Part shown: positions 1 through 64,000 of the stretch, one piece after another
How positions within the stretch are numbered: the first letter of the stretch is position 1
How the letters are laid out: each line of letters starts with the position of its first letter
Source: Olsenella sp.
GTDB lineage: Bacteria; Actinomycetota; Coriobacteriia; Coriobacteriales; Atopobiaceae
NCBI GenBank assembly: GCA_022648325.1
Contig: JALCMG010000003.1
Span: forward strand, 124,001 to 188,000
Direction of reading: 5' to 3'
DNA: 64,000 nt
Made by a program: the position numbers and the translations under genes
The notes under the pieces: model-generated
The model's database searches: none
What the model was told of the DNA's origin: nothing
Seen by the model: only the letters and a program-made list of their open reading frames with translations

Positions 1-1
1 A

Positions 2-2368
2 AGTGCCATGCAGTACCCTCCCCACGGGATTCCGGTGCTCCTCGTTGGGGATCATGGGACAGGGAAGGAATACCTATCCAGGCTTACCTTCGAGTACGGA
101 AGGAATGCAGGAATCCTCAACAAAAATGCCTCGTATATCTCGGTTGATGCGTCTCGGCATAGTAATGCTGGAACGTCACTCGAACGGCTAATCTTCGGAG
201 ATGGCAAGATACCGGGTTCTGTTGGTAACTCCCATGGGGGAGTCGTTTACATTCGACGCTTCGACCACCTGGATTCTGTCTCTCGAGATGCCATACTCCA
301 GAGGATTCGAGAATGCGAGACCGGTGCTCAGGAACAGGGGCGCACTGCGCGCTTCATACTTGGAACGAGTCGAGATATTGATAGCGATGCCGTAAAAGCA
401 ATCGCTCGGTCTATCCCCATCGTAATTAGGCTTCCGCGACTTTCGGAGAGAACGATGGAGGAGCGCACGCTCCTCGTCATGGATTTTCTCAAGAGAGAAG
501 GCCAGCGAGCTGCGTCTGACGTGGCAATTAGCCGTGGAGCGCTTAGGGCATTGGTCGCGAGTGAGTTTGAGGACAATGTAGACGGTCTCCGCGCATGCAT
601 AACCAATTGCTGCGCCAATTCGTACCTCAACAGGAAGGATGACCGTCTCGTCATTCAGACCTACAATCTTCCTCCCGATATCATCTCATCTCTGCAGACG
701 AGAGTCGACGACGACCAGCTTATTCCCGGTGGTACGGAGGATGCCTTTGACTCCCATCGGCGCGTTACCGGATTGTTTCAACAAATAGTTGACTCGTTCT
801 GTTCGTTTGAGGACGAGAAGCTCTCGTTTGACGAGTTCTTCTCTTCGGCAGTCGTGACTCTGAAGGCCTATGAAGACTACCTTGACTTCGACGACCAAAA
901 CGCAGATGAGCGTTCTGCATCCTACGAGCAGGTTATCGGGCCAATTGTCGATGAGGTTAACGAGTCATACGGCCTAGACCTGACGAGGAAGACAGCTCGG
1001 TTACTTTCGCACTTGGTTGCGTCTCAGCTATGGGCGGGAACCCCTTTGACATCATGGCGCCGGCACAATCGAGTCGCCTTCAAATCTCTTTGTGCCGAGC
1101 TCTCTCGCCGGTATCTCGTGGCTTCCTCTGCAGTGTCTCAGATTGACTCTAAGGTGAGACTCGCGCTGGGCGCGGAGATGGACGACCTTGTACGGGCAAT
1201 GCTTCTTCTCGAAATCTGTCACGTTCTCTCTTCGGGGGCCAAAAGGAGAGAGGCTCTAGGGGTTGTGATGTGCCACGGGTACTCGACTGCAACGAGTATT
1301 GCGGAGGCGGCCAACAGAATGCTCCACGTGCGAGTGTTCGAGGCAATAGACATGACCTACGAGCAGCAGTTCTCGGATGTGGCAACTCCGCTTGCGCATC
1401 TACTAGAGCGCTTCTCGTTTTGCGAATCCATGGTCATCCTCGTCGACATGGGCTCATTGGAGCAGGTCCTAGATGTGATTCCACGTTCTATTAGCAGCGA
1501 CGTGTACGTAATCACTGACGTGTCGACTGGCCTCGCCTTGGAGGTGGGGAGCATCCTTGCGAGCAAAGAATGTCTGAGCGACAAGCTTCCAAAGGTACTC
1601 GAAGCTGCATCCCCGAGCTATCGAGTGGCACGGTTGTCAAAAATGGGGGAGAAGATCCTTTTCTGCTCAGAGGCAGGAGTAGGCGCTGCCGAGAAGATCA
1701 GAAGGCTCATTCAAGATAGCCTTCCAGAAAGCCTTCCCGTATCTTTTGCGACCTGTGACTACAACGAGCTCGTGAGGGATGGAAACCAGTCTCTGGCCAT
1801 TGAGGGACAAAACGTACGAGCAATCGTTGGTACCATGAACCCCAACGTAACCTCCGTCCCATTTGTTGCCTTGGAAGATCTCCTGAGCCAGGGTTACTCG
1901 GATAAGCTTGATGCTGCGCTTGCAAAGTACTTGGACCGTTCAAGCATCTCCGCATTCCACTCTGCACTCTTGAAGAACCTTACGCTTAGAAATGTTGTTG
2001 AGTCCATTACCATCCTCAACCCAGAGATGCTCTACGTTGAGGCTGACAATGCGATTCAACGGCTCGCGCAGCTCAGCGGAAAGAAGATTGACTCGAGGAG
2101 AAGACTTGGTCTCTACGTGCATCTCTGCGGATTGATCGAAAGGCTTGTGACAAACAACTTTGTTGACTCATTCTTGGGGGAGGATGAGTTTGCGCGCTCG
2201 AACTCCGAGTTCATCGCCTGGTTCCGCGCCGCGTTTTCCGAGATGTGCCGACGCTACCGTGTTGAAATTCCCGTCTCGGAGATAGCCTATGTGCACAAGA
2301 TGCTAGAGACCGATGACGCTAGCGGGGAAGTTGCTCGCAGTAATCAAGCCTCATTTGAAGACGAGTGA
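2..2368 (+). CDS. LevR-like PTS transcriptional regulator (5' end outside window)
   Basis: The reading frame is open to the left edge, and the residues around position 8 (SAMQYPPHG) match an internal part of LevR proteins, so the N-terminal winged helix lies outside the window. Visible domains, numbered from the Met at base 8: AAA+ domain about 1-230 with Walker A GDHGTGKE (14-21); PRD about 250-400 (His335); EIIA(Man)-like about 415-520 (CHGYSTATS, His423); EIIB-like about 540-625; second PRD about 640-770 (His705). PRDs and EII-like domains let PTS phosphorylation tune such activators. Two key parts are degenerate: no GAFTGA loop is seen, and the Walker B acidic pair is replaced (VVYIRRFDHL). 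It lies directly before a mannose-family PTS operon and probably controls it. Confidence 0.85.
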   Translation, partial: SAMQYPPHGIPVLLVGDHGTGKEYLSRLTFEYGRNAGILNKNASYISVDASRHSNAGTSLERLIFGDGKIPGSVGNSHGGVVYIRRFDHLDSVSRDAILQRIRECETGAQEQGRTARFILGTSRDIDSDAVKAIARSIPIVIRLPRLSERTMEERTLLVMDFLKREGQRAASDVAISRGALRALVASEFEDNVDGLRACITNCCANSYLNRKDDRLVIQTYNLPPDIISSLQTRVDDDQLIPGGTEDAFDSHRRVTGLFQQIVDSFCSFEDEKLSFDEFFSSAVVTLKAYEDYLDFDDQNADERSASYEQVIGPIVDEVNESYGLDLTRKTARLLSHLVASQLWAGTPLTSWRRHNRVAFKSLCAELSRRYLVASSAVSQIDSKVRLALGAEMDDLVRAMLLLEICHVLSSGAKRREALGVVMCHGYSTATSIAEAANRMLHVRVFEAIDMTYEQQFSDVATPLAHLLERFSFCESMVILVDMGSLEQVLDVIPRSISSDVYVITDVSTGLALEVGSILASKECLSDKLPKVLEAASPSYRVARLSKMGEKILFCSEAGVGAAEKIRRLIQDSLPESLPVSFATCDYNELVRDGNQSLAIEGQNVRAIVGTMNPNVTSVPFVALEDLLSQGYSDKLDAALAKYLDRSSISAFHSALLKNLTLRNVVESITILNPEMLYVEADNAIQRLAQLSGKKIDSRRRLGLYVHLCGLIERLVTNNFVDSFLGEDEFARSNSEFIAWFRAAFSEMCRRYRVEIPVSEIAYVHKMLETDDASGEVARSNQASFEDE

Positions 2369-2376
2369 TGCCAATA

Positions 2377-2402
2377 GAAGTGTCGAAGAGAAGTGTCGAA
2401 GA
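2377..2402. repeat. Perfect 13-bp tandem duplication upstream of PTS operon
   Basis: GAAGTGTCGAAGA occurs twice head to tail (2377-2389 and 2390-2402), nine bases after the regulator stop codon. It lies upstream of the possible PTS promoter, so it could be a regulator binding site. A simple slippage duplication is also possible. Confidence 0.5.
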
Positions 2403-2426
2403 GTGCGATATGCGCACGCGATGAGA

Positions 2427-2456
2427 TTGCCGATTGTCGAAATGCCTCTGTAAATG
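2427..2456 (+). promoter_or_regulatory. Possible sigma-70-type promoter of the PTS operon
   Basis: TTGCCG (2427-2432), an 18-base spacer and TAAATG (2451-2456) give a weak vegetative promoter match. I saw no GG/GC -24/-12 sigma-54 promoter between the regulator and the EIIB gene. A hairpin with 7-bp stem (AGCAAGC/GCTTGCT, 2516-2535) sits between this site and the ribosome binding site. Confidence 0.3.
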
Positions 2457-2568
2457 ACATTTCTCCTTTTGCGTGCTGCTTTCCGCATTTTCCCACCCCT
2501 ATTTTCTATGTCACAAGCAAGCAGGCGAGCTTGCTCTCACGGACGTTTACGGGGGAAGGGAGAATGAG

Positions 2569-3057
2569 TTGAGCATTATCGCAGCAAGAATCGACAATCG
2601 CTTGCTCCACGGTATCGTGGCTACCCAATGGGTGCCAAGGGTGAAACCGCAGAGAGTGATGGTTATCGATGATGAGTATGCTGGTAATCCAACAAAGAAG
2701 GCCGGCATGCGTATGGCCAAACCCGCAGGCGTAGCGCTCTCCATCATTAGTGAGCAGACCGCGCGCGATCACTTTCGTGAGGGCAAGTACGATGACCACA
2801 CGGTCTTCGTTATTGTTCGTGACCCTCGCATTATCCTTCGGCTCGAAGAGGACGGGCAGAAGGTGCCAAGGCTCACGATTGGCGGGACCGTCTCCCCCCA
2901 GGAGGGGCAGGCGGCAATTCAGGTGAGCCGCCGCGCTTATCTGCTTGATGCCGACGTTCCCGTCTACTCATCAATTGCTGCGAACGGGACCAGCATAAAC
3001 GTTCAGTACGTGCCTGCAGACAAGGATGAACTACTGGATAAATTTATTAATCTCTGA
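2569..3057 (+). CDS. PTS mannose/fructose/sorbose family EIIB
   Basis: Cytosolic EIIB component that takes phosphate from EIIA and passes it to the incoming sugar. The product begins LSIIAARIDNRLLHG; His14 in RLLHG is the expected phosphorylation site. I chose the TTG at 2569, preceded by AAGGGAG, because it gives a 162-residue protein of the usual family length. An upstream in-frame ATG at 2473 would add 32 residues with no family similarity. It is the first gene of a tightly packed operon with EIIC, EIID, a ceramidase-superfamily protein and EIIA. The transported sugar cannot be told from sequence. Confidence 0.9.
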   Translation: MSIIAARIDNRLLHGIVATQWVPRVKPQRVMVIDDEYAGNPTKKAGMRMAKPAGVALSIISEQTARDHFREGKYDDHTVFVIVRDPRIILRLEEDGQKVPRLTIGGTVSPQEGQAAIQVSRRAYLLDADVPVYSSIAANGTSINVQYVPADKDELLDKFINL

Positions 3058-3073
3058 AAGGAGTTGGACGGTT

Positions 3074-3856
3074 ATGCAGATTGCGGTGTGGCAGATAGTC
3101 CTCATCACAGTAATCGCGTTCTTCTATCGTGTTGACCGACTCGGTACGCAGGTTTGCAACTACAACGCGGTTTTGTACTCGTGGATCGTCGGACTGATCT
3201 TAGGCGACGGAATGACCGGGCTCATCATTGGCGCATCTGTTCAGCTGATGTCTCTGGGAGTAGCCGCCCTAGCGGGTTCAAGCGTTCCCGACTACCCCCT
3301 GGCCGGCATGGTTGGCACGGCTGTCTGCGTGATGACAGGGCAGGACGAGGGTGTTGGCCTTGCCGTTGGCATCGCCGTGGGAACCCTTGCTGTCCAGCTT
3401 GACGTTATTGCCAAAACCCTCAATGTATTTATGGCGCATAAGCAGCTCGCATATGGGCAGGCGGGCGAGTATGAGAAGATGAAGCGTATCACCTTCATTG
3501 GTCCGCTGCTCTTCGGTCTCACCGATGCCCTCCCGATGCTCGTTGTCCTTGCCTTTGGCGGCGATGTCGTCAACGCTATCCTCTCGGTTGTTCCCGCTTG
3601 GTTTACGAAGGGGCTCTCCCTTGCCGGTGGGCTGCTCCCCGTTATTGGTATGGGCGCTCTTCTCACGTACATGCCGGCGAAGCAGTACTTCAGCTTCCTT
3701 GCCATTGGATTTGTCCTCTCTGCATACCTTGGACTTTCTATTCTTCCGGTTGCCATCCTTGGTGGCGCGGCGGCATACGAGGTTTACAAGAGCCTGACTG
3801 CTAAGTCTGCTAATGAGTCTGCTCTGGCGAATGAGGGGGGCCTTGAGGATGAGTGA
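3074..3856 (+). CDS. PTS mannose family EIIC permease
   Basis: Integral membrane component that, with EIID, forms the sugar channel of mannose-type PTS. The 260-residue protein has many hydrophobic segments and the family-typical stretch GASVQLMSLGVAALAGSSVPD near the start of its first third. The ATG at 3074 is preceded by AAAGGAG at 3056-3062, which supports it over an upstream in-frame ATG. It follows EIIB by 16 bases and overlaps EIID. Confidence 0.9.
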   Translation: MQIAVWQIVLITVIAFFYRVDRLGTQVCNYNAVLYSWIVGLILGDGMTGLIIGASVQLMSLGVAALAGSSVPDYPLAGMVGTAVCVMTGQDEGVGLAVGIAVGTLAVQLDVIAKTLNVFMAHKQLAYGQAGEYEKMKRITFIGPLLFGLTDALPMLVVLAFGGDVVNAILSVVPAWFTKGLSLAGGLLPVIGMGALLTYMPAKQYFSFLAIGFVLSAYLGLSILPVAILGGAAAYEVYKSLTAKSANESALANEGGLEDE

Positions 3857-4694
3857 CGAGATGACCAAGATTCAGCCCGAACGGGAGAGCGCTGGAGACC
3901 ACCGCATCCTGACCGACCAGGACATCAGGAAGTGTGCTTGGCGTTGGTGCATGTCAGTCAACGGATTCAACTACGAGACGCAGCTGGCACCATCTGTCGT
4001 GTTTGCCGAAGCCGATGCGCTGAGGAAGATTTACTCAGATGACGATGAGGCATACCGGAAGTCAATAGAGAACTCTGCACGCTACTTCAATGTTACTCCC
4101 CCGGTCGCTGGCATTCTCCTGGGGGCTGGCCTGGCAATGGAGGAGAAGAACGGAACTAGCTCGCTGGAGGCCGTGCAGGACCTTAAAGTAGGACTGATGG
4201 GATCTCTGTCTGGTATTGGCGACGCAATCATCTGGGTTCTCATCCCCACAATCTGCGGGTCGATATCTGCGTACATGGCCCAGAACGGAAACCCGGTCGG
4301 CGCCCTGCTCTACGTCGCGGTTATGCTCGTCTGCAGCCTTGGCTTGAAGATTAAGAGCTGGGACTGGGGATACCAATTTGGAACCCAGCTGATTACAAGC
4401 CTTGCCGATAAAGTCGCCGCTCTTACTGAGGCAATGAGCGTGTTGGGGCTTACGGTGGTGGGCGCTCTGATTCCCTCCGTTGTTAAGCTGTCAACAAGCG
4501 TAAGCATTACGATTGGTGACGTCTCACTTGGTCTTCAGGAAGGCCTATTCGATAAGATTCTTGTTGGTCTTCTGCCTGTCTGCGCAACAGTGATCGTTTA
4601 CCAGCTCCTAAAAAAGGGTGTCTCTACCAACAAGATCATCCTTGGCATCATCGTCTTTTGCTGGCTTGGCGCCGCTTTTGGCTTTATAGGTTAA
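3849..4694 (+). CDS. PTS mannose family EIID
   Basis: EIID partner of EIIC in the membrane complex. The protein (281 residues) starts with a soluble part typical of EIID (RKCAWRWCMSVNGFNYETQ), has GLMGSLSGIGDAIIW in the middle, and hydrophobic segments at the C-terminal end. The ATG at 3849 overlaps the last codons of EIIC, which suggests translational coupling; ATG 3861 is an alternative start. Confidence 0.9.
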   Translation: MSDEMTKIQPERESAGDHRILTDQDIRKCAWRWCMSVNGFNYETQLAPSVVFAEADALRKIYSDDDEAYRKSIENSARYFNVTPPVAGILLGAGLAMEEKNGTSSLEAVQDLKVGLMGSLSGIGDAIIWVLIPTICGSISAYMAQNGNPVGALLYVAVMLVCSLGLKIKSWDWGYQFGTQLITSLADKVAALTEAMSVLGLTVVGALIPSVVKLSTSVSITIGDVSLGLQEGLFDKILVGLLPVCATVIVYQLLKKGVSTNKIILGIIVFCWLGAAFGFIG

Positions 4695-4742
4695 CGGGCT
4701 TGGCGGGATGGGTTTCTATTCCGTCAACGCTGGGGGTATGTA

Positions 4743-5966
4743 ATGAGGGTCTCTTCGACAAAGGTGAGCATTGCGCCGAGTGGGGTTTTCTATCTTGATG
4801 GTTATCTCAACGACGTTCGCCAGCTTCCGGGCGCAGGTATTCATGATGACCCTTATGCCATCATCCTGCTGCTGGAAGAAGCCGGAGAGCGCGCTCTCTT
4901 CGTTGACGTCGATGTGTGTCAGATTAGTCTTTCAAGAACTAAAAAGATGAGGGCTCTTCTCTCGTCATTGCTGGACGTTCGCGACGAGCTGATCGTCATT
5001 TCTGCAGTTCATAGCCATTCATGCCCCAACGGCCTTCGTGATGACAGTTCAATTTCTCATGACACTCCTGGTTACGAGGAGCTCGTGACTGGCCTTGTAG
5101 TCCAGGCGGCCTCTCGGCTTCCGGGGAGGCTTACCGAGGCCAAGTCTGAAATTCTTTCAACGAGAATCAACGGATGGTACTCAAATCGGAATGACAAGAA
5201 CAAGCCATTTGACGACCAGGCATTTATCGTTAGATTTGTAGCAGATGATGGTTCCGTTGTTGGTGCGATGCAGAACTTCAACTGCCACTCGACAGTCGTT
5301 GGGCCCTTTAATCGGCTCATTACGTCTGATCTTCAAGGGGCGGTCCGAGCCTTACTTGCGCCCTGGGTAGGAATCACGCCCTATGCGTTTACGGGCGCGT
5401 CTGGAGATTTGGGTAACAGGCAGTTCCGTAGGGGCGCTGGATTCGACGAACTTCAGCGGACCGCGGTTGGTATCTCGGCGGAGTTTATGAAGGGCTCGTT
5501 CGAGCCGGTTGAGCTTGGCGTGCCAACGGTCCGAGAGTTCATTCACGATGTGGACTATGACAACAGGCAGTACTTTGCGAGATACAAGGAGCTCTTGGAG
5601 AAAGCTCAGCAGACCCTTGCCAATGATTCTTCAACGGCAACGAAGAAGAAGCTGGCTCGGACAGAAGCGCGCAGGCTAAGCGAGAAGCTTGAGATTGACC
5701 ACGTTCGGTTTCCCATAGTAATGAGGGTCATCGACTTCGGAGGAATAGTCTTTGTTACCTTCCCTGGAGAGCTCTGCAGTGTCCTTGGGATGCGCATCAA
5801 ATCTATGTTTCTCCCCCGGTTATGCATTGTCATTGGGTACGCAAACGACGCTCAGGGATACTTTGTTCCTGGCGAGGATTTTGGGCTTGGATACGAGTCA
5901 TTTGTGACCAAGCTTCCTCGCGGTGGTATCGAATCTGTTCTTGACGAGTTTGAGGAGTGGCTGTGA
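4743..5966 (+). CDS. Ceramidase-superfamily (neutral/alkaline ceramidase N-terminal type) hydrolase, cytosolic
   Basis: The 407-residue protein resembles the N-terminal catalytic domain of neutral/alkaline ceramidases, metal-dependent amidases. Likely metal ligands are His90 and His92 (AVHSHS) and His183 (NFNCHS). The segment GASGDLGNRQ (219-228) aligns with the ceramidase GDVSPN nucleophile motif but has no serine there. It has no signal peptide, so it acts in the cytosol, and it is about half the length of secreted ceramidases. Its position between EIID and EIIA genes suggests that it hydrolyses the imported phosphorylated substrate, perhaps an amide; this is inference. Start ATG 4743 follows GGGGGT. 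Confidence 0.7.
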   Translation: MRVSSTKVSIAPSGVFYLDGYLNDVRQLPGAGIHDDPYAIILLLEEAGERALFVDVDVCQISLSRTKKMRALLSSLLDVRDELIVISAVHSHSCPNGLRDDSSISHDTPGYEELVTGLVVQAASRLPGRLTEAKSEILSTRINGWYSNRNDKNKPFDDQAFIVRFVADDGSVVGAMQNFNCHSTVVGPFNRLITSDLQGAVRALLAPWVGITPYAFTGASGDLGNRQFRRGAGFDELQRTAVGISAEFMKGSFEPVELGVPTVREFIHDVDYDNRQYFARYKELLEKAQQTLANDSSTATKKKLARTEARRLSEKLEIDHVRFPIVMRVIDFGGIVFVTFPGELCSVLGMRIKSMFLPRLCIVIGYANDAQGYFVPGEDFGLGYESFVTKLPRGGIESVLDEFEEWL

Positions 5967-6364
5967 GACACATAATACTTGCTTCGCACCATAAGTTCGC
6001 TGCCGGTCTCGCAGACACGATAGAGTTCATTGGTGGAATAAGCGAATTCGACGTTATCTGTGCGTATGTTGACGAAACCCCGCTGGACGTTCAGGTTAAG
6101 GTTTTGTTCGATGGATATGGCGTCAACGATGAGGTTCTCATTCTCACTGACATCATGCAGGGAAGCGTCAACCAGGCATTTGCGCCCTATATGAATGGGC
6201 ACGTGTTTCTTGTTTCGGGAGTCAATGTGGCATGCGCGCTCGAGCTCGTCCTTACCCCAGAGCCGCTAACATACGATGCGATTGAAGAGGTTCTGGTCGA
6301 GGCCCGAAACTCCATGCAGCTTATGAACAGGGTTGCTATTGAAGCAGCAGAGGGTGACGAGTGA
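5963..6364 (+). CDS. PTS mannose family EIIA
   Basis: Cytosolic EIIA that accepts phosphate from HPr. The product begins MRHIILASHHKFAAGL, matching the EIIA(Man) signature SHGxFAxGL, with His9 as likely phosphoacceptor. I chose the GTG at 5963, which overlaps the previous stop (GTGA) and is spaced well from GAGGAG at 5952-5957; GTG 5957 would add two residues. About 133 residues, normal for a stand-alone EIIA. With EIIB, EIIC and EIID it completes one full transporter. Confidence 0.88.
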   Translation: MRHIILASHHKFAAGLADTIEFIGGISEFDVICAYVDETPLDVQVKVLFDGYGVNDEVLILTDIMQGSVNQAFAPYMNGHVFLVSGVNVACALELVLTPEPLTYDAIEEVLVEARNSMQLMNRVAIEAAEGDE

Positions 6365-7041
6365 ACCCGTTAAGGCCCCATGCGCAATTTGAGCTAGGGC
6401 TTGTGGTGGTATGCGCGGGTGGCATGATGGACGGCTATGCCTTCACGGCTCATGACCAGGTATTCGCAACGGGGCAGACGGGGAATGTCGTGCGTCTGGC
6501 ACTTGCGACCTCTCTGCTGGATTCCTATTCCTTTCTCAGGTACTTCATCCCCATAGTCTCTTTTGTCATGGGCATCATTCTTTCGCGGTTGGTGTCGAGC
6601 AGATGCTTTCATGGAAGACAAGACCAAATGCAGAGCTGGGTTATCGATTTTGAAGCGATAACGTTTGCGGTGATAGGTGTCTTCTCGGATTACATTCCAG
6701 ATTTCCTGTCTGACTGCTTGATTGCTTCCTGCGCGGCAATGTCTTTCGAGAACTTTCGGGAGCTTGGGCAGGGTTCGCGGTATTCAAGCACGTATTGCAC
6801 AGGGAATCTCCGCTCTTTCTCAGAAGCACTATATGAGGGAACATTTGGACATAATCCGAGTGAGCTGCGGCGTGCGCTCCATTATCTGGCTCTGATTGGT
6901 TCTTTTTTCATTGGCGTGGTTATTTGTAGCAGCTTTGTCGAGAGAATCGGGAGCTCTGCGGCGCTTCTCATTTCCGTCACGTTCCTGCTCGCGAGGCTGT
7001 TTGTGGACGGATGGCTGTCGGGCGGTTTAGCGTCAGAGTAG
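6361..7041 (+). CDS. YoaK/DUF1275 family membrane protein
   Basis: Multi-pass membrane protein of unknown function. The signature near the N-terminus (AGGMMDGYAFTAHDQVFATGQTGN) is characteristic of the DUF1275/YoaK family. The length of 226 residues is normal. It starts with GTG overlapping the EIIA stop codon (GTGA), so it is translated as part of the PTS operon. A role in efflux or transport of a by-product is possible but not shown. Confidence 0.75.
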   Translation: MNPLRPHAQFELGLVVVCAGGMMDGYAFTAHDQVFATGQTGNVVRLALATSLLDSYSFLRYFIPIVSFVMGIILSRLVSSRCFHGRQDQMQSWVIDFEAITFAVIGVFSDYIPDFLSDCLIASCAAMSFENFRELGQGSRYSSTYCTGNLRSFSEALYEGTFGHNPSELRRALHYLALIGSFFIGVVICSSFVERIGSSAALLISVTFLLARLFVDGWLSGGLASE

Positions 7042-7069
7042 GCGAATTCATAGTTCAATGGAGGTTGTC

Positions 7070-7927
7070 ATGCGCATTGATGAGGTCATTGTTGCCGTGA
7101 AGGGGTACTGCCTGGGGATTTCCCCGTGGACGGGTGAGCTGATTGACGAGGCGACCACTCGAGACAAGATTACCTATGGCACGACGGAGAAGGAGTGTAC
7201 GGGAATCGTGACCTGCATCTGGCCGACTGCCGAGATAATTCGTGCTGCAATGGGCTGCGGAGCAAACCTGATTATCTCGCATGAGGCGCTGTTCTGGAAC
7301 CATGGTGACCGCCGGGACGTGATTGGTGGGACCAAAGCTTACGCCGAGAAGAAAGCACTGCTTGACGCATGGGGTGGCACGGTCTGGCGTTGCCATGACT
7401 ACATTCATTCGGGTGTTCCTATCGATGATGGCACCATGGTTGACGGTATTTTCTACGGCTTTGTAAAGAAGCTCGGTTGGCAAGGATATCGTGTGGGGGA
7501 TACCTCCCGCTGTCGTGACTATGAGATTCCGGAGACTACAGGGATTGAGCTTGCTCGGACGCTTGTAAAAAAGCTTGGGCTCAACGGTACTCGTATTACA
7601 GGCGATGCAACTGCGCTCGTACGGAGGGTTCACATTCCGAAACATGTGATTGGAAATTCGGCCTCCGATACCCATGAGATTAACAACATGGATAAGGAGA
7701 ACATCGATGCTCTCGTGACGATGGAGTTTATCGACTTCACAACCTGCGAATACGTTAGAGACGCAGGGATGCTCGGCGAAGGAAAGTGTGCTATCACGGT
7801 TGGACATTTCAATCTGGAAGAGCCGGGGATGGAACTCATCGCGGAATGGCTTCCAGAGGCACTTGGAACCTCTGAGGTGCCCGTCTGCTTCGTCCCAATG
7901 GGGGACACGTACCAGTATGTGTTTTAG
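7070..7927 (+). CDS. Nif3-like dinuclear metal centre protein
   Basis: Member of the Nif3/GTP cyclohydrolase-I type 2 family, which forms hexameric rings with two metal ions per subunit; its reaction is mostly unknown. Probable metal ligands are in ISHEALFW, CHDYIHSG and the C-terminal GHFNLEE. The ATG at 7070 is preceded by GGAGG; the upstream ATG at 7058 has no site. At 285 residues it is slightly longer than short family members. Last gene of the PTS-linked operon, so it may act on the imported compound. Confidence 0.75.
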   Translation: MRIDEVIVAVKGYCLGISPWTGELIDEATTRDKITYGTTEKECTGIVTCIWPTAEIIRAAMGCGANLIISHEALFWNHGDRRDVIGGTKAYAEKKALLDAWGGTVWRCHDYIHSGVPIDDGTMVDGIFYGFVKKLGWQGYRVGDTSRCRDYEIPETTGIELARTLVKKLGLNGTRITGDATALVRRVHIPKHVIGNSASDTHEINNMDKENIDALVTMEFIDFTTCEYVRDAGMLGEGKCAITVGHFNLEEPGMELIAEWLPEALGTSEVPVCFVPMGDTYQYVF

Positions 7928-7942
7928 CGTCATCAACAACAA

Positions 7943-7972
7943 GGCCTCCTCCCGTTGAAAGCCGGGAGGGGT
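7943..7972 (+). terminator. Hairpin between convergent genes
   Basis: The stretch reads GGCCTCCTCCCG, a seven-base loop, then CGGGAGGGGTCC, followed by TTT. It can end the PTS operon transcript and lies between convergent genes. Confidence 0.5.
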
Positions 7973-8019
7973 CCTTTGGGAAGAGGGAGGGCTGTATTAA
8001 AGCGCCGGGTGGTCTGGCT

Positions 8020-8430
8020 CTACTTCGTACGCTTCATGAAGCAGGAGACAAGCTCGATGACCAGGGCGATAAGACCCAGGATCAGCGTGATTGCAATGTA
8101 TTCGATGCCGCCGGACGACCCAAACATGGTGATGCCGGAGAGCACGTCGGCCAGGGTCGCGATGCTCGAGACAATGAACTCGAGGATGGCAACAACGATA
8201 AACACCACGGCAACAAGGTTGAGGATGTCCACCCAATCGCTTGGCACCAGCGAGTAGGCAAGTGCGCAGACGGCGCCAAGCAGGAAGCATGCAAGGACAG
8301 TTGCAGTGAAGTTGTTTGCCGCTCCGGCAGCGACGGCGTAGTAGATTCCGGTGACAAGCGACAGCGCACCACAGACAAGGCTGAGCCAAGCGCCTGCCGT
8401 CTGAATCTTGATTCCCTTGACCTGAGCCAT
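8020..8430 (-). CDS. Small four-helix membrane protein, unknown function
   Basis: The 136-residue product has four hydrophobic segments (about 12-34, 40-62, 66-90, 108-130) and ends in a short basic tail (MKRTK). I do not recognise a named family. Its ATG overlaps the stop codon of the GH3 gene (TAATG), so it was translationally coupled to that glycosidase and may assist it at the membrane. The interruption of GH3 upstream probably reduces its expression unless there is a local promoter. Confidence 0.6.
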   Translation of the reverse strand: MAQVKGIKIQTAGAWLSLVCGALSLVTGIYYAVAAGAANNFTATVLACFLLGAVCALAYSLVPSDWVDILNLVAVVFIVVAILEFIVSSIATLADVLSGITMFGSSGGIEYIAITLILGLIALVIELVSCFMKRTK

Positions 8431-10280
8431 TAGGCCTCAGCTCCCTTCTTGTCCTCGCCGTCTTGTGCCTTGTGGGCCTTTACCGTGTCGTAGATATACA
8501 CGCCGAGAAGGCCTGCGGTTAGCACGCCGCTCGCAATCTGGGTACCCGTGATGGCGTTCTCCCACCATGCGTTTGTGTGGACGATCTGCGAGCTGTCATC
8601 CAGGCCGTTTATGTTGCTGGTGCGCACCTGGGCGTAGACCGTGTGCTTGGTTGCATCGCGAAGCGCCTTGAGGAGGTAGCCGTCACCGTTCTCGATGTCT
8701 TCGGCAATCACTGTGTTGCTGAGCTTGGCAGTGGAGGAGTCAGAGCCAGGCCCAAAGCCCGCCATGTCCCAGCACCAGTAGTCGAGGCCGTTTGCCAGGT
8801 TTGTTGCATAGTGTGTCTTGTAGTCGGAGCCAACGCATGCATCGGAGCAGATGACGCCCTTGAACCCCCACTCGCCGCGCATCACGTCCTGCATGGTTGC
8901 CGAGCAGCTGCCGGCGTAGGTGACGCCGATGCGGTTGAATGCGGTCATGCATCCCATGCATCCGCCCTTTGCGTAGGCACCCTCAAACGCACGCAGATGC
9001 TCCTCGCGGATGGCCTGCTCATTTGCAAAGGTTGCCGCGCTCTCGCGGTTTGCCTCCTGGTCGTTGAGGACCATGTGCTTGTAGCCCAGAATGACGCCGT
9101 ACTTCTGGCACTCGCGCGAGACAACCTCGCCAATCAGGTAGTCAAGGTTGCCGTCCTCGGAGTAGTACGCGGACGCACGGCCGTTGAACGGCGTCCTGTG
9201 AATGTTTGGGCCACCAGACCAAATCTCAGTGAGACCCATGAAGATGCTCTCGTTGCCAGTGAGGTTGGAGCGCTTGGTAATGTGGTCGATGTCCCACGTC
9301 GATGCCTCGACAATGGCGCAAGGCCAGTTGAAGCCAGACTCACCGTTAAGCTTGAAGACCACCTGCTGAAGCTGGTCCATGTCGTCTCCACGGTAGGAGG
9401 CGGGCATCGTGATGGAGTCGATGGCAACCGAGCCGTTCTGGTCGGGGAGGATGGAGGCCATCTCCTCTACGGTCAGCTGGTTGAGGAAGGCGTTCCAGGT
9501 CTCCTCGTCGTTGTAGTCAACATCGCGCATTGCCACGAAGGTAATTCCGGAGTCCTCACCCTGGGTAAAGTCAGACACGCTGGGAGCGTCGTCAGGCATC
9601 TCGTAGAAGTTGCCGTCGAGCACCTCCATCATGTCCGGCGTGGCGCGAACGGCAACGGGCTCGGTGGGGAAGGTGGCGTCCCAGTCGCTGCGCGAGAGGT
9701 ATGTGATGGTGTCCGTTCCAAGGTTGTTGAGGTCGGCGTCATCAAAGCAGTTGGTGACCTGCTGGCTGTCAACGTAGCGCGACATGGCATAACGGCTGGT
9801 GTCAACATCGGAGGTGCTCCAAGAGTAGACCTTCGATGCATCCCCACTTGTGCTTGAGCCGTCTACCGCAACCATGCCCCTTGCACCCTTGGCAGCGAGG
9901 ATGTTGTTGAGCGCATCATGTGCATCATCGCCAATAGCCAGGTAATAGGTGCCCGCAGAGCGGATGTAGCCCTTTGCCTTTGTGTAGTCATAGCTCGCCA
10001 GCAGGTACTGCTCAACCTCGACGCTCACCGTCTCGGAGGCACCAGGCTCAAGCTCGCTGGTCTTTGCAAAGCCAACCAGCACCACAGCGGACTTCTCGAC
10101 CTTGTTTTGCTTCTCGTAGTCTCCGTAGGGAGTCTGTGCATAGACCTCGACTACCGACCTACCGGCAACGTTTCCGGTGTTTGTAACAGTCACCGAAAGG
10201 GTGTACGTGTCGGATGTCGAGTCAAAAGAGCAGCTGTCCAGAGTCTGCTGGAAGGTTGTGTACGAGAGGCCATAGCCAAA
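8430..10280 (-). pseudogene. GH3 glycosidase, C-terminal half (separated by mobile element)
   Basis: This is the second half of a GH3 enzyme. It begins with the FGYGLSYT motif and an FnIII-like part, followed by the GH3 (beta/alpha)8 catalytic domain; GVICSDA contains the expected catalytic aspartate. The C-terminus has a hydrophobic segment (GVLTAGLLGVYIYDTV) and a charged tail, so the enzyme would be membrane-anchored. The fragment is 616 residues plus stop and lacks an evident start codon and ribosome binding site. Joined to the half at 13699-14934 it restores a 1028-residue frame. The sandwich domain precedes the barrel, the reverse of most GH3 enzymes. Confidence 0.88.
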
Positions 10281-10284
10281 TGCA

Positions 10285-10303
10285 TGTGTATGATAAAGAA
10301 GTA
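10285..10303 (+). repeat. Left terminal imperfect inverted repeat of element
   Basis: TGTGTATGATAAAGAAGTA matches the inverted right end in 17 of 19 positions. It begins four bases inside the insertion junction. Confidence 0.75.
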
Positions 10304-10448
10304 GACATCAAAATGACAGACAGAAAGCCTCGCTATTCCGCAATATAGAGGCCGGGAGGATAGAATTATTCACATTTCTATGCTATACGATCAGCGCCAA
10401 CAGGCAAATTCAGCTTTTTGGAGGTAATCAATGATGCGGCGAATTATC

Positions 10449-10532
10449 TACTCGGTACAGTTCCGCAACTGACAACAATCTGTATCGAGTAATAAAATGT
10501 TCTGTGCAGAAGGTTGTCAGGAACTGTACCGA
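10449..10532 (+). promoter_or_regulatory. Leader with alternative hairpins before methyltransferase gene
   Basis: A 13-bp perfect inverted repeat (TCGGTACAGTTCC at 10452-10464, inverse at 10520-10532) encloses a second 6-bp pair (GACAAC 10471-10476, GTTGTC 10513-10518). A competing stem TACTCG/CGAGTA (10449-10454 with 10486-10491) would use part of the first arm. Mutually exclusive stems directly upstream of a methyltransferase suggest attenuation, or an operator for a dimeric regulator. Confidence 0.45.
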
Positions 10533-10581
10533 TCAAAAGAAAAATAGAAACCATCATACATCTTTTGAAAGGAGCAGTAAA

Positions 10582-11349
10582 ATGAACACAGAACAGCTAA
10601 AAGAAGTCTGGAAACAGGAAGAAGCCATTGCCCATATCCACGGATGGGATTTTTCTCATATCCACGGCAGATACGAGGAAGAAGATGTTTTGCCGTGGGA
10701 CTTTCGAGCAATCATTCAGAACTATCGAAAAGATTGCATGAAGCTGATGGATATGGAAACCGGCGGCGGAGAGTTCCTGCTTTCCCTTAATCACCCCAAC
10801 AAAAACACAGCGGCGATTGAGGGCTACCCGCCCAATGTGAAGCTGTGTAAAGAAGTTCTGCTGCCGCTTGAAATTGATTTCAAGGAGGCGGACGGAGCCG
10901 ATAGACTTCCTTTCCCTAACAGCGGTTTTGATCTTGTCACAAACCGGCACGGCGATTATGACGTCGCAGAACTGCGGCGCGTATTGAAGCCGAATGGGTT
11001 GTTCCTTACCCAACAGGTAGGCGCAGAAAATGACCGGGAGTTGGTTCAGCTTCTTCTTCCCCATATCGCGGAAGTACCCTATCCTAAACAATACCTTGAT
11101 GTGAGAATAGCGGAACTTCTCGAACACGGCTTTGAAGTGCTGGAGAGCGGAGAAGCCCGCCAGCCGATCCGTTTCTTTGACGTTGGCGCGCTTGTTTGGT
11201 TTGCAAGGATTATTGAGTGGGAGTTTCCCAGCTTTTCCGTGGAAAGCTGCCTTGACCAGTTATACGAAGCACAAGCTATCCTTGAAAAGACGGGTGTGAT
11301 TGAAGGCGGCATCCACAGATTTTATATCGTGGCAAGAAAAAAACAATAG
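10582..11349 (+). CDS. Class I SAM-dependent methyltransferase, element cargo
   Basis: The 255-residue protein has a SAM-binding motif I (LMDMETGGGEFLLSL, about 54-68), a motif II-like region (AIEGYPPNV), an LPFPNSGFDLV stretch and ELRRVLKPNGLF, the pattern of class I methyltransferases. The substrate is unknown. Start ATG 10582 is preceded by GAAAGGAG. Codon use is AT-richer than in the chromosome around it. It is followed 24 bases later by an NTF2-like gene, likely one transcript ending at the hairpin near 11807. Possible roles are drug or self-protection methylation; neither is shown. Confidence 0.75.
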   Translation: MNTEQLKEVWKQEEAIAHIHGWDFSHIHGRYEEEDVLPWDFRAIIQNYRKDCMKLMDMETGGGEFLLSLNHPNKNTAAIEGYPPNVKLCKEVLLPLEIDFKEADGADRLPFPNSGFDLVTNRHGDYDVAELRRVLKPNGLFLTQQVGAENDRELVQLLLPHIAEVPYPKQYLDVRIAELLEHGFEVLESGEARQPIRFFDVGALVWFARIIEWEFPSFSVESCLDQLYEAQAILEKTGVIEGGIHRFYIVARKKQ

Positions 11350-11373
11350 ACAAATCGGTATATCGGAGGGCCC

Positions 11374-11703
11374 ATGACAGCGAAAGAAGTATTAGAGGAT
11401 TTTTTTAAAGCTGAAAACGAGCGAAATTGGAAGGTGTACCAGCAATTCTTGCATAAAGAAATTGTTTGGCAGTTGTTTGATAAAGAAACAAGGAGCATTT
11501 GCGGCATACAGGATTATATGCTGACAATGCAAAAAGCCTATGAGAACTCGGATATTCGATTTCTTTGTCAAGATATGCAGGTGTCTAATGATGGGAACAG
11601 GATCATTGCCTATCTCATAAATGATATGGGCGCTCGATCACTGGACATTTTCGATTTCAAGGACAATCTCATTTATCGAGAATATGAATTTATCTTAGAT
11701 TGA
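11374..11703 (+). CDS. NTF2-like/SnoaL-fold protein, element cargo
   Basis: A 109-residue protein starting MTAKEVLEDFFKAENERNW with the alpha-helix then beta-sheet pattern of the NTF2/SnoaL-like fold, including aromatic residues lining a pocket (IVWQLFD, YLIND). Such proteins bind or modify small molecules. Start ATG 11374 follows CGGAGGG. It is probably co-transcribed with the methyltransferase, so the pair may act on one compound; I cannot name it. Confidence 0.55.
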   Translation: MTAKEVLEDFFKAENERNWKVYQQFLHKEIVWQLFDKETRSICGIQDYMLTMQKAYENSDIRFLCQDMQVSNDGNRIIAYLINDMGARSLDIFDFKDNLIYREYEFILD

Positions 11704-11806
11704 TAGATTGGGATTTTCCTAAAAACCGGCAAGGAGGGAGACAGTAAAGAATGCTGCCGCCCTCTCTATGAGAACTGAATACTCGCCGTCCATCACAACG
11801 GCACAT

Positions 11807-11842
11807 AAAGCAGTAAGTCTGAAAAGATTTGCTGCTTTTTTT
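11807..11842 (+). terminator. Rho-independent terminator inside the element
   Basis: AAAGCAG (11807-11813) pairs with CTGCTTT (11832-11838), followed by a T-run. It ends the methyltransferase and NTF2-like transcript. The remaining noncoding stretch 11843-11966 holds no gene that I recognise. Confidence 0.7.
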
Positions 11843-11966
11843 GTGTTCATTTTTGGCGTTTCAGAAATTCGGCTGTATTAAGGAGTGAAAGGAAAATGAA
11901 AAAAGTTTGACCGGAAGCGAGCACGCAGCGACCTCGCCGGTGTTGTATTAGCAGAAGGGAAAAATT

Positions 11967-13607
11967 TTGCAAAACCGCCTTTTTCCTACCCTGCCAAACG
12001 TACTGATAGCAAAGAAACCGAAAGAAGGAGAAACGCGAAGTCACAGAGCCAGAGACGATGAACTGCAAGGCGAATCGAACTCCATTATGAATCAAAGGCG
12101 TATCCTCGAAACGTACTGCCGCGATCACAACATCCTGAACTACCGCTTTTTCGTGGACGACGGATGGAGCGGCGCGAACTTCGACAGGCCGAATTTTCAG
12201 GCAATGCTCGCCGGGATCGACAGTGGAGAGATCAAGACGGTCATCACCAAAGACCTTTCCCGCCTGGGAAGGAACTACCTGCAGGTCGGTATGTACACGG
12301 AAATGCTTTTCCCGCAGAAGGGCGTCCGCTACATTGCCATCAATGATGGTGTGGACAGTATGCAGGGTGACAACGACCTGACACCCTTAAAGAACCTGTT
12401 CAATGAATGGATGGTGAGAGACACGAGCAAAAAGATCAAGGCGGTGTTCCGCAGCAAAGGCATGAGCGGCAAGCCCATCACGAGCCAGCCTGTCTATGGG
12501 TATCTCAAAGGCGAGGACGGCAGCTTCGTGATCGACGAGGAAGCCGCGCCGGTGGTACGGCAGATTTACAGCATATGCCTTGCCGGGTACGGCCCGACGC
12601 AGATCGCCCGGAAGCTGACGGAACAGAACATCCCGACGCCGGGGACTCTGGAATACCGCAGGACAGGCAGCACACGCCGGTACTACCCGGACTACCCCTG
12701 CAAGTGGGCGACGAATACCGTCTGCCACATCTTGGAGCGCAAGGAGTATCTGGGGCACACGGTGAACTTCAAAACAGAAAGCCCGTCGTACAAGGTCAAG
12801 AAAACCGTCTATACTCCAGAGGAAAAGCAAATGGTTTTTGAGAACACCCATGAGCCGATCCTTGACCGTGATACATGGGAACGGGTACAGGAGCTGCGTA
12901 AGCAGAGAAAACGCCCCAACCGCTACGGGGAAGTCGGCCTGTTCTCCGGCCTGTTGTTCTGCGCTGACTGCGGCAGCGTGCTTTACCAGCAGAGATACCA
13001 GACGGACAAGCGGAAGCAGGACTGCTATATCTGCGGCAGCTACAAGAAGCGGACAACGGACTGCACAGCGCATTTCATCCGTACCGACCTTCTGGCCGCC
13101 GGTGTGACCGAGAACATCCGCAGGATCACCAGCTATGCCGCCAAGCATGAAGCCCGGTTCCGCAAGCTCCTGATTGACCAGAACGAGGACGGCGGCAAAA
13201 AGAAGAACGCTGCCAGACGCCGGGAGCTGGACGCCGCCGAGAAGCGGATCACGGAGCTGTCCGCCATCTTCAAGCGGCTGTATGAGGACAGCGTGGCCGG
13301 ACGGATCACGGATGAACGGTTTGCGGAGCTGTCCGCCGACTATGAGGCGGAGCAAAAGCAGCTCAAAGACCGCGCCGCCGAGCTGGAAGCGGAGCTTTCC
13401 AAAGCACAGGAGGCCACGGCCAACGCAGACCGTTTCTTAAAGGTCGTTCAAAAGTATTCAGGCTTTGAGGAACTTACCCACACACTTCTAAGAGAATTTG
13501 TCGAAAAAATCGTTGTCCATGAGTGCTATCACGATGAAAACGGCACCCGCAAACAGGACGTCGAAATCTACTACAACTTCGTCGGCAAGATAGATTTGCC
13601 GGAGTAA
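11967..13607 (+). CDS. Large serine recombinase (TnpX/TndX-like), catalytic serine segment missing
   Basis: The protein (546 residues from TTG 11967, after GAAGGGA) has the resolvase domain (RDDELQGESNSI, VITKDLSRLGRNYLQVG), a recombinase domain, a zinc ribbon (CADCGSVLY and CYICGSYKKRTTDC) and a C-terminal coiled coil. It fits Tn4451-type element recombinases that excise and integrate circles. In relatives RDDELQG follows a YxRLS segment with the catalytic serine; here the residues are GETRSHRARDDELQ, so that serine and several preceding residues are gone. The first 24 residues are also atypical. The enzyme is probably inactive. Confidence 0.82.
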   Translation: MQNRLFPTLPNVLIAKKPKEGETRSHRARDDELQGESNSIMNQRRILETYCRDHNILNYRFFVDDGWSGANFDRPNFQAMLAGIDSGEIKTVITKDLSRLGRNYLQVGMYTEMLFPQKGVRYIAINDGVDSMQGDNDLTPLKNLFNEWMVRDTSKKIKAVFRSKGMSGKPITSQPVYGYLKGEDGSFVIDEEAAPVVRQIYSICLAGYGPTQIARKLTEQNIPTPGTLEYRRTGSTRRYYPDYPCKWATNTVCHILERKEYLGHTVNFKTESPSYKVKKTVYTPEEKQMVFENTHEPILDRDTWERVQELRKQRKRPNRYGEVGLFSGLLFCADCGSVLYQQRYQTDKRKQDCYICGSYKKRTTDCTAHFIRTDLLAAGVTENIRRITSYAAKHEARFRKLLIDQNEDGGKKKNAARRRELDAAEKRITELSAIFKRLYEDSVAGRITDERFAELSADYEAEQKQLKDRAAELEAELSKAQEATANADRFLKVVQKYSGFEELTHTLLREFVEKIVVHECYHDENGTRKQDVEIYYNFVGKIDLPE

Positions 13608-13673
13608 TGCCTGAACTATCCGGCGCAATGCGCAAGCGCCGGATGGGGACGGCAAAAAATTTTACACTTCTAT

Positions 13674-13692
13674 TACTTCTTTACCTTACACA
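13674..13692 (-). repeat. Right terminal imperfect inverted repeat of element
   Basis: Read on the minus strand the sequence is TGTGTAAGGTAAAGAAGTA, matching the left end in 17 of 19 bases. It lies six bases inside the right junction. Confidence 0.75.
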
Positions 13693-14934
13693 AACTAAGG
13701 GGTAGGCTATCTCGTCCGTGTAATTCCAGGCAGACCCCGTTGATGACCCCACAGTGCTTGTGGCGTTGCCCTGGCCAAGGATTGCGTCCTCGTAGCGGGT
13801 TTCGTAGTACTTGTATCCCACGTAGATGCCCTCGGCGTAGATGAGGTAGCTCTGAACAAACCTGTCCGTATTGTTGCAGGTGTCGAGGACCTCGTCGAGG
13901 TTCGACCACTTCTGCGTGTTCTTGGCCTGCGCATAGGTGATTGCGGGGGCCGAGAGCGAGTTCTTAGCGTAGGTGTCAACGAGCTTGCCGGAGGGGTTTG
14001 CCTCGCCGTCGAGCACGTTGGCAACACCGGTGAAGCCGACAACGCCAGGGGTTCCCACCCAGAGGATGGCGTCGACGTCGTAGTTGGCAAGATCACCCAG
14101 CTCAACGGCCCAGCTGGAGTTCACCAGGACAATGATGCGCTTGATGGTGCCTGCCGCCTTCTCCGCCTGAAGGAGCGCGAGAAGGTCCTTCTCGTTCTGA
14201 TGCAGAGCAAGCTGGCTGATGCCCTCGGAGTCCTCGAGTACCAGGTCGCAGTCCTCGGAGCCCTGGCGGGTGATCATGTAGATCACAGCGTCGTTGTACT
14301 GTGAGGCCCAGCTTGCGCGAAGGTCATCGGTGAGAAGTGACACCGGTGCTTCGCCCACCTCGGGATTCTCGGCGTCCTTCACCCTGCCGTATCCGCTTGT
14401 CTGGTAGGCCTCGGTGACCGTGGGGTTGACGTCGAATGCCTCCTGCATGGCCGAGAGGTACGTGACCCACTTCACCGTACTGGTGTCGCTGGGCGTGTGG
14501 TAGCTGTAGAAGGGGCCATACGTTGGGCCCGTGTACCCAAAGCCCATGCTCGCGGTGTCGACATCGGGATTCTCGAACGAGTTCTGGCCAAAGAGGGTGA
14601 CGCTTGCTCCCCTCTGGAGCGGCAGAGCTCCGTTCTCGTTCTTGAGCAGGACGACCCCGCCCTCAACCTCCTCGATAGCGGCAGCGGCGCAGTCATCCTC
14701 GAGTTTCTGAAGTGCTGCGGCATCGTAGATGTCGGTGCCGTAGTCGCTCTTGTAGTAGGTGGTGTCACCGCCCGACCCGCTTGACGTCACGCTTGTGGTG
14801 TCGATGCCCAGAGCGGTGTTGATCCTTCCGCGATAGGACTCCGCGACTGGTGCGCCTACGCACGTTGTCGCAAACACGGTCGACGTAATGCCGGCAGCGC
14901 CCTTCACGAATTGCCTGCGTGAGATGGTACCCAT
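13681..14934 (-). pseudogene. GH3 glycosidase, N-terminal half (interrupted)
   Basis: First half of the split GH3 gene. The ATG at 14934 follows GAAGGGAAGGAC. The product starts MGTISRRQFVKGAAG, a Tat signal, so the enzyme is exported folded. GGVVLLKNENGALPL and the GTPGVVGFTG...NPSGKLVDT region belong to the GH3 alpha/beta-sandwich domain that normally comes second, so domain order is reversed as in some rumen GH3 enzymes. Native codons end at 13699; six element-derived codons and TAA at 13681-13683 truncate it. The frame continues at 10280 after the insertion. It diverges from a LytTR regulator gene with a 187-bp shared upstream region. Confidence 0.88.
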
Positions 14935-15072
14935 GTCCTTCCCTTCTCGCCTTCCATTTCCCCTTGCCCACTGGGGGCTTGTCGCGCGCATCGTAAGGCC
15001 CGGGTAATGTGGCCAGAAAGGGGGCATGGCGGATTCGGTTCCCCAGATGGCAGTTTCGGGTGAAGCTCGCCG

Positions 15073-15100
15073 TTCGCCTGCCGCAGTCGCATGGGATAAT
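15073..15100 (+). promoter_or_regulatory. Probable promoter of LytTR operon
   Basis: TTCGCC (15073-15078), 16-base spacer, GATAAT (15095-15100), then the start codon at 15122. The -10 matches five of six consensus bases. Confidence 0.4.
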
Positions 15101-15121
15101 CGTTTGGGGAGGTTGGGGGAC

Positions 15122-15835
15122 ATGATCAGGGCAGCGAGCGTAGAGAACGATGAGGATGAGGAGCGTCTGCTTGAAGAGCAGCTCGCTCGCTATGGCCTCG
15201 ATCGCAACGTCGAGACGTCATGCGTGCACTACGGGACCGCCGAGGCGTTTCTCGACGCCCCCTATGACGTTGGCGTGGTGTTCATGGATATCGACCTACC
15301 GGGGATGAACGGCATGGACGCGGCCGCCCAGATGCGCCGTTGCGATACCACCACGCAGATTGTCTTTGTGACGAGTCTCGCGCAGTATGCCGTCAAAGGC
15401 TACGAGGTCGATGCCGCTGGTTTTATCGTCAAACCCGTGCGCTTCTACGACATGGCAATGTGCCTCGATAAGGTAAGGCGAGTCATTTCGCGCAATGTTG
15501 GAGAGTCAATCACCATTCGGACGCAGTCGGGGATGTACCTCTTTCCTGTCTCGGACATCGAGTATGTCGAGACCAGTGGTCATGACCTTGTGTACCACTT
15601 TTCTTCGGGCGCCAGCCCAATTCGCGTTCGGGATAGCCTTGGGCGCCTGGCAGAGAGCCTTGCTGATAAGCCCTTCATCCGCGTTTCACAAGGTCAGCTC
15701 GTCAACATGATGCACGTGGTGCGTGTTGCCGGCAGCAGCCTGACGCTGTCGGGAGGAGACACGCTCTTCTTTAGTCGCCGGTGCAAACGCGACCGTCTCA
15801 ACCGTATAGCCCAGTACATGGGAAGGACCATCTGA
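15122..15835 (+). CDS. LytTR family response regulator
   Basis: AgrA/LytR-type response regulator of 237 residues. Receiver domain about 1-120 with phosphoacceptor Asp56 (VVFMDIDLPGMNG) and the conserved lysine in IVKP; LytTR DNA-binding domain about 135-235 (IEYVETSGHDLVYHF, FIRVSQGQLVNMMHV). ATG 15122 follows TTGGGGG. The next gene is its kinase, overlapping by one base. It is divergent from the GH3 gene, so GH3 control is plausible. No peptide pheromone gene was seen nearby. Confidence 0.88.
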   Translation: MIRAASVENDEDEERLLEEQLARYGLDRNVETSCVHYGTAEAFLDAPYDVGVVFMDIDLPGMNGMDAAAQMRRCDTTTQIVFVTSLAQYAVKGYEVDAAGFIVKPVRFYDMAMCLDKVRRVISRNVGESITIRTQSGMYLFPVSDIEYVETSGHDLVYHFSSGASPIRVRDSLGRLAESLADKPFIRVSQGQLVNMMHVVRVAGSSLTLSGGDTLFFSRRCKRDRLNRIAQYMGRTI

Positions 15836-17157
15836 TGGATGTGGAGACCATCGTCAATTCCCTGCTTACGGCAGTTGAGCTTGTGGCAGCAACGCTGTTG
15901 TTTGCTAGCGGCCTGCCTCGTCGGGGTGCCTATGCTGTGCGAGTTGCGATTGCTGCCATTGCTCTTGCGCTTGTTATCGGGACGTTCATGGGCGGGATTG
16001 CATCGCCTGGCGCCTACCATCTCTTTGGACTCATTGTGCTGTATGCGGTGGCCCTTGTGCTCTGCAGTGCGATTGTCGGGCTTTGTCATGAGGCAACTAC
16101 TTGGACTGCCCTCTTCTGCGCAACTGCGGGATACGCTACGCAGAACCTTGCCTCGGGTGTAATGGGGTTTATTAACCGAGTTGGCGGATGGATGCCGCCG
16201 GAGTATGTCTTCTACGTCATTACGAACCTTGTCGAGTACGCGCTTGTTTACATGGCCATCTACCTTGTGATGGTTCGCCGAATGAATAGGAACGGGCTTG
16301 TTGTTGAGGAAGACCACGGCATGCTCTTCATGGTGCTGGTGGTGATTTTTGCCGTCATTGGCTTGGACGTTTGCATTAAGTCGAGCTATGTGGCGGGCAT
16401 TGACTTTCCGACGTATATCACGCTGAGAATTGTGCATGCTCTTGTCTGTGCCTTTGTCCTCTTTGCCGAGTATCAGATGCTCTACAAGACACGCCTCAAG
16501 ACGGAGATGGCAGAAAGCCAGCAGCTCTTGCACGACGAGCGTCGCCAGTACCGTCTCTCGAAGGAGACAGTCGAGTCGATCAACGTGAAGTGCCATGACA
16601 TTAGGCATCAGATTCGCCACATGGCTGACGGCCTTGGCACGGTTGTGGTGGATCCTCTCATCTTTGATGATATTGCTAAGGAGGTGTGCGTTTACGACTC
16701 TACAGTGAGCACGGGAAACGACGCCCTGGATGTGATCTTGAGCGAGAAGTCCCTTGTGTGCGAGAGGCGAGGCATTACGCTTTCCTGCATGGCCGACGGC
16801 TCTGTCATCTCGTTCATGCAGCCCACCGATATCTACTCCCTCTTTGGTAACGCTCTAGAGAACGCCATAGAGGCGGTGGGGGAGGTTCCCAATCCCGAGA
16901 AGCGCAGGATTGCGTTGGTGCTGAGAAGCGATATGGGCATGGCTTCGCTTCACGTCGAGAACTACTTTGTGGGGTTGCTTGAGTTTGTTGACGGACTGCC
17001 AAAGTCGACCAAGGGCGACGATGCCAATCATGGTTTTGGCATGCGCTCGATGGAGCGCACGGCGCAGCGCTATGGCGGTACCCTTGTTGCGAGTATGCGA
17101 GATGACCTCTTCCTTCTTGATGTAGCGGTGCCCCAACCGGAACTCCTGACAGCGTAA
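15835..17157 (+). CDS. GHKL sensor histidine kinase (AgrC-like)
   Basis: The 440-residue kinase has an N-terminal membrane domain with about six hydrophobic segments (residues 1-210), a dimerisation region with CHDIRHQI (His254 is the likely phosphoacceptor), an N-box (SLFGNALENAIEAV) and a glycine-rich G-box (GFGMRSMERTAQRYGG). This matches AgrC-type kinases that sense peptides or membrane signals. Its ATG overlaps the regulator stop (TGATG). The signal is unknown. Confidence 0.85.
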   Translation: MDVETIVNSLLTAVELVAATLLFASGLPRRGAYAVRVAIAAIALALVIGTFMGGIASPGAYHLFGLIVLYAVALVLCSAIVGLCHEATTWTALFCATAGYATQNLASGVMGFINRVGGWMPPEYVFYVITNLVEYALVYMAIYLVMVRRMNRNGLVVEEDHGMLFMVLVVIFAVIGLDVCIKSSYVAGIDFPTYITLRIVHALVCAFVLFAEYQMLYKTRLKTEMAESQQLLHDERRQYRLSKETVESINVKCHDIRHQIRHMADGLGTVVVDPLIFDDIAKEVCVYDSTVSTGNDALDVILSEKSLVCERRGITLSCMADGSVISFMQPTDIYSLFGNALENAIEAVGEVPNPEKRRIALVLRSDMGMASLHVENYFVGLLEFVDGLPKSTKGDDANHGFGMRSMERTAQRYGGTLVASMRDDLFLLDVAVPQPELLTA

Positions 17158-17238
17158 TGGCGTCTGCCCGTCCCCCCAGGGGCTATGATTGCACGAGGCT
17201 AACCCTGTAATTCCAACGGTACCGGGGGGTATCTCGAC

Positions 17239-18150
17239 ATGTCCATGCCAGCCACGCTTGCATTGCAGATAGTTGTCATGTTTATGCTGGTAGGCGTTGG
17301 GTTTGCGATGTTTCGCGCCGGCAAGATCACCATGGAGGGCAACCGTACCATCGGGAACGTCCTTGTGTACCTCTCGCTGCCCTGCGTCATCGTGAAGGGA
17401 CTCATGGTCGAGCGCACGGCGGAAAACGTCCTTGCGCTGGGGCTCTCCGCGCTCATGGGGTTTGCTGCGCTTCTCGTCTCCGCGCTTGTTGCGCGCGCTG
17501 TCCTGCGCGATGACGCCATTGGCAACTTTGCGGCGACATTCTCGAACCCCAGTTTCTTTGGGATTCCGCTGGTCGTTTCGATCCTGGGCCAGGGGCCCGT
17601 GTTCTACATGACCGCCTACATCGCGTTTATGAACCTGGGGCAGTGGACCTATGGCGTCTCGCTGCTCACAGGCGAGCGGGGGAGGGTGTCTCTGCGCTCC
17701 CTGATGTGCTCGCCGTTCATGGTGGCGACGCTCATTGGCCTTGTGCTCTTTGCGACCCAGCTGCAGCTTCCCAGCGTGGTGACGAGCTGCCTGGATTATG
17801 TCTCGGCGCTTAACACGCCGCTGGCGATGTTTGCCATTGGGGTCTACCTGGCGCAATCTCACCCGGCGGACATGATTCACCGCGTGGGGCTCTACAAGGT
17901 TGCCCTGGCGCGCCTGCTGCTGACGCCACTTGCCACGCTGGCGCTGCTGAGCCTGCTGCCCGCCTCGATGCTCGACATGAAGCTTGCGATTTTGATTGCA
18001 CAGGCGTGTCCGGTTGGCCTTAACGTGGCGGTGTATGCACAGCTCCACGATTCCGACTACGTCTATGCGGTAGAGACAGTTGTGGTCTCGGTGCTGCTCT
18101 CGCTGGTCTCGATTCCTTTGGCGGTGGGCTTGGCACAGCTGGTGTGGTAG
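17239..18150 (+). CDS. AEC (auxin efflux carrier) family transporter
   Basis: The 303-residue protein has about ten hydrophobic segments and the family pattern GNVLVYLSLPCVIVKGL near the start and FSNPSFFGIPLV in the first half. AEC transporters in bacteria move organic acids such as malate or lactate. The ATG at 17239 follows a GGGGGG run. It stands alone, 81 bases after the kinase gene; the exact substrate cannot be told. Confidence 0.75.
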   Translation: MSMPATLALQIVVMFMLVGVGFAMFRAGKITMEGNRTIGNVLVYLSLPCVIVKGLMVERTAENVLALGLSALMGFAALLVSALVARAVLRDDAIGNFAATFSNPSFFGIPLVVSILGQGPVFYMTAYIAFMNLGQWTYGVSLLTGERGRVSLRSLMCSPFMVATLIGLVLFATQLQLPSVVTSCLDYVSALNTPLAMFAIGVYLAQSHPADMIHRVGLYKVALARLLLTPLATLALLSLLPASMLDMKLAILIAQACPVGLNVAVYAQLHDSDYVYAVETVVVSVLLSLVSIPLAVGLAQLVW

Positions 18151-18201
18151 GACCTTGGCTTCCGCGCGCCTTTCGCAGGTAGACTTCTCCCTGCTGTCCC
18201 G

Positions 18202-18284
18202 CGTTCTTTATCGGTATCTAATAATCTCTCGCCACGTTTGCGCAGGTCGCAAGCGTGGCGAGTCTCAAATACCGCTAAAGAACG
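18202..18284. repeat. 83-bp palindromic repeat, copy 1
   Basis: The ends are CGTTCTTTATCGGTAT and its near-perfect inverse (one mismatch). Inside, CTCGCCACG pairs with CGTGGCGAG, then TTGCG with CGCAA, around a CAGGT loop. The whole unit can fold into one long interrupted hairpin. Copies 2 (19622) and 3 (56064) share ends and loop. Confidence 0.85.
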
Positions 18285-18311
18285 GGAGCGAGAGGTGGCG
18301 TTGCGATTGCT

Positions 18312-18346
18312 ATTTCGAAACTATAAAATTATTTGAGTTTCGAAAT
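18312..18346. promoter_or_regulatory. 11-bp palindrome before DUF4143 ATPase gene
   Basis: ATTTCGAAACT (18312-18322) and AGTTTCGAAAT (18336-18346) are perfect inverses around an AT-rich centre that includes TATAAAAT. The site ends 20 bases before the ATPase start codon. It fits an operator overlapping a promoter. Confidence 0.5.
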
Positions 18347-18366
18347 CGACCGAGGTGGTGCGTGTC

Positions 18367-19575
18367 ATGCCTATGATTTATCGCTCTACATATATTGAGC
18401 GCCTTCACTCCGTTGAAGGGACGAGTGACATTAAGGTCATTACTGGCGTGCGACGCTCTGGTAAGTCCGAGCTTATGAAGGCCTTCGCATCAGAGACCGC
18501 CTCGAATGATTCTCTGTCGAACAATGTCTATCTCGATCTTCTCGACCTTGATAACGAGGATCTCCTTGAGTATCACGCTCTGCATAAACGAGTGGTTGGG
18601 ATGTACCGAGAGAACGCGCACAACAGACTCTTCGTCGATGAAGTGCAGCTTTGCGATGGTTTTGAAAAGGCAATCAACAGTATTCACGCTCGTGGTGGCT
18701 GGGATATTTACCTTACCGGCTCCAATGCATTCCTCTTGAGTTCTGATCTTGCGTCTCTTTTCACTGGTCGCCAAAGAGAGATCCACATTTTTCCGTTTAG
18801 CTTTTCCGAGGATCGCACGTACTTTGGAAACGGAAGTGAGGTTGACTCCGATTTCGATGCCTATGTGAGGCGAGGTGGCTTGGCCGGGTCGTACGCATAC
18901 GACAGCCTAACGGAGTCCTACGGCTACATTCGTGATGTTTATCGGACGATTCTTACCCGCGATTTAGTGCAGAAGTACTCTCTCTCCGACGTTACGGTAT
19001 TGGAGCATCTTGCAGAATACCTGATGGATAACGCTGGAAACCTCAATTCCCCCAACAACATTGCTAACACCCTTGAGGCGAACAGAGTGTCCACTAACCA
19101 TGTGACCGTTGGCCGGTACATGTCATATCTGCGCGATGCCTTTGTATTTTATGAAGCAAAGCGCTTCGACATCAAAGGAAAAAAGTATTTGAGCACTCAA
19201 GCAAAGCATTACGTTTGTGATACGGGGATGCGATATGCAGTCCTCGGCACTCGCAATATGGAGTGGGGGCGCATGTACGAGAACGTAGTGTTTCTCGAGC
19301 TCCTACGCCGTGGCTACGAAGTTCATGTTGGCAAGCTTTACCAAAAGGAAGTGGACTTCGTAGCCAAAAAGGAATCTGAGCTTGTATACGTACAGGTAAG
19401 TGATGATATTAGTTCACAGTCCACACTTGATCGTGAGCTATTGCCCCTTCTCTCCATCAGAGACGCCTATCCCAAAGTTCTTATCGCAAGGACGAGGCAC
19501 GAGGAATATTCAATTGAGGGAGTCCGTATTATCGATATCGCCAGATGGCTTCTGGGTGAGGTGACATTTGGTTGA
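18367..19575 (+). CDS. AAA_14/DUF4143 family ATPase
   Basis: The 402-residue protein has Walker A GVRRSGKSEL (about 23-32), a Walker B-like LFVDEVQL near 87, ITRD-type arginine-finger region (RTILTRDLVQKYSL) and a C-terminal DUF4143 nuclease-like part (MYENVVFLELLRRGYEVHVGK and VDFVAKKE, the latter resembling a PD-(D/E)XK core). The family is common in gut bacteria and its function is not settled. I chose ATG 18367; GTG 18355 and ATG 18373 are alternatives. Direct copies of the 83-bp palindrome lie on both sides. Confidence 0.85.
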   Translation: MPMIYRSTYIERLHSVEGTSDIKVITGVRRSGKSELMKAFASETASNDSLSNNVYLDLLDLDNEDLLEYHALHKRVVGMYRENAHNRLFVDEVQLCDGFEKAINSIHARGGWDIYLTGSNAFLLSSDLASLFTGRQREIHIFPFSFSEDRTYFGNGSEVDSDFDAYVRRGGLAGSYAYDSLTESYGYIRDVYRTILTRDLVQKYSLSDVTVLEHLAEYLMDNAGNLNSPNNIANTLEANRVSTNHVTVGRYMSYLRDAFVFYEAKRFDIKGKKYLSTQAKHYVCDTGMRYAVLGTRNMEWGRMYENVVFLELLRRGYEVHVGKLYQKEVDFVAKKESELVYVQVSDDISSQSTLDRELLPLLSIRDAYPKVLIARTRHEEYSIEGVRIIDIARWLLGEVTFG

Positions 19576-19621
19576 CGTGTCCGACCCGTGTTTCCGCGCT
19601 GCACTCCATCGAGCCGCCCTG

Positions 19622-19704
19622 CGTTCTTTATCGGTATCTGTGAATCTCTCGCTACGTTTGCGCAGGTCACAGATGCGGCGAGTCTCAAATACCGCTAAAG
19701 AACG
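19622..19704. repeat. 83-bp palindromic repeat, copy 2
   Basis: Same length and orientation as copy 1, with the same end sequences and the TTTGCGCAGGTC loop. The inner stem has decayed (CTCGCTACG against GCGGCGAG). It starts 46 bases after the ATPase stop codon. Confidence 0.85.
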
Positions 19705-19951
19705 GGGGGATTGGCTGACGGCATTGATGCTGCTCTGGATGGCAGAGTATTTCGGTTGGGCTACGGTTTTTCCGGGACCCCTCAAGTAGTAACTGGTTTG
19801 AAGTTTGTTAAACCGCAGGTCAGCAAATTACCACTGTTGAAATAACACATAAGGAATTGTACAAAAACTGCTGCCAACCGGAACTCTATTCTTGAGGCTG
19901 GAGTTGCCGTGACCTTCTCGTCTCGTACTCCTGCGCGCATTTGCCGGAGTT

Positions 19952-20020
19952 TAGCTCCATTTCTTAAAACCAATGGGCGGCAACTGGGCAAACGTGGTGG
20001 TCGTTTAAGAAATGGAGCTA
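19952..20020. repeat. 17-bp perfect inverted repeat, 35-base loop
   Basis: TAGCTCCATTTCTTAAA (19952-19968) and its inverse (20004-20020) enclose 35 bases. It is not followed by a T-run on the plus strand, so it is not an obvious terminator. The stretch 19705-20228 otherwise shows no gene that I trust. Confidence 0.7.
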
Positions 20021-20228
20021 TTCTCTGCGGGGGCAAGAAAATGGTGCCGACGCATGCGTGGTAGCGAGCGGCGCGGTAGGCCCATCTGTAGCTGCGGGAA
20101 AAGGCGTTCCGGCGCCATTGGCGCCATCGCCGCCTCCAGGCACCCGACCCCCCCAGAATCGTGCAGAGCTTACGCCCGTTTTCGTCCCGCCCTCTTCGCC
20201 AGCGCCCCTTCGTGCTACCATGCCCCCT

Positions 20229-20498
20229 AGGCAATGACGGAGAGGTTTGGTCGTCGCGTCGCCAGCGGACAAGAGATGGGGCTCACCGGCTGAGAGGTCC
20301 CTCCAAGGCTGACGTCCAGAGTTCACTCCACCAGCCGCAACCTCAAAGCGGGCCACGTGGCCCTGCGAGTAGGGAAGCCGTAGGCCCCACGGCACGGGGC
20401 GTAACGAGTGGGCGCGCGCGAGAGAAAACGGGCGCGTCAATCAAGGTGGTACCGCGGAGACGTCCGTCCTTGGGCAGCATGGCCCGGGACGGTTTTTT
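20229..20498 (+). promoter_or_regulatory. T-box riboswitch leader and terminator of pheST
   Basis: AAGGTGGTACCGCGG at 20443-20457 is the T-box sequence that binds the uncharged tRNA acceptor end. It is followed by a terminator: CCGTCC (20464-20469), GGGACGG (20486-20492) and a T-run (20493-20498). The upstream part fits stem I; TTC at 20322-20324 (GAGTTCACTCC) is a plausible phenylalanine specifier. Uncharged tRNA-Phe should favour antitermination and expression of pheS and pheT. The 5' limit is estimated. Confidence 0.85.
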
Positions 20499-20522
20499 AT
20501 TGGCTTTGGAAAGGAACGCACT

Positions 20523-21590
20523 ATGGCGATGTCCGATGACCTCAAGTCCATTGAGGCGCAGGCAGAGGAGGGGCTCAAGCGCGCTGAGACCATGGAGGCC
20601 CTGGAGGCGCTGCGCGTCTCCATGCTCGGCCGCAAGGGCAGGCTCACGGCCCTCATGCACACGATGGGCCAGGTCCCGCCCGAGGAGCGCCGCGCCATGG
20701 GGCAGATGGCCAACACCGTGCGCGCCAAGGTAGAGGCCGGTATCACCGCCCGCCGCGAAGAGCTGGCAAACGAGCTGCTGGAGTGCCGCATGGCCGCCGA
20801 CGCGGTGGACGTCACGCTTCCCGGTCGCACACTCTCGCCTGGCACGCAGCACCTCATCAACCAGATTCGCGAGGAGATCGAGGACATCTTCTGCGGCCTG
20901 GGCTACACCGTCGAGGACGGCCCCTACGTCGAGACCACCTACTACAACTTCACTGCGCTCAACGCCCCTGAGGACCACCCCAGCCGCTCCGCGCGCGACA
21001 CCTTCTACGTGGTGGACAACGCCCCCGAGGGCAAGGAGGCCCACGTCCAGGGTGAGTCTGACATCCTGCTGCGCACCCAGACCTCGGGCGTGCAGGTGCA
21101 CACCATGGAGACCCACGAGCCTCCCATCTACATGATCTGCCCCGGCACCGTCTTTCGCCCGGACACCGCAGACGCCAACCACCTTCCGCAGTTCACGCAG
21201 GTGGAGGGCCTCGTCGTGGACGAGGGCATCACCTTTGGCGACCTCAAGGGCACGCTCGACTACTTCACCCGCGAGATCTTTGGCAAGGACCGCGCCACGC
21301 GCTACCGCCCGCACTTCTTCCCGTTCACGGAGCCCAGCTGCGAGGTCGACGTCTCCTGCGGCGTGTGCCACGGCAAGGGCTGCCGCTTCTGCAAGAACAC
21401 CGGCTGGCTGGAGATCCTGGGCTGCGGCATGGTAGACCCCAACGTCTTCCGCTACTGCGGCATCGACCCCGAGAAGTACACCGGCTTTGCCTTTGGCATT
21501 GGCGTCGAGCGCGTGGCCGCGCTCCGCTACGACCTGCCTGACCTGCGCATGCTCATGACCGGCGACATGCGCTTCCTGAACCAGTTCTAG
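20523..21590 (+). CDS. pheS: Phenylalanyl-tRNA synthetase alpha subunit
   Basis: Catalytic alpha subunit of the cytosolic alpha2-beta2 enzyme that charges tRNA-Phe. At 355 residues it has the usual length. The N-terminal coiled coil (about 1-90) is followed by the class II core with GRTLSPGTQHLINQ, the THEPPIYMICPGTVFRPDTAD motif 2 region, EPSCEVDVSCG and the C-terminal FGIGVERVAAL motif 3. A CxxC-like insert (CGVCHGKGCRFC) is present. ATG 20523 follows AAAGGAACG. Controlled by the T-box upstream, with pheT 104 bases downstream. Confidence 0.97.
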   Translation: MAMSDDLKSIEAQAEEGLKRAETMEALEALRVSMLGRKGRLTALMHTMGQVPPEERRAMGQMANTVRAKVEAGITARREELANELLECRMAADAVDVTLPGRTLSPGTQHLINQIREEIEDIFCGLGYTVEDGPYVETTYYNFTALNAPEDHPSRSARDTFYVVDNAPEGKEAHVQGESDILLRTQTSGVQVHTMETHEPPIYMICPGTVFRPDTADANHLPQFTQVEGLVVDEGITFGDLKGTLDYFTREIFGKDRATRYRPHFFPFTEPSCEVDVSCGVCHGKGCRFCKNTGWLEILGCGMVDPNVFRYCGIDPEKYTGFAFGIGVERVAALRYDLPDLRMLMTGDMRFLNQF

Positions 21591-21694
21591 GCAGGGCCAA
21601 AGGAGAGACACCCCCCCGGCGCAGTCGCGTCCGGGAGGCGAGAGACAAGAAGCAGGGCGGTGGCCTTCTCCGCCCAGAAGGGAATGCAGATACC

Positions 21695-24157
21695 ATGCGT
21701 GTTTCGTATGAGTGGCTCAAGGACATGGTGGACGTGCCCGAGGACCCCAAGGACCTGGTCAGCGAGTACAGCCGTACCGGCACCGAGGTGGAGGGTGTCG
21801 AGCGCGTTGGCGCCGACCTCGACCGCGTCTACACGGCCCAGGTGGTGAGCAAGAAGCCGCACCCGGACTCCGACCACATGTGGCTCTGCCAGGTCTCCGT
21901 TGGCGACAAGAACGTCGACGAGAACGGCAACCCCGTGCCGCTGCAGATTGTCTGCGGCGCCCAGAACTTCAACGAGGGCGACCACATCGTGACCGCCATG
22001 ATCGGGGCCGTGCTCCCCGGCGGCGTGAAGATCAAGAAGTCCAAGCTTCGCGGCGTCGAGTCCTGCGGCATGAACTGCTCCGAGCGCGAGCTCGGCCTGG
22101 GCAACGACCACGACGGCATCATCATCCTGCCGCCCGATGCGCCCGTTGGCATGCTCTACACGGACTACCTGGGCAGCTCGGACACGGTGATCGACTGCGA
22201 GATCACCCCCAACCGCCCAGACTGCCTCTCGATGGTGGGCATGGCGGTCGAGACCTCTGCCGTTCTCGACGAGGACACCCACATCACGCTTCCCGCCATC
22301 AAGGACGAGAAGGGGTCCGATGCCCACGACCTGGTGGACGTGCGCATCGATGACGCCGAGCTCTGCCCGCGCTACACCGCCCGCGTGGTGCGCAACGTGA
22401 AGATCGGCCCCAGCCCCGAGTGGCTCGCGCGCCGCGTGATCGCCGCCGGCTCCAGGCCCATCAACAACGTGGTGGACGTCACCAACTACGTGATGTACCT
22501 CACCGGCCAGCCGCTGCATGCCTTTGACCTGGGGAAGCTCCAGAAGCGCGAGGGCGGCAAGCGTCACGTGGTGGTTCGCGCCGCGCGCGACGGCGAGCTT
22601 CTCACCACCCTCGACGGCAAGGAGCGCGCGCTCACGCCCGACATGTGCGTCATCACCGACAACGGCGAGACGCCCATCGCCCTCGCCGGCGTTATGGGCG
22701 GCCTTGACTCCGAGATCGACGAGAGCACGACCGACGTCCTTCTCGAGAGCGCTACCTTCTCCTCCGGCCACGTCTCCCGCACGAGCCGCAACCTGGATCT
22801 CATGAGCGAGGCCTCCATCCGCTACGAGCGCCAGGTCGACGGCGCCGGCTGCGCGGACGTCTCCAACGTCGCGGCGGCCCTCTTTGGGGAGTGCTGCTCG
22901 GCGGAGGTCTGCCCGGGCATCGTGGACGTCTATCCCGCGCCCGTTCCCGCGCCTGTGATCACCATGCGTCCCGCCCGCGTGCGCGCGCTTGCCGGCGCGG
23001 ATATCCCCGACGACTTCATGGTCGCCCGCCTCAAGCGCCTTGGTTGCCAGGTCGAGCCCGCCGACGGCGGCGCCTACACGGTGACCGCCCCCACCAACCG
23101 CCCCGACCTTACCCGCGAGGTCGACCTCATCGAGGAGGTCGTGCGCCTCTGGGGCGAGGGCGACATCACGCCCACGCTTCCCGCGGCACGCAACCATGCC
23201 GGTGGCCTGACCGTCGACCAGCAGCGCATCCGCAAGATTGGCCGTACGCTGCGCGCCTGCGGCCTCTCCGAGACAACCACGTACTGCTTTGCCGACGCGA
23301 ACGACCTCTCCAAGCTTGGCATGAGCGAGGAGGGGCGCGGCATCCCCGTCAAGATCATCAACCCACTCGTTGCCGACCAGGCCGAGATGCGTCGCTCGAT
23401 TCTCCCCGGGCTTCTCCGCTCGGTTGCCTACAACCTCGATCACGGCGTGGACGCCGTGGCGCTCTACGAGATTGGTCGCGTCTTCTTTGGCCACGAGAAC
23501 AGGAGCCAGCCTGACGAGCCCAGCTTTGTGTGCGGCGTGCTCTCCGGCCACCGCGACGACGAGTGGTGCCAGAAGTTCCAGGACTACGACTTCTTCGACG
23601 CCAAGGGCGTGGTCGAGCAGCTCCTCTCGGCGCTTCGCGTGACCAAGGTGCGCTTCAAGGTGGCAGACCCGCAGACCTACGGCTGGCTGCAGCCCGGCCG
23701 CGCTGCCGAGGTCTACGGCAACAAGGGCGAGCTCATGGGTTGGGTGGGTAACGTCCATCCCAAGGCGCTCAAGGCCTTTGGCGTCGACGCCCCCGTGGTT
23801 GCCTTCGAGCTCTCGGTCGAGTCGCTCCTACGCCTTGCGCACCGTGAGCTGCCCTACGTCGACGTGCCCACGCTGCCTGGCGTGGACGTTGACCTGGCTA
23901 TCGTCGTTGACGAGTCGGTGACCTGCGAGCAGCTCGAGCAGCGCATCAAGAGCGCCGGAGGCAAGCTTCTGGCGGATGTGCGCCTCTTCGACGTGTACCG
24001 CGACCCCGTGCGCGTTGGCGTGGGCAAGAAGTCCATGGCCTTCTCGCTCACCTATCGCTCTGCCGATCACACGCTGACCTCCGAGGAGGTGGACCGCGCC
24101 CACAAGAAGCTCGTGGACAAGGTCTGCCGCGCCACTGGCGGAGAGGTCCGCAGCTAG
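21695..24157 (+). CDS. pheT: Phenylalanyl-tRNA synthetase beta subunit
   Basis: Beta subunit (820 residues, normal bacterial length) with tRNA-binding EMAP-like domain about 40-150, B3/4 editing domain about 200-400 that hydrolyses Tyr-tRNA-Phe, B5 domain, class II-like core (ERQVDGAG further on, LLPGLLRSVAYNLDHG) and a C-terminal anticodon-binding FDX-ACB domain (KSMAFSLTYRSADHTLTSEEV). ATG 21695 follows AAGGGAATG. Second gene of the T-box operon. Confidence 0.97.
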   Translation: MRVSYEWLKDMVDVPEDPKDLVSEYSRTGTEVEGVERVGADLDRVYTAQVVSKKPHPDSDHMWLCQVSVGDKNVDENGNPVPLQIVCGAQNFNEGDHIVTAMIGAVLPGGVKIKKSKLRGVESCGMNCSERELGLGNDHDGIIILPPDAPVGMLYTDYLGSSDTVIDCEITPNRPDCLSMVGMAVETSAVLDEDTHITLPAIKDEKGSDAHDLVDVRIDDAELCPRYTARVVRNVKIGPSPEWLARRVIAAGSRPINNVVDVTNYVMYLTGQPLHAFDLGKLQKREGGKRHVVVRAARDGELLTTLDGKERALTPDMCVITDNGETPIALAGVMGGLDSEIDESTTDVLLESATFSSGHVSRTSRNLDLMSEASIRYERQVDGAGCADVSNVAAALFGECCSAEVCPGIVDVYPAPVPAPVITMRPARVRALAGADIPDDFMVARLKRLGCQVEPADGGAYTVTAPTNRPDLTREVDLIEEVVRLWGEGDITPTLPAARNHAGGLTVDQQRIRKIGRTLRACGLSETTTYCFADANDLSKLGMSEEGRGIPVKIINPLVADQAEMRRSILPGLLRSVAYNLDHGVDAVALYEIGRVFFGHENRSQPDEPSFVCGVLSGHRDDEWCQKFQDYDFFDAKGVVEQLLSALRVTKVRFKVADPQTYGWLQPGRAAEVYGNKGELMGWVGNVHPKALKAFGVDAPVVAFELSVESLLRLAHRELPYVDVPTLPGVDVDLAIVVDESVTCEQLEQRIKSAGGKLLADVRLFDVYRDPVRVGVGKKSMAFSLTYRSADHTLTSEEVDRAHKKLVDKVCRATGGEVRS

Positions 24158-24188
24158 CGGCCTTCCCGCGCTGCAGGAACGCGCGCTC

Positions 24189-24863
24189 GTGCCGAGCTGG
24201 AACATACATACCGCCCACGTCGAGCGGCTCCTTCGCGAGGAGGGGGCCGCTCGGCTGGGTGTGCGCGACGTTAACGTCTTTCTCTTTGGCAACCTTCTGC
24301 CCGACATCTACGTGGGGTACATGGTGCCGGTACCCGTAGCCCGGCTGCGCGACTATCGCGAGACGCACTTTGCCGACGGCGGTGCTATTCCCTCGCCAAA
24401 CTACGAGGCGTTTTGGGAGCGCTACGTCGTGGGTGGCGGTACAAGTGCCACTGGTCCCGTGCATGACCTGGTGCTTGGCGCCTGGGCGCACCTCGTGTGC
24501 GACTCCGTGTACAACACGCATACGCGGGCGTATATTGCCTCCATCGGCGTGAAGGCGGGCGACGTCACTCGCAAGCGCAAGCAGCGAGACTTCGCGCTCT
24601 TTGGGAGATCCTTTGATATCTCTCTGCGTCCGCGCGTGACGCCGGAACTCATGGCGGCCTGTGCCGCGTATCCCCAGTATTCCATTGGCGAGGAAGACGT
24701 GCGCGAGGCCGTTGCCGTTGCGGGGCATATTGTGGACGAGAATCACGCAGGCCTCATCTGTGGGGTTCCCGAATACGACCTGCTTACGCCCGAGTTCTTC
24801 GCCAAGGCATCTGCCGAGGCAAATGCGACGATTGTCGCCGGACTTTGTAGGCTGACCTCATAG
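24189..24863 (+). CDS. Conserved protein, possible zinc-dependent phospholipase C-like fold
   Basis: The 224-residue protein starts at GTG 24189 (MPSWNIHTAHVERLL). The HTAH motif, FGNLLPDIYVGY and GAWAHLVCDS contain His and Asp residues in the spacing of metal-dependent helical hydrolases such as zinc-dependent phospholipase C, but I cannot confirm the family. There is no signal peptide. It follows pheT by 31 bases and may be read through from that operon. Confidence 0.55.
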   Translation: MPSWNIHTAHVERLLREEGAARLGVRDVNVFLFGNLLPDIYVGYMVPVPVARLRDYRETHFADGGAIPSPNYEAFWERYVVGGGTSATGPVHDLVLGAWAHLVCDSVYNTHTRAYIASIGVKAGDVTRKRKQRDFALFGRSFDISLRPRVTPELMAACAAYPQYSIGEEDVREAVAVAGHIVDENHAGLICGVPEYDLLTPEFFAKASAEANATIVAGLCRLTS

Positions 24864-25075
24864 CCACGCCTTCCACCTGCGGCGTTACGTCTCACGTTGC
24901 CAATCTTGCCCCCGATGTTACGCGTGGTTCACCGTCCCGCAAAGGTTGGTGGCCACCATGGGAGGGGAACGGTCGGGTTCCCCCGAACACCCGGCCGTCT
25001 CTCCCGTCCCTCGGTCTTTCGAGGGATCCCTTCCCGGTGGCCACGGTCCTAGACTGCGGCCATTCGCTTCGAGCC

Positions 25076-25106
25076 ATGAGACAAAGGGACAGTCCCTTTG
25101 TCTCAT
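25076..25106. repeat. 31-bp perfect palindrome, copy 1 of family
   Basis: ATGAGACAAAGGGAC, one central base, then the exact inverse. Related copies occur at 60727 and 62725. It lies in the 360-base stretch 24864-25223, which has no convincing gene. Downstream of the palindrome GAAACGTTTATC (25127-25138) resembles a LacI-family operator and would suit control of the GH13 gene. Confidence 0.85.
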
Positions 25107-25223
25107 CCAAATCCGTACATGTTTGTGAAACGTTTATCGCGTATGGTGTATGGTTGAGTTGCCGGCGAGGCGCTTTCGGGCGTCGTCTGCACTGTCGTCT
25201 CGCCCATGACGTGAGGAGCAACG

Positions 25224-26555
25224 ATGAGCTGGTACGAAACATCTTTTGTCTATCAGGTATATCCGCTGGGGCTGTGCGGTGCTCCGCACGAGAACGACGG
25301 CGTGGTGGTTCCGCGCCTGCGCAAGCTCGTCGATGACGGTTGGGTTGACCACATGAAGCGCCTTGGGGCAACTTGCCTCATGCTCAACCCCGTCTTTCAG
25401 AGCCTCACGCACGGCTATGACACCACGGACTACACTACCGTCGACTGCCGCCTGGGCACCAATGACGACCTGCGCTTTGTTGTGGATGCATGCCATAAGG
25501 CGGGTATTCGCGTGCTGCTCGACGGCGTTTTTAACCACGTGGGTCGTGAGTTCTTCGCATTTCGAGACGTCCGCGAGAAGGGCCAGCAGAGCCGCTACGC
25601 CGGCTGGTTCAACATCGACTGGAACGGCAACAGCGAGTTCAACGACGGCTTTGGCTACGAGACGTGGGCGGGTGTCTCAACGCTCGTGAAGCTCAACCAT
25701 AGCAGCTTCGAGCTCAACGACTACCTCGCCGACGTTATCCGTGGCTGGGTTCGTGACTTTGACATCGACGGCCTGCGTCTGGACGTGGCGTACTGCCTCG
25801 ACAGGGGATACCTCGGCTACCTGCGACAGATTGCAGATGGCATCACGCAAGAGCGTGGCGAGAAGTTCGTTCTGGTGGGCGAGACGATGTTCGGTGACTA
25901 CAACCAGTGGATGGGCGACGGCCTCTGCGACTCGGTGACCAACTACGAGGCCTACAAGGGGCTCTGGTCGAGCTTCAACAGCGAGAACATGCACGAGGTG
26001 GCCTATGCACTGGAGCGCCAGAGCGGCAGCCAGCCCTGGGACCTCTATGCAGGCAAGCACCTTCTCGACTTTGTCGACAACCACGACGTGCCGCGCATTG
26101 CGACCAAGCTGGATGACAAGCGCCAGCTCAAGCCGCTCTACGGGCTTCTCTTTGCCATGTGTGGCGTGCCCTGCGTCTACTATGGTAGCGAGTGGGGCAT
26201 CGAGGGCGAGCAGCACTATGGCGACTACGAGCTGAGGCCCGCGCTGGACGCACCGGAGTGGAATGACCTCACGGATTGGGTTGCCGCCCTGGCACGCGCG
26301 CGCGAGAAGAGCGGCGCTCTTGTGTGGGGAGACTACCACGAGCTGCAGTGCCAGCCTCAGCAGCTGGTCTTCCAACGCTGCCATGGGGACGAGCGGGTCA
26401 TAGTGGCGATAAACGCTTCGGCCGAGCCTGCCGTGGCGCACTTCGACGCCGGTTGCGGGCGAGCGACCGACCTTATCACAGGCGAGCCGCATGACTTTGG
26501 CGGGGGTTCGGAGCTTGCGCCCTTCTCGGCGTATTGGTGGCTCTGCGAGCGATAG
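25224..26555 (+). CDS. GH13 alpha-amylase family glucosidase (maltodextrin-type)
   Basis: The 443-residue enzyme has the full catalytic set: nucleophile Asp187 in DGLRLDVAY, acid/base Glu220 in VGETMFGDY, and Asp288 in FVDNHDVPR. The first conserved region is DGVFNHVG. It lacks a signal peptide and starch-binding domain, so it acts on imported maltodextrins or related oligosaccharides in the cytosol. The lengthy N-terminal domain of neopullulanases is absent. ATG 25224 follows GTGAGGAGC. Monocistronic by position. Confidence 0.9.
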   Translation: MSWYETSFVYQVYPLGLCGAPHENDGVVVPRLRKLVDDGWVDHMKRLGATCLMLNPVFQSLTHGYDTTDYTTVDCRLGTNDDLRFVVDACHKAGIRVLLDGVFNHVGREFFAFRDVREKGQQSRYAGWFNIDWNGNSEFNDGFGYETWAGVSTLVKLNHSSFELNDYLADVIRGWVRDFDIDGLRLDVAYCLDRGYLGYLRQIADGITQERGEKFVLVGETMFGDYNQWMGDGLCDSVTNYEAYKGLWSSFNSENMHEVAYALERQSGSQPWDLYAGKHLLDFVDNHDVPRIATKLDDKRQLKPLYGLLFAMCGVPCVYYGSEWGIEGEQHYGDYELRPALDAPEWNDLTDWVAALARAREKSGALVWGDYHELQCQPQQLVFQRCHGDERVIVAINASAEPAVAHFDAGCGRATDLITGEPHDFGGGSELAPFSAYWWLCER

Positions 26556-26653
26556 AACGCTGACGGTGTGTTCGTCGCCGGAAGGGCGTTATTGTTGCAA
26601 ATCGTGCCAAAAGTGGCCTTCCGGGGACGTTCAGGCGCCGTTATCGCCCCAAT

Positions 26654-26688
26654 AAAAAACCGCCCCGGGCGAGAAGCCCGAGGCGGTT
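26654..26688 (-). terminator. Rho-independent terminator of pyk
   Basis: On the minus strand AACCGCCTCGGGC, loop TTCTC, GCCCGGGGCGGTT, then a T-run. It lies 22 bases beyond the pyk stop codon, between convergent genes. Confidence 0.9.
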
Positions 26689-26710
26689 CGCGAGAAACCT
26701 GGAACAGACC

Positions 26711-28165
26711 CTACTGGACCTGCGCCACCATGGCCATGTTGGTGCTGGTGGTGTAGTCACCCTGGCGAGGGGAAGTGTGGGGATCGCCGGCGGTGATGAC
26801 AACGATGTCACCGGCATCCACAGCCTTGTTCTCCTTAGCAACTTTGAGGGCGTTGTAGAGCGTGTTGGAAAGCGAGCCCTGCTCCGTGGTCTTGAACGCG
26901 TAGACGCCCCAGTAGAAGCAGGTGCGGAGGATTGCCTCGTCGCTCGGGCTCATGGCGTATAGGGGGATGCGGGGACGGAAGTTGGACACGATGCGCGCGG
27001 TGCGGCCGGAGTGCGTGGGGCACAGGATGCACTTGGCATTGACGCGATCGGCCATCTCGACGGCGGCAAAGCCCGTCGCGCCGTTCACGTTGCGCACACC
27101 GCCACGGTCGTGGTAGACCTTGCGCTCCTCGAGGTAGTGCTCGGTCTCCTTGGCGACCTCGGCCATGGTGTGCACGGCGGCCACCGGGTACTTGCCGGCA
27201 GCGGTCTCGCCGGAGAGCATGACGCAGTCGGTGCCGTCGTAGATGGCGTTGGCGACGTCAGCGACCTCGGCGCGTGTGGGACGCGGGTTGCGAATCATCG
27301 AGTCGAGCATCTGCGTTGCGGTGATGACCGGCTTGTACGCGTTGTTGCACTTGCGGATGATGGTCTTCTGGATGTGGGGCACCTGGGCGGCAGGCACCTC
27401 GACGCCCAGGTCGCCGCGGGCGACCATGATGCCATCGGAGGCCTCGAGAATCTCGTCGAAGTTCTTGACGCCGAGCGCGCTCTCGATCTTGGGGAAGATC
27501 TGGACGTGCGGCGCGCCCATTTCGACGCAGATGTCGCGAATCTGCTTGACCGCAGCGCCGTCGCGGATGAACGAGGCGGCGATAGCGTCGATGCCCAGCT
27601 CGCAACCAAACATGATGTCAGCGCGGTCCTGGTCGGTGACGGAGGGCAGGCCGATGTTCACGTTAGGAACGTTGACGCCCTTCTTCTCGCCAATCTCGCC
27701 GCCGTTGGTGACGACGCAGTGGATGTCGGAGCCGTCCACGTGGTCGACCTCAAGGCCAACGAGGCCGTCGTCGATGAGGATGATGGAGCCCTTCTCGACC
27801 TCGTTGGGGAGGTTGAGGTAGTCGAGCGAGATGTGGCCCGCGTTGCCATGGAAGTCCTCGGTGGTGGGCTGGGCGGTCACCACAATCGGGTCGCCGGTGT
27901 TGACGGTAACCTTCTTGCCATCCTCGAGAAGGCCGGTGCGAACCTCGGGGCCCTTGGTGTCAAGCATGATAGCCACGGGGATGCTGAGCTCCGCGGAGAT
28001 GCAGCGAACGCGCTCAATCATCTGACGGTGATAGTCGTGGCTGCCGTGGGAGAAGTTGAAACGGGCGACGTTCATGCCGTTCTCGATGAGAGCGCGAAGG
28101 ACATCATCGCTCTCAGTTGCGGGTCCCATGGTGCACACGATCTTGGTCTTCTTGCTAAATGCCAT
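26711..28165 (-). CDS. pyk: Pyruvate kinase
   Basis: Converts phosphoenolpyruvate and ADP to pyruvate and ATP in glycolysis. The 484-residue protein has KTKIVCTMGPATES at the N-terminus, FNFSHGSHDYH, LDTKGPEVRTG, the catalytic lysine region FPKIESALGVKNFDEIL, MVARGDLGVEVP and CNNAYKPVITATQMLDSM, and a shorter-than-usual C-domain without the extra PEP-utiliser domain. Minus strand, with its own terminator. The gene for D-lactate dehydrogenase lies just upstream on the same strand, linking pyruvate formation and use. Confidence 0.97.
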   Translation of the reverse strand: MAFSKKTKIVCTMGPATESDDVLRALIENGMNVARFNFSHGSHDYHRQMIERVRCISAELSIPVAIMLDTKGPEVRTGLLEDGKKVTVNTGDPIVVTAQPTTEDFHGNAGHISLDYLNLPNEVEKGSIILIDDGLVGLEVDHVDGSDIHCVVTNGGEIGEKKGVNVPNVNIGLPSVTDQDRADIMFGCELGIDAIAASFIRDGAAVKQIRDICVEMGAPHVQIFPKIESALGVKNFDEILEASDGIMVARGDLGVEVPAAQVPHIQKTIIRKCNNAYKPVITATQMLDSMIRNPRPTRAEVADVANAIYDGTDCVMLSGETAAGKYPVAAVHTMAEVAKETEHYLEERKVYHDRGGVRNVNGATGFAAVEMADRVNAKCILCPTHSGRTARIVSNFRPRIPLYAMSPSDEAILRTCFYWGVYAFKTTEQGSLSNTLYNALKVAKENKAVDAGDIVVITAGDPHTSPRQGDYTTSTNMAMVAQVQ

Positions 28166-28210
28166 TTTTCTCCTTTACCTACAGTCCTCTTTGGTACGTT
28201 GTCTATATGG

Positions 28211-29239
28211 TTAGCAGACGACGCTCCTGGGCACGAAGTCCGTGCCACGGGCGAATGCCTGCGCGTTGTCGAGCGTCACACGGGCAATCTCGCCAAGGGC
28301 CTCCTTGGTGAAGAACGCCTGGTGAGAAGTCATGACGACGTTGGGGAAGGAGCAGAAGCGCGCGGTAATGGAGCTGCCAAGGATCTCGTCCTCGCGGTCC
28401 TGGTAGACGTTGGCGTTCTCCTCCTCGTAGACGTCGAGGCCGGCTGCGCCGATCTTGCCGGCGCGGATGCCGCGGATAAGCGCGTTGGAGTCGACCAGTG
28501 CGCCGCGGGCGGTGTTCACGAAGATGACGCCATCCTTCATCTTGGAGATGGAGTCATCGTTGATCATGTGGTAGCTCTCCTCGTTGAGGAATGCGTGCAG
28601 CGAGATGAAGTCGGCGCGGTTGTAGAGCGAGTCGTAGTCGACCTTGCCGTCCTTAACCTCAACGTACTCGTCGACAACGTGCTCCTCGTCGATGAGCTTC
28701 TGGTTGGGATAGAGGTCGGCACCGATGACGTACATGCCAAAGCCCTTGCAGATGCGGCAGAGAGCAGCGCCAATGCGGCCCGTGCCAATGATGCCTGCGG
28801 TCTTGCCGTGTAGGGTCACGCCGACGAGGCCAGTAAGGTCGAAGTTATTCTCGCGAACGCGGATATAGCCCTTGTGGATGCGACGGTTTGCGCAGAGGGC
28901 AAGACCCATGGCGTGCTCGGCGATGGCCTCTGGCGAGTAGGCGGGAACGCGAGTGACCTTCATGCCAAGATCCTTGGCGACCTCGACGTTAACAGCGTCG
29001 AAGCCGGCGCAGCGCATGAGGATCAGCTTCACGCCAAAGCCGGAGAGGATCTCGAGAGTCATTGCGCCACAGTCAGCGTTCACGAAGGCGCAAACGGCGT
29101 CATACCCACGGGCGAGGGGAGCCGTCATGGGTGTGAGGTTGGTCTCAGTGAAGTCGATCTTGATGTCCGGATAGTCCTTGAGCTCCTTGGTGAAAGAATC
29201 CTTGTCATAGCTGACGGTTCCATAGAACAGAATCTTCAT
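28211..29239 (-). CDS. ldhA: D-lactate dehydrogenase (D-2-hydroxyacid dehydrogenase)
   Basis: NAD-dependent reduction of pyruvate to D-lactate. The 342-residue protein has the Rossmann motif GKTAGIIGTGRIGAALC, the substrate-binding MRCAGFDAVNV, catalytic Arg in VNTARGALVD, Glu in GLDVYEEE and catalytic His in SHQAF. Start ATG 29239 follows GAAAGGG. Its position 45 bases before pyk on the same strand suggests co-expression in fermentation. Substrate could be a related 2-oxo acid, but the overall pattern favours D-LDH. Confidence 0.88.
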   Translation of the reverse strand: MKILFYGTVSYDKDSFTKELKDYPDIKIDFTETNLTPMTAPLARGYDAVCAFVNADCGAMTLEILSGFGVKLILMRCAGFDAVNVEVAKDLGMKVTRVPAYSPEAIAEHAMGLALCANRRIHKGYIRVRENNFDLTGLVGVTLHGKTAGIIGTGRIGAALCRICKGFGMYVIGADLYPNQKLIDEEHVVDEYVEVKDGKVDYDSLYNRADFISLHAFLNEESYHMINDDSISKMKDGVIFVNTARGALVDSNALIRGIRAGKIGAAGLDVYEEENANVYQDREDEILGSSITARFCSFPNVVMTSHQAFFTKEALGEIARVTLDNAQAFARGTDFVPRSVVC

Positions 29240-29388
29240 CGTTGCCCTTTCCTCGAGACCCTGTGGAATCAATCTCGCACGCCTTCACGTGCTGTCTTAG
29301 CGTAAGTTTACCGCATGGACAAGACGTCGTGGGGCATCCGGGCCCAAGTCCTTACGAATGAGATATGAGAGGGTTGCCTCCACGAAAT

Positions 29389-29408
29389 CCCCAACGCGTC
29401 CGTTGGGG
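29389..29408. terminator. Small hairpin in the 309-base gap before P-type ATPase
   Basis: CCCCAACG, loop CGTC, CGTTGGGG, followed by TTTGTT. It may be a leader attenuator or terminator before the P-type ATPase gene. Nothing else convincing was found in 29240-29548. Confidence 0.4.
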
Positions 29409-29548
29409 TTTGTTGCCCGTCGCATCGGGTAGAATGTGTCGGTATTGACCATGCGTCCGGCATGGCAGCCTTGGTGAGCCCTTGCCCCTCCTGGGGAATT
29501 ATGATCGGGCATCAATCTGCTGGGCGCCAATGACCCCAGGAGGAAGTA

Positions 29549-32227
29549 GTGAAGGAGTATCTGCAGGAGTCTGCGCAAGTCATCAAGGATGTTGCGTCAG
29601 ACGACACCTATGGTCTCACCGTGGATGAGGCGGCTGCACGCCTCGAGAAGGATGGTCTCAACAAGCTAAAAGAGGCCGAGAAGGACCCGCTCTGGAAGCG
29701 CTTCTTTGCCCAGATGGCAGACCCGATGATCATCATGCTCATCGTGGCTGCGGCCATCTCGGCGCTCACCGGCCTGGCGCAGGGCGAGGCGGACTTCGCC
29801 GACGTGGTCATCATCTGCTTCGTGGTTGTGATGAACGCGGTCCTCGGCGTGGTCCAGGAGTCCAAGGCCGAGGAGGCCCTGGCTGCGCTCCAGGAGATGT
29901 CCGCCGCCCAGAGCAAGGTCGTGCGCGGCGGCAAGGTCATCACCACCCCGTCCTCCGAGCTTGTCGTCGGTGACCTCGTGATTCTCGAGGCCGGCGACTC
30001 CGTGCCGGCGGACTGCCGCATCATCGAGAGCGCGTCCATGAAGATCGAGGAGGCCGCCCTTACGGGAGAGTCCGTGCCGGTCAACAAGATTGCCACGGCC
30101 CTCGACGTGCTCGAGGAGGGCAAGGACGTCCCTCTCGGCGACCGCAAGAACATGTGCTACATGGGCTCCACCGTGGTCTATGGCCGCGGTCGCGCCGTGG
30201 TTGTCGCCACGGGCATGGACACCGAGATGGGCAAGATCGCCGACGCCCTCACGCGAGCCGAGGACGAGGAGACGCCGCTCCAGAAGAAGCTGGACGAGCT
30301 CTCCAAGATCCTCTCCATCATCTGCATCGTGATCTGCGCCCTGGTCTTTGTGGTCACCTGGCTCAAGTACGGCATGGGCTTCTTTGACAACATGCCGCTC
30401 GTTCTCAACACCTTCATGGTCGCCGTGTCGCTTGCCGTCGCCGCCATCCCCGAGGGTCTGGCCGCCGTCGTGACCATCGTGCTCTCCATCGGCGTCACCA
30501 AGATGAGCCAGCACAACGCCATCATCCGCAAGCTCTCCGCCGTCGAGACCCTTGGCTGCACGCAGGTGATCTGCTCGGACAAGACGGGCACCCTCACACA
30601 GAACAAGATGACTGTCGTGCGCCACTTCACCGAGGACCAGGATCGCCTGGTGCGCTGCATGGCGCTGTGCTCTGACGCCAAGTGGGACTCCGCGCACGAG
30701 ACTGCCGTGGGCGAGCCCACCGAGGCCGCCCTTGTGGCAGACGCCGCCAAGCTCGGCTTCACCTCGGGCGACCTTGACGCCGCCAATCCCCGCGTGGGCG
30801 AGGCGCCCTTCGACTCCGGCCGCAAGATGATGTCCGTTGTCAACAAGGCGCCCGATGGCAACTACATCCAGCACACCAAGGGCGGCCCCGATGTCGTTCT
30901 CGCCTGCTGTACCAAGGTTCACACCGCCAATGGTGACGTACCCATGACTGACGAGTGGCACCAGCGCATCATGGAGGCCAACAAGGCCATGGCCGACGAT
31001 GCGCTGCGCGTGATGGCTGCGGCACGCGTGAACTACGGCAAGACCGCGCCCACGGACTTCTCTCCCGAGGCGCTTGAGCACGGCATGACCTTCCTTGGAC
31101 TCTGCGGCATGATCGACCCGGTTCGTCCCGAGGTCAAGCAGGCCGTGGCCGAGGCACACTCCGCTGGCATGCGCGTGGTCATGATCACTGGCGACCACAT
31201 TGACACTGCCGTGGCCATCGCCAAGGAGCTGGGCATCATCGTCGACCGCTCGCAGGCCATCACCGGTGCCGGGCTCGACCGCATGTCCGACGAGGAGTTC
31301 GCCAAGGACATCTCCAAGTACGGCGTGTACGCCCGCGTCCAGCCTGAGCACAAGACCCGCATTGTCAACACATGGAAGAAGCTTGGCAAGGTTGTTGCCA
31401 TGACCGGTGACGGCGTGAACGATGCCCCGTCCATCAAGCGCGCCGACATCGGTGTGGGCATGGGCATCACCGGTACTGACGTGACCAAGAACGTGGCCGA
31501 CATGGTTCTCGCCGATGACAACTTCGCGACCATCATCAATGCTTGCGAAGAGGGACGCCGCATCTACGACAACATCAGGAAGTCAATCGCCTTCCTGCTC
31601 TCCTCCAACCTCGCAGAGGTCATCTCGGTCTTCGTGGCGTCGCTCATCGGCTTCACGATTCTCGAGCCAACGCACCTGCTGTGGCTCAACCTCATCACGG
31701 ACTGCTTCCCCGCGCTTGCCATGGCCATGGAGGAGGCCGAGCCGGGCATCATGAAGCGCGAGCCTCGCAGCGCCGACGATGGCATCTTTGCCAACGGCAT
31801 GGGTCTCGACTGCCTCGTCCAGGGCATCTTCATCGGCGCGCTTACGCTCATCTCATACTTCATTGGCCTGAGCATCGAGGGTGTGCCGCTGTCTGCCGTG
31901 CTCTCTGGTGCCGATAAGGGCCTCGACGGTATGACCATGGCGTTCCTCACGCTCTCGATGGTCGAGATGTTCCACTCGTTCAACATGCGCAGCCGTCGCC
32001 GGTCCATCTTCAAGCTGCCCACCCAGAACAAGTGGATCTGGGGCGCCTTCGCGCTCTCGCTGGTGCTCACCTTTGTGGTCATCGAGACCCCGCTTGCTCA
32101 GGCCTTTGACTTTGACGAGATCAGCGCCTCGGAGTACGGAATCGCAATGCTGCTCGCAGCCGCCATCATCCCGCTCGTCGAGGTCTACAAGGCCATCATG
32201 CGTGCGGTCGAGAAGGGCAGGAACTAG
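29549..32227 (+). CDS. Calcium-type P-ATPase (P2A-like cation pump)
   Basis: The 892-residue membrane ATPase exports or sequesters cations, most likely calcium. It has TGESVPVNK (actuator), CSDKTGTLTQNKMT (phosphorylation Asp), MTGDGVNDAPSIKRADIG (hinge) and about ten membrane helices. Ion-site residues typical of SERCA-type pumps are present: PEGL in M4, SSNLAEV in M5 and NLITD in M6, so two calcium sites are possible. GTG 29549 follows AGGAGG. The next gene rsgA starts 5 bases later. Confidence 0.9.
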   Translation: MKEYLQESAQVIKDVASDDTYGLTVDEAAARLEKDGLNKLKEAEKDPLWKRFFAQMADPMIIMLIVAAAISALTGLAQGEADFADVVIICFVVVMNAVLGVVQESKAEEALAALQEMSAAQSKVVRGGKVITTPSSELVVGDLVILEAGDSVPADCRIIESASMKIEEAALTGESVPVNKIATALDVLEEGKDVPLGDRKNMCYMGSTVVYGRGRAVVVATGMDTEMGKIADALTRAEDEETPLQKKLDELSKILSIICIVICALVFVVTWLKYGMGFFDNMPLVLNTFMVAVSLAVAAIPEGLAAVVTIVLSIGVTKMSQHNAIIRKLSAVETLGCTQVICSDKTGTLTQNKMTVVRHFTEDQDRLVRCMALCSDAKWDSAHETAVGEPTEAALVADAAKLGFTSGDLDAANPRVGEAPFDSGRKMMSVVNKAPDGNYIQHTKGGPDVVLACCTKVHTANGDVPMTDEWHQRIMEANKAMADDALRVMAAARVNYGKTAPTDFSPEALEHGMTFLGLCGMIDPVRPEVKQAVAEAHSAGMRVVMITGDHIDTAVAIAKELGIIVDRSQAITGAGLDRMSDEEFAKDISKYGVYARVQPEHKTRIVNTWKKLGKVVAMTGDGVNDAPSIKRADIGVGMGITGTDVTKNVADMVLADDNFATIINACEEGRRIYDNIRKSIAFLLSSNLAEVISVFVASLIGFTILEPTHLLWLNLITDCFPALAMAMEEAEPGIMKREPRSADDGIFANGMGLDCLVQGIFIGALTLISYFIGLSIEGVPLSAVLSGADKGLDGMTMAFLTLSMVEMFHSFNMRSRRRSIFKLPTQNKWIWGAFALSLVLTFVVIETPLAQAFDFDEISASEYGIAMLLAAAIIPLVEVYKAIMRAVEKGRN

Positions 32228-32232
32228 CATCC

Positions 32233-33432
32233 ATGGGAAGGCGTGCGCCAAAGAGGGGCTCCCAGAGGGGTTCTCACAAGCGTAGTGTCACGAGTGCCGG
32301 CAGGTCCCAGCAGGGCCTGCCGGCCCTTTCTTCTCTCGCAGACCTTCCCGCATTTTCCGAGCTTGCCCCCTCGGAGCGACAGAGGAGCGCCTTTGGCCAG
32401 GCGGCTGCCCAGGCGGCACGCGCGCTGGGGTGCGACGTGGACGAGATGGCTCTGGGCTGCGTGGTGCGCCTGGACCGAGGCTTTCCGGCTGTGGTGACCA
32501 AAGACGCGCTCTTCCGAGCGGAGTTCTCGGCGCACCTCACCAAGGGGGGTGACTCACGCGTGGCCGTGGGCGACTGGGTTCTCGCGCGCGTTCCTGCCGG
32601 TCACGATATGGGCCTTATCCTTGAGATTTTTCCGCGCGAGAGCGACATAGCCCGGTGGAGGGGCGGCTCGCGCGGGGAGCGGCAGACGCTCGCTGCAAAC
32701 GTTAGCATGGTCCTTATCGTCCAGCAGCTTGGTGCGAATGTCATCTCGTGCGAGAGAGTCGCGCGCTCCGCAGTCATTGCGCGCGATTGCGGGGCCGAGG
32801 TTGCCGTTGTTCTCACGAAGGCAGACCGTGCTCCCAGCGCAGTGCTGGCAGAGGACGTTGCCGCCGTACGGGACGTCTTGGGTGAGGGATGTAAGCTGGT
32901 GATGACCTCCTCTGCCGGGGATGCAGAGGCAGAGAGGGCCGAGAAGGACGCCGGCCCCCTGAGTGTTGCTTGGGGGCTCGTTGCCGTGCGGTCGCTCGTT
33001 CCCGTGGGGACCGTGGCCATCGTGCTTGGGGAGTCCGGTGCGGGGAAGTCTACGCTGCTCAACGCCTTGCTTGGACATGATGTGCTCGAGACCGGTGCCG
33101 TGCGCGGATCCGATGATGCGGGACGCCACACAACGGTTGCGCGTCGCATGGTTTCGGTCCCCGGGGGCGGCGTGATTGTGGACGAGCCAGGGCTAAGAAG
33201 CCTTCCCATCGTTGGCCACGAGCGTGGTCTTGCAGCAGTGTTCCCCGAGGTGGCAGATGCTGCTCGGGGCTGCCGTTTTTGCGACTGCACGCATACGCAC
33301 GAGCCGGGGTGTCAGGTGCGAGAGCTTCTCGCGGAGGGACAGATTTCCCAGCGTCGCTACGACGCGTATGTGGCACTGGCTGCCGAGATGCGCGAAAGTG
33401 CGCGGACGCTCGATCCGGACATTGTGCTCTAG
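32233..33432 (+). CDS. rsgA: Ribosome small-subunit maturation GTPase RsgA
   Basis: Circularly permuted GTPase for late 30S assembly. An OB-fold region about 70-140 precedes the G domain with order G4-G1-G3: LTKAD, GESGAGKST (266-274) and DEPGLR. The C-terminal zinc site CRFCDCTHTHEPGC is intact. The 399-residue length includes a basic, low-complexity N-terminal extension. Starts five bases after the ATPase gene, so the two are probably co-transcribed. Confidence 0.93.
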   Translation: MGRRAPKRGSQRGSHKRSVTSAGRSQQGLPALSSLADLPAFSELAPSERQRSAFGQAAAQAARALGCDVDEMALGCVVRLDRGFPAVVTKDALFRAEFSAHLTKGGDSRVAVGDWVLARVPAGHDMGLILEIFPRESDIARWRGGSRGERQTLAANVSMVLIVQQLGANVISCERVARSAVIARDCGAEVAVVLTKADRAPSAVLAEDVAAVRDVLGEGCKLVMTSSAGDAEAERAEKDAGPLSVAWGLVAVRSLVPVGTVAIVLGESGAGKSTLLNALLGHDVLETGAVRGSDDAGRHTTVARRMVSVPGGGVIVDEPGLRSLPIVGHERGLAAVFPEVADAARGCRFCDCTHTHEPGCQVRELLAEGQISQRRYDAYVALAAEMRESARTLDPDIVL

Positions 33433-33622
33433 GCTGCCGGGCGCGGTGTGGCTCCGTGACAACGAAGGACTGATGAAAACGGCACATTTTTGATGTGGGT
33501 CGCGCCGCTGCGGGCACACAGTTCCTTCATAAGTTTACCTGGGGTCCTGAGCTGCGCAGACGCATCACAAAGTCCTCTGATGCGGTTGTACTCGTATGCC
33601 CAGCCAATAACATGAAAATGTA

Positions 33623-33651
33623 TTTTCGCATCTCTATATTGCTGCGATAAT
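33623..33651 (+). promoter_or_regulatory. Probable promoter of the Tad operon
   Basis: TTTTCG (33623-33628), 17-base spacer, GATAAT (33646-33651) in a locally AT-rich stretch. A start near 33658 would place the structured leader at the 5' end of the transcript. Confidence 0.5.
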
Positions 33652-33662
33652 AATCAAATGTG

Positions 33663-33728
33663 ACAGCTACCTGCAAGAAAGGTGCCCGCAACCAGTCGCT
33701 CTTTCTTGGAAAGGCAGCTGTAGCGGGC
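33663..33728 (+). ncRNA. Possible pseudoknotted leader RNA before Tad operon
   Basis: Three pairings can coexist: ACAGCT (33663-33668) with AGCTGT (33716-33721), CAAGAAAG (33674-33681) with CTTTCTTG (33701-33708), and GCCCGC in the second loop (33684-33689) with GCGGGC (33723-33728) outside the first stem. The last forms an H-type pseudoknot. It does not match the c-di-GMP riboswitch consensus that I know. The ribosome binding site is 40 bases further down. Confidence 0.4.
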
Positions 33729-33784
33729 CTTCCCCACCGGACAATTTTAATAAGTCGCACCGCCTTACGGGGGAGGGGAAGCCC

Positions 33785-34480
33785 ATGCCACGCCGCTTCA
33801 AGATCGTCCTTTCTGCAGCGTTTGCCGTGCTTGCGATTGTGCTGTGCCTCGCGTATGGCGAGAGCGTTAGGGCAGAGGAGAAATCTCGACGCCAGGAGAC
33901 GCTCGCGCGCTACGGCGGCGAGGTGGTGGAACTTGTGGTTGCCACGACCGAGCTTGAGGAGGGACAGGTCGTGTCCGCAGGTGATGTAGCGAGAAGAGAC
34001 TGGGTCTCCGACCTTGTGCCAGAGGGGGCCATCACGAACCTGGACGATGCCGTGGGCAAGAAGGTCATGGTTGCCATTGCTTCGGGCAGTCCGCTCACGC
34101 AGCTCAACTTCAGAGAGACAGGCACGGCTGTCGACGTGCCTTCAGGAACGATTGCCGTTTCTTTGCCCATGGGGGAGAAGCTCGGCGTCGGAGAAGGCGT
34201 TTCTGCCGGTAGCAGACTCGTTGCCTACCGAGTTGCGGATGGTGTCGCAACGGTGCTCGCCAAGGCCGTCACGGTGCTTTCGATTCCCGAAGGAGCAAAG
34301 GCGCTCTCTTCGGGGAGCCAGGCCATGACCGTCGCGCTTGATCCGGGGGATGTCTCTGCCGTTCTGGCAGCGTCAACCGAGGGGAGCCTTCGATTTGGCC
34401 TGCCGGCGGATGACGTCAAGGGCGTGGATGCCGGCGTTCCTGCGGCGCCAACCAAAGTTGACCAGGAGGGGAGCGAGTGA
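33785..34480 (+). CDS. cpaB: CpaB/RcpC-like pilus assembly protein (SAF domain)
   Basis: The 231-residue protein has an N-terminal membrane segment (about 6-26) and a SAF domain (VELVVATTELEEGQVVSAGDVARRDW). CpaB-type proteins act in Flp pilus assembly outside the membrane. In this Gram-positive setting there is no outer-membrane secretin, so its partner differs. ATG 33785 follows GGGGAGGGG. First gene of the Tad operon; the stop overlaps the next ATG. Confidence 0.8.
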   Translation: MPRRFKIVLSAAFAVLAIVLCLAYGESVRAEEKSRRQETLARYGGEVVELVVATTELEEGQVVSAGDVARRDWVSDLVPEGAITNLDDAVGKKVMVAIASGSPLTQLNFRETGTAVDVPSGTIAVSLPMGEKLGVGEGVSAGSRLVAYRVADGVATVLAKAVTVLSIPEGAKALSSGSQAMTVALDPGDVSAVLAASTEGSLRFGLPADDVKGVDAGVPAAPTKVDQEGSE

Positions 34481-35745
34481 TGAGACGAGCGTGGGTTGTC
34501 TTGTGCCCCGAAGAGGAGCGACCTGTGATGGTTGCCGCATTAGAGGCGATTGGTTCCAAGGCGGAGTACGAGTTTGCCCAAGACGCCGAGGATCTGCGAC
34601 GGCGCATGGCAACATCTGTCCCCGGCGAGAGGTCGGCCCTCATCGGCCTAACCAAGAGCGGGGTCTCCGACATAAACCTTGCGGCCGCCATTGCCTCCGA
34701 TGGCCATGCCGAGGAGGTCGTGCTCGCGCTGAGGTCACCTTCGGGGTCTTTGAGGTCTCGTGCCGCGCGAGCTGGCATTGACCGTGTTGTTGACCTGGAT
34801 GGCGTGTGCAGCGCGTCATCTGAGGAGAAGGGTGCCACGCCGGCTTCGGGGTTCCTGCCGGAATGTGACGGGGGTCGTGTCTCGGTGACTTCGGGGCCGG
34901 CGCTGGCACTGTCTGGAGTGCGCGCGCCTATAGTCACGTTTTGCTCTGGAAGAGGGGGCGTTGGCAAGACCTCGGTCGTGGCATGCGCTGCGGTGGCGGC
35001 TGCCTCTTGGGGCATGCGGGTCGAGGCGGTGGACCTGGACCTCTCGTGTGGAAACCTCTTTGCCATGTTTGGGCTGCCCCGTGGCACTGATCTCTCGGCT
35101 CTATCGATTGATGACCTAGGGGACAAGGAGCAGCGGCTGGGACGACTTGGCGCTTCCTGTGGCGAGCGCGTGCGCGTGTGGGGCCCCTGCGAGCGCCCAG
35201 AGACAGCCGAGCTTGCTAATGCAGCTGTCCCCGGCTTGTTAGATGCGCTTGCGAGCGCCTCTGACCTCGTCCTTGTGGACACCTCGCCAACATTCACCGA
35301 GGCGGTGGCACTTGCAGTGTGTAAGAGCGACCGTGTGGTGCTCGTGCATGACAGGCGTCCAGGCTCGCTGGCATCACTTTCTCGTGCGAGTGGGCTTGCG
35401 GTGCGCCTGGGCGTGGCGAGGACGCGCATCGCACGCCTGGAGAACTACGTGGACGTTCGAGACAGGACGGACCCCGCGTTTGGCAGGGCCGAGGTTGGAC
35501 TCGAGGCTGCCCGAGCGTTCACGGCGCTTAATGGCGGGGGCGAGGTTGCGGACTACCTGGGGTATGGGGACGTCGCGGGACTCCTGGAGGTTGGCTCTCC
35601 GTTTGCGGAATCTGTTGCGGCCTGCCTGGCGCAGCTTCTGCAGGAGCTTGGCGCACTTCCAGAGGTAGAGGCGGCGAAGCGTGCCGCGGGGGGCATCGCC
35701 CCACGGCGTAGGGGGCTCTTTGGGCGCAGGAGGGAGGCGGTCTAG
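34480..35745 (+). CDS. tadZ: TadZ/CpaE-like MinD-family ATPase
   Basis: The 421-residue protein has an N-terminal receiver-like region without clear phosphorylation site and a MinD-like ATPase domain with a deviant Walker A (SGRGGVGKTS, Lys163) and the dimer contact DLDLSCGN. TadZ proteins localise the pilus machine at the pole. ATG 34480 overlaps the cpaB stop (TGATG). The basic tail (RRRGLFGRRREAV) may aid membrane contact. Confidence 0.82.
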   Translation: MRRAWVVLCPEEERPVMVAALEAIGSKAEYEFAQDAEDLRRRMATSVPGERSALIGLTKSGVSDINLAAAIASDGHAEEVVLALRSPSGSLRSRAARAGIDRVVDLDGVCSASSEEKGATPASGFLPECDGGRVSVTSGPALALSGVRAPIVTFCSGRGGVGKTSVVACAAVAAASWGMRVEAVDLDLSCGNLFAMFGLPRGTDLSALSIDDLGDKEQRLGRLGASCGERVRVWGPCERPETAELANAAVPGLLDALASASDLVLVDTSPTFTEAVALAVCKSDRVVLVHDRRPGSLASLSRASGLAVRLGVARTRIARLENYVDVRDRTDPAFGRAEVGLEAARAFTALNGGGEVADYLGYGDVAGLLEVGSPFAESVAACLAQLLQELGALPEVEAAKRAAGGIAPRRRGLFGRRREAV

Positions 35746-37071
35746 GTGTCTGTTCTAGATATGGTCCGCGAGGAAGAGGCGCGGAGAGGGACTTCTGCCT
35801 CGGATACGAGAGACTTGCGCCGCCAACGGCAAAGCCTCAAGTCTGAGTTGGTCGAGAGACTGGGACTTGCAACAATTGCCTCGATGCTTTCTGCGGGCGA
35901 TGCCATGCAGGCGCGCTCTGCACTTGCCGTGACCTGCAATGCCATTATCAACACAGGTGGGTACGAGGGCCTGTCACAAGAGGACATAACCCATCTTGTG
36001 CGTCAGGTGACGGACGAGATCTGCGGACTCGGACCCATACAGCCTCTCCTCGAGGATGAGAGCGTGTCCGAGATCATGATTAACGGCTGCGATGCGCTCT
36101 TCTTCGAGCGTGGGGGCGAGGTCTTCTCGGCGCCTGCGGTGTTCGACTCGCCCGAGCAAATCATGATTGTGGTCGACCGCATTTTGGCTCCCCTCGGCCG
36201 CCGGCTTGATCGCAGCTGCCCCATCGTAAACGCGAGGCTTGCCAACGGCGACCGCGTGAATGCCGTTGCCGACCCCATTGCCATTGGCGGCCCGGTGGTC
36301 ACCATTAGGCGCTTCTCCAACCACATCGCGTCCTTGGACACGCTCGTCGGGCTTGGTTCGCTGCCCGCATGGTATGCGCAGCTCCTGCGCTGGGCCGTGA
36401 GGACGCGTCGTGGAATTGCAGTGGCGGGTGGCACTGGGTCGGGCAAGACCACGCTCCTCAATGCGCTCTCCTGCGAGATAGACCCCAGTGAGAGGATCGT
36501 GACCATAGAGGACTCTGCCGAGTTGCGTTTTGACGCACATCCGGACGTGGTGAGCCTCGAGGCGAGGGGTGCCTCAATAGAGGGCTCTGGCGAGATCACC
36601 ATTCGCGACCTCGTCAAAAACTCCCTGCGCATGCGTCCCGATCGCATCGTGGTAGGCGAGGTCCGCGGCGAGGAATGTGTGGATATGTTGGCCTCAATGA
36701 CGACGGGACACGATGGGTCCATGACCACGCTGCATGCCGGAACTGCCGAGGAGGCAGTGCTTCGTCTGGTGCTTATGGCTCGCTTTGGGATGGACCTGCC
36801 TGCGGACATCATCGAGGAGCAGATTGCCTCGGCGCTCGACCTCATCGTGATGTCGAGGAGGGCGCCCGATGGCGCGCGTTACATCACGACAACTCACGAG
36901 GTTGGGTGGTCCCGCGAGGCGAAGGCGGTGGACCTGGGCGAGTGCGTCTCGTTTGATGTTGCGGAGAGGACCTGGGAGCTCACGCGCGAGCCGGCCTTTA
37001 TTGAGCAGGGGATACATGACGGGATTCTCGACGAAGGCGAGGTGGAGCGATGGAGATCTTCCTTCCGCTAG
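35746..37071 (+). CDS. tadA: TadA/CpaF secretion ATPase
   Basis: Hexameric ATPase that powers Flp pilus assembly. The 441-residue protein has Walker A GGTGSGKTT (about 228-236), an Asp box VTIEDSAEL, Walker B MRPDRIVVGEVRG and a His box (GHDGSMTTLHA). GTG 35746 starts directly after the tadZ stop; GGGAGG lies upstream. The tadB start lies inside its last codons. Confidence 0.93.
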   Translation: MSVLDMVREEEARRGTSASDTRDLRRQRQSLKSELVERLGLATIASMLSAGDAMQARSALAVTCNAIINTGGYEGLSQEDITHLVRQVTDEICGLGPIQPLLEDESVSEIMINGCDALFFERGGEVFSAPAVFDSPEQIMIVVDRILAPLGRRLDRSCPIVNARLANGDRVNAVADPIAIGGPVVTIRRFSNHIASLDTLVGLGSLPAWYAQLLRWAVRTRRGIAVAGGTGSGKTTLLNALSCEIDPSERIVTIEDSAELRFDAHPDVVSLEARGASIEGSGEITIRDLVKNSLRMRPDRIVVGEVRGEECVDMLASMTTGHDGSMTTLHAGTAEEAVLRLVLMARFGMDLPADIIEEQIASALDLIVMSRRAPDGARYITTTHEVGWSREAKAVDLGECVSFDVAERTWELTREPAFIEQGIHDGILDEGEVERWRSSFR

Positions 37072-37991
37072 CGGCGGCCGCCTGCTCGTTCACTGCCGTT
37101 CGCGTGCTTGTTGCCAGTGGGGAGCGGGGAGCTAAGACCCTGGCGTCGCGGATGCTCCGCTCCTCTGGACGCTGGGCTGTTCGGCACCTGGAGTCTCTTG
37201 GGCGAAGCGAGGTGGTGACCGCGCTTCTCGAGGGAGAGGATTGGAGACAGGCGTCCGATGTGCTCGTCGCGCTCTCCCATGAGGGCCGTCCTGCATTGCG
37301 CAGGGAGTCTGCCTGTGCCGCGTTGCTTGTCTTGGGTATAGGGGTGGCTTGTCTGGGAGGACTTCTCTTCTTGTCGCCCATCTCGGCACTTGCTCTCGCC
37401 GTCTTGGAGAGGGCTGCGCTTGCTGCGTGGCGGTCTTCTCGCGACCGCCGCCGCTCACGAGAGATATCCAAGGAGATGCCCGGCGTGCTCCGGACGCTTT
37501 CTGTAGCGCTCGGCGCAGGCCAGACTCTCTCTCAGGCCATCGAGCACGTTGGGTCTCACGGGCGCGGGCCGGTCTCTTCCGGCTTTGCCTCCGCTTCCCT
37601 CGAGTTGCGCTGTGGCGTTTCTACCGAGAATGCACTCGAGTCCCTCTCCCGCAGACTGAATGCTCCGGGGATGGGGCTTCTCACCACGGCTCTTGTGATT
37701 TCGCATCGTACGGGGAGCCCGCTGCGAGACCTGCTCTCGCGCTCGGCCACGCTTGTCGAACAGCAAGGGGAGTTTGAGAGAGAGCTGGAGGTCAAGACCG
37801 CGCAGGTTCGACTGTCTGCCCGCATCGTGTGCAGCCTGCCATGCTTTATGGTGACGCTCCTTGCGGTTATTTTCCCAGATTTCCAGCGGGGCCTCTTCTC
37901 GCCGGTCGGCTTGGGCTCCGTTGCCTTGGCGGCTGCGCTTGACTCATTCGCGGTCATCGTGATTCGGCGGCTCATGAGGTCGGTGCTCTGA
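37050..37991 (+). CDS. tadB: TadB-like inner-membrane platform protein
   Basis: The 313-residue protein has a T2SSF (GspF-like) domain about 145-270 (MPGVLRTLSVALGAGQTLSQAIEHV) with membrane segments before it (about 90-120) and at the C-terminus. TadB and TadC form the platform beneath the pilus. ATG 37050 overlaps tadA by 22 bases and has AGGTGGAG upstream. Confidence 0.85.
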   Translation: MEIFLPLAAAACSFTAVRVLVASGERGAKTLASRMLRSSGRWAVRHLESLGRSEVVTALLEGEDWRQASDVLVALSHEGRPALRRESACAALLVLGIGVACLGGLLFLSPISALALAVLERAALAAWRSSRDRRRSREISKEMPGVLRTLSVALGAGQTLSQAIEHVGSHGRGPVSSGFASASLELRCGVSTENALESLSRRLNAPGMGLLTTALVISHRTGSPLRDLLSRSATLVEQQGEFERELEVKTAQVRLSARIVCSLPCFMVTLLAVIFPDFQRGLFSPVGLGSVALAAALDSFAVIVIRRLMRSVL

Positions 37992-38644
37992 TGGATGGAT
38001 TTGCGCTCGTCGCGACAAGCGCGTTGTGTGCCGTTCTCGCTGGGCTCCTGGTAACAAGCGGTTCTGGCGTCGCGGTTCGTCACACAGAAGCGGGGGGCGG
38101 CCTCAATCGAGTTGTTTCTAATGCACGCACTGCACTGAGCTCCCTCCCCGCAGTTTGTCGCGCGAGAGAGCGAGACCGAATCGCGCGTCGACAATCTGCC
38201 TGCCTGCGAGAGATGCCCACTCTTATTGACGTGATAACGCTTGGACTCTCTGCCGGTCTTTCCTTTGATGCTTCGCTCTCTCTGTACTGCGACCGCTATC
38301 AAACGGAGCTCTCCCAGGCGTTTGCAGAGGCAATGCTCAGCTGGCAGGCGGGCGTGAGTAGTAGGGAGGAGGCTCTTGAGGATATGGCCAGCGAACTTGG
38401 GGTCGATGCGCTCGCACGCTTTGCGGCAGTTGTCGGGGAGTCGCTCACCTTTGGCTCGCCGCTTGCGCTGGCGCTCGAGGTGCAGGCAGGGGCGATTCGT
38501 GATGAGCAGCGTGCTCAGGTAGAGGAGGAAATCGAGAAGGCTCCGGTAAAGATGCTCGTGCCCTTGGGGGTCTTGGTTGTGCCGGCGATGCTTCTCGCAA
38601 TCCTGGGGCCGCTTCTCGCGTCGGCGGTCTCGTTTGGAAGGTAG
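37991..38644 (+). CDS. tadC: TadC-like inner-membrane platform protein
   Basis: The 217-residue protein shows a T2SSF-type segment (MPTLIDVITLGLSAGLSFDASLSLY) with an N-terminal membrane helix and a hydrophobic C-terminal hairpin. It is shorter than typical TadC. The ATG is coupled to the tadB stop (TGATGG). Confidence 0.82.
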   Translation: MDGFALVATSALCAVLAGLLVTSGSGVAVRHTEAGGGLNRVVSNARTALSSLPAVCRARERDRIARRQSACLREMPTLIDVITLGLSAGLSFDASLSLYCDRYQTELSQAFAEAMLSWQAGVSSREEALEDMASELGVDALARFAAVVGESLTFGSPLALALEVQAGAIRDEQRAQVEEEIEKAPVKMLVPLGVLVVPAMLLAILGPLLASAVSFGR

Positions 38645-38680
38645 TGGATCTAGTTGGGATTTGGTGGAAGGGAGCGTCAT

Positions 38681-38878
38681 ATGACATGGGTGGGCGTTGT
38701 TCAAAAGGTCCAGAGAACGGCAACGGACGTGCTTCGCGGCGAGCGCGGACAGGGCACTACGGAGTACGCGATTCTCGTGGGGGTGCTCGTCGTCATAGCA
38801 ATCGTGGCGATTATTGCGTTTCGAGAGCGGGTTTCCCAGCTCTGGGAGGCCATAGCAAGCGGCATCAACTCTCTGTGA
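38681..38878 (+). CDS. flp: Flp-family major pilin
   Basis: A 65-residue prepilin. The motif RGQGTTEYAILVG has the class III features: Gly at the cleavage site, and Glu5-Tyr6 of the mature protein, then a hydrophobic helix (VLVVIAIVAIIAF). ATG 38681 with GGAAGGGAG upstream. It directly follows the platform genes, as in other tad loci. Confidence 0.88.
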   Translation: MTWVGVVQKVQRTATDVLRGERGQGTTEYAILVGVLVVIAIVAIIAFRERVSQLWEAIASGINSL

Positions 38879-39366
38879 GAAGAGCCTGCGTTGCCTTTGC
38901 CCTGACGGCCGTTGTGTTTGCTGCCATTGCTGCGGGCGTGTTGGCGAACCGTGGGAAACCTCCTGCACTTGTCGGCGACGATCCGTCGTCTGCTGGCGTG
39001 CTTGCTACCAGCAGCCCTGCCAATGATGCGGGTGCCGGCGAGGAGGGCAAAGGGCAAGGCTGGCCTTCGGAGTGGAAATCCTGGACTTTTGAGGAAGATG
39101 CGGGTCAACCCTCCGGTACCGCTGCGGTGCCGGAGGCAGCTGCCAGCCTGGTGCGCGAGTACGAGGGGCGTGGCGACTGCGTGCTCGTGAGGTCTGGCTA
39201 TCTCGACCTCTCGGGCAAGGTTTGGAGCATGGTCGTGGAGGGATCGGGATGGGTCGATGTGTGCATAGTGCAAAGCACCAACGATGGGAAAAGCGAGTCC
39301 AAAGTCATGCACATGGATGCTGCGGAGTGGGCAGCATCTCTGGGCGAGCTTGGACATGGTGGCTAG
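38875..39366 (+). CDS. Membrane-anchored protein in Tad operon, unknown
   Basis: A 163-residue protein from GTG 38875, which overlaps the flp stop (GTGA). An N-terminal signal anchor (about 3-22) is followed by an extracytoplasmic, acidic and Ser/Thr-rich region. No conserved domain that I recognise. Position suggests a pilus accessory. Confidence 0.6.
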   Translation: MRRACVAFALTAVVFAAIAAGVLANRGKPPALVGDDPSSAGVLATSSPANDAGAGEEGKGQGWPSEWKSWTFEEDAGQPSGTAAVPEAAASLVREYEGRGDCVLVRSGYLDLSGKVWSMVVEGSGWVDVCIVQSTNDGKSESKVMHMDAAEWAASLGELGHGG

Positions 39367-39557
39367 GCGAGGCGGGCGGCCAGTCGACGCTCGAGTACGC
39401 GCTGGTTCTCATGGCGTTTCTCTCAATGCTTACAGCTCTAGGGCTTGTGTGGCATGCCGCTCGTGATGGGGCCCTTGTGCGTGCAGCGACAGATGCCTCA
39501 GCACACCAAGCGTTGGGCGGAACGGCGTCCTGGCTCCAGGACCTTATGGGGTTCTGA
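39327..39557 (+). CDS. TadE-like pseudopilin (small)
   Basis: Contains GGQSTLEYALVLMAFLSML, a class III prepilin-like motif with Glu5-Tyr6 after Gly. The start is uncertain; GTG 39327 gives 76 residues and overlaps the preceding gene. It probably forms a minor pilin or assembly pseudopilin. Confidence 0.65.
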   Translation: MGSISGRAWTWWLGEAGGQSTLEYALVLMAFLSMLTALGLVWHAARDGALVRAATDASAHQALGGTASWLQDLMGF

Positions 39558-39558
39558 G

Positions 39559-40050
39559 ATGGGGCTTAGGGAAAGGTATACGGCTTTTTCTAGCGAGGAC
39601 GGCCAGGCAACTGTCGAAGCGGCTGTTCTTCTCCCGGCGGTCATGGTAGTGCTTGCGCTTCTCCTCCAGCCGGCGATGCTCCTGTATACGCGAGCAATCA
39701 TGAGCGGAGCAGCTGCCGAGGGGGCGCGGCTTGCCACAACCGCGACGCATGACGAAGTGACCTCTCTCGTAGACGGCTATGTGAGGAGAAGACTCAGAGC
39801 AGTGCCGGATGTCTCCTGCTTTCACGCCGGTGGCGGCGATGCCTGGGAGGTTGCCGTTATGCAGGACGGAGGCCGCGTGCGGGTCTCTGTCGTGGGCCAT
39901 GCCCAGCCTCTTCCCCTGGTTGGCGTGATGGCTGGATTGGTTGGCCAGACAGATGGAGAAGGAGTGCTTCTCTCGGCCGAGGTCGAACGGGACATGCGCT
40001 CCGAGTGGGTTGGGGGTGACTACGGTGATTGGATTGCTGCATGGGGCTGA
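39559..40050 (+). CDS. tadE: TadE-like pseudopilin
   Basis: A 163-residue protein with EDGQATVEAAVLLPAVMVV, the TadE motif with Gly before Gln and Glu at position 5, then a membrane helix. ATG 39559 starts one base after the previous stop. Processed by the prepilin peptidase in other systems. Confidence 0.78.
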   Translation: MGLRERYTAFSSEDGQATVEAAVLLPAVMVVLALLLQPAMLLYTRAIMSGAAAEGARLATTATHDEVTSLVDGYVRRRLRAVPDVSCFHAGGGDAWEVAVMQDGGRVRVSVVGHAQPLPLVGVMAGLVGQTDGEGVLLSAEVERDMRSEWVGGDYGDWIAAWG

Positions 40051-42118
40051 CGGCGCTACGCCCGCAGTAGGTGGGGAGGCAGGTGGACCGCGTCTGGGCC
40101 TCTCTCTTTTCCTGGACGAGGAGGGTGGCTACACCACTGTTGCCGTTGCGGTTGCCCTGCTCGTGAGCATCTCGCTTGTCTTTGCGGCCGCTTCGGCTGA
40201 GTGGGTGATGGCCCGGTCGTACGAGGTTCAGCCCGTGGCAGATGCCGCGGCGATGGCAGGGTCAAACTCCGTTGCGGCATATGTCACCATTGCTCGGGTG
40301 CTCGACGCCTGCGTGCTTAGCCTAGGGCTTCTCGGGGTGACGGTCTTTGGTGCGGGGCTTGTCCTCTCCTGCATCCCCATGGCCGAGGCATTTGGAGGAA
40401 CCGTATGCGATGCCGGGAAAAAGGTTCTTGATGCCCGGCGGGACTTTGCGAAAAGTGCGGCTGAGGGGCTTGAGCGCATGGAGAAGGTCTTGCCTGCGAT
40501 CGTGGTTGCCAACTCAGCCGCCTGTGTCGCAGAGAACGCCCGCGTGCAGGGGCTTCCCTACATTGGCTGCGCGGTGCCGTTTCCCACGGAGTCGCAATCT
40601 AACTTCTCGTCCCTTGCCTCTGAGCTGTCCTCGGATGAGATGGAGAGGGACGCCGAGGAGTTGCGAGACCTTGCGCAGCAGGTAGACGAGGCAAAGGCCA
40701 AGGCAGACGATGCACGTCTGCGTGGGTGGATGGCAGACTGCGGAAACTCGCCCTACTGTCTGGAGGAGCGCGCAGCCACGCTTGCCGGCCTTTCTTACGA
40801 GAAGAACCCGCACTACCCAAGTGCGGAGGGATGGGGCTTTGGAGTTCCCCTTTTGCGGGCGCGTGCCTACTATGCGGTTCGCTTGGCGAAGGAAAGCCCG
40901 ATGAACGCATCGGTAGACGAGCTTACGAACTCTGCCGTTCGCGCCATCTTCTATGATTATGCGCTTGCGCAGGTGCGAGGCGGGACCTACGTAGAGCACG
41001 ATGACGGTTCGGTTGATATTGACCTGCCAAGTCTTCCACACAATACAGAAGAGACCAAGGCTTGCAGCCTCTACACCGATGACAACTGGCCGTGCAGCCT
41101 GGAGGATGCGGGGACGGTTCTTCACGCCTCGCTCGAATGTCCTGCGGTCACTGGTGCCTCTGCAGGCAAGGCTTCCCTCCAAGACCTGGATTCGGGCGTG
41201 GTGGCGAAGTGCGAGACCTGCCGTATGGATCTTTCTGCCATGGGATCGGTTGCTGCGGCCTCGACTTCCACGTCAAACGGGTTTGAGCACTACTGGCGCG
41301 ATATCGTCGAGGCATCCAAAGACTACGAGGACGCTCGAAATCGGCAGGCTGAGGCCGAGAGGGACCTCAAAGAGAAGGCGGATGACGCGCATGGTTCGTT
41401 TAAGCGCGCTCTGGACCAGCTTTCCGTCGTACGGCCGCGAATCTGCCCGCCTGGGGCATGGGGCTGCGTGTCCGTTGTCGCAAGGACCGAATCAACGACC
41501 ATCCCCACAGAGCTCACGGCGTCGTTCCTCTCCTCGGGTGAGCTTCCGGCAGGGGCGGCAGTCTCGGCTTCCGCGCTTGCGCCGGACGAGTCGACTGCCG
41601 AGAACAACGTGCTGGCGAGCTTCTTTGATGGCGTTACCTCGCAGGGGACGGGTTCGGTCTTGGGTGGTGCCATCGATGGGATCTGTGAGCTTTGGGGACG
41701 TCTGCTCGTGGGCTATGGGTCGAGGTACGAGTCGGTCTCATCTTCGGTGACTTCTTTTCTCGACAACGTCGATGGAATCTTTGGGGGAACCGTGGGGGCA
41801 TGGCTCCGCGGGAAACTCAAGGAGACGATCGCGGACTGTGGGTTTGAACCGGTGGACATGAGGCTCATGAAGCCCGTTCTCGTGGGTTGGTCCCGCGTGC
41901 TAGACCAGTCGGGATATGACGCCGCTGCCAAGGTGCGTCAGATGGTAGAGGCGCTTCCCGCCGATGCGAGTTCGTATGACCTTGCCACAACGCTTGGCAT
42001 CTGGGCGGCGGACTCACTCGGCTACGGAGAAATCACCATCGCGGAGCTCACTATTCCGGGGACGAAGATCTCGATTCCCCTCACCATCCGGCTTGATGAC
42101 CTCTTGGAGACATCGTGA
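40025..42118 (+). CDS. TadG-like large pilus-associated protein
   Basis: About 697 residues with an N-terminal helix (GGYTTVAVAVALLVSISLVFAA) and a long extracytoplasmic part with coiled-coil stretches (around DAEELRDLAQQVDEAKAKADDA and RNRQAEAERDLKEKADD) and several Cys residues. The N-terminal motif lacks Glu5, unlike the pseudopilins beside it. The start is uncertain (GTG 40016 or 40025), overlapping the preceding gene. Confidence 0.65.
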   Translation: MIGLLHGADGATPAVGGEAGGPRLGLSLFLDEEGGYTTVAVAVALLVSISLVFAAASAEWVMARSYEVQPVADAAAMAGSNSVAAYVTIARVLDACVLSLGLLGVTVFGAGLVLSCIPMAEAFGGTVCDAGKKVLDARRDFAKSAAEGLERMEKVLPAIVVANSAACVAENARVQGLPYIGCAVPFPTESQSNFSSLASELSSDEMERDAEELRDLAQQVDEAKAKADDARLRGWMADCGNSPYCLEERAATLAGLSYEKNPHYPSAEGWGFGVPLLRARAYYAVRLAKESPMNASVDELTNSAVRAIFYDYALAQVRGGTYVEHDDGSVDIDLPSLPHNTEETKACSLYTDDNWPCSLEDAGTVLHASLECPAVTGASAGKASLQDLDSGVVAKCETCRMDLSAMGSVAAASTSTSNGFEHYWRDIVEASKDYEDARNRQAEAERDLKEKADDAHGSFKRALDQLSVVRPRICPPGAWGCVSVVARTESTTIPTELTASFLSSGELPAGAAVSASALAPDESTAENNVLASFFDGVTSQGTGSVLGGAIDGICELWGRLLVGYGSRYESVSSSVTSFLDNVDGIFGGTVGAWLRGKLKETIADCGFEPVDMRLMKPVLVGWSRVLDQSGYDAAAKVRQMVEALPADASSYDLATTLGIWAADSLGYGEITIAELTIPGTKISIPLTIRLDDLLETS

Positions 42119-42621
42119 ACGGCATTGGGGGTGGTGTAGCTGGCCGGCTGACGAAGGACGGCTACTCAGACAGACAATCGGGGCAGATGACCGTGGAGCT
42201 TGCCGTGCTTGTTCCTGTGGTCATCGTGGTTGCCCTCATCGTGGTGAACCTCATGGAGTTCGTGGAAGCCTGCGCGGCGTTCGATCGCCTGAGCTTGGAC
42301 GAGGTTATCGCCGAGGGGGTGTCTCCTCCAGGCGAGCAGAGCGTGGCGGCATCTGTTGTTGCCGTTGAGGCTGCGCTCCGCGCGGCGCTTGGACGCGAGG
42401 GCTCCTGTGATGTGGAGGTGAGGGCAGAGAGCGTGTCTGCGGGGGAGGGAGAGCGCCTGCTCTCTGTGGCGCCCCTGCTCACTCGCTACACCTGCACGTT
42501 GGTGTATAGGCCGTGGCCCAGGGAGCTTCGCCTCCCCGGGATTACGTATTCCGCGCCGTTCGCGCTACGACACGAGCGGACGCTTGTCATCGATAGATAC
42601 CGACCGGGGGTGGTGGTCTGA
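42115..42621 (+). CDS. TadE-like pseudopilin (third)
   Basis: 168 residues from GTG 42115, overlapping the preceding stop (GTGA). RQSGQMTVELAVLVPVVIVVALIVV fits the TadE-type motif with Gly cleavage position and Glu5. Translational coupling places it firmly in the pilus operon. Confidence 0.75.
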   Translation: MNGIGGGVAGRLTKDGYSDRQSGQMTVELAVLVPVVIVVALIVVNLMEFVEACAAFDRLSLDEVIAEGVSPPGEQSVAASVVAVEAALRAALGREGSCDVEVRAESVSAGEGERLLSVAPLLTRYTCTLVYRPWPRELRLPGITYSAPFALRHERTLVIDRYRPGVVV

Positions 42622-43043
42622 TGAGGTGGATGTGCGTCGAGATAGAGAACCCGGATATTGAGCAGAGCTCGCCTACGTTGGGGTTCAGGGTTCTCTCGTC
42701 GTGGTTCGAGAAGCTCGTGGGCCTTCTTGGCACGGATCCCTCTGCGCCACCCGTGGTACTCATGAGGTGTGGGTCCATCCATACGTATGGCATGGCGTAC
42801 CCCATAGACGTTGCCCTCGTGGGAAGCCGTGGCGAGGTGCTTGTCTCCCAACGTGCCCTGCCCCCAAGACGCGTTCTCTCCCACGCCGAGTCGTTCTGTG
42901 CCTTTGAGCGACCTGCCAGCCCTTGTCCCTGGCCGGTAGTTGGAGAGACGTTACGCGTGACCTCGCTTTCGTTTGCGTACGAACACGCGACGCAGCGCTG
43001 CGTTGCTCTTCCGTGCCCCGTGGGGGAGGTGACTGGGCCATGA
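42621..43043 (+). CDS. DUF192 family protein in Tad operon
   Basis: 140-residue protein with the DUF192 pattern (LLGTDPSAPPVVLMRCGSIHTYGMAYPIDVALV). DUF192 proteins are small beta-rich proteins with unclear function; here it lacks a visible signal peptide. ATG overlaps the previous stop (TGATG). Presence inside a pilus operon is unusual and suggests a dedicated role. Confidence 0.7.
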   Translation: MRWMCVEIENPDIEQSSPTLGFRVLSSWFEKLVGLLGTDPSAPPVVLMRCGSIHTYGMAYPIDVALVGSRGEVLVSQRALPPRRVLSHAESFCAFERPASPCPWPVVGETLRVTSLSFAYEHATQRCVALPCPVGEVTGP

Positions 43044-43657
43044 GTGGATATGCAACGAAGGTCTGCCCCCGTTGCGGGGAGGAGCTCTTTGCCGACATGC
43101 GCGTCTGCTACGGCTGTCTCTACGAGTTCCCACCTGCGGAAGATGCCGCCTCGTCCATTGATGCGGAAGCCGCTAACGCGGGAGAGGCGAATCCAACTGC
43201 CGGGGAGGACTCGCTCCCAGAGCTCAAGGAGGACGAGCCGTTTCTCTGGGATGCGGGGCTGCCTCCCTCCGAGTCGAGCTGGGAGGACGATACCCTCGAC
43301 CTTTCCAGCCCTGTCGGAGAGAATCCCACCAGCGCACCTCCTAACCGAGACCCTCAGCCGCTTTCGAGCACGGTTCTTTGCTGGGTACGCACGCCTGCGG
43401 TGGACGTGAGGCTTCCCATACCAAGGGAGGGGCTCGTAGTGGGTCGAGATCCGTCAAGCGACGTCGTTCTCCACTCGAGGGCCGTCTCTCACTCGCATGT
43501 GCGTATCCTTCCCGCCGAGGAGGGCATGCGCGTCGTTGACCTGGGGGCCACTAACCCTGCGCTCTTCTCGGGAAGGGAGGTGAGGGGAGAGGCCCTTGTC
43601 CCCCTTGGCTGGACGGTCTCCATATGTGGGACATTCGTTACGCCGTTGCGTCCCTAG
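43040..43657 (+). CDS. Zinc-ribbon plus FHA domain protein
   Basis: 205-residue protein from ATG 43040, overlapping the previous stop (ATGA). The N-terminal zinc ribbon (CPRCGEELFADMRVCYGC) is followed by an acidic linker and a C-terminal FHA domain (GLVVGRDPSSDVVLHSRAVSHSHVRI) that binds phosphothreonine. It points to Ser/Thr kinase control of the pilus machine, although no kinase lies in the window. Confidence 0.78.
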   Translation: MSGYATKVCPRCGEELFADMRVCYGCLYEFPPAEDAASSIDAEAANAGEANPTAGEDSLPELKEDEPFLWDAGLPPSESSWEDDTLDLSSPVGENPTSAPPNRDPQPLSSTVLCWVRTPAVDVRLPIPREGLVVGRDPSSDVVLHSRAVSHSHVRILPAEEGMRVVDLGATNPALFSGREVRGEALVPLGWTVSICGTFVTPLRP

Positions 43658-43731
43658 TCCTGACCTTCGCTCTGGTATGCTGGGACCGCGATGCCACAAG
43701 GTCTTCCACAACCATGCATTGGGGGATTTCT

Positions 43732-45741
43732 ATGAGAGACTGGCACCCTGCTTGTGTCCAAGGGCGGCGCCGAACTGCGCTTCTTCTGCTACCTTTGCTG
43801 GCCGTGCTCTTTGCTTTGGTGCTCGGTGCCACTCCGGCACGCGCGGACGACTACAGCATGACGCGGACGAGCATAGACGCTACTCTCGACACGTCGGGTG
43901 GACTTACCGTGACCGAGGTACGCACCTTCGACTTCGATGGGGATTTCCATGGCGTGTACTGGAAGATCCCCAAGGGGGAGAACAGTTCTAACGGTCGCAC
44001 GGTGAGCGTCCAGGTGCTTGACGCTGGCATTGTGGAGGCCGGCCAGGCCAGGTCCTTCACGGAGTCTTCGGCGGGTGCAAACGAGACCTACTCCATCACC
44101 GACTATGGCTCCTACCTGCAGATTAAGCTCTACTCTGCGCAGAGCTACACCACAGCCAACTTCTATGTCTCCTACATTGCCGACGGCATAGCCACCCATT
44201 GGTCAGATACCGGCGAGCTGTACTGGAAGTTTGTCTCGGATGGCTGGGATGTCGAGTCGGAAAACGTAACCTGCACCATCCATCTGCCGGTACCGAGCGG
44301 AGAGTCCGTCGTGGGCGGGGACAACGTGCGCGCCTGGGGACACGGCCCCCTGGATGCAAGCCTTGCGTTTAGCGGAAACGACATCGTCTACACCGTCCCG
44401 GGTGTTGGCTCGAGCGAGTTTGCCGAGGCGCGTATCACCTTCCCGGCAAGCTGGATCTCCTCCTGCCCCGAAACCTCGGGCGAGAGGCTCAGCTCCATTC
44501 TCGCTGAGGAGCAGAAGAACGCCGATGACGCAAACGCACGCCGCGCCATGGCTCGCGCGGCCGTGTATGGGGTCACGGGACTCTGCCTTGCTGTCGCCGT
44601 GGCGGCAATCGTTGCCACGGTAATTGCGAGGCGTCGCTACAAGGCCACGCACACGGCGCAGTTTGACGACAAGTACTTCCGCGACGTGCCCACGGGCGAC
44701 CACCCGGTGGTTCTCGCCATGCTCGCCACGGGGGAGGACCCAGGGCCAGAGGGCCTTACCGCCTCGCTCATGCGCCTTACCGACGAGCATGTCGTTCAGC
44801 TCGACAAGGTCAAGCTGGGCACGAAGAAGATCCTTGGATCAAAGCAGTTTGATGACTACCGCGCATCCCTTGTGGGGCCTATACCCGAGAGCACTCTCGG
44901 CACGCCTGCGGAGCGCGCATCTGCCAGGCACGCGGACGTTGCGGCGGTCAACTTCCTCTTCCGTCACCTTGCCCGTAAGATTTCGAAGCCCAACGATCCC
45001 TCGTACACCGGCGATGAGCCTGCTCTCTACTTCTCTGCCATTAAGAAGTACGCGAAGTCCAACCCCGAGTCGTACTCCGATGCCTACAAGTCTTGGCAGT
45101 CATCGGTCAATGCGGAATACCTGCGGCGTTTTTCCGGGAACGGATCTCTCAAGGGCTCTGGGCGTGGCATTGCCCTCCTGCTTGGCTCGCTGTCCATTCT
45201 CGCTGCGTTCCTGGAGGTGTTTGTCGTTGGCGCCATGTTCGAAGGTGACGTCTCCCTCGTGCTTGGTGTCGCGGCCATCTGTGGCGCATGCGGCGCTCTG
45301 TCCCTCTTCCTGGTGAGCGGCAAGTTCTTCAAGGACATCAGCACGGCGGCCATCGAGACCAAGGCCAAGGTTCTCGCCCTCAAGCGCTGGCTGCAGGAGT
45401 TCACCCGCCTTGAGGAGGCGGTACCGAGCGACGTCATCCTCTGGAACCGCCTTCTGGTGATGGCGGTGGCCCTTGGGGTTGCGGACAAGGTCATCGAGCA
45501 GCTCAAGGTTGTCATGCCGGAGCTTCTCGACGATCCGGACTTCATGCCGGTGTACTCCTGGTACTACATGGGTCATTCCGGAATGGGCTCTCCTGCGGAC
45601 GTCTTTGGCGGCGCCATTCACGATGCCTCGGTGGCGGCGATCGCCAATTCGATCGACGCCAGTGGCGGCGGTGGGGGAGGCGGCTTCTCCTCCGGTGGCG
45701 GTGGAGGCTTTGGTGGCGGTGGAGGTGGCGGCGCTTTCTAG
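43732..45741 (+). CDS. DUF2207 membrane protein
   Basis: The 669-residue protein has a signal peptide (about 10-40, ending ATPARA), an extracytoplasmic beta-rich domain (about 45-260), one membrane helix near 285-310, a cytosolic domain, two more helices near 485-535 and a glycine-rich C-terminus. This is the DUF2207 (YciQ-like) pattern; function unknown. ATG 43732 follows GGGGGATTTCT. Possible cell-envelope function. Confidence 0.78.
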   Translation: MRDWHPACVQGRRRTALLLLPLLAVLFALVLGATPARADDYSMTRTSIDATLDTSGGLTVTEVRTFDFDGDFHGVYWKIPKGENSSNGRTVSVQVLDAGIVEAGQARSFTESSAGANETYSITDYGSYLQIKLYSAQSYTTANFYVSYIADGIATHWSDTGELYWKFVSDGWDVESENVTCTIHLPVPSGESVVGGDNVRAWGHGPLDASLAFSGNDIVYTVPGVGSSEFAEARITFPASWISSCPETSGERLSSILAEEQKNADDANARRAMARAAVYGVTGLCLAVAVAAIVATVIARRRYKATHTAQFDDKYFRDVPTGDHPVVLAMLATGEDPGPEGLTASLMRLTDEHVVQLDKVKLGTKKILGSKQFDDYRASLVGPIPESTLGTPAERASARHADVAAVNFLFRHLARKISKPNDPSYTGDEPALYFSAIKKYAKSNPESYSDAYKSWQSSVNAEYLRRFSGNGSLKGSGRGIALLLGSLSILAAFLEVFVVGAMFEGDVSLVLGVAAICGACGALSLFLVSGKFFKDISTAAIETKAKVLALKRWLQEFTRLEEAVPSDVILWNRLLVMAVALGVADKVIEQLKVVMPELLDDPDFMPVYSWYYMGHSGMGSPADVFGGAIHDASVAAIANSIDASGGGGGGGFSSGGGGGFGGGGGGGAF

Positions 45742-45878
45742 CGCCTGGGCCCAACTGCGCCGCCTCCCTCGTCCCAACGAACCGTCCCGCCCTCGTGCGA
45801 CTTTGCGGTTCTCTCGGCTCCATGGCCGCGAAGCCCTGCAGAATCGAATATCATCAAAGCGGTATATGTAAGCGCTTG

Positions 45879-45912
45879 CCAAACGCCCCGGCGCATCGCA
45901 CGGGGCGTTTGG
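45879..45912 (+). terminator. Hairpin terminator after DUF2207 gene
   Basis: CCAAACGCCCCG (45879-45890) and CGGGGCGTTTGG (45901-45912) are perfect inverses with a 10-base loop; no long T-run follows. Confidence 0.6.
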
Positions 45913-45979
45913 TGTGGACGTGACCAATGGGCGGACGAGCCTTTGCACGTGCCGCTCGGAGGCGGGTGAAGGGAGAGCT

Positions 45980-47185
45980 ATGTACAATGTGCGCATGATT
46001 TGCGAGGACACCTGGTGGCTGGGTGCCTCTGACCGCAGGATTCAGCTGTTCGAGAACACCTATCCCGTGCCCAACGGCATGTCTTACAACAACTACCTCA
46101 TCCTCGACGAGGAGACCTGCCTTCTCGATGGCGTGGACGAGGCGGTCTCGCGCCAGTTCAAGGAGAACCTCGCTCACGTCCTTGACGGCCGTCCTCTGGA
46201 CTACCTTGTGATCGACCACATGGAGCCCGACCACTGCGCCGTGATTCCCGACCTTGTCCGCAGGTGGCCCGACCTCAAGCTCGTGGGCACCCCCAAGGCC
46301 TTCGACCTCGTCCGCCAGTTCCACGGCTTTGACCCCGAGCCCCACGCCATCAAGGTCAAGGAGGGCGACACCCTCTCCCTCGGCCGCCACACGCTGCAGT
46401 TTGTCCTGGCGCCCATGGTGCACTGGCCGGAGGTCATGGTGAGCTTTGACCAGCTCACGGGCACGCTCTTTTCGGCAGATGCCTTCGGCGCGTTTGGCGC
46501 GACCGGTGGTGCCATCTTCGCTGATGAGGTCGACTGGGAGCGCGACTGGGCAGACGAGGCGCGCCGCTACTACACCAACATCGTGGGCAAGTACGGCCTG
46601 CAGGTGACGTCGCTGCTCAAGAAGGCCTCCAAGCTGGACATCAAGGAGATTGCGCCACTGCATGCCCACATCTGGCGCCGCGACTTCGACCAGATTCTCT
46701 CCCGCTACCAGAAGTGGGCCGCCTACGAGCCCGAGGACAAGTCCGTTACCATCTTCTACGGCTCCATCTACGGCGGGACCGCCAACGCCGCGGACATCCT
46801 CTCGGCCAAGCTTGCCGAGGCGGGCGTGCACGACGTCCGCGTCTACGACGTTTCCAAGGCCCCGGTCTCCGAGATGGTCTCGCAGGCGTTCCGCTCGCCG
46901 GTGCTCGTCTTTGCGTCTGCCACGTACAACATGGGCATCTTCGACGGCATGCGCGAGCTTCTCGAGGACCTCAACGCCCACGCGATGAAGAACCGCACAG
47001 TCGGCGTTATCTACAACGGCTCGTGGGCACCGCAGGCGGGCTCGCTCATGCTCGACGCCATCCAGCGCATGAAGGGCATGGAGGTGCTCGACCCCGAGGT
47101 GCACGTGACCTCTGCAGTTGACGAGGGGGCGCTCGAGCAGATCGATGCCCTTGCAGCTGCCATTGTGGCAAAGCTAGGGGAGTAG
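45980..47185 (+). CDS. fprA: FprA-type flavodiiron protein
   Basis: The 401-residue cytosolic flavoprotein has an N-terminal metallo-beta-lactamase-like diiron domain with HMEPDH, HWPEVMVSF, FSADAFG and LHAHIWR supplying iron ligands, then a flavodoxin-like domain (about 255-395) with FYGSIYGGTANAA. These enzymes reduce oxygen or nitric oxide in anaerobes. ATG 45980 follows GGGAG. No rubredoxin gene is adjacent. Confidence 0.92.
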   Translation: MYNVRMICEDTWWLGASDRRIQLFENTYPVPNGMSYNNYLILDEETCLLDGVDEAVSRQFKENLAHVLDGRPLDYLVIDHMEPDHCAVIPDLVRRWPDLKLVGTPKAFDLVRQFHGFDPEPHAIKVKEGDTLSLGRHTLQFVLAPMVHWPEVMVSFDQLTGTLFSADAFGAFGATGGAIFADEVDWERDWADEARRYYTNIVGKYGLQVTSLLKKASKLDIKEIAPLHAHIWRRDFDQILSRYQKWAAYEPEDKSVTIFYGSIYGGTANAADILSAKLAEAGVHDVRVYDVSKAPVSEMVSQAFRSPVLVFASATYNMGIFDGMRELLEDLNAHAMKNRTVGVIYNGSWAPQAGSLMLDAIQRMKGMEVLDPEVHVTSAVDEGALEQIDALAAAIVAKLGE

Positions 47186-47230
47186 GGAAGGCGGCTGGCA
47201 CCAGGCCGGCAGCCAAACGGCAAGAATTTC

Positions 47231-47264
47231 GGCCCGCGACGCACGAGCGTCGCGGGCCGTTTTT
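47231..47264 (+). terminator. Rho-independent terminator of fprA
   Basis: GGCCCGCGACGC and its perfect inverse around a four-base loop (ACGA), then GTTTTT. Confidence 0.92.
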
Positions 47265-47285
47265 CTGGCGAGGGGGAATTAATTA

Positions 47286-47647
47286 TTGAGACATTGCGCC
47301 TGCGTCCTTCTCACTGGTAGGACGTGGAGAAGCTTACGCGTATCTTGCTTGACCCTTCAAACCGGCGATCCAAGCATGACGAAGCCGGCGGGGGAGGCCA
47401 GGCGGGCTGGCGGATGCGTGCCCAAACGCTTCTCTGCGGCGACTAGCGTCTCTGTGCCTAGGACCGCCGATGCAAATGACCCTGGTCTTTCCGTGGCGCT
47501 TGGTCTGTCGGGGGGCTTGCCGTTCTCGGCGTGGTTACGCGTCGTCGCCGTCGCGTCGAGGAGTAGCCAGCGACAGGGCGGGTTTGGTGAGTTTGGGGCA
47601 GACCGGATCTAACAATCCGATCTGTCTTCCAATGAGCTGTTTAATCA
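47286..47647. other. Gene-free stretch before RM gene
   Basis: No convincing gene was seen. The stretch marks a drop from the very GC-rich chromosome to the less GC-rich RM gene. Near its right end AGACCGGAT (47601-47609) and ATCCGATCT (47615-47623) form a weak hairpin that could end the minus-strand RM transcript. Confidence 0.4.
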
Positions 47648-49369
47648 TTAAATCCCAAGAATTCGAATGCGCTCACGAATAGCTTCCTCGGCTTCGCCAC
47701 ACAACTGTTCGTAGGTAGTAGCTGGAGTCGTTACGGTCTCGCGGCCACGTCCGGGGTGAAGGATATCCCAACGAGAAACCTTGCCAGCAATCTGCCCCCT
47801 TCCAGGCGCATGGTTGCCAAATCCCGGAACAATAGAGTTCCAAATGGGGACGTAACGAGCAATAAGAGCAGACTCAGTTAAAGGAACCCAGACAGCATTG
47901 AGCACAAGCATCCGACACTGGAACTCTGAGACCTCAATATTCGTTGCAGCCTCAATGGACTTGCGATGATCATTTGCGACGCGATCAAAAAGTCTCGTAC
48001 CAGCTTGTGGCGTGTCTACTACGCTTGGATTGAGTTCGTTGCCAGTGAGGGTCTTGGGTCCTGCCTTACCAATGTATATCGGGAGTGTGCCTGGGTTGGC
48101 AAAGTTAATATCAGACATCTCGGAATAGGCAGGAAAATCTCCGCAGTAGAAAAGGGCATAAACCCCGTCACCATAGAATTTTTCGACATCCGCGAGTGGC
48201 ATAAGCTCGGAAGCCATAAGCTCGCGAGCCAACGTCTCGGAAAGCGAGGCATAGTCCAACGGGTTATATGTGCGCGGCTTCATATGCCTCTCTCTCCTGT
48301 CTACAACGCTTGCAAAGTCTGAAGTCATCCTTTTTCTGGCCGTGTCCTCGCGTAGTGCGCACGCAACGGAGGACGCAACGATACGACCGAGCTCTACCGG
48401 TACAGCATTGCCTATCTGTCGCATTCCCTCACTCCATGCACCAGTGAACTCATAGCCATCCGGGAAGGTCTGGACGCGAGCGGCTTCGCGGACAGTAAGG
48501 TAACGTAGCGAACCATCCGCATAGCGAATTGTATTCTCGCCACCGGGAACTCCGTGAACACCCGCTTTAATGGTTTTGCTTGGTTTGTCGAGGACTGAAC
48601 CAGTATGGCCCGGGTATGAGCGCGCCTGCCCTCCCCTCTGCTCGTTATTAAGATTCGGAACGTTATCAATAGCCTCGCCGAGGGTAACCCATGGAAGCAG
48701 CCCGTTCCCATAGGTTGGCTGGGGAAAGGCCCACGAAGCTTCGACATCGGAGCGAAAACCTACGATGATTACTCGGTTGCGGTGCTGAGGCACACCATAG
48801 CTTGCAGCATCTACTACGGTTGGAATGACTTCGTAGCGCACAGCTTCATGGTCCGCGCTCGTGTGGGTACGAGAAAGCCGGATTGCATGCTGCTCCCAGG
48901 TCTCTCCCTCGCGCTTTATCAGCGAAGGGTGCTGCAGGCGAAGAAGAATGTACTCGTAGTATTGATGGAACGATTCCCGGGTGAGCCCTTTTACGTTCTC
49001 GCAAATAAACGCACGCGGTCTGAGGAGAGCGAGGACGGAGGTGAATGCCGGAAACATATCGCGACGGTCAGTTACTCCCTTTGAAAGCCCTCCAAGGGAA
49101 AATGGCTGACAAGGAGGTCCTCCTGCAAGTAAATCGATGTCACGAGGGAGAAAAGACCAATCAACGGAGCGCACGTCTCCCTCAATGATGCGCATGTCCG
49201 GGTCAATGAGTGGATAACCATTCTTCTGGTTTAGCCTCAACGTGTTGCAGCAGTTGTGCTCCCACTCAGCAGCAGCAAGGTGTCGGAAACCTGCAAGCGA
49301 AGTCCCAAGGAGGAGGCCACCGGCACCAGCAAAGAGTTCTACCGCTGTAAGATTTCCCTCTGCGTCCAC
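47648..49369 (-). CDS. Fused C5-cytosine DNA methyltransferase and Eco29kI-like GIY-YIG restriction endonuclease
   Basis: One 573-residue frame holds both RM activities. Residues 8-345 are a C5 methyltransferase: motif I ELFAGAGGL, motif IV GGPPCQPFS with catalytic Cys87, ENVKGL, QHRNRVIIVG and QIGNAVP. Residues about 370-545 match Eco29kI-type GIY-YIG nucleases: GVYALFY (402-408), IYIG (431-434), Arg463, His468, Glu499 and Asn511 fit the catalytic set. Eco29kI cuts CCGCGG with separate proteins; the target here is untested. A ribosome binding site before Met363 could also make free nuclease. Codon use is less GC-rich than in the chromosome, suggesting transfer. Confidence 0.88.
   Translation of the reverse strand: MDAEGNLTAVELFAGAGGLLLGTSLAGFRHLAAAEWEHNCCNTLRLNQKNGYPLIDPDMRIIEGDVRSVDWSFLPRDIDLLAGGPPCQPFSLGGLSKGVTDRRDMFPAFTSVLALLRPRAFICENVKGLTRESFHQYYEYILLRLQHPSLIKREGETWEQHAIRLSRTHTSADHEAVRYEVIPTVVDAASYGVPQHRNRVIIVGFRSDVEASWAFPQPTYGNGLLPWVTLGEAIDNVPNLNNEQRGGQARSYPGHTGSVLDKPSKTIKAGVHGVPGGENTIRYADGSLRYLTVREAARVQTFPDGYEFTGAWSEGMRQIGNAVPVELGRIVASSVACALREDTARKRMTSDFASVVDRRERHMKPRTYNPLDYASLSETLARELMASELMPLADVEKFYGDGVYALFYCGDFPAYSEMSDINFANPGTLPIYIGKAGPKTLTGNELNPSVVDTPQAGTRLFDRVANDHRKSIEAATNIEVSEFQCRMLVLNAVWVPLTESALIARYVPIWNSIVPGFGNHAPGRGQIAGKVSRWDILHPGRGRETVTTPATTYEQLCGEAEEAIRERIRILGI
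48281..48298 (-). promoter_or_regulatory. Internal ribosome binding site and ATG for separate nuclease
   Basis: On the minus strand AGGAGAGAGAGG (48298-48287) precedes ATG 48283, which begins MKPRTYNPLDYASL, the start expected for a free Eco29kI-like enzyme. It is a better site than chance coding would require (the codons encode DRRERH). Confidence 0.6.
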
Positions 49370-49590
49370 GACCTACCACCTCTCATACTTCCCTAGGCAT
49401 CTGAGTCTTACTATTTTGCTTCAAAGACTCCTGCTGCTGAGGATGAATTATTGCTTTGCAGAGTTTCTGGTTACCCCTGCAAGCCCGTCCATAGAATGCG
49501 CAGTTCTCGACTAACCTTGGTTGTCACATACAAGCTCGACTTTGCCAGTGTGCCGTGCAGGTGTGGGGCAAACCGCTGCTCAACTCTTTA

Positions 49591-49620
49591 GATTGCAAAC
49601 GGATTGCACAGTGGATTGCA
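49591..49620 (+). repeat. Phased triple repeat outside island, arm-site-like
   Basis: GATTGCA occurs at 49591, 49602 and 49614 (spacing 11 and 12 bases), and ends 45 bases before the tRNA-Phe core repeat. The array at 55790-55821 has the same layout and distance but a different repeat unit. It probably marks the arm of another, related element. Confidence 0.65.
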
Positions 49621-49664
49621 TAACAAAGCAGGCCAGAGCAACTGGTGCCCTGACCTGCACGTTG

Positions 49665-49711
49665 ACTGGTGGCGGGGAAGGGAGTCGAACCCCTGACACG
49701 GGGATTTTCAG
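49665..49711. repeat. attL: 47-bp tRNA-Phe duplication at left island end
   Basis: Identical to 55866-55912. It equals tRNA-Phe from the anticodon loop to the CCA end plus two bases. A hairpin at 49628-49658 matches the tRNA terminator at the right end with a few changes. Confidence 0.92.
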
Positions 49712-49797
49712 AACCATTTGCTGTACGTGTTCGGGTGAACTCCAACGTCCTGCCATGCTGCAAACGATACTGTCTACCTGCGCTTTAAAGTTCTCTA

Positions 49798-49827
49798 TTG
49801 CGTTCCGCTGTTTTTGATGGATATACT
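49798..49827 (+). promoter_or_regulatory. Promoter of integrase gene
   Basis: TTGCGT (49798-49803), 18-base spacer, TATACT (49822-49827). The arm-type repeats lie between this promoter and the integrase start codon. Confidence 0.5.
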
Positions 49828-49841
49828 CTAGGCGCAGAGAG

Positions 49842-49873
49842 TGAAGCACATTTGAAGCACACGGTGAAGCACA
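49842..49873 (+). repeat. Left arm-type integrase sites of the island
   Basis: TGAAGCACA begins at 49842, 49853 and 49865, spacing 11 and 12 bases. The same unit and spacing recur at 55790-55821. Its place between promoter and int gene allows autorepression. Confidence 0.75.
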
Positions 49874-49892
49874 CGGAGGAATGGGGGAGCAC

Positions 49893-51176
49893 ATGGCAGC
49901 GACGTTTACCCATGGAACCGTTGGCAAGTATCGCGGGCACTGGCGCGGGCGCATCACCCAGATTGAGGAGGGCGGGGCGCGTCACAACCTCACGAAGATG
50001 CTCAAGGACGCTGACGGCAGCCCCATCCCCTGCGAGGACAAGGGCAACAAGGGCAAGAACGCGGCAATCGCAGCCCTTACGCGCTGGCGTGACGAGCTTC
50101 TTGCTGCAGAGGGCGAGGCGGAGGCCGCAGAGGCCCGCAGCGCCTCGCTGTCAGGCGTCACGGTATCCGAATACCTCACGACATACTTGGGCCGTCTCGT
50201 AAGCTCTCAGCACGTGGAGCGGTCAACCATGACGGGCTACGAGGCCAGCGCACGCAAGATTGCGGAGTCGCTGGGCGGGGTGGGGGTCACCGAGCTTACC
50301 ACCGCCCAGATTCAGGCGTGGGAGTCCCAGCTGCTCAACGCTGACGGGCTTTCCCCCCGTTCCGTCATCAAGCACCACCGGCTGCTGTCCCAGGCCCTCA
50401 AGGCGGCCGTGGAGGCCGGGCAGCTGGCGGCGAACCCGTGCGAGGGCGTGAAGCTGCCCAAGAACCGCAGGGAGCAGCCACACGCCATGACCAAGGACGC
50501 TGCCAGCAAGCTGCTGGGAACCCTCGCGGCGATGCCCCAGGGCCGAACCGTCGCGGCTGCGCGCATCGCCCTCACGAGCGGCCTCAGGGTGGGCGAGGTG
50601 TGCGGCCTCACGTGGGCCGACGTTGACACCGCCTCGGGCGTGCTGCACGTGAACAAGGCCGTTGGCGTGGGTGGCGGCGGGGCGTACGTCAAGGCCCCCA
50701 AGAACCCCTACTCCGTGCGCGACGTGCCGCTGACCCCGCAGCTCAGGGCGGTGCTGGACGCGAGGCGGGCCGAGGTCATGGCCGAGGCCGAGAGGCTGGA
50801 CGTGCTGCCCACGCCAGAGCAACTGGCCTCCTGCTACGTCATAGGCGGGCTTGACGGCCAGCACGTGACCCCGAACGTCATCAGCCGGGAGTGGGGCCAG
50901 CTCCGCGACGTGCTGGGCGTCACGGACGCGAACGGGCACCCGCTGAAGTTCCACGACCTGCGCCACACGTGGGCGACAATCGCGGTCCAGAGCGGGGCCG
51001 ACATCAAGAGCGTGTCGGCAATCATGGGCCACGCCGACGCCTCAATGACCCTGAACACCTACGCGAGCAGCGACGCCGACGCGAGGCGGGTCGCGGCGGA
51101 GAAGATATCCCGGTTCATGGGCGAGGCCCCGAGGCACGGCGAGGTGGAGGCATTCAGGCTCACGGGCACCGACTAG
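49893..51176 (+). CDS. int: Tyrosine-type site-specific integrase
   Basis: The 427-residue integrase of the tRNA-Phe island has an N-terminal arm-binding region (about 1-75), a SAM-like core-binding domain (about 85-175) and the catalytic domain with Arg232 (GLRVGE), His354 and Arg357 (FHDLRHTW), His380 (MGHADASMT) and Tyr390 (NTYAS). All catalytic residues are intact, so the element may still move. I chose ATG 49893 with GGGGGAG upstream; ATG 49881 is an alternative. It lies next to attL. Confidence 0.93.
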   Translation: MAATFTHGTVGKYRGHWRGRITQIEEGGARHNLTKMLKDADGSPIPCEDKGNKGKNAAIAALTRWRDELLAAEGEAEAAEARSASLSGVTVSEYLTTYLGRLVSSQHVERSTMTGYEASARKIAESLGGVGVTELTTAQIQAWESQLLNADGLSPRSVIKHHRLLSQALKAAVEAGQLAANPCEGVKLPKNRREQPHAMTKDAASKLLGTLAAMPQGRTVAAARIALTSGLRVGEVCGLTWADVDTASGVLHVNKAVGVGGGGAYVKAPKNPYSVRDVPLTPQLRAVLDARRAEVMAEAERLDVLPTPEQLASCYVIGGLDGQHVTPNVISREWGQLRDVLGVTDANGHPLKFHDLRHTWATIAVQSGADIKSVSAIMGHADASMTLNTYASSDADARRVAAEKISRFMGEAPRHGEVEAFRLTGTD

Positions 51177-51253
51177 GGCGCGTGGGTTCTGGCTATCGGC
51201 AGGGCAGGCGGGGGCCGGAAGGCCCCGAGGCGGCAGAGAGGAAGGCGGCAGCC

Positions 51254-51484
51254 ATGGAGGGCAGCGGAACGGCGCTCGTTGGGGGAGGCCCGGCAGCGGA
51301 CGTGAGGACGGCAGACGAGATAGACGAGATAACGCGGGGGCTGCGCGGCGTGGCCATGGCCCTGCTGTACGCGGGCGAGGCCCTGGGCGGCGAAAGCGAA
51401 AGCAGCCCTGCGGCGTTCTACGGGTTCATGGTGGAGACGCTAGACGGCTACGCGGACAGGCTGGACGCTCTCACGCGACGATAG
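51254..51484 (+). CDS. Small island protein, unknown
   Basis: 76 residues from ATG 51254 (AGGAAGG upstream). Hydrophobic-patch helix (LRGVAMALLYAGEALGG) and acidic C-terminus. Not recognised; probably a regulatory or accessory protein of the island. Confidence 0.5.
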   Translation: MEGSGTALVGGGPAADVRTADEIDEITRGLRGVAMALLYAGEALGGESESSPAAFYGFMVETLDGYADRLDALTRR

Positions 51485-51584
51485 CTGAGCGGAGGAAACG
51501 GAGTAGCGCCGTCCCCGAGTCGTGGCAGGCGGGGGCGGCGCGGGATGTGTCCATTGTACTGCTACGGGGAAGCGACGGCAGGGA

Positions 51585-52382
51585 ATGGCGAGAGCCACGC
51601 GGGAGCAGGACCCGAGGGGGATAACCCCGAGGCACGACAACATGCGCAGGGCAATCAAGGCCAGGGGGTTCACGCAGGACCAGTTCTCGGAGCTCATGGG
51701 GCGGTCTGGCGGAACCACCCACAGCACGGTGGGCAGGTGGCTGCGCGGCGAACCAAAGCCGGGACAGAACATTAGCAACGCTGACCTAGCGAGGGCCGCC
51801 CGCATGCTTGACGTGTCGGTGTGGTACCTGCTGGACCTCACGGACAGCGAGGGCGGCAGCGGCGCGAGGCCGTTCGAGCAGCACGCCACCATGTTGAAGT
51901 GGTGGAGGGTCGCCCAAGACTCCGCCCGGTGCGCGTGGTGGGTGGAACGCGAGGAACCCTCCGATGGGCAAGGACAGACCGAGATCGTCCATGGACTGTG
52001 GGCGTACGGGGTCACGCGCGAGGGCGACCGGATGGCCGTCACGGAGTCCATGCTGCATGACGAGTGCGAGGAGGAGGAAGCGTTCGAGGCCGCCAGGGCG
52101 AGCGCCGAGGCGAAGGCAGGGGGCGAGCGTTCCAAAGAGGAGGGCGCGGCGCTCTCGGGGTGGCGAACCTACCTTGAGTGGTGCAGGGACGAGGCCGGAG
52201 AGGAGTTCAGGAGGCAGCTCATGGACGTGCGCGGCGACTACCGCGACCCGTGCGGGGTGGTGGCCGCCCTGCTGGGCCTCGCGGAGATGGAGGGCTACGC
52301 GGATTCCCTGGACGCGGGGCTGGTTGAGCTAGGGAGGCCGGTTAGCGTGGCGGGCAACAAGGACATACGGACTTCTCGCTAG
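51585..52382 (+). CDS. XRE-type HTH regulator of the island
   Basis: 265 residues. The N-terminal helix-turn-helix (RRAIKARGFTQDQFSELMGRSGGTTHSTVGRWLRG, about 20-54) resembles phage repressor HTH domains, with a long acidic C-terminal region of unknown fold. Start ATG 51585 is preceded by GCAGGGA. As the only repressor-like gene beside xis and rep genes it may keep the element quiescent. The 273-base gap to the next gene has no gene and may hold a promoter. Confidence 0.7.
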   Translation: MARATREQDPRGITPRHDNMRRAIKARGFTQDQFSELMGRSGGTTHSTVGRWLRGEPKPGQNISNADLARAARMLDVSVWYLLDLTDSEGGSGARPFEQHATMLKWWRVAQDSARCAWWVEREEPSDGQGQTEIVHGLWAYGVTREGDRMAVTESMLHDECEEEEAFEAARASAEAKAGGERSKEEGAALSGWRTYLEWCRDEAGEEFRRQLMDVRGDYRDPCGVVAALLGLAEMEGYADSLDAGLVELGRPVSVAGNKDIRTSR

Positions 52383-52655
52383 GCTCCGAATTTTATTTCT
52401 GGCCCCATGAACCGGCATCCCATGGAACCAATTCCCCGACACTGACAGCGGAATAGCGAGAAAACGGCGCGGGCTTTGGCTGACCGGCAGTCCCACATGG
52501 CATGCGTTCGTGGTACCAAGCCCGCAGTATATGCCGTTTGACCTGCGGAAACGCCCGAGAGACACTAACGACAGAGGGACGCGAGAGAGCGCCCCAGGCC
52601 GTGCGCACGGCTCCAACCGTCTAGCCCGCATTGTGCGGGGGAAGGAGCCAAGCAG

Positions 52656-52865
52656 ATGAATACGCTCAACCCAACCATGATGCCAGACGAGGTGGGCAAG
52701 CTGCCCGCGCTGTGCAGCGTCAAGCAGGCATCGGAACTCACCGGTTACGGCACGCACTTCCTGAGCGACTGCCTGGCCCGAGGCGAGATCAAGGGCGTGA
52801 AGTTCGGCGGGCGCTGGCGCGTCGACACGGCGGCCCTGCTGCGCAAGTTCGGTCTGGCGGAGTAA
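52656..52865 (+). CDS. Excisionase-like HTH protein
   Basis: 69 residues with the MerR/excisionase-type helix-turn-helix (LCSVKQASELTGYGTHFLSDCLARGEIKGVKFGGRWRVD). GGGGGAAGGAG precedes ATG 52656. It probably directs excision together with the integrase, or acts as a transcription factor for the rep gene. Confidence 0.72.
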   Translation: MNTLNPTMMPDEVGKLPALCSVKQASELTGYGTHFLSDCLARGEIKGVKFGGRWRVDTAALLRKFGLAE

Positions 52866-52940
52866 GGGTGGCCGTAGTCGTGGCAGATACCTACCGCAAG
52901 GCAGACGCCGCAACAGGCGCTGCGCCGGGGGTATGGTGCG

Positions 52941-54194
52941 ATGCGTGACCCGGAACGACCGAACCCCGCGAGGGAGGAGGCGATCGCCCAGGCGCGCAAG
53001 GCCCTGAACATCCACCGAGCATACGACCACACAGGTGGAAGCGTTCCTCCCGAGGACGATGCGCTGATTGAGGGGCTCATGTACGTTGGCCGAAAGGCGA
53101 TAATCACCGGCCCCCCAAAGTCGCACAAGTCCATGGAGGCAATCCACCTTGCGCTGGCGCTGGCGACTGGCGGCGAGTGGTGGGGCCACAGGTGCAGGCG
53201 CTCCAAAGTATTGTACGTAAACGTCGAAATCCCCGAGGGCGAGTTCTACCGAAGGCTTGATGCCGTTCGTCACGAGATGGCGATTACCCCCGCAGCCTAC
53301 ATGGATACGCTGGAGGTATCCAGCATCGTTGGCAGGGGGTCGCCAACAGGTGGGCCGTTCGATTGCGGTTCTCTGTGCGATGGGCTTGAGCTGGCATACA
53401 ACCCAGGCGATTACGACGTTCTCATTGTCGACCCCATCTACAAGCTCAACCCCGGTGACGAGGACCACGCAAGCGTAAGCGCGCTTCTCAACAGGCTAGA
53501 CCGGCACAGGGCGACTATGCATTGCTCCATAGTCTACGTACACCACACCGCGAAGGGCGGTGGAGCAGGGAAGAGCGTGTACGAGCAGGGCCGAGGCTCA
53601 GGCGACTGGGGCGGAGACGCGGACCTGATGGTAGCGGTAACCGAACTGGCGCCGCTTGAGGAGGACGGCGACGCGTGGGGGCACGCTACCGCGCTGGGCA
53701 TCAAGGATCCAACGAACAGTGCGTACCAGATACGTTTTGCCACGAGGTCATTTAACGACCCGCCGCACGTCCGAGTGTTCAAGGCATGGCCGCTGCTCAA
53801 GGAGGCCACCGACGTTCTGGACAGGCTGCACGAGCGCGGCGACGCCAGGGCTAAGGGTGGCGCGGCAACGAGTGCGAAATGGAAGGACAGGCGCAGGAGG
53901 CGCGACGAGGCCGTTACTGCTGCGGTGAAGATGTGCGGCGTCGACGGGGTGAGGCCGACCACGCAAAACGTCTACGAGCGCCTGAGCATCGACGGCGAGG
54001 GCAGACCGACATGCGACACGTTCAAGGGGTGGAACAGCGGCGCGGACGGCCTCACCCACTGGCGCAATCGACAGGACGATCACGGCGAGTGGGTGCTCAC
54101 GGAGTGCTTCATGGCGAGCGACGGCAGGGCGATGTACAGGGACGGCAGCCCATGTTTTCTCCCCGACGAGGGGGAAGCCCCCTCCGACGGCTAG
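52941..54194 (+). CDS. RepA-like RecA-family replicative ATPase
   Basis: The 417-residue protein has a RecA-type ATPase domain with Walker A GPPKSHKS (57-64) and Walker B YDVLIVDP, the arrangement of plasmid RepA-type helicases, and a basic C-terminal domain with a winged-helix-like part. ATG 52941 is 10 bases after a GGGGG run. It implies autonomous replication of the excised form. A hairpin-rich stretch follows it directly. Confidence 0.78.
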   Translation: MRDPERPNPAREEAIAQARKALNIHRAYDHTGGSVPPEDDALIEGLMYVGRKAIITGPPKSHKSMEAIHLALALATGGEWWGHRCRRSKVLYVNVEIPEGEFYRRLDAVRHEMAITPAAYMDTLEVSSIVGRGSPTGGPFDCGSLCDGLELAYNPGDYDVLIVDPIYKLNPGDEDHASVSALLNRLDRHRATMHCSIVYVHHTAKGGGAGKSVYEQGRGSGDWGGDADLMVAVTELAPLEEDGDAWGHATALGIKDPTNSAYQIRFATRSFNDPPHVRVFKAWPLLKEATDVLDRLHERGDARAKGGAATSAKWKDRRRRRDEAVTAAVKMCGVDGVRPTTQNVYERLSIDGEGRPTCDTFKGWNSGADGLTHWRNRQDDHGEWVLTECFMASDGRAMYRDGSPCFLPDEGEAPSDG

Positions 54195-54200
54195 CCATTG

Positions 54201-54244
54201 GGGGGGGCTCCGATGGCTTATATAAGAGCTATTGGAGCCCCCCC
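54201..54244. repeat. 11-bp stem hairpin downstream of rep gene
   Basis: GGGGGGGCTCC (54201-54211) and its perfect inverse (54234-54244), with the palindrome CTTATATAAG in the loop. A second hairpin lies at 54268-54290 (GGGCAGGC/GCCTGCCC). Could be a replication origin or a terminator with promoter. Confidence 0.6.
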
Positions 54245-54356
54245 GGGGCTGGGGCCGCGAAGGGGCAGGGCAGGCAACGCCAGCCTGCCCGCCCCACCCC
54301 CCGCGCGGCCATTGGGCGAGTGATACAGGGAACGCAAGAAGAGAAGGAGACGGAAG

Positions 54357-54683
54357 TTGAGCGAATATGATGACGACGAAGAGATGACCGAGGCCGAGAA
54401 GCGGGCGGAGGACCTGGACGCCACATCCGACTTCAAGAGCAACATTGACTTTTGCCGTGGGCCGCTGAGCGACGTGGCGGACGCGCGGCACATGGCCGAA
54501 ATCATCTACGAGAAGAGCGACCCCGAGCTTGCGCGGAGGATACGCGAGGACTTCATGGGACTCACCCTCAGGGAGGTGTCGCACATCCTGGACGGCATAT
54601 TCGTTCCGCTGGGGCTTGTGAAGGCGGCAGCGGTCCTGAGGTTCTACGCGAACGAGCGGGGCCACGGCGGCGAGGGCGCGTAA
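54357..54683 (+). CDS. Small acidic island protein
   Basis: 108 residues from TTG 54357, with AAGGAGA well placed upstream. Very acidic N-terminus, helical rest (ARRIREDFMGLTLREVSHILDGIFVPLGLVKAAAVLRFY). Not recognised. Confidence 0.55.
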   Translation: MSEYDDDEEMTEAEKRAEDLDATSDFKSNIDFCRGPLSDVADARHMAEIIYEKSDPELARRIREDFMGLTLREVSHILDGIFVPLGLVKAAAVLRFYANERGHGGEGA

Positions 54684-55206
54684 GCCCGCATACGCCACAC
54701 CCGCGCCTTTGCGTTGCGGCCGTTGACCCGCGCATGCGGAGCCGCTATCGTCTGTGCGTTCGTGGCTTTAGCCGGGGTGCCGCGCCCACGCGGGCGTAGA
54801 GCACCCTTTTTGCACGCTTTCTGGTAGAGCGCCCACCCCCACGCGCCCACGTTCTCGCCCACCCTGTCCCCCCCCGCCACCTGCGAAGAATGCATAGAAA
54901 GTGCATTTAATAGCACTTATAAATGAATAAAAACACCTAGTTCACGCTTAATTTATGCATAAACCATGTGTAGCAGTCCGTGTGGCATGGCGTGTGGGGG
55001 TCGTGTGTGCCGTGGGAGGGGCATGGGTTCGTGTAGGAATTGTGAAGTAACAGACTGGTACGCAAGAGTGGCCGTGTGGGGCCGTGACAGCGAATGTGAT
55101 GGCGCTTGCGCTTGTCCAACGTGTGGTTGCCCACTGACGCGCTGACGCGCCCCTGACTGGCTTAGAACGCCCATGCGTGGCACGGGGCGACGAGAGGAGA
55201 TTCGAG
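54684..55206. other. Gene-free stretch with AT-rich island, possible origin
   Basis: Within very GC-rich DNA, 54896-54965 is strongly AT-rich and contains hairpin AAGTGC/GCACTT (54899-54918) and palindrome TTTATGCATAAA (54952-54963). GTGTG-rich DNA follows. The layout fits a DNA-unwinding origin for the element replicase, or a promoter for the next gene. Confidence 0.4.
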
Positions 55207-55455
55207 ATGGAAGACATGCGGTCAGAGGACTGGGAGGAGCGGGGCGTCGAGAAGGCGGAGTTCGGCGTCCTGCGCGTCTACGCGAACAGGCGCACGGGAG
55301 AGGTGCGGTTCGACCTTGAGGACGTGGCGAGGTGCCTCGGCCTGAGCGAGGGCGAGGCAATCGACATGCTTGGCGAGGGCGAGCTTTACACGATGCCGGG
55401 GCGAGCGCTCACGGAGGGCGACTCCGAGCGCTTCTGCAGGGAGCTGGAAGGCTAG
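55207..55455 (+). CDS. BRO-N-like phage antirepressor fragment
   Basis: 82 residues from ATG 55207 (AGGAGA upstream). VEKAEFGVLRVYANRRTGEVRFDLEDVARCLGL matches the start of BRO-N/antirepressor domains. It is shorter than full antirepressors, so it may be truncated or a compact version. It suggests phage or phage-satellite ancestry of the island. Confidence 0.6.
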   Translation: MEDMRSEDWEERGVEKAEFGVLRVYANRRTGEVRFDLEDVARCLGLSEGEAIDMLGEGELYTMPGRALTEGDSERFCRELEG

Positions 55456-55789
55456 GCGATGGCGTGCCCCGCCGTGGGCTAAGCGGCGGTTAGGGCATGG
55501 GCACTCAGATTTTGAGTACCCCAGGGCTGGGGTGTCTTGCAAACACCTCGCGTCCCAGGCCGGGGGTCTCCGACTGGCGGAGGACCTTGGGCTTGGCGGT
55601 GGGGTCGCGAATCGCTACCCCCATTGCAGTGCCGAGGGGGGTACGCAGCTGGCGTGCCCCCAGGGCGGGGGTGGGCAAATCGTGCCCACCCCTTGGCGCG
55701 ACCCGGACCAAACCCCAATGCCGCCGTGGTTCCGCAGGGCCTCTCGCGGCTTTCCGCCAACTGGGCTTTTGCAAAGCTCCGCTAATCCT
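55456..55789. other. GC-rich hairpin cluster, no gene
   Basis: Holds several perfect hairpins, e.g. CCCCAG/CTGGGG near 55520 and GGGGTGGGCA (55668-55677) with TGCCCACCCC (55683-55692). No reading frame with coding character was seen. Confidence 0.45.
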
Positions 55790-55821
55790 TGAAGCACATT
55801 TGAAGCACATGGTGAAGCACA
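55790..55821 (+). repeat. Right arm-type integrase sites of the island
   Basis: TGAAGCACA begins at 55790, 55801 and 55813, same unit, orientation and spacing as the left array. It ends 45 bases before the att core. Confidence 0.78.
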
Positions 55822-55827
55822 TACGAA

Positions 55828-55860
55828 AGCAGGTCAGGGCAACTAGTGCCCTGACCTGCG
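55828..55860 (-). terminator. Terminator of tRNA-Phe
   Basis: GCAGGTCAGGGC and its inverse form a strong hairpin; on the minus strand it is followed by TTTCGTATG. It belongs to the element side of the attachment site and replaces the chromosomal terminator now near 49628-49658. Confidence 0.7.
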
Positions 55861-55865
55861 CTTTT

Positions 55866-55912
55866 ACTGGTGGCGGGGAAGGGAGTCGAACCCCTGACAC
55901 GGGGATTTTCAG
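55866..55912. repeat. attR: 47-bp tRNA-Phe core at right island end
   Basis: Identical to 49665-49711, and part of the intact tRNA-Phe gene. The 6201-bp distance between the two repeats defines the island. Confidence 0.92.
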
Positions 55913-55943
55913 TCCCCTGCTCTACCAACTGAGCTACCCAGCC
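55868..55943 (-). tRNA. tRNA-Phe (anticodon GAA)
   Basis: 76 nt including encoded CCA. It starts GGCTGGG and has anticodon loop CTGAAAA with anticodon GAA at positions 34-36, T loop TTCGACT. The acceptor 3' strand is CCCCGCC, which leaves one U4-C69 mismatch; the other six acceptor pairs are canonical. It serves as attachment site of the island and is the cognate tRNA of the upstream T-box. Confidence 0.95.
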
Positions 55944-56063
55944 AAAAGCTTGCTCTTGCAAGCTCGTTCACTATACCAAACCGTACGGAAACGTCAACGA
56001 CAATCTTTGGGCTGTCGAGAAAATTACGGTTATGCCCTCCAGCCCTTCTCGGCCGTCGCTTTC

Positions 56064-56145
56064 CGTTCTTTATCGGTTTTGCGAATCTCGATTGGCGCGA
56101 CCTGCGGAAACGCAGCGGTCGATTCTCAAAAACCGATAAAGAACG
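56064..56145. repeat. Palindromic repeat, copy 3
   Basis: 82 bp with perfect ends CGTTCTTTATCGGTTTT and inverse. The inner GACCTGCG lies in reverse orientation to the CGCAGGTC loop of copies 1 and 2, so this copy is inverted. Another noncoding stretch of about 120 bases lies between the tRNA and this repeat. Confidence 0.85.
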
Positions 56146-56193
56146 GAGATATCTGGCCCGGAGGACTCGGGGGTTGTGGGGCCCAGCAAGCCG

Positions 56194-56448
56194 CTATGCC
56201 AGGCGGAACGACTTGCCGTCCTCGTCAAACGCCACGGGCTTCGCACGCCCGGCAAAGTACGAGCTCACGACCTCCCGTGCCGCTGCGAGCACGGCAGCAT
56301 CGTCCTTCTCGGCCACCGCCTCGTGGCTCACCTCCACCCAGAGCGACTGTCCGCCGCACGCGTCGCGCAGGCGTACCCTCGCCGGTATCCCAGCGTTGAG
56401 CAGGGTTTCGTTCACGTCGGCAATCTCAAGGATGTTGACGACCTTCAT
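56194..56448 (-). CDS. Small conserved protein coupled to DNA glycosylase gene
   Basis: 84 residues (MKVVNILEIADVNETLLNAGIPARVRLRDACGG...). The ATG at 56448 overlaps the glycosylase stop codon (ATGA), so the two are translated together. Mixed alpha/beta pattern, not recognised. Confidence 0.6.
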   Translation of the reverse strand: MKVVNILEIADVNETLLNAGIPARVRLRDACGGQSLWVEVSHEAVAEKDDAAVLAAAREVVSSYFAGRAKPVAFDEDGKSFRLA

Positions 56449-57233
56449 TTCCCACGTCCTTTCTCGCGCATCCACGCGAAGACATACTGCTGCTGGATTC
56501 CGCCCCACCTTGCGTCCCATGTCACGTGGTGCTCTCGCTCCGCCCGCTTAATCCAGGTGTCGTGCGGCACGGCCTCGAGGTACCCCAGACCAAAGAGGCA
56601 TATGCAGCTTGCCACCTTTGGTCCAATGCCGGGGCTCTCCTCGAGCTCGGCCATGGATTCCGCGAGCGTGACGTCTCTCCGGTCAAGCCGCGCGGGATGC
56701 CATCCCACAGCCCGACCGGCGAGTGCCTCCAGGTAGGGCCTCCGGTACCCAAGCTTAAGGCTTGTCGCGAATGCGTCGTTGGCGAGAAGGCCCCCAAGCT
56801 CGTGTGGCCCGGGCGCGCATCCACCGCCGGCGTCGAGCAGGGCGTCCATCGTCCGCTGGATGCGCACTATGTTCGAGTTCTGAGACACCACGAAGCTCAC
56901 CGCCGTGTCCCACCAGTCCTGCGCGAGCACCCGTATGCCGGCGCCCACGTCCATGACCTCCTCCGGCATGGCAAGCTCGCCCAGGATCTTCACGTAGTCG
57001 GTGTCCAGCGCCAGGTAGTGGTGCCAGTAGGTAAGCTCATTGGCGTCAACCTCGTCCCCGTTGGCGCGCCGCACGCAAACGGTGCCCTTCTCGGCATCGC
57101 CCTCCTGCGAGAGAAGGCAACGCCGCTTCCCGCTGGCCACGAGCCACCCGTCCTCGGTCCGTTGCCACGTAAAGACCTGCCCCGATGCGGCGATGGCGTC
57201 TAGCGAGAAGAACGTCGTTTCGATTGCTGCCAT
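56445..57233 (-). CDS. 8-oxoguanine DNA glycosylase/AP lyase (OGG-like)
   Basis: The 262-residue enzyme removes oxidised guanine from DNA. The HhH-GPD motif has catalytic Lys206 (SPGIGPKVASCICLFGLG) and Asp225 (VPHDTW), 19 residues apart as in OGG1. An N-terminal beta domain resembling OGG_N (about 1-90) is present. ATG 57233. It is in a minus-strand cluster with acylphosphatase upstream, 8 bases away. Confidence 0.85.
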   Translation of the reverse strand: MAAIETTFFSLDAIAASGQVFTWQRTEDGWLVASGKRRCLLSQEGDAEKGTVCVRRANGDEVDANELTYWHHYLALDTDYVKILGELAMPEEVMDVGAGIRVLAQDWWDTAVSFVVSQNSNIVRIQRTMDALLDAGGGCAPGPHELGGLLANDAFATSLKLGYRRPYLEALAGRAVGWHPARLDRRDVTLAESMAELEESPGIGPKVASCICLFGLGYLEAVPHDTWIKRAEREHHVTWDARWGGIQQQYVFAWMREKGRGK

Positions 57234-57241
57234 GCGGTTCC

Positions 57242-57613
57242 CTAGAAGCGCACGGAGAACTCGGCCTCGTCCGGCACGGGCGGGATGTCCTCCTTGGAGT
57301 CGATGGTGTAGCGAATGGGGAAGCGTCGGTAGCTCTCGAGTAGGCGCGTGAAGAACGTAGACACGGCCTCGCCTGGCCCCTGGAGCTCCATGCTCACCGA
57401 GCCGTCCGGCTCGTTTTTCACCCAACCGGTGAGCCCGAGGTCAAAGGCCACACGCTGACTGGTCCACCTAAAGCCCACGCCTTGCACCTGTCCCACGAAG
57501 CGCACGCGAATGCGTCGCGTGCGCTTGCCGGTCACGGCGCTGTCTCCGGACGTGACGTCTCTGCCGGCTGTCGCGCCTCTGTCCCGTTCGTCCCGGTTTC
57601 TTCTTGCGAACAT
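57242..57613 (-). CDS. acyP: Acylphosphatase
   Basis: Hydrolyses acyl phosphates. About 123 residues; the 90-residue acylphosphatase domain is C-terminal with [15 protein letters not shown] (phosphate-binding loop and Arg) and [11 protein letters not shown] (catalytic Asn). The N-terminal 35 residues are a basic extension not usual in the family. GGGAGG precedes ATG 57613. Confidence 0.88.
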
Positions 57614-57755
57614 GATGCCTCCCTCAACGCACACTCACGCCCGTGCTGCCCGCCCTCGGCTCCCCATTTATCGTGGTTGTTGCCTGTGCAGCGGCCCACG
57701 CGTACGGGTACGCTTACAATACTACCCGGACAACAAGGGCGACCGAGGAGACCAC

Positions 57756-58703
57756 ATGGCGACCAAGTGCAACATCATGACGGACTCGTGCTGCGACTTT
57801 TCTCCCAAGGAGGTCGAGCAGGCAGGCATCACGTGCCTCTCGTTCACCTATACCGAGGCGAGCAAAGCCGATGGCGGTCTCTCCGGCGTCGATGACCTCT
57901 TCCAGTCCTGCTCGGCCCACGAGTTCTACACCGCTATCGAGAACGGCGCCTGCCCCATGACCTCGCAGCCATCTCAGATGGTCTACGAGGAGGCCTTCGG
58001 GAAGGCGATAGCCTCCGGTGTTCCCACTGTCCACTTTGCCCTCTCCAGTGGTATCTCCGGTGCCTACAACGGTGCCGTTGCGGCGCTTGACCGCGTGCGC
58101 GAGAAGCACCGCGGCACGCTCCCCACGCCCATCTACGTGGTTGATTGCCTCATCGGCTCCACCACGCAGAACCTCTTCATCCATGCGGCAATCGAGAAGC
58201 GCGACGAGGGTCTCACCGCCGAGGAGCTGGTTGCCTGGGCTGAGGAAGCCCGCTTCCACGCACACACCATTTTCATGGTGGACAACCTCGACGCACTCCA
58301 CCGTGGAGGTCGCATCCCCAAGTCCGTCGCCGTGGTGGGCGGCCTGCTCGACGTGAAGCCGCTCCTCACCTTTAACCTCGACGGCTCGCTGGCAATCATG
58401 GGCATGGCGCGTGGCCGCAGGAAGGCGCTGCGCAAGATGGCCGAGTTCTACGAGGACTTCCACGACTCGTCCTACTTTGGTCACGTTGCGGCCATCGGCG
58501 ACGCGGACTGTGTTGCCGACGGCGACTCGCTTGCCCGAATGCTCAAGCCCTCGGAGCGCGAGCTTAAGGTGTACCGGTCCTCCATTGGCCCAACCATTGG
58601 CTGCCACGTTGGTCCCGGCATGTGCTCGTGCTGCTTCTGGGGGCCGGATCGTCGTGAGGACAAGTACAACGACGCCAAGAACAAGGGCAAGGCAGCAAAG
58701 TAG
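57756..58703 (+). CDS. DegV family fatty-acid binding protein
   Basis: 315 residues. NIMTDSCCDFSPKEVE at the start and the TSQPS motif near 75-80 are DegV hallmarks; HFALSSGISGAYNGA and VVGGLLDVKPLL follow. DegV (FakB-like) proteins bind fatty acids for FakA kinase. ATG 57756 follows GAGGAG. No fakA gene is adjacent. Confidence 0.88.
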   Translation: MATKCNIMTDSCCDFSPKEVEQAGITCLSFTYTEASKADGGLSGVDDLFQSCSAHEFYTAIENGACPMTSQPSQMVYEEAFGKAIASGVPTVHFALSSGISGAYNGAVAALDRVREKHRGTLPTPIYVVDCLIGSTTQNLFIHAAIEKRDEGLTAEELVAWAEEARFHAHTIFMVDNLDALHRGGRIPKSVAVVGGLLDVKPLLTFNLDGSLAIMGMARGRRKALRKMAEFYEDFHDSSYFGHVAAIGDADCVADGDSLARMLKPSERELKVYRSSIGPTIGCHVGPGMCSCCFWGPDRREDKYNDAKNKGKAAK

Positions 58704-58729
58704 GTCCCGCGCTTCTCTCGTACGCTTTC

Positions 58730-58748
58730 CGGGCCGCAACGCGGCCCG
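58730..58748. terminator. Hairpin after DegV gene
   Basis: CGGGCCGC, loop AAC, GCGGCCCG; no T-run, so a weak terminator at best. The ribosome binding site of the next gene follows. Confidence 0.45.
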
Positions 58749-58768
58749 TCACTCTCAGGGGGTTTGTG

Positions 58769-60730
58769 ATGAGCTGGACAAGAAGGGAATTTCTCGAGCT
58801 TGCATCGGCAGGTGCCGCAAGCATGGGTCTTGCTGCCTGTGGCGCTCCTGCGCGACAGCAGCAAGATACCAGCTCCGACCAGCCGTCCTCCGACACGACG
58901 TCGCAGACCTCCGACAACGTTGACTTGGGCGAGTTCAAGAGCCTGGCGCTCGATACCAAGGCTTGGAAGTACGACAAGGACAACGATGTCTACTACCAGC
59001 TTGGCCTTACGTATTGCCTAAAGCCCGCCACAACTGCCTACGAGTCCCTAGCCATCTTCGTGCCGGGCAAGTTCTTCACGGCAGAGAAGAAGGGCGATAC
59101 CTACTCCTGCACCGTGAATGAGAAGGCAGTGGTGGGCGGCTTCACGCCGTCTACGGCGCCTATCCTTTTGCCCATCAACAGCGGCACCCTCTCCCCGCAG
59201 GCAAGCCCCACCAAGTATGGCTACGACGGCCTCGGCACCTTCCTCGATGCCGGCTGCATCTACGTCTACGCGGGCTTCCGCGGCAGGAGTGCCGGCTACG
59301 ACTCCTCGACCGGCTCCAACGAGCTTTACCCTGGCGGCGCCCCCTGGCCGGTAGTCGACCTCAAGGCTGCCATCCGCTACCTGCGTTACAACAAGGATGC
59401 TCTGCCCTGCGACACGTCAAGGGTCTTCTCGTTTGGCTTCTCTGCGGGCGGCGGCGTGAGCGCGCTTCTCGGCTCGACCGGTGACGCGGAGGCGTACAAG
59501 CCCTACCTGGACTCCATTGGCGCCATCACGCACGACGCCGAGGGCAATGCCGTTTCCGACGCCGTCTTTGGCAGCGCGTCTTGGTGCCCCGTCACCTCGT
59601 TCGACACGGCCGATGCCTCCTACGAGTGGTCCATGGGCCAGTTCTCGACCGCCGGCAACCGTGCGGACGGTACGTGGACGGTCTCGCTCTCTCAGGGCCT
59701 TGCCACAGACTATGCGACCTACATCAACGCCATGGACCTGCGCGACTCCGACGACTCCCAGCTCACGCTCGACGAGTCCGAGGGCAGCGTCTACACGCTG
59801 GGGTCATACGCGAACCAGCTCCTCTCCATCCTGGACGAGTCAGCTACCAACTTTGTTGCGGACACCACGTTCCCGTACACGTACACGCCGCAGCGCATCG
59901 ATGATCCCACCTTCCCCGGAGACCCCAACCTCGCGACCGCACGCGCTACCGAGGCTGCCGTCGCGGCAGCAAAGCAGGAGGCCCAGTCCTCCTCGGCTGA
60001 GGCGCAGACGGAGGGCACTACGGACGCTACGGAGTCGGCAGACGGTACTACCACCACAACCACGGCAATGCCCATGGGCACCACGCAGGTGCAGTCCACC
60101 ATCTACGACACCGTGCAGAACTACTTCGCGGCGCTCAACTCCGACTACTGGTGGATCAACTACAACGTGAGCCGCCAGACGGTCTCCATCTCGAGCCTGC
60201 GCGACTTCTCGACGCACCTCTGCCCGGCCGAGCTCGCAGTTCCCGCGTTCGATGCCGTTGACCGCTCCACGAAGATCAACCAGCTCTTTGGCATTGGCGA
60301 GGAGAGCACCCTGCACTTTGACGAGATCGTTGGCAACCGTGTGGCGGCAGATGCCGATACCTACGCCTCGCTCGAGGGCTGGGACGATTCCTACGCCACC
60401 GCCTGGCAGGACGACCTCGAGAAGACCGACTCCCTCGAGACCGACATGGCCACGCGTGTCTCGTTGTTCAACCCGCTCTACTTCCTGAGCGGCACCTACG
60501 AGGGGTACGGAACGGGCTCGGTCGCGCCACACTGGCGCGTCAACGAGGGCGTCTTCGACACGTCGACCTCGCTTGCGACCGCTGCCAACCTGGTGCTGGC
60601 GCTGCGTCACTTCAGCGGCGTCGAGGATGTGGCCTACGTGCCGGTGTGGGGCCAGGGCCACGTGATGGCCGAGCGCTCGGGCACCGCGAACGACAACCTT
60701 CTCGCCTGGGTCGCCTCCTGCTGCGAATGA
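58769..60730 (+). CDS. Tannase-like (subtype B) alpha/beta-hydrolase lipoprotein
   Basis: 653 residues. A twin-arginine (TRREFL) plus lipobox (LAAC) signal suggests Tat export and lipid anchoring. Catalytic serine Ser225 lies in FGFSAGGGVSALLG; the Asp in EGVFDTSTSLA and the His in WGQGHVMAE match the tannase triad order. AGFRGRSAGYD and VVDLKAAIRYLRYN also match bacterial subtype B tannases. A Ser/Thr-rich insert (around TTDATESADGTTTTTT) is peculiar. Acts on galloyl esters or other esters outside the cell. Follows the DegV gene. Confidence 0.82.
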   Translation: MSWTRREFLELASAGAASMGLAACGAPARQQQDTSSDQPSSDTTSQTSDNVDLGEFKSLALDTKAWKYDKDNDVYYQLGLTYCLKPATTAYESLAIFVPGKFFTAEKKGDTYSCTVNEKAVVGGFTPSTAPILLPINSGTLSPQASPTKYGYDGLGTFLDAGCIYVYAGFRGRSAGYDSSTGSNELYPGGAPWPVVDLKAAIRYLRYNKDALPCDTSRVFSFGFSAGGGVSALLGSTGDAEAYKPYLDSIGAITHDAEGNAVSDAVFGSASWCPVTSFDTADASYEWSMGQFSTAGNRADGTWTVSLSQGLATDYATYINAMDLRDSDDSQLTLDESEGSVYTLGSYANQLLSILDESATNFVADTTFPYTYTPQRIDDPTFPGDPNLATARATEAAVAAAKQEAQSSSAEAQTEGTTDATESADGTTTTTTAMPMGTTQVQSTIYDTVQNYFAALNSDYWWINYNVSRQTVSISSLRDFSTHLCPAELAVPAFDAVDRSTKINQLFGIGEESTLHFDEIVGNRVAADADTYASLEGWDDSYATAWQDDLEKTDSLETDMATRVSLFNPLYFLSGTYEGYGTGSVAPHWRVNEGVFDTSTSLATAANLVLALRHFSGVEDVAYVPVWGQGHVMAERSGTANDNLLAWVASCCE

Positions 60731-60757
60731 GACAAAGGGAGTTTCCCTTTGTCTCAT
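60727..60757. repeat. Palindrome family copy 2, overlapping tannase stop
   Basis: ATGAGACAAAGGGA, loop GTT, inverse. The tannase stop codon TGA (60728-60730) is within the left arm, so it could act as terminator. Confidence 0.85.
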
Positions 60758-60761
60758 GAAT

Positions 60762-60792
60762 GCGCCCCCGGTAGGTGGGATACCGGGGGCGC
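60762..60792. terminator. Second hairpin between convergent genes
   Basis: GCGCCCCCGGTA and its perfect inverse, 7-base loop. With the palindrome before it, two hairpins are stacked between the convergent tannase-like and adhesin-like genes. Confidence 0.6.
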
Positions 60793-60832
60793 AGCTGTGC
60801 GGCAGCAAGGCTGGGGAAGGGAGGGGGACAGC

Positions 60833-62587
60833 CTACCTGCCTGTGAAGAAGTCTACGATTGCGTTCCAGATGTCGAGAAAGACGTTGCCTGTGCTGGAGG
60901 ACGTGGCGCCGCTTGCGCTCGCGGCCGCGTCTGCCGAGGAGTCCGTGGCCGTGCTGGTAGCCGTGCTATCGCCCATCACAAACGTGGTGTTCGTGCCGTA
61001 CTCCGCGTCGAAGGCGCTGCGGTCGATGAGGTCGGTGCTTGCGGTCGAGGCACCGCTTCCGTCGTACGTCGTGGTGTAGGAATCCGTCACGGTGACGGTG
61101 ACGTCTGAGGTCCCCTGGACCACGGCCTGGCCGTTGGCAACGATCGTCACGGTCTTGCCGCTCTCGTCCACCACACTTCCGCTCGAGGCCACGTTGAGTG
61201 CCGAGACGGTCGAGTCTGCCGTGACGACCCAGGTCGACCCGTCGTCCACGTTCACGGTGACGGGGGAGTCGCTGGTGGATCCGTTGGCGTTCCCGGTGAT
61301 GGAGGCGGCGCCGGTCCAGGTGCTGCTGTTCGTGAGGTAGAGCGCCAGGGATGAGATGGTGTCTACGCTCACGTTGCCCTTGACATTCTCGTCTGCCAAG
61401 GCAAGCATTGCCGTGCCTCCGTTGGAGCCAGCCGTGCCCCAGCTGTTGGAGTCGTTGCCCTCGACCTGGATGAGGTTGGCCGCTGAGGAGTCGTAGTCCA
61501 GCGTCGTGCCCTGAAGCAGGATGTTCGCCGTGGTGTTGGTCACGTAGAAGAACGCACCGGACTGGATGGCGCTCGAGAGCGTGGAGCCAACCGCCTGGAA
61601 GGTCGCGGCCTCACCGGTGGTGGACTCGGCGTCGCCCGAGGTGGACTGGTAGATGATGACCGCGTTTGTAACCGGATCCGATGCGGTCTTGTCGGTGATG
61701 GTGCTCGAGAGGGACGAGTTGTTGATGAGGATGGTGTTCAAGCCCTCCATGCCGGCAATCTGGCTTCCGGTAGTCGTGCCCGTCACGTCCGAGACCTCGA
61801 TGTCGCCGGTCGAGTAGAGCAAGGGCGAGCCGGAGCCCGCAGTCGAGAGCGTGGAGTTGGTCACCGAGATGTTCCCGCCGCCGCGGTCGGTGGCGATGCT
61901 CGCGCAGTGGTCTCCCTGGGTCGAGATACCCATCTCGTTCGCGATGACGGTGCCGCCGTAAGTGGCGTCAAGGCCGCGCGAGTTGCCGGCCGAGGTGGTG
62001 ATGGTGTCGCCATTTGCGTAGACGGTCGCACCGTCTGTGGCAAAGATGGCGTTGGAGCCCTCGCTTGTTGCGTTGAGCTTGGAGTTTGAGACCTTCGCGG
62101 TGGTGCTGTCGCCAGTGGCGAGAAGGATCGAGTTTACGCCGTAGAAGTTGTAGTTGTCACCGTTGGTGTCGTCACCGGATTTCTCGAGCGTCACGCCGGA
62201 GAGCGCAAGTGCGCCACCGTTCTCTGCCAGCGCAGCGTTCACGTCGGCTTCCGTTGCGGTGATGGTCTGGTCCGAGGCCTCCTGGCTATCGCCGTCTGCC
62301 GTGAGCGTGCCGGAGAGCACGCCCGTGTAGTCGTACGTCATCGTGTTGGCGCCGCCTCCGCCGCCACCACCGGGCATGCTGCCGCCGGCGTCACCCGGGG
62401 CCTCTCCGCCGCCCGAGGGCGGCTCTCCCGCGGGCTGGCTCGTCGCCGTGCCGGAGCCAGGGCTGCTGCTGGCACCCTCTGCCAGTGCGGGCAGGGGAGA
62501 CATCGAGAAGAGCAGCGCTCCCGTGACAACCGCGACGCCCGCCTTGCGCATGATCGAGTCCCTGCGTACAAACGTCTCACTTCTCAT
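60833..62587 (-). CDS. Secreted beta-helix/adhesin-like protein
   Basis: 584 residues from ATG 62587 (GAGGAGGGG upstream). Signal peptide ends LPALAEG. A Gly/Pro-rich low-complexity part (about 45-85) is followed by many short Asn, Thr and Ser-rich repeats typical of right-handed beta-helices (e.g. SNSKLNATSEGSNAIFATDGATVYANG). No sortase motif is present; the C-terminus has a short amphipathic tail (FLDIWNAIVDFFTGR). Likely surface or extracellular protein. Confidence 0.7.
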   Translation of the reverse strand: MRSETFVRRDSIMRKAGVAVVTGALLFSMSPLPALAEGASSSPGSGTATSQPAGEPPSGGGEAPGDAGGSMPGGGGGGGANTMTYDYTGVLSGTLTADGDSQEASDQTITATEADVNAALAENGGALALSGVTLEKSGDDTNGDNYNFYGVNSILLATGDSTTAKVSNSKLNATSEGSNAIFATDGATVYANGDTITTSAGNSRGLDATYGGTVIANEMGISTQGDHCASIATDRGGGNISVTNSTLSTAGSGSPLLYSTGDIEVSDVTGTTTGSQIAGMEGLNTILINNSSLSSTITDKTASDPVTNAVIIYQSTSGDAESTTGEAATFQAVGSTLSSAIQSGAFFYVTNTTANILLQGTTLDYDSSAANLIQVEGNDSNSWGTAGSNGGTAMLALADENVKGNVSVDTISSLALYLTNSSTWTGAASITGNANGSTSDSPVTVNVDDGSTWVVTADSTVSALNVASSGSVVDESGKTVTIVANGQAVVQGTSDVTVTVTDSYTTTYDGSGASTASTDLIDRSAFDAEYGTNTTFVMGDSTATSTATDSSADAAASASGATSSSTGNVFLDIWNAIVDFFTGR

Positions 62588-62724
62588 GATGCCCCTCCTC
62601 GTCTGGCGTAGCCGTTGGTCACAGTATGTCCAGCCGAGAGGGGTCCGCTGGCGTCGCGTGCGCAATGACAACAGGCTGGCATAACGTTGAACTGATGCTC
62701 AAAGCAACCTGTCGCGAAACTGAA

Positions 62725-62754
62725 ATGAGACAAAGGGACTGTCCCTTTGTCTCA
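62725..62754. repeat. Palindrome family copy 3, at cyclophilin remnant
   Basis: ATGAGACAAAGGGAC, one base, then the inverse lacking its last base. It sits exactly where the cyclophilin-like frame loses its N-terminal part. Confidence 0.8.
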
Positions 62755-63212
62755 CAATCTCGGTTGCCCTCAACGCAGACGTTGCGTCCATCACCGTATC
62801 CAACTTCGCCGGCCTGGTCGAGCAAGGCTTCTACAACGGGCTCACCTTCCACCGCGTGGTGAGGGACTTCATGATCCAGGGCGGCGACCCCAACGGTGAC
62901 GGCACCGGAGGCTCTGGACCACCATCAAGGGCGAGTTCTCGGCCAACGGGGTTGAAGAACGACATCGCCCATGTGCGCGGCACCATCTCGATGGCGCGCT
63001 CGTCGGACTACAACTCGGCCAGCTTGCAGTTCTTCATCGTCCAGAAGACGGCAGCCTCGCTCAACGGCCAGTACGCAGCCTTTGGCAACGTGACGGACGG
63101 CATGGACGTGGTCGACTCCATTGTGAATGCGACGGCTGACAAGGGCGATTCCAACGGGATTCTCCCCAAGGCGGACCAGCCCGTCATTGCCTCCATCACG
63201 ATGGTCGACTAG
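62755..63212 (+). pseudogene. Cyclophilin-type peptidyl-prolyl isomerase remnant
   Basis: The frame reads ISVALNADVASITVSNFAGL, then FYNGLTFHRVV, DFMIQGGDP, SASLQFFIVQ and FGNVTDGMDVVDSI, all cyclophilin motifs. The first 20 to 30 residues are missing, replaced by the palindrome at 62725. Between about 62917 and 62954 a one-base loss and a later one-base gain shift the frame, turning GTTIKGEFSANGVEN into GPPSRASSRPTGLKN. It has no proper start codon. Confidence 0.78.
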
Positions 63213-63270
63213 GGACGGGCTCTAAGGCAGAACCATCGGCTCATGACGGTCAAGCACGTCCTTGCTGCAG

Positions 63271-63552
63271 CTAGCTTGCAGCAAGGACGTGCATTGCTTT
63301 CTCGATTGCGGCGTCTCGGATGAACGTGGACTTGTTGACTCCGCTTGCTTCTGCGGCACGGGCTATGAGTTCTGCTCCAGACTTTGGGCACTTGAAGGAC
63401 ATGTTTGCGTTTGCCTCATCTGAGAGACGCGGACGGCCTGCGCGTATGGTAACGAGGTGCCCATCAAAGTTGCCGTCCTCCCAGGCTTTTGCGCGTTGTT
63501 CGATTTCTTCGTCGGTGAGGACGTGACCATTGGGAAGCTTGTACTCTGCCAT
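63271..63552 (-). CDS. Antitoxin, ribbon-helix-helix type
   Basis: 93 residues. The N-terminal part (YKLPNGHVLTDEEIEQRAKAWEDG) and the C-terminal RHH-like half (MSFKCPKSGAELIARAAEASGVNKSTFIRDAAIEKA) match CopG-type antitoxins. It overlaps no gene and starts two bases after the toxin frame. Expected to bind its toxin and own promoter. Alternative: stand-alone regulator. Confidence 0.7.
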   Translation of the reverse strand: MAEYKLPNGHVLTDEEIEQRAKAWEDGNFDGHLVTIRAGRPRLSDEANANMSFKCPKSGAELIARAAEASGVNKSTFIRDAAIEKAMHVLAAS

Positions 63553-63554
63553 GG

Positions 63555-63839
63555 CTACTCCCTTCTCTCGTTTCTTTTGGCCTCTGCTTTAACCCTTTTT
63601 GATACTGGCGTATTTGCGTGATATATGAGCCATCCTTGAGTGGTCATTGTTCCTACCATCTCAACCATCTCAACCTAGCGCTCGTGTTTATCCCTTCCTA
63701 TCCAGAGATACTCTGGAAAGTTGGGGCTTTCCGGTCGTAAGGCCTCGTAATAGGAGTGTTCCCAAGCGTACCTAACGTCTTCCTCGGACAGTTGCGGATG
63801 CTCTCTTGTGATGCGGGGATGCACTAATAGTCCATCCAT
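63555..63839 (-). pseudogene. Toxin gene of the TA pair with internal stop
   Basis: ATG 63839 with AGGAGGG upstream begins MDGLLVHPRITREHPQLSEEDVRYAWEH, and the frame runs to 63555 with a single TAG at 63675-63677 after KHER. Beyond it VEMVGTMTTQGWLIYHANTP continues in frame. A GTTGAGATG unit is duplicated just after the stop. The rest matches the small toxin family that pairs with such antitoxins. It is broken by one nonsense change. Confidence 0.75.
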
Positions 63840-63869
63840 AGGCCGTCCCTCCTCTGGGTACCCAATTAT

Positions 63870-63889
63870 CTACTACATTATTATACTAC
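63870..63889 (-). promoter_or_regulatory. Promoter/operator of the TA pair
   Basis: On the minus strand GTAGTATAATAATGTAGTAG holds a perfect TATAAT (63885-63880) and two GTAGTA half-sites 14 bases apart, suiting antitoxin autoregulation. The -35 is weak (TTCGCC, 18-base spacer). Confidence 0.5.
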
Positions 63890-63935
63890 GTTATTGCGAA
63901 CTGGGCGAACGCAAGGTCGCGAGGGGGAATTTGAA

Positions 63936-64000
63936 ATGGACGTAGACTCCAAAGAGCCCGCACAGCAGCTTCACCACAACGAAATAAACCAACCGAGATA
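63936..64000 (+). CDS. Start of an unknown gene (3' end outside window)
   Basis: ATG 63936, with GAGGGGGA upstream, opens MDVDSKEPAQQLHHNEIN. Too short to identify. It diverges from the toxin-antitoxin genes. Confidence 0.4.
   Translation, partial: MDVDSKEPAQQLHHNEINQPR

Follow-up and report, generated by a model that had tools for sequence, protein, structure and literature searches.

How could a restriction-modification (R-M) enzyme that carries its cytosine methyltransferase (MTase) and its endonuclease (REase) on one polypeptide avoid cutting its host before the host is methylated? On the prevailing view, type II R-M systems require the MTase in excess of, or earlier than, the endonuclease, and the question is raised by a gene on a contig of Olsenella sp., for which an earlier note on the 64,000-nt stretch of DNA analysed here (the window) had claimed both activities in a single reading frame.

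Domains and motifs of the fused gene

The claim was borne out: the frame runs uninterrupted from its GTG start (Table 1), and Pfam profile searches placed DNA_methylase (PF00145) on residues 8 to about 350 (E 7.9e-52, far above the cut-off) and RE_Eco29kI (PF09517) on residues 396–548 (E 8.1e-46; 156.3 bits against a curated cut-off of 30.8), with a phmmer match of the endonuclease part to R.Eco29kI at E 2.9e-31. Two full-length conserved domains sharing one frame exclude chance.

Table 1. Features of the fused R-M gene and of the neighbouring tRNA-Phe element (window coordinates)
Feature	Position	Strand	Remarks
Fused open reading frame	47648..49369	-	573 aa, GTG start, predicted 63.3 kDa
C5-cytosine MTase part, aa 1-345	48335..49369	-	PF00145, alignment with 22 relatives, Foldseek
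Linker, aa 346-362, 17 aa, KRMTSDFASVVDRRERH	48284..48334	-	Alignment and model
Eco29kI-type GIY-YIG endonuclease part, aa 363-573	47651..48283	-	PF09517, phmmer, Foldseek; 23.3 kDa if alone
Shine-Dalgarno-like site AGGAGAGAGAGG before the internal ATG	48287..48298	-	Duplex energy
Net +2 nt (AT), most parsimonious place	48284..48285	-	Comparison with L007 and L008
Internal ATG (Met363)	48281..48283	-	Where the stand-alone endonuclease gene of both relatives starts
TAA, MTase stop of the two-gene relatives	48264..48266	-	Still there in the window, but out of frame
Attachment-site copy, 3' part of tRNA-Phe and flank, 93 nt	49619..49711	.	Between the R-M gene and the integrase element
Tyrosine integrase	49881-51176		Within the tRNA-Phe element
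HTH_17 gene	52656-52862		Within the tRNA-Phe element
AAA_25 ATPase	52941-54194		Within the tRNA-Phe element
tRNA-Phe gene	55868-55943	-	

The MTase part has the motifs PCQ (GPPCQPF, holding Cys87), ENV (at 124), QxRxR and RQxGNxV, with the TRD between and the variable stretch after motif VIII shortened. In the endonuclease part PIYIG occupies residues 430–434, and Tyr404, Tyr408, Arg463, His468, Glu499 and Asn511 were all found, so that every residue that the earlier note had named as a kept C5 or GIY-YIG catalytic position is where it had been placed. The active-site residues Y49, Y76, R104, H108, E142 and N154 of R.Eco29kI (PMC1952068) aligned with Tyr404, Tyr432, Arg463, His468, Glu499 and Asn511, respectively; one extra residue lies between Arg463 and His468, as it does in the two closest relatives described below.

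In a structure model of the whole chain the MTase part was good and the endonuclease part poor, because MAFFT failed to co-place the separate M and R rows, and the endonuclease was therefore modelled by itself (mean pLDDT 84). Its best Foldseek matches were the R.Eco29kI structures 3nic, 3mx4 and 3mx1 (E 1e-15 to 1e-17, TM about 0.8), and those of the MTase part were M.HaeIII and M.HhaI. The linker was modelled as prolonging the last MTase helix, giving one predicted continuous helix from residue 325 to 362.

Recognition of CCGCGG, which enzymes of the Eco29kI type cleave as CCGC^GG, is presumed from homology and is likely. The site, of which 124 copies in 304 kb extrapolate to about 1000 predicted in the strain, is mildly under-represented in the genome (O/E 0.75; a relative lacking the system has 0.85), which is no clear avoidance; the specificity therefore rests on homology, and site avoidance was rejected as proof of it because the two ratios do not discriminate. 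The TRD core, YPGHTGSxLDxPSKxIKAGVHGVPGGEN, is kept in the MTases of the window and of the two closest relatives, and the same three MTases are about 45–50 aa shorter, in the variable stretch after motif VIII, than nearly all of the Eco29kI-type partners examined.

Comparison with the two-gene relatives

The closest relatives found in a scan of the genome collection, those of Olsenella uli An820 (locus L007) and Collinsella vaginalis (L008), are 80–88% identical and share with the window gene the M-then-R order, the short TRD region and the positions of the MTase stop and the endonuclease ATG, but they are pairs of overlapping genes in different frames with a junction 2 nt shorter. Their MTases have 367 aa (L007) and, in the listed frame, 383 aa (L008), their endonucleases have 211 aa, and the MTase TAA stop falls 17 nt past the endonuclease ATG in the other frame.

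Between the conserved M and R residues that flank the junction, the window gene thus differs by a net +2 nt. The tail of the MTase is divergent in sequence, although its length (17 aa) equals that of the linker and it ends in RH in 3 of 3 cases; because of this divergence the exact place of the extra nucleotides is uncertain. Given the equal lengths and the shared RH, they would most simply be an AT immediately 5' of the endonuclease ATG (GGCATATGAAG in the window, GRCATGARR in the relatives); a second alignment shifts the gap further upstream, the net difference of 2 nt being independent of placement. The retained TAA overlaps the conserved Tyr-Asn codons of the endonuclease and its retention therefore gives no clue to when the change arose. 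As read from the sequence, the window gene is an Eco29kI-type two-gene system joined, in one sequenced genome, by a net difference of 2 nt.

To see how common such joining might be, the PF09517 profile was run against 395 genomes from the order, 396 from the phylum and 66 from another class; 10, 6 and 1 of them, respectively, were positive, and a frame longer than 300 aa with this domain was found only in the window's own genome. A further 56 pairs with an adjacent MTase gene came from loci in GTDB genomes, on plasmids, in phages and on 42 viral contigs (48 pairs once endonucleases at least 90% identical were removed), and none of them was fused. This agrees with the earlier statement that M and R are normally separate proteins, and the search for single-chain homologues that the earlier note had proposed returned none among these pairs. 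What stands of its natural fusion is the single frame, which is real; an established single-chain family, in so far as the note implied one, is not supported, the nearest relatives being two-gene systems a net 2 nt apart. That candidate was rejected, the window's being the lone long frame and the plasmid, phage and viral loci having given none. Conservation of the fused form in more than one lineage, which would be expected of an established type IIC member without defining one, was likewise seen in 0 of 56. No second copy of the fusion appeared in a protein scan of the viral contigs, where 11 pattern matches were discarded as a common 17–23-nt word with no homology. The open-licence papers searched yielded no natural m5C/GIY-YIG single-chain R-M enzyme.

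In nearly all of the 56 pairs M comes first and overlaps R by a short stretch; the order R then M was found in Eco29kI itself (L021) and in the Neisseria gonorrhoeae system (L051). In four pairs (L019, L023, L051 and L076) M and R already lie in one frame, parted by stop codons alone, and one or two substitutions would therefore fuse them.

Two other Eco29kI-type pairs are disrupted. L010 (G370), of the same order, is broken in both genes, M by an in-frame TGA and R by an in-frame TAG, and stop recoding was rejected there in favour of decay or error, the two stops being different codons. In L024/L026/L027 (G712) the endonuclease has several frame changes, from decay or draft errors.

The same survey bears on whether the 2-nt difference might be a minority variant, or a mistake of sequencing or assembly, in a strain that really has two overlapping genes. 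The uniqueness of the fusion against the 56 other pairs, the fact that both nearest relatives have two genes and the draft nature of the genome (28 contigs) all point that way, whereas the junction, GGCATATGAAG, is neither a homopolymer nor a long repeat. Since roughly a third of errors would leave the frame open if their size were random, the open frame alone is weak evidence either way, and we regard an error here as unlikely.

The internal start and the expected products

The endonuclease start of the two-gene relatives is retained in the window as Met363. The predicted pairing with the 16S tail is -7.4 kcal/mol before Met363, compared with -7.1 at the GTG start of the MTase, and the Shine-Dalgarno-like site before Met363 ranks second among the 32 ATGs on the minus strand. 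The internal ribosome site being as strong as that of the MTase, two products are expected, a 63-kDa chain and a 23-kDa endonuclease; a free endonuclease is thus probably also made from Met363. A free MTase, judged from the reading frame, cannot be made by ordinary termination, and would come only from proteolysis or premature termination. The earlier note is silent on this retained start, which is no less important than the fusion.

A predicted hairpin in the mRNA (48224-48344, minus strand) buries the internal start and its ribosome site (mean unpaired probability 0.22), and translation through it would open the start. As a control element that sequesters the Shine-Dalgarno site, the hairpin was rejected (z -1.6; absent in L007 and L008).

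Engineered and natural counterparts

An engineered fusion of the Eco29kI enzymes, RM.Eco29kI (Mokrishcheva et al. 2011), kept 80% of MTase and 33% of REase activity and restricted phage 100-fold, compared with 10,000-fold for the native pair (PMC3039593), which shows that such a chain can work. Like the window gene it has an m5C MTase and a GIY-YIG REase in one chain and is type IIC by definition; unlike it, it is man-made, has the order R-M and a two-glycine joint, and had its internal start removed. When nothing but the stop had been removed and the internal Met was left in place, the downstream enzyme was detected and the fusion was not (PMC3039593). The window gene, as its predicted domains and start sites indicate, is the natural counterpart of this published enzyme, with the order reversed and the internal start intact.

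The parent Eco29kI system of pECO29 has the same pair of a C5 MTase and a PF09517 GIY-YIG REase with the same catalytic residues, at about 42% (M) and 36% (R) identity to the window gene, but is encoded R then M as two proteins with a start/stop overlap. Natural type IIC/IIG enzymes (Eco57I, MmeI, BcgI and BpuSI) also hold restriction and modification in one polypeptide; they are, however, m6A MTases, mostly with PD-(D/E)XK nucleases, that cleave outside their site and depend on AdoMet, whereas the window gene would combine m5C with GIY-YIG and presumably cleave inside a palindrome. In Niabella soli neighbouring R-M genes have been joined in frame by nature with both functions kept, although the partners of that PvuII-like fusion are the regulator and the REase (C-REase) and not the MTase and the REase (PMC3850674).

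Constraint on the two halves

Against the nearest relatives, both halves gave pN/pS of 0.11–0.21 where dS was saturated and dN/dS of 0.06 otherwise; compared with L007 and L008, synonymous sites were near saturation and pN was 0.08–0.11 (M) and 0.13–0.16 (R). These values show strong purifying selection on both halves over the divergence, and they mostly reflect the time before the frames were joined: they give no evidence of constraint after fusion, and the fusion cannot be dated from them.

They bear in part on the possibility that the system is damaged, its frames joined by accident, its chain restricting poorly or not at all and its endonuclease half on the way to being lost. Such a course would be in keeping with the engineered fusion, whose REase activity fell by two-thirds and whose phage restriction dropped 100-fold (PMC3039593), and with the decayed relative L010 within the order; yet the catalytic residues and the entire endonuclease domain of the window gene are intact, pN/pS is well below 1, and the internal start still offers a normal endonuclease. 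We consider damage an improbable account.

Proposed origin and mode of action

The explanation that we favour, and hold to be reasonably probable, is that a CCGCGG-type M-then-R system of Coriobacteriales was brought into one frame by a net +2 nt in a host that was already methylated, and now gives a fused chain together with free endonuclease from Met363. The best reading of the change itself is a one-step conversion to a putative type IIC enzyme, a type defined by both domains on one polypeptide, as is predicted here from the sequence. More tentatively, we suggest that this is a naturally occurring and functional m5C type II R-M enzyme, with its GIY-YIG nuclease on the same chain, seen just as a 2-nt change converts a two-gene system into it and while the internal start still supplies free endonuclease.

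On the favoured explanation, ribosomes starting at the GTG would make the 63-kDa M-R polypeptide and those starting at Met363 the free endonuclease, and with two start sites the endonuclease would therefore never be scarcer than the MTase. The host would have survived if its genome had already been methylated by the parent system when the frames were joined; it has been argued for such fusions that one arising in a methylated host never meets a naive genome at its origin (PMC3039593). After transfer to a naive host, the chain, while scarce, would first methylate as a monomer, and as it accumulated the endonuclease domains would pair on DNA and cut.

The earlier question of how cleavage is delayed has a published candidate answer in the logic of type IIC enzymes, whose MTase works as a monomer and whose endonuclease must dimerise, so that an accumulating chain should cross a concentration range in which it methylates without cutting (PMC12707154). 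R.Eco29kI is a monomer in solution and a dimer on its site (PMC4081073), and on these two grounds a delay in cutting could be explained without separate genes.

That the fused chain is the sole product of a true type IIC enzyme under selection, the fusion itself tying cutting to methylating, is very unlikely, for although it would suit the monomeric MTase and dimeric REase of type IIC (PMC12707154), the natural PvuII-like C-REase fusion that gave full-length protein only (PMC3850674) and the modelled continuous helix of the linker, the Met363 ribosome site equals the gene's own in strength and, no second fused member having been found, nothing indicates that the fusion was kept.

On the favoured explanation, the MTase can be made only with an endonuclease attached, and extra endonuclease would probably be made besides. 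Were the strain healthy and restricting, timing by separate expression would not be required. The gene would then be a natural test of whether assembly alone delays self-cleavage when no free MTase exists, and the monomer-dimer explanation would be directly testable with a matched pair, the fused window gene and a two-gene relative. It would moreover provide the natural example foreseen by the authors who built the Eco29kI fusion (PMC3039593), reached through one small indel.

Genomic setting

The R-M gene lies between a gene at 45914-47185, which we take from its sequence to be FprA-like, and the 93-nt attachment-site copy. An integrated element (49619-55943), bounded by 93-nt direct repeats (91%), lies next to it at the tRNA-Phe gene; the R-M gene is outside the outer repeat and separate from this element. 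PF09517 was found in 0 of 7 genus-mates. In congeners (L036, L037, L039-L042) the stretch that separates the FprA-like gene from tRNA-Phe is short or filled with other DNA, its length ranging from roughly 0.6 to 7 kb; this variation marks the interval as an insertion hot spot. An Rfam search of the region gave no match. GC content is 54% in the R-M region, whereas the FprA-like gene has 63% and the integrase element 65%. The R-M region is best read as acquired cargo of the tRNA-Phe hot spot, its own route of entry not being visible in the sequence.

Phages and prophages commonly carry Eco29kI-type M-R pairs (L066-L107, L043 and L044), and most of the 42 endonuclease loci on viral contigs have an adjoining MTase. 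A vsr gene comes ahead of the M-R pair in Burkholderia phage Milagro and on a Paraburkholderia plasmid.
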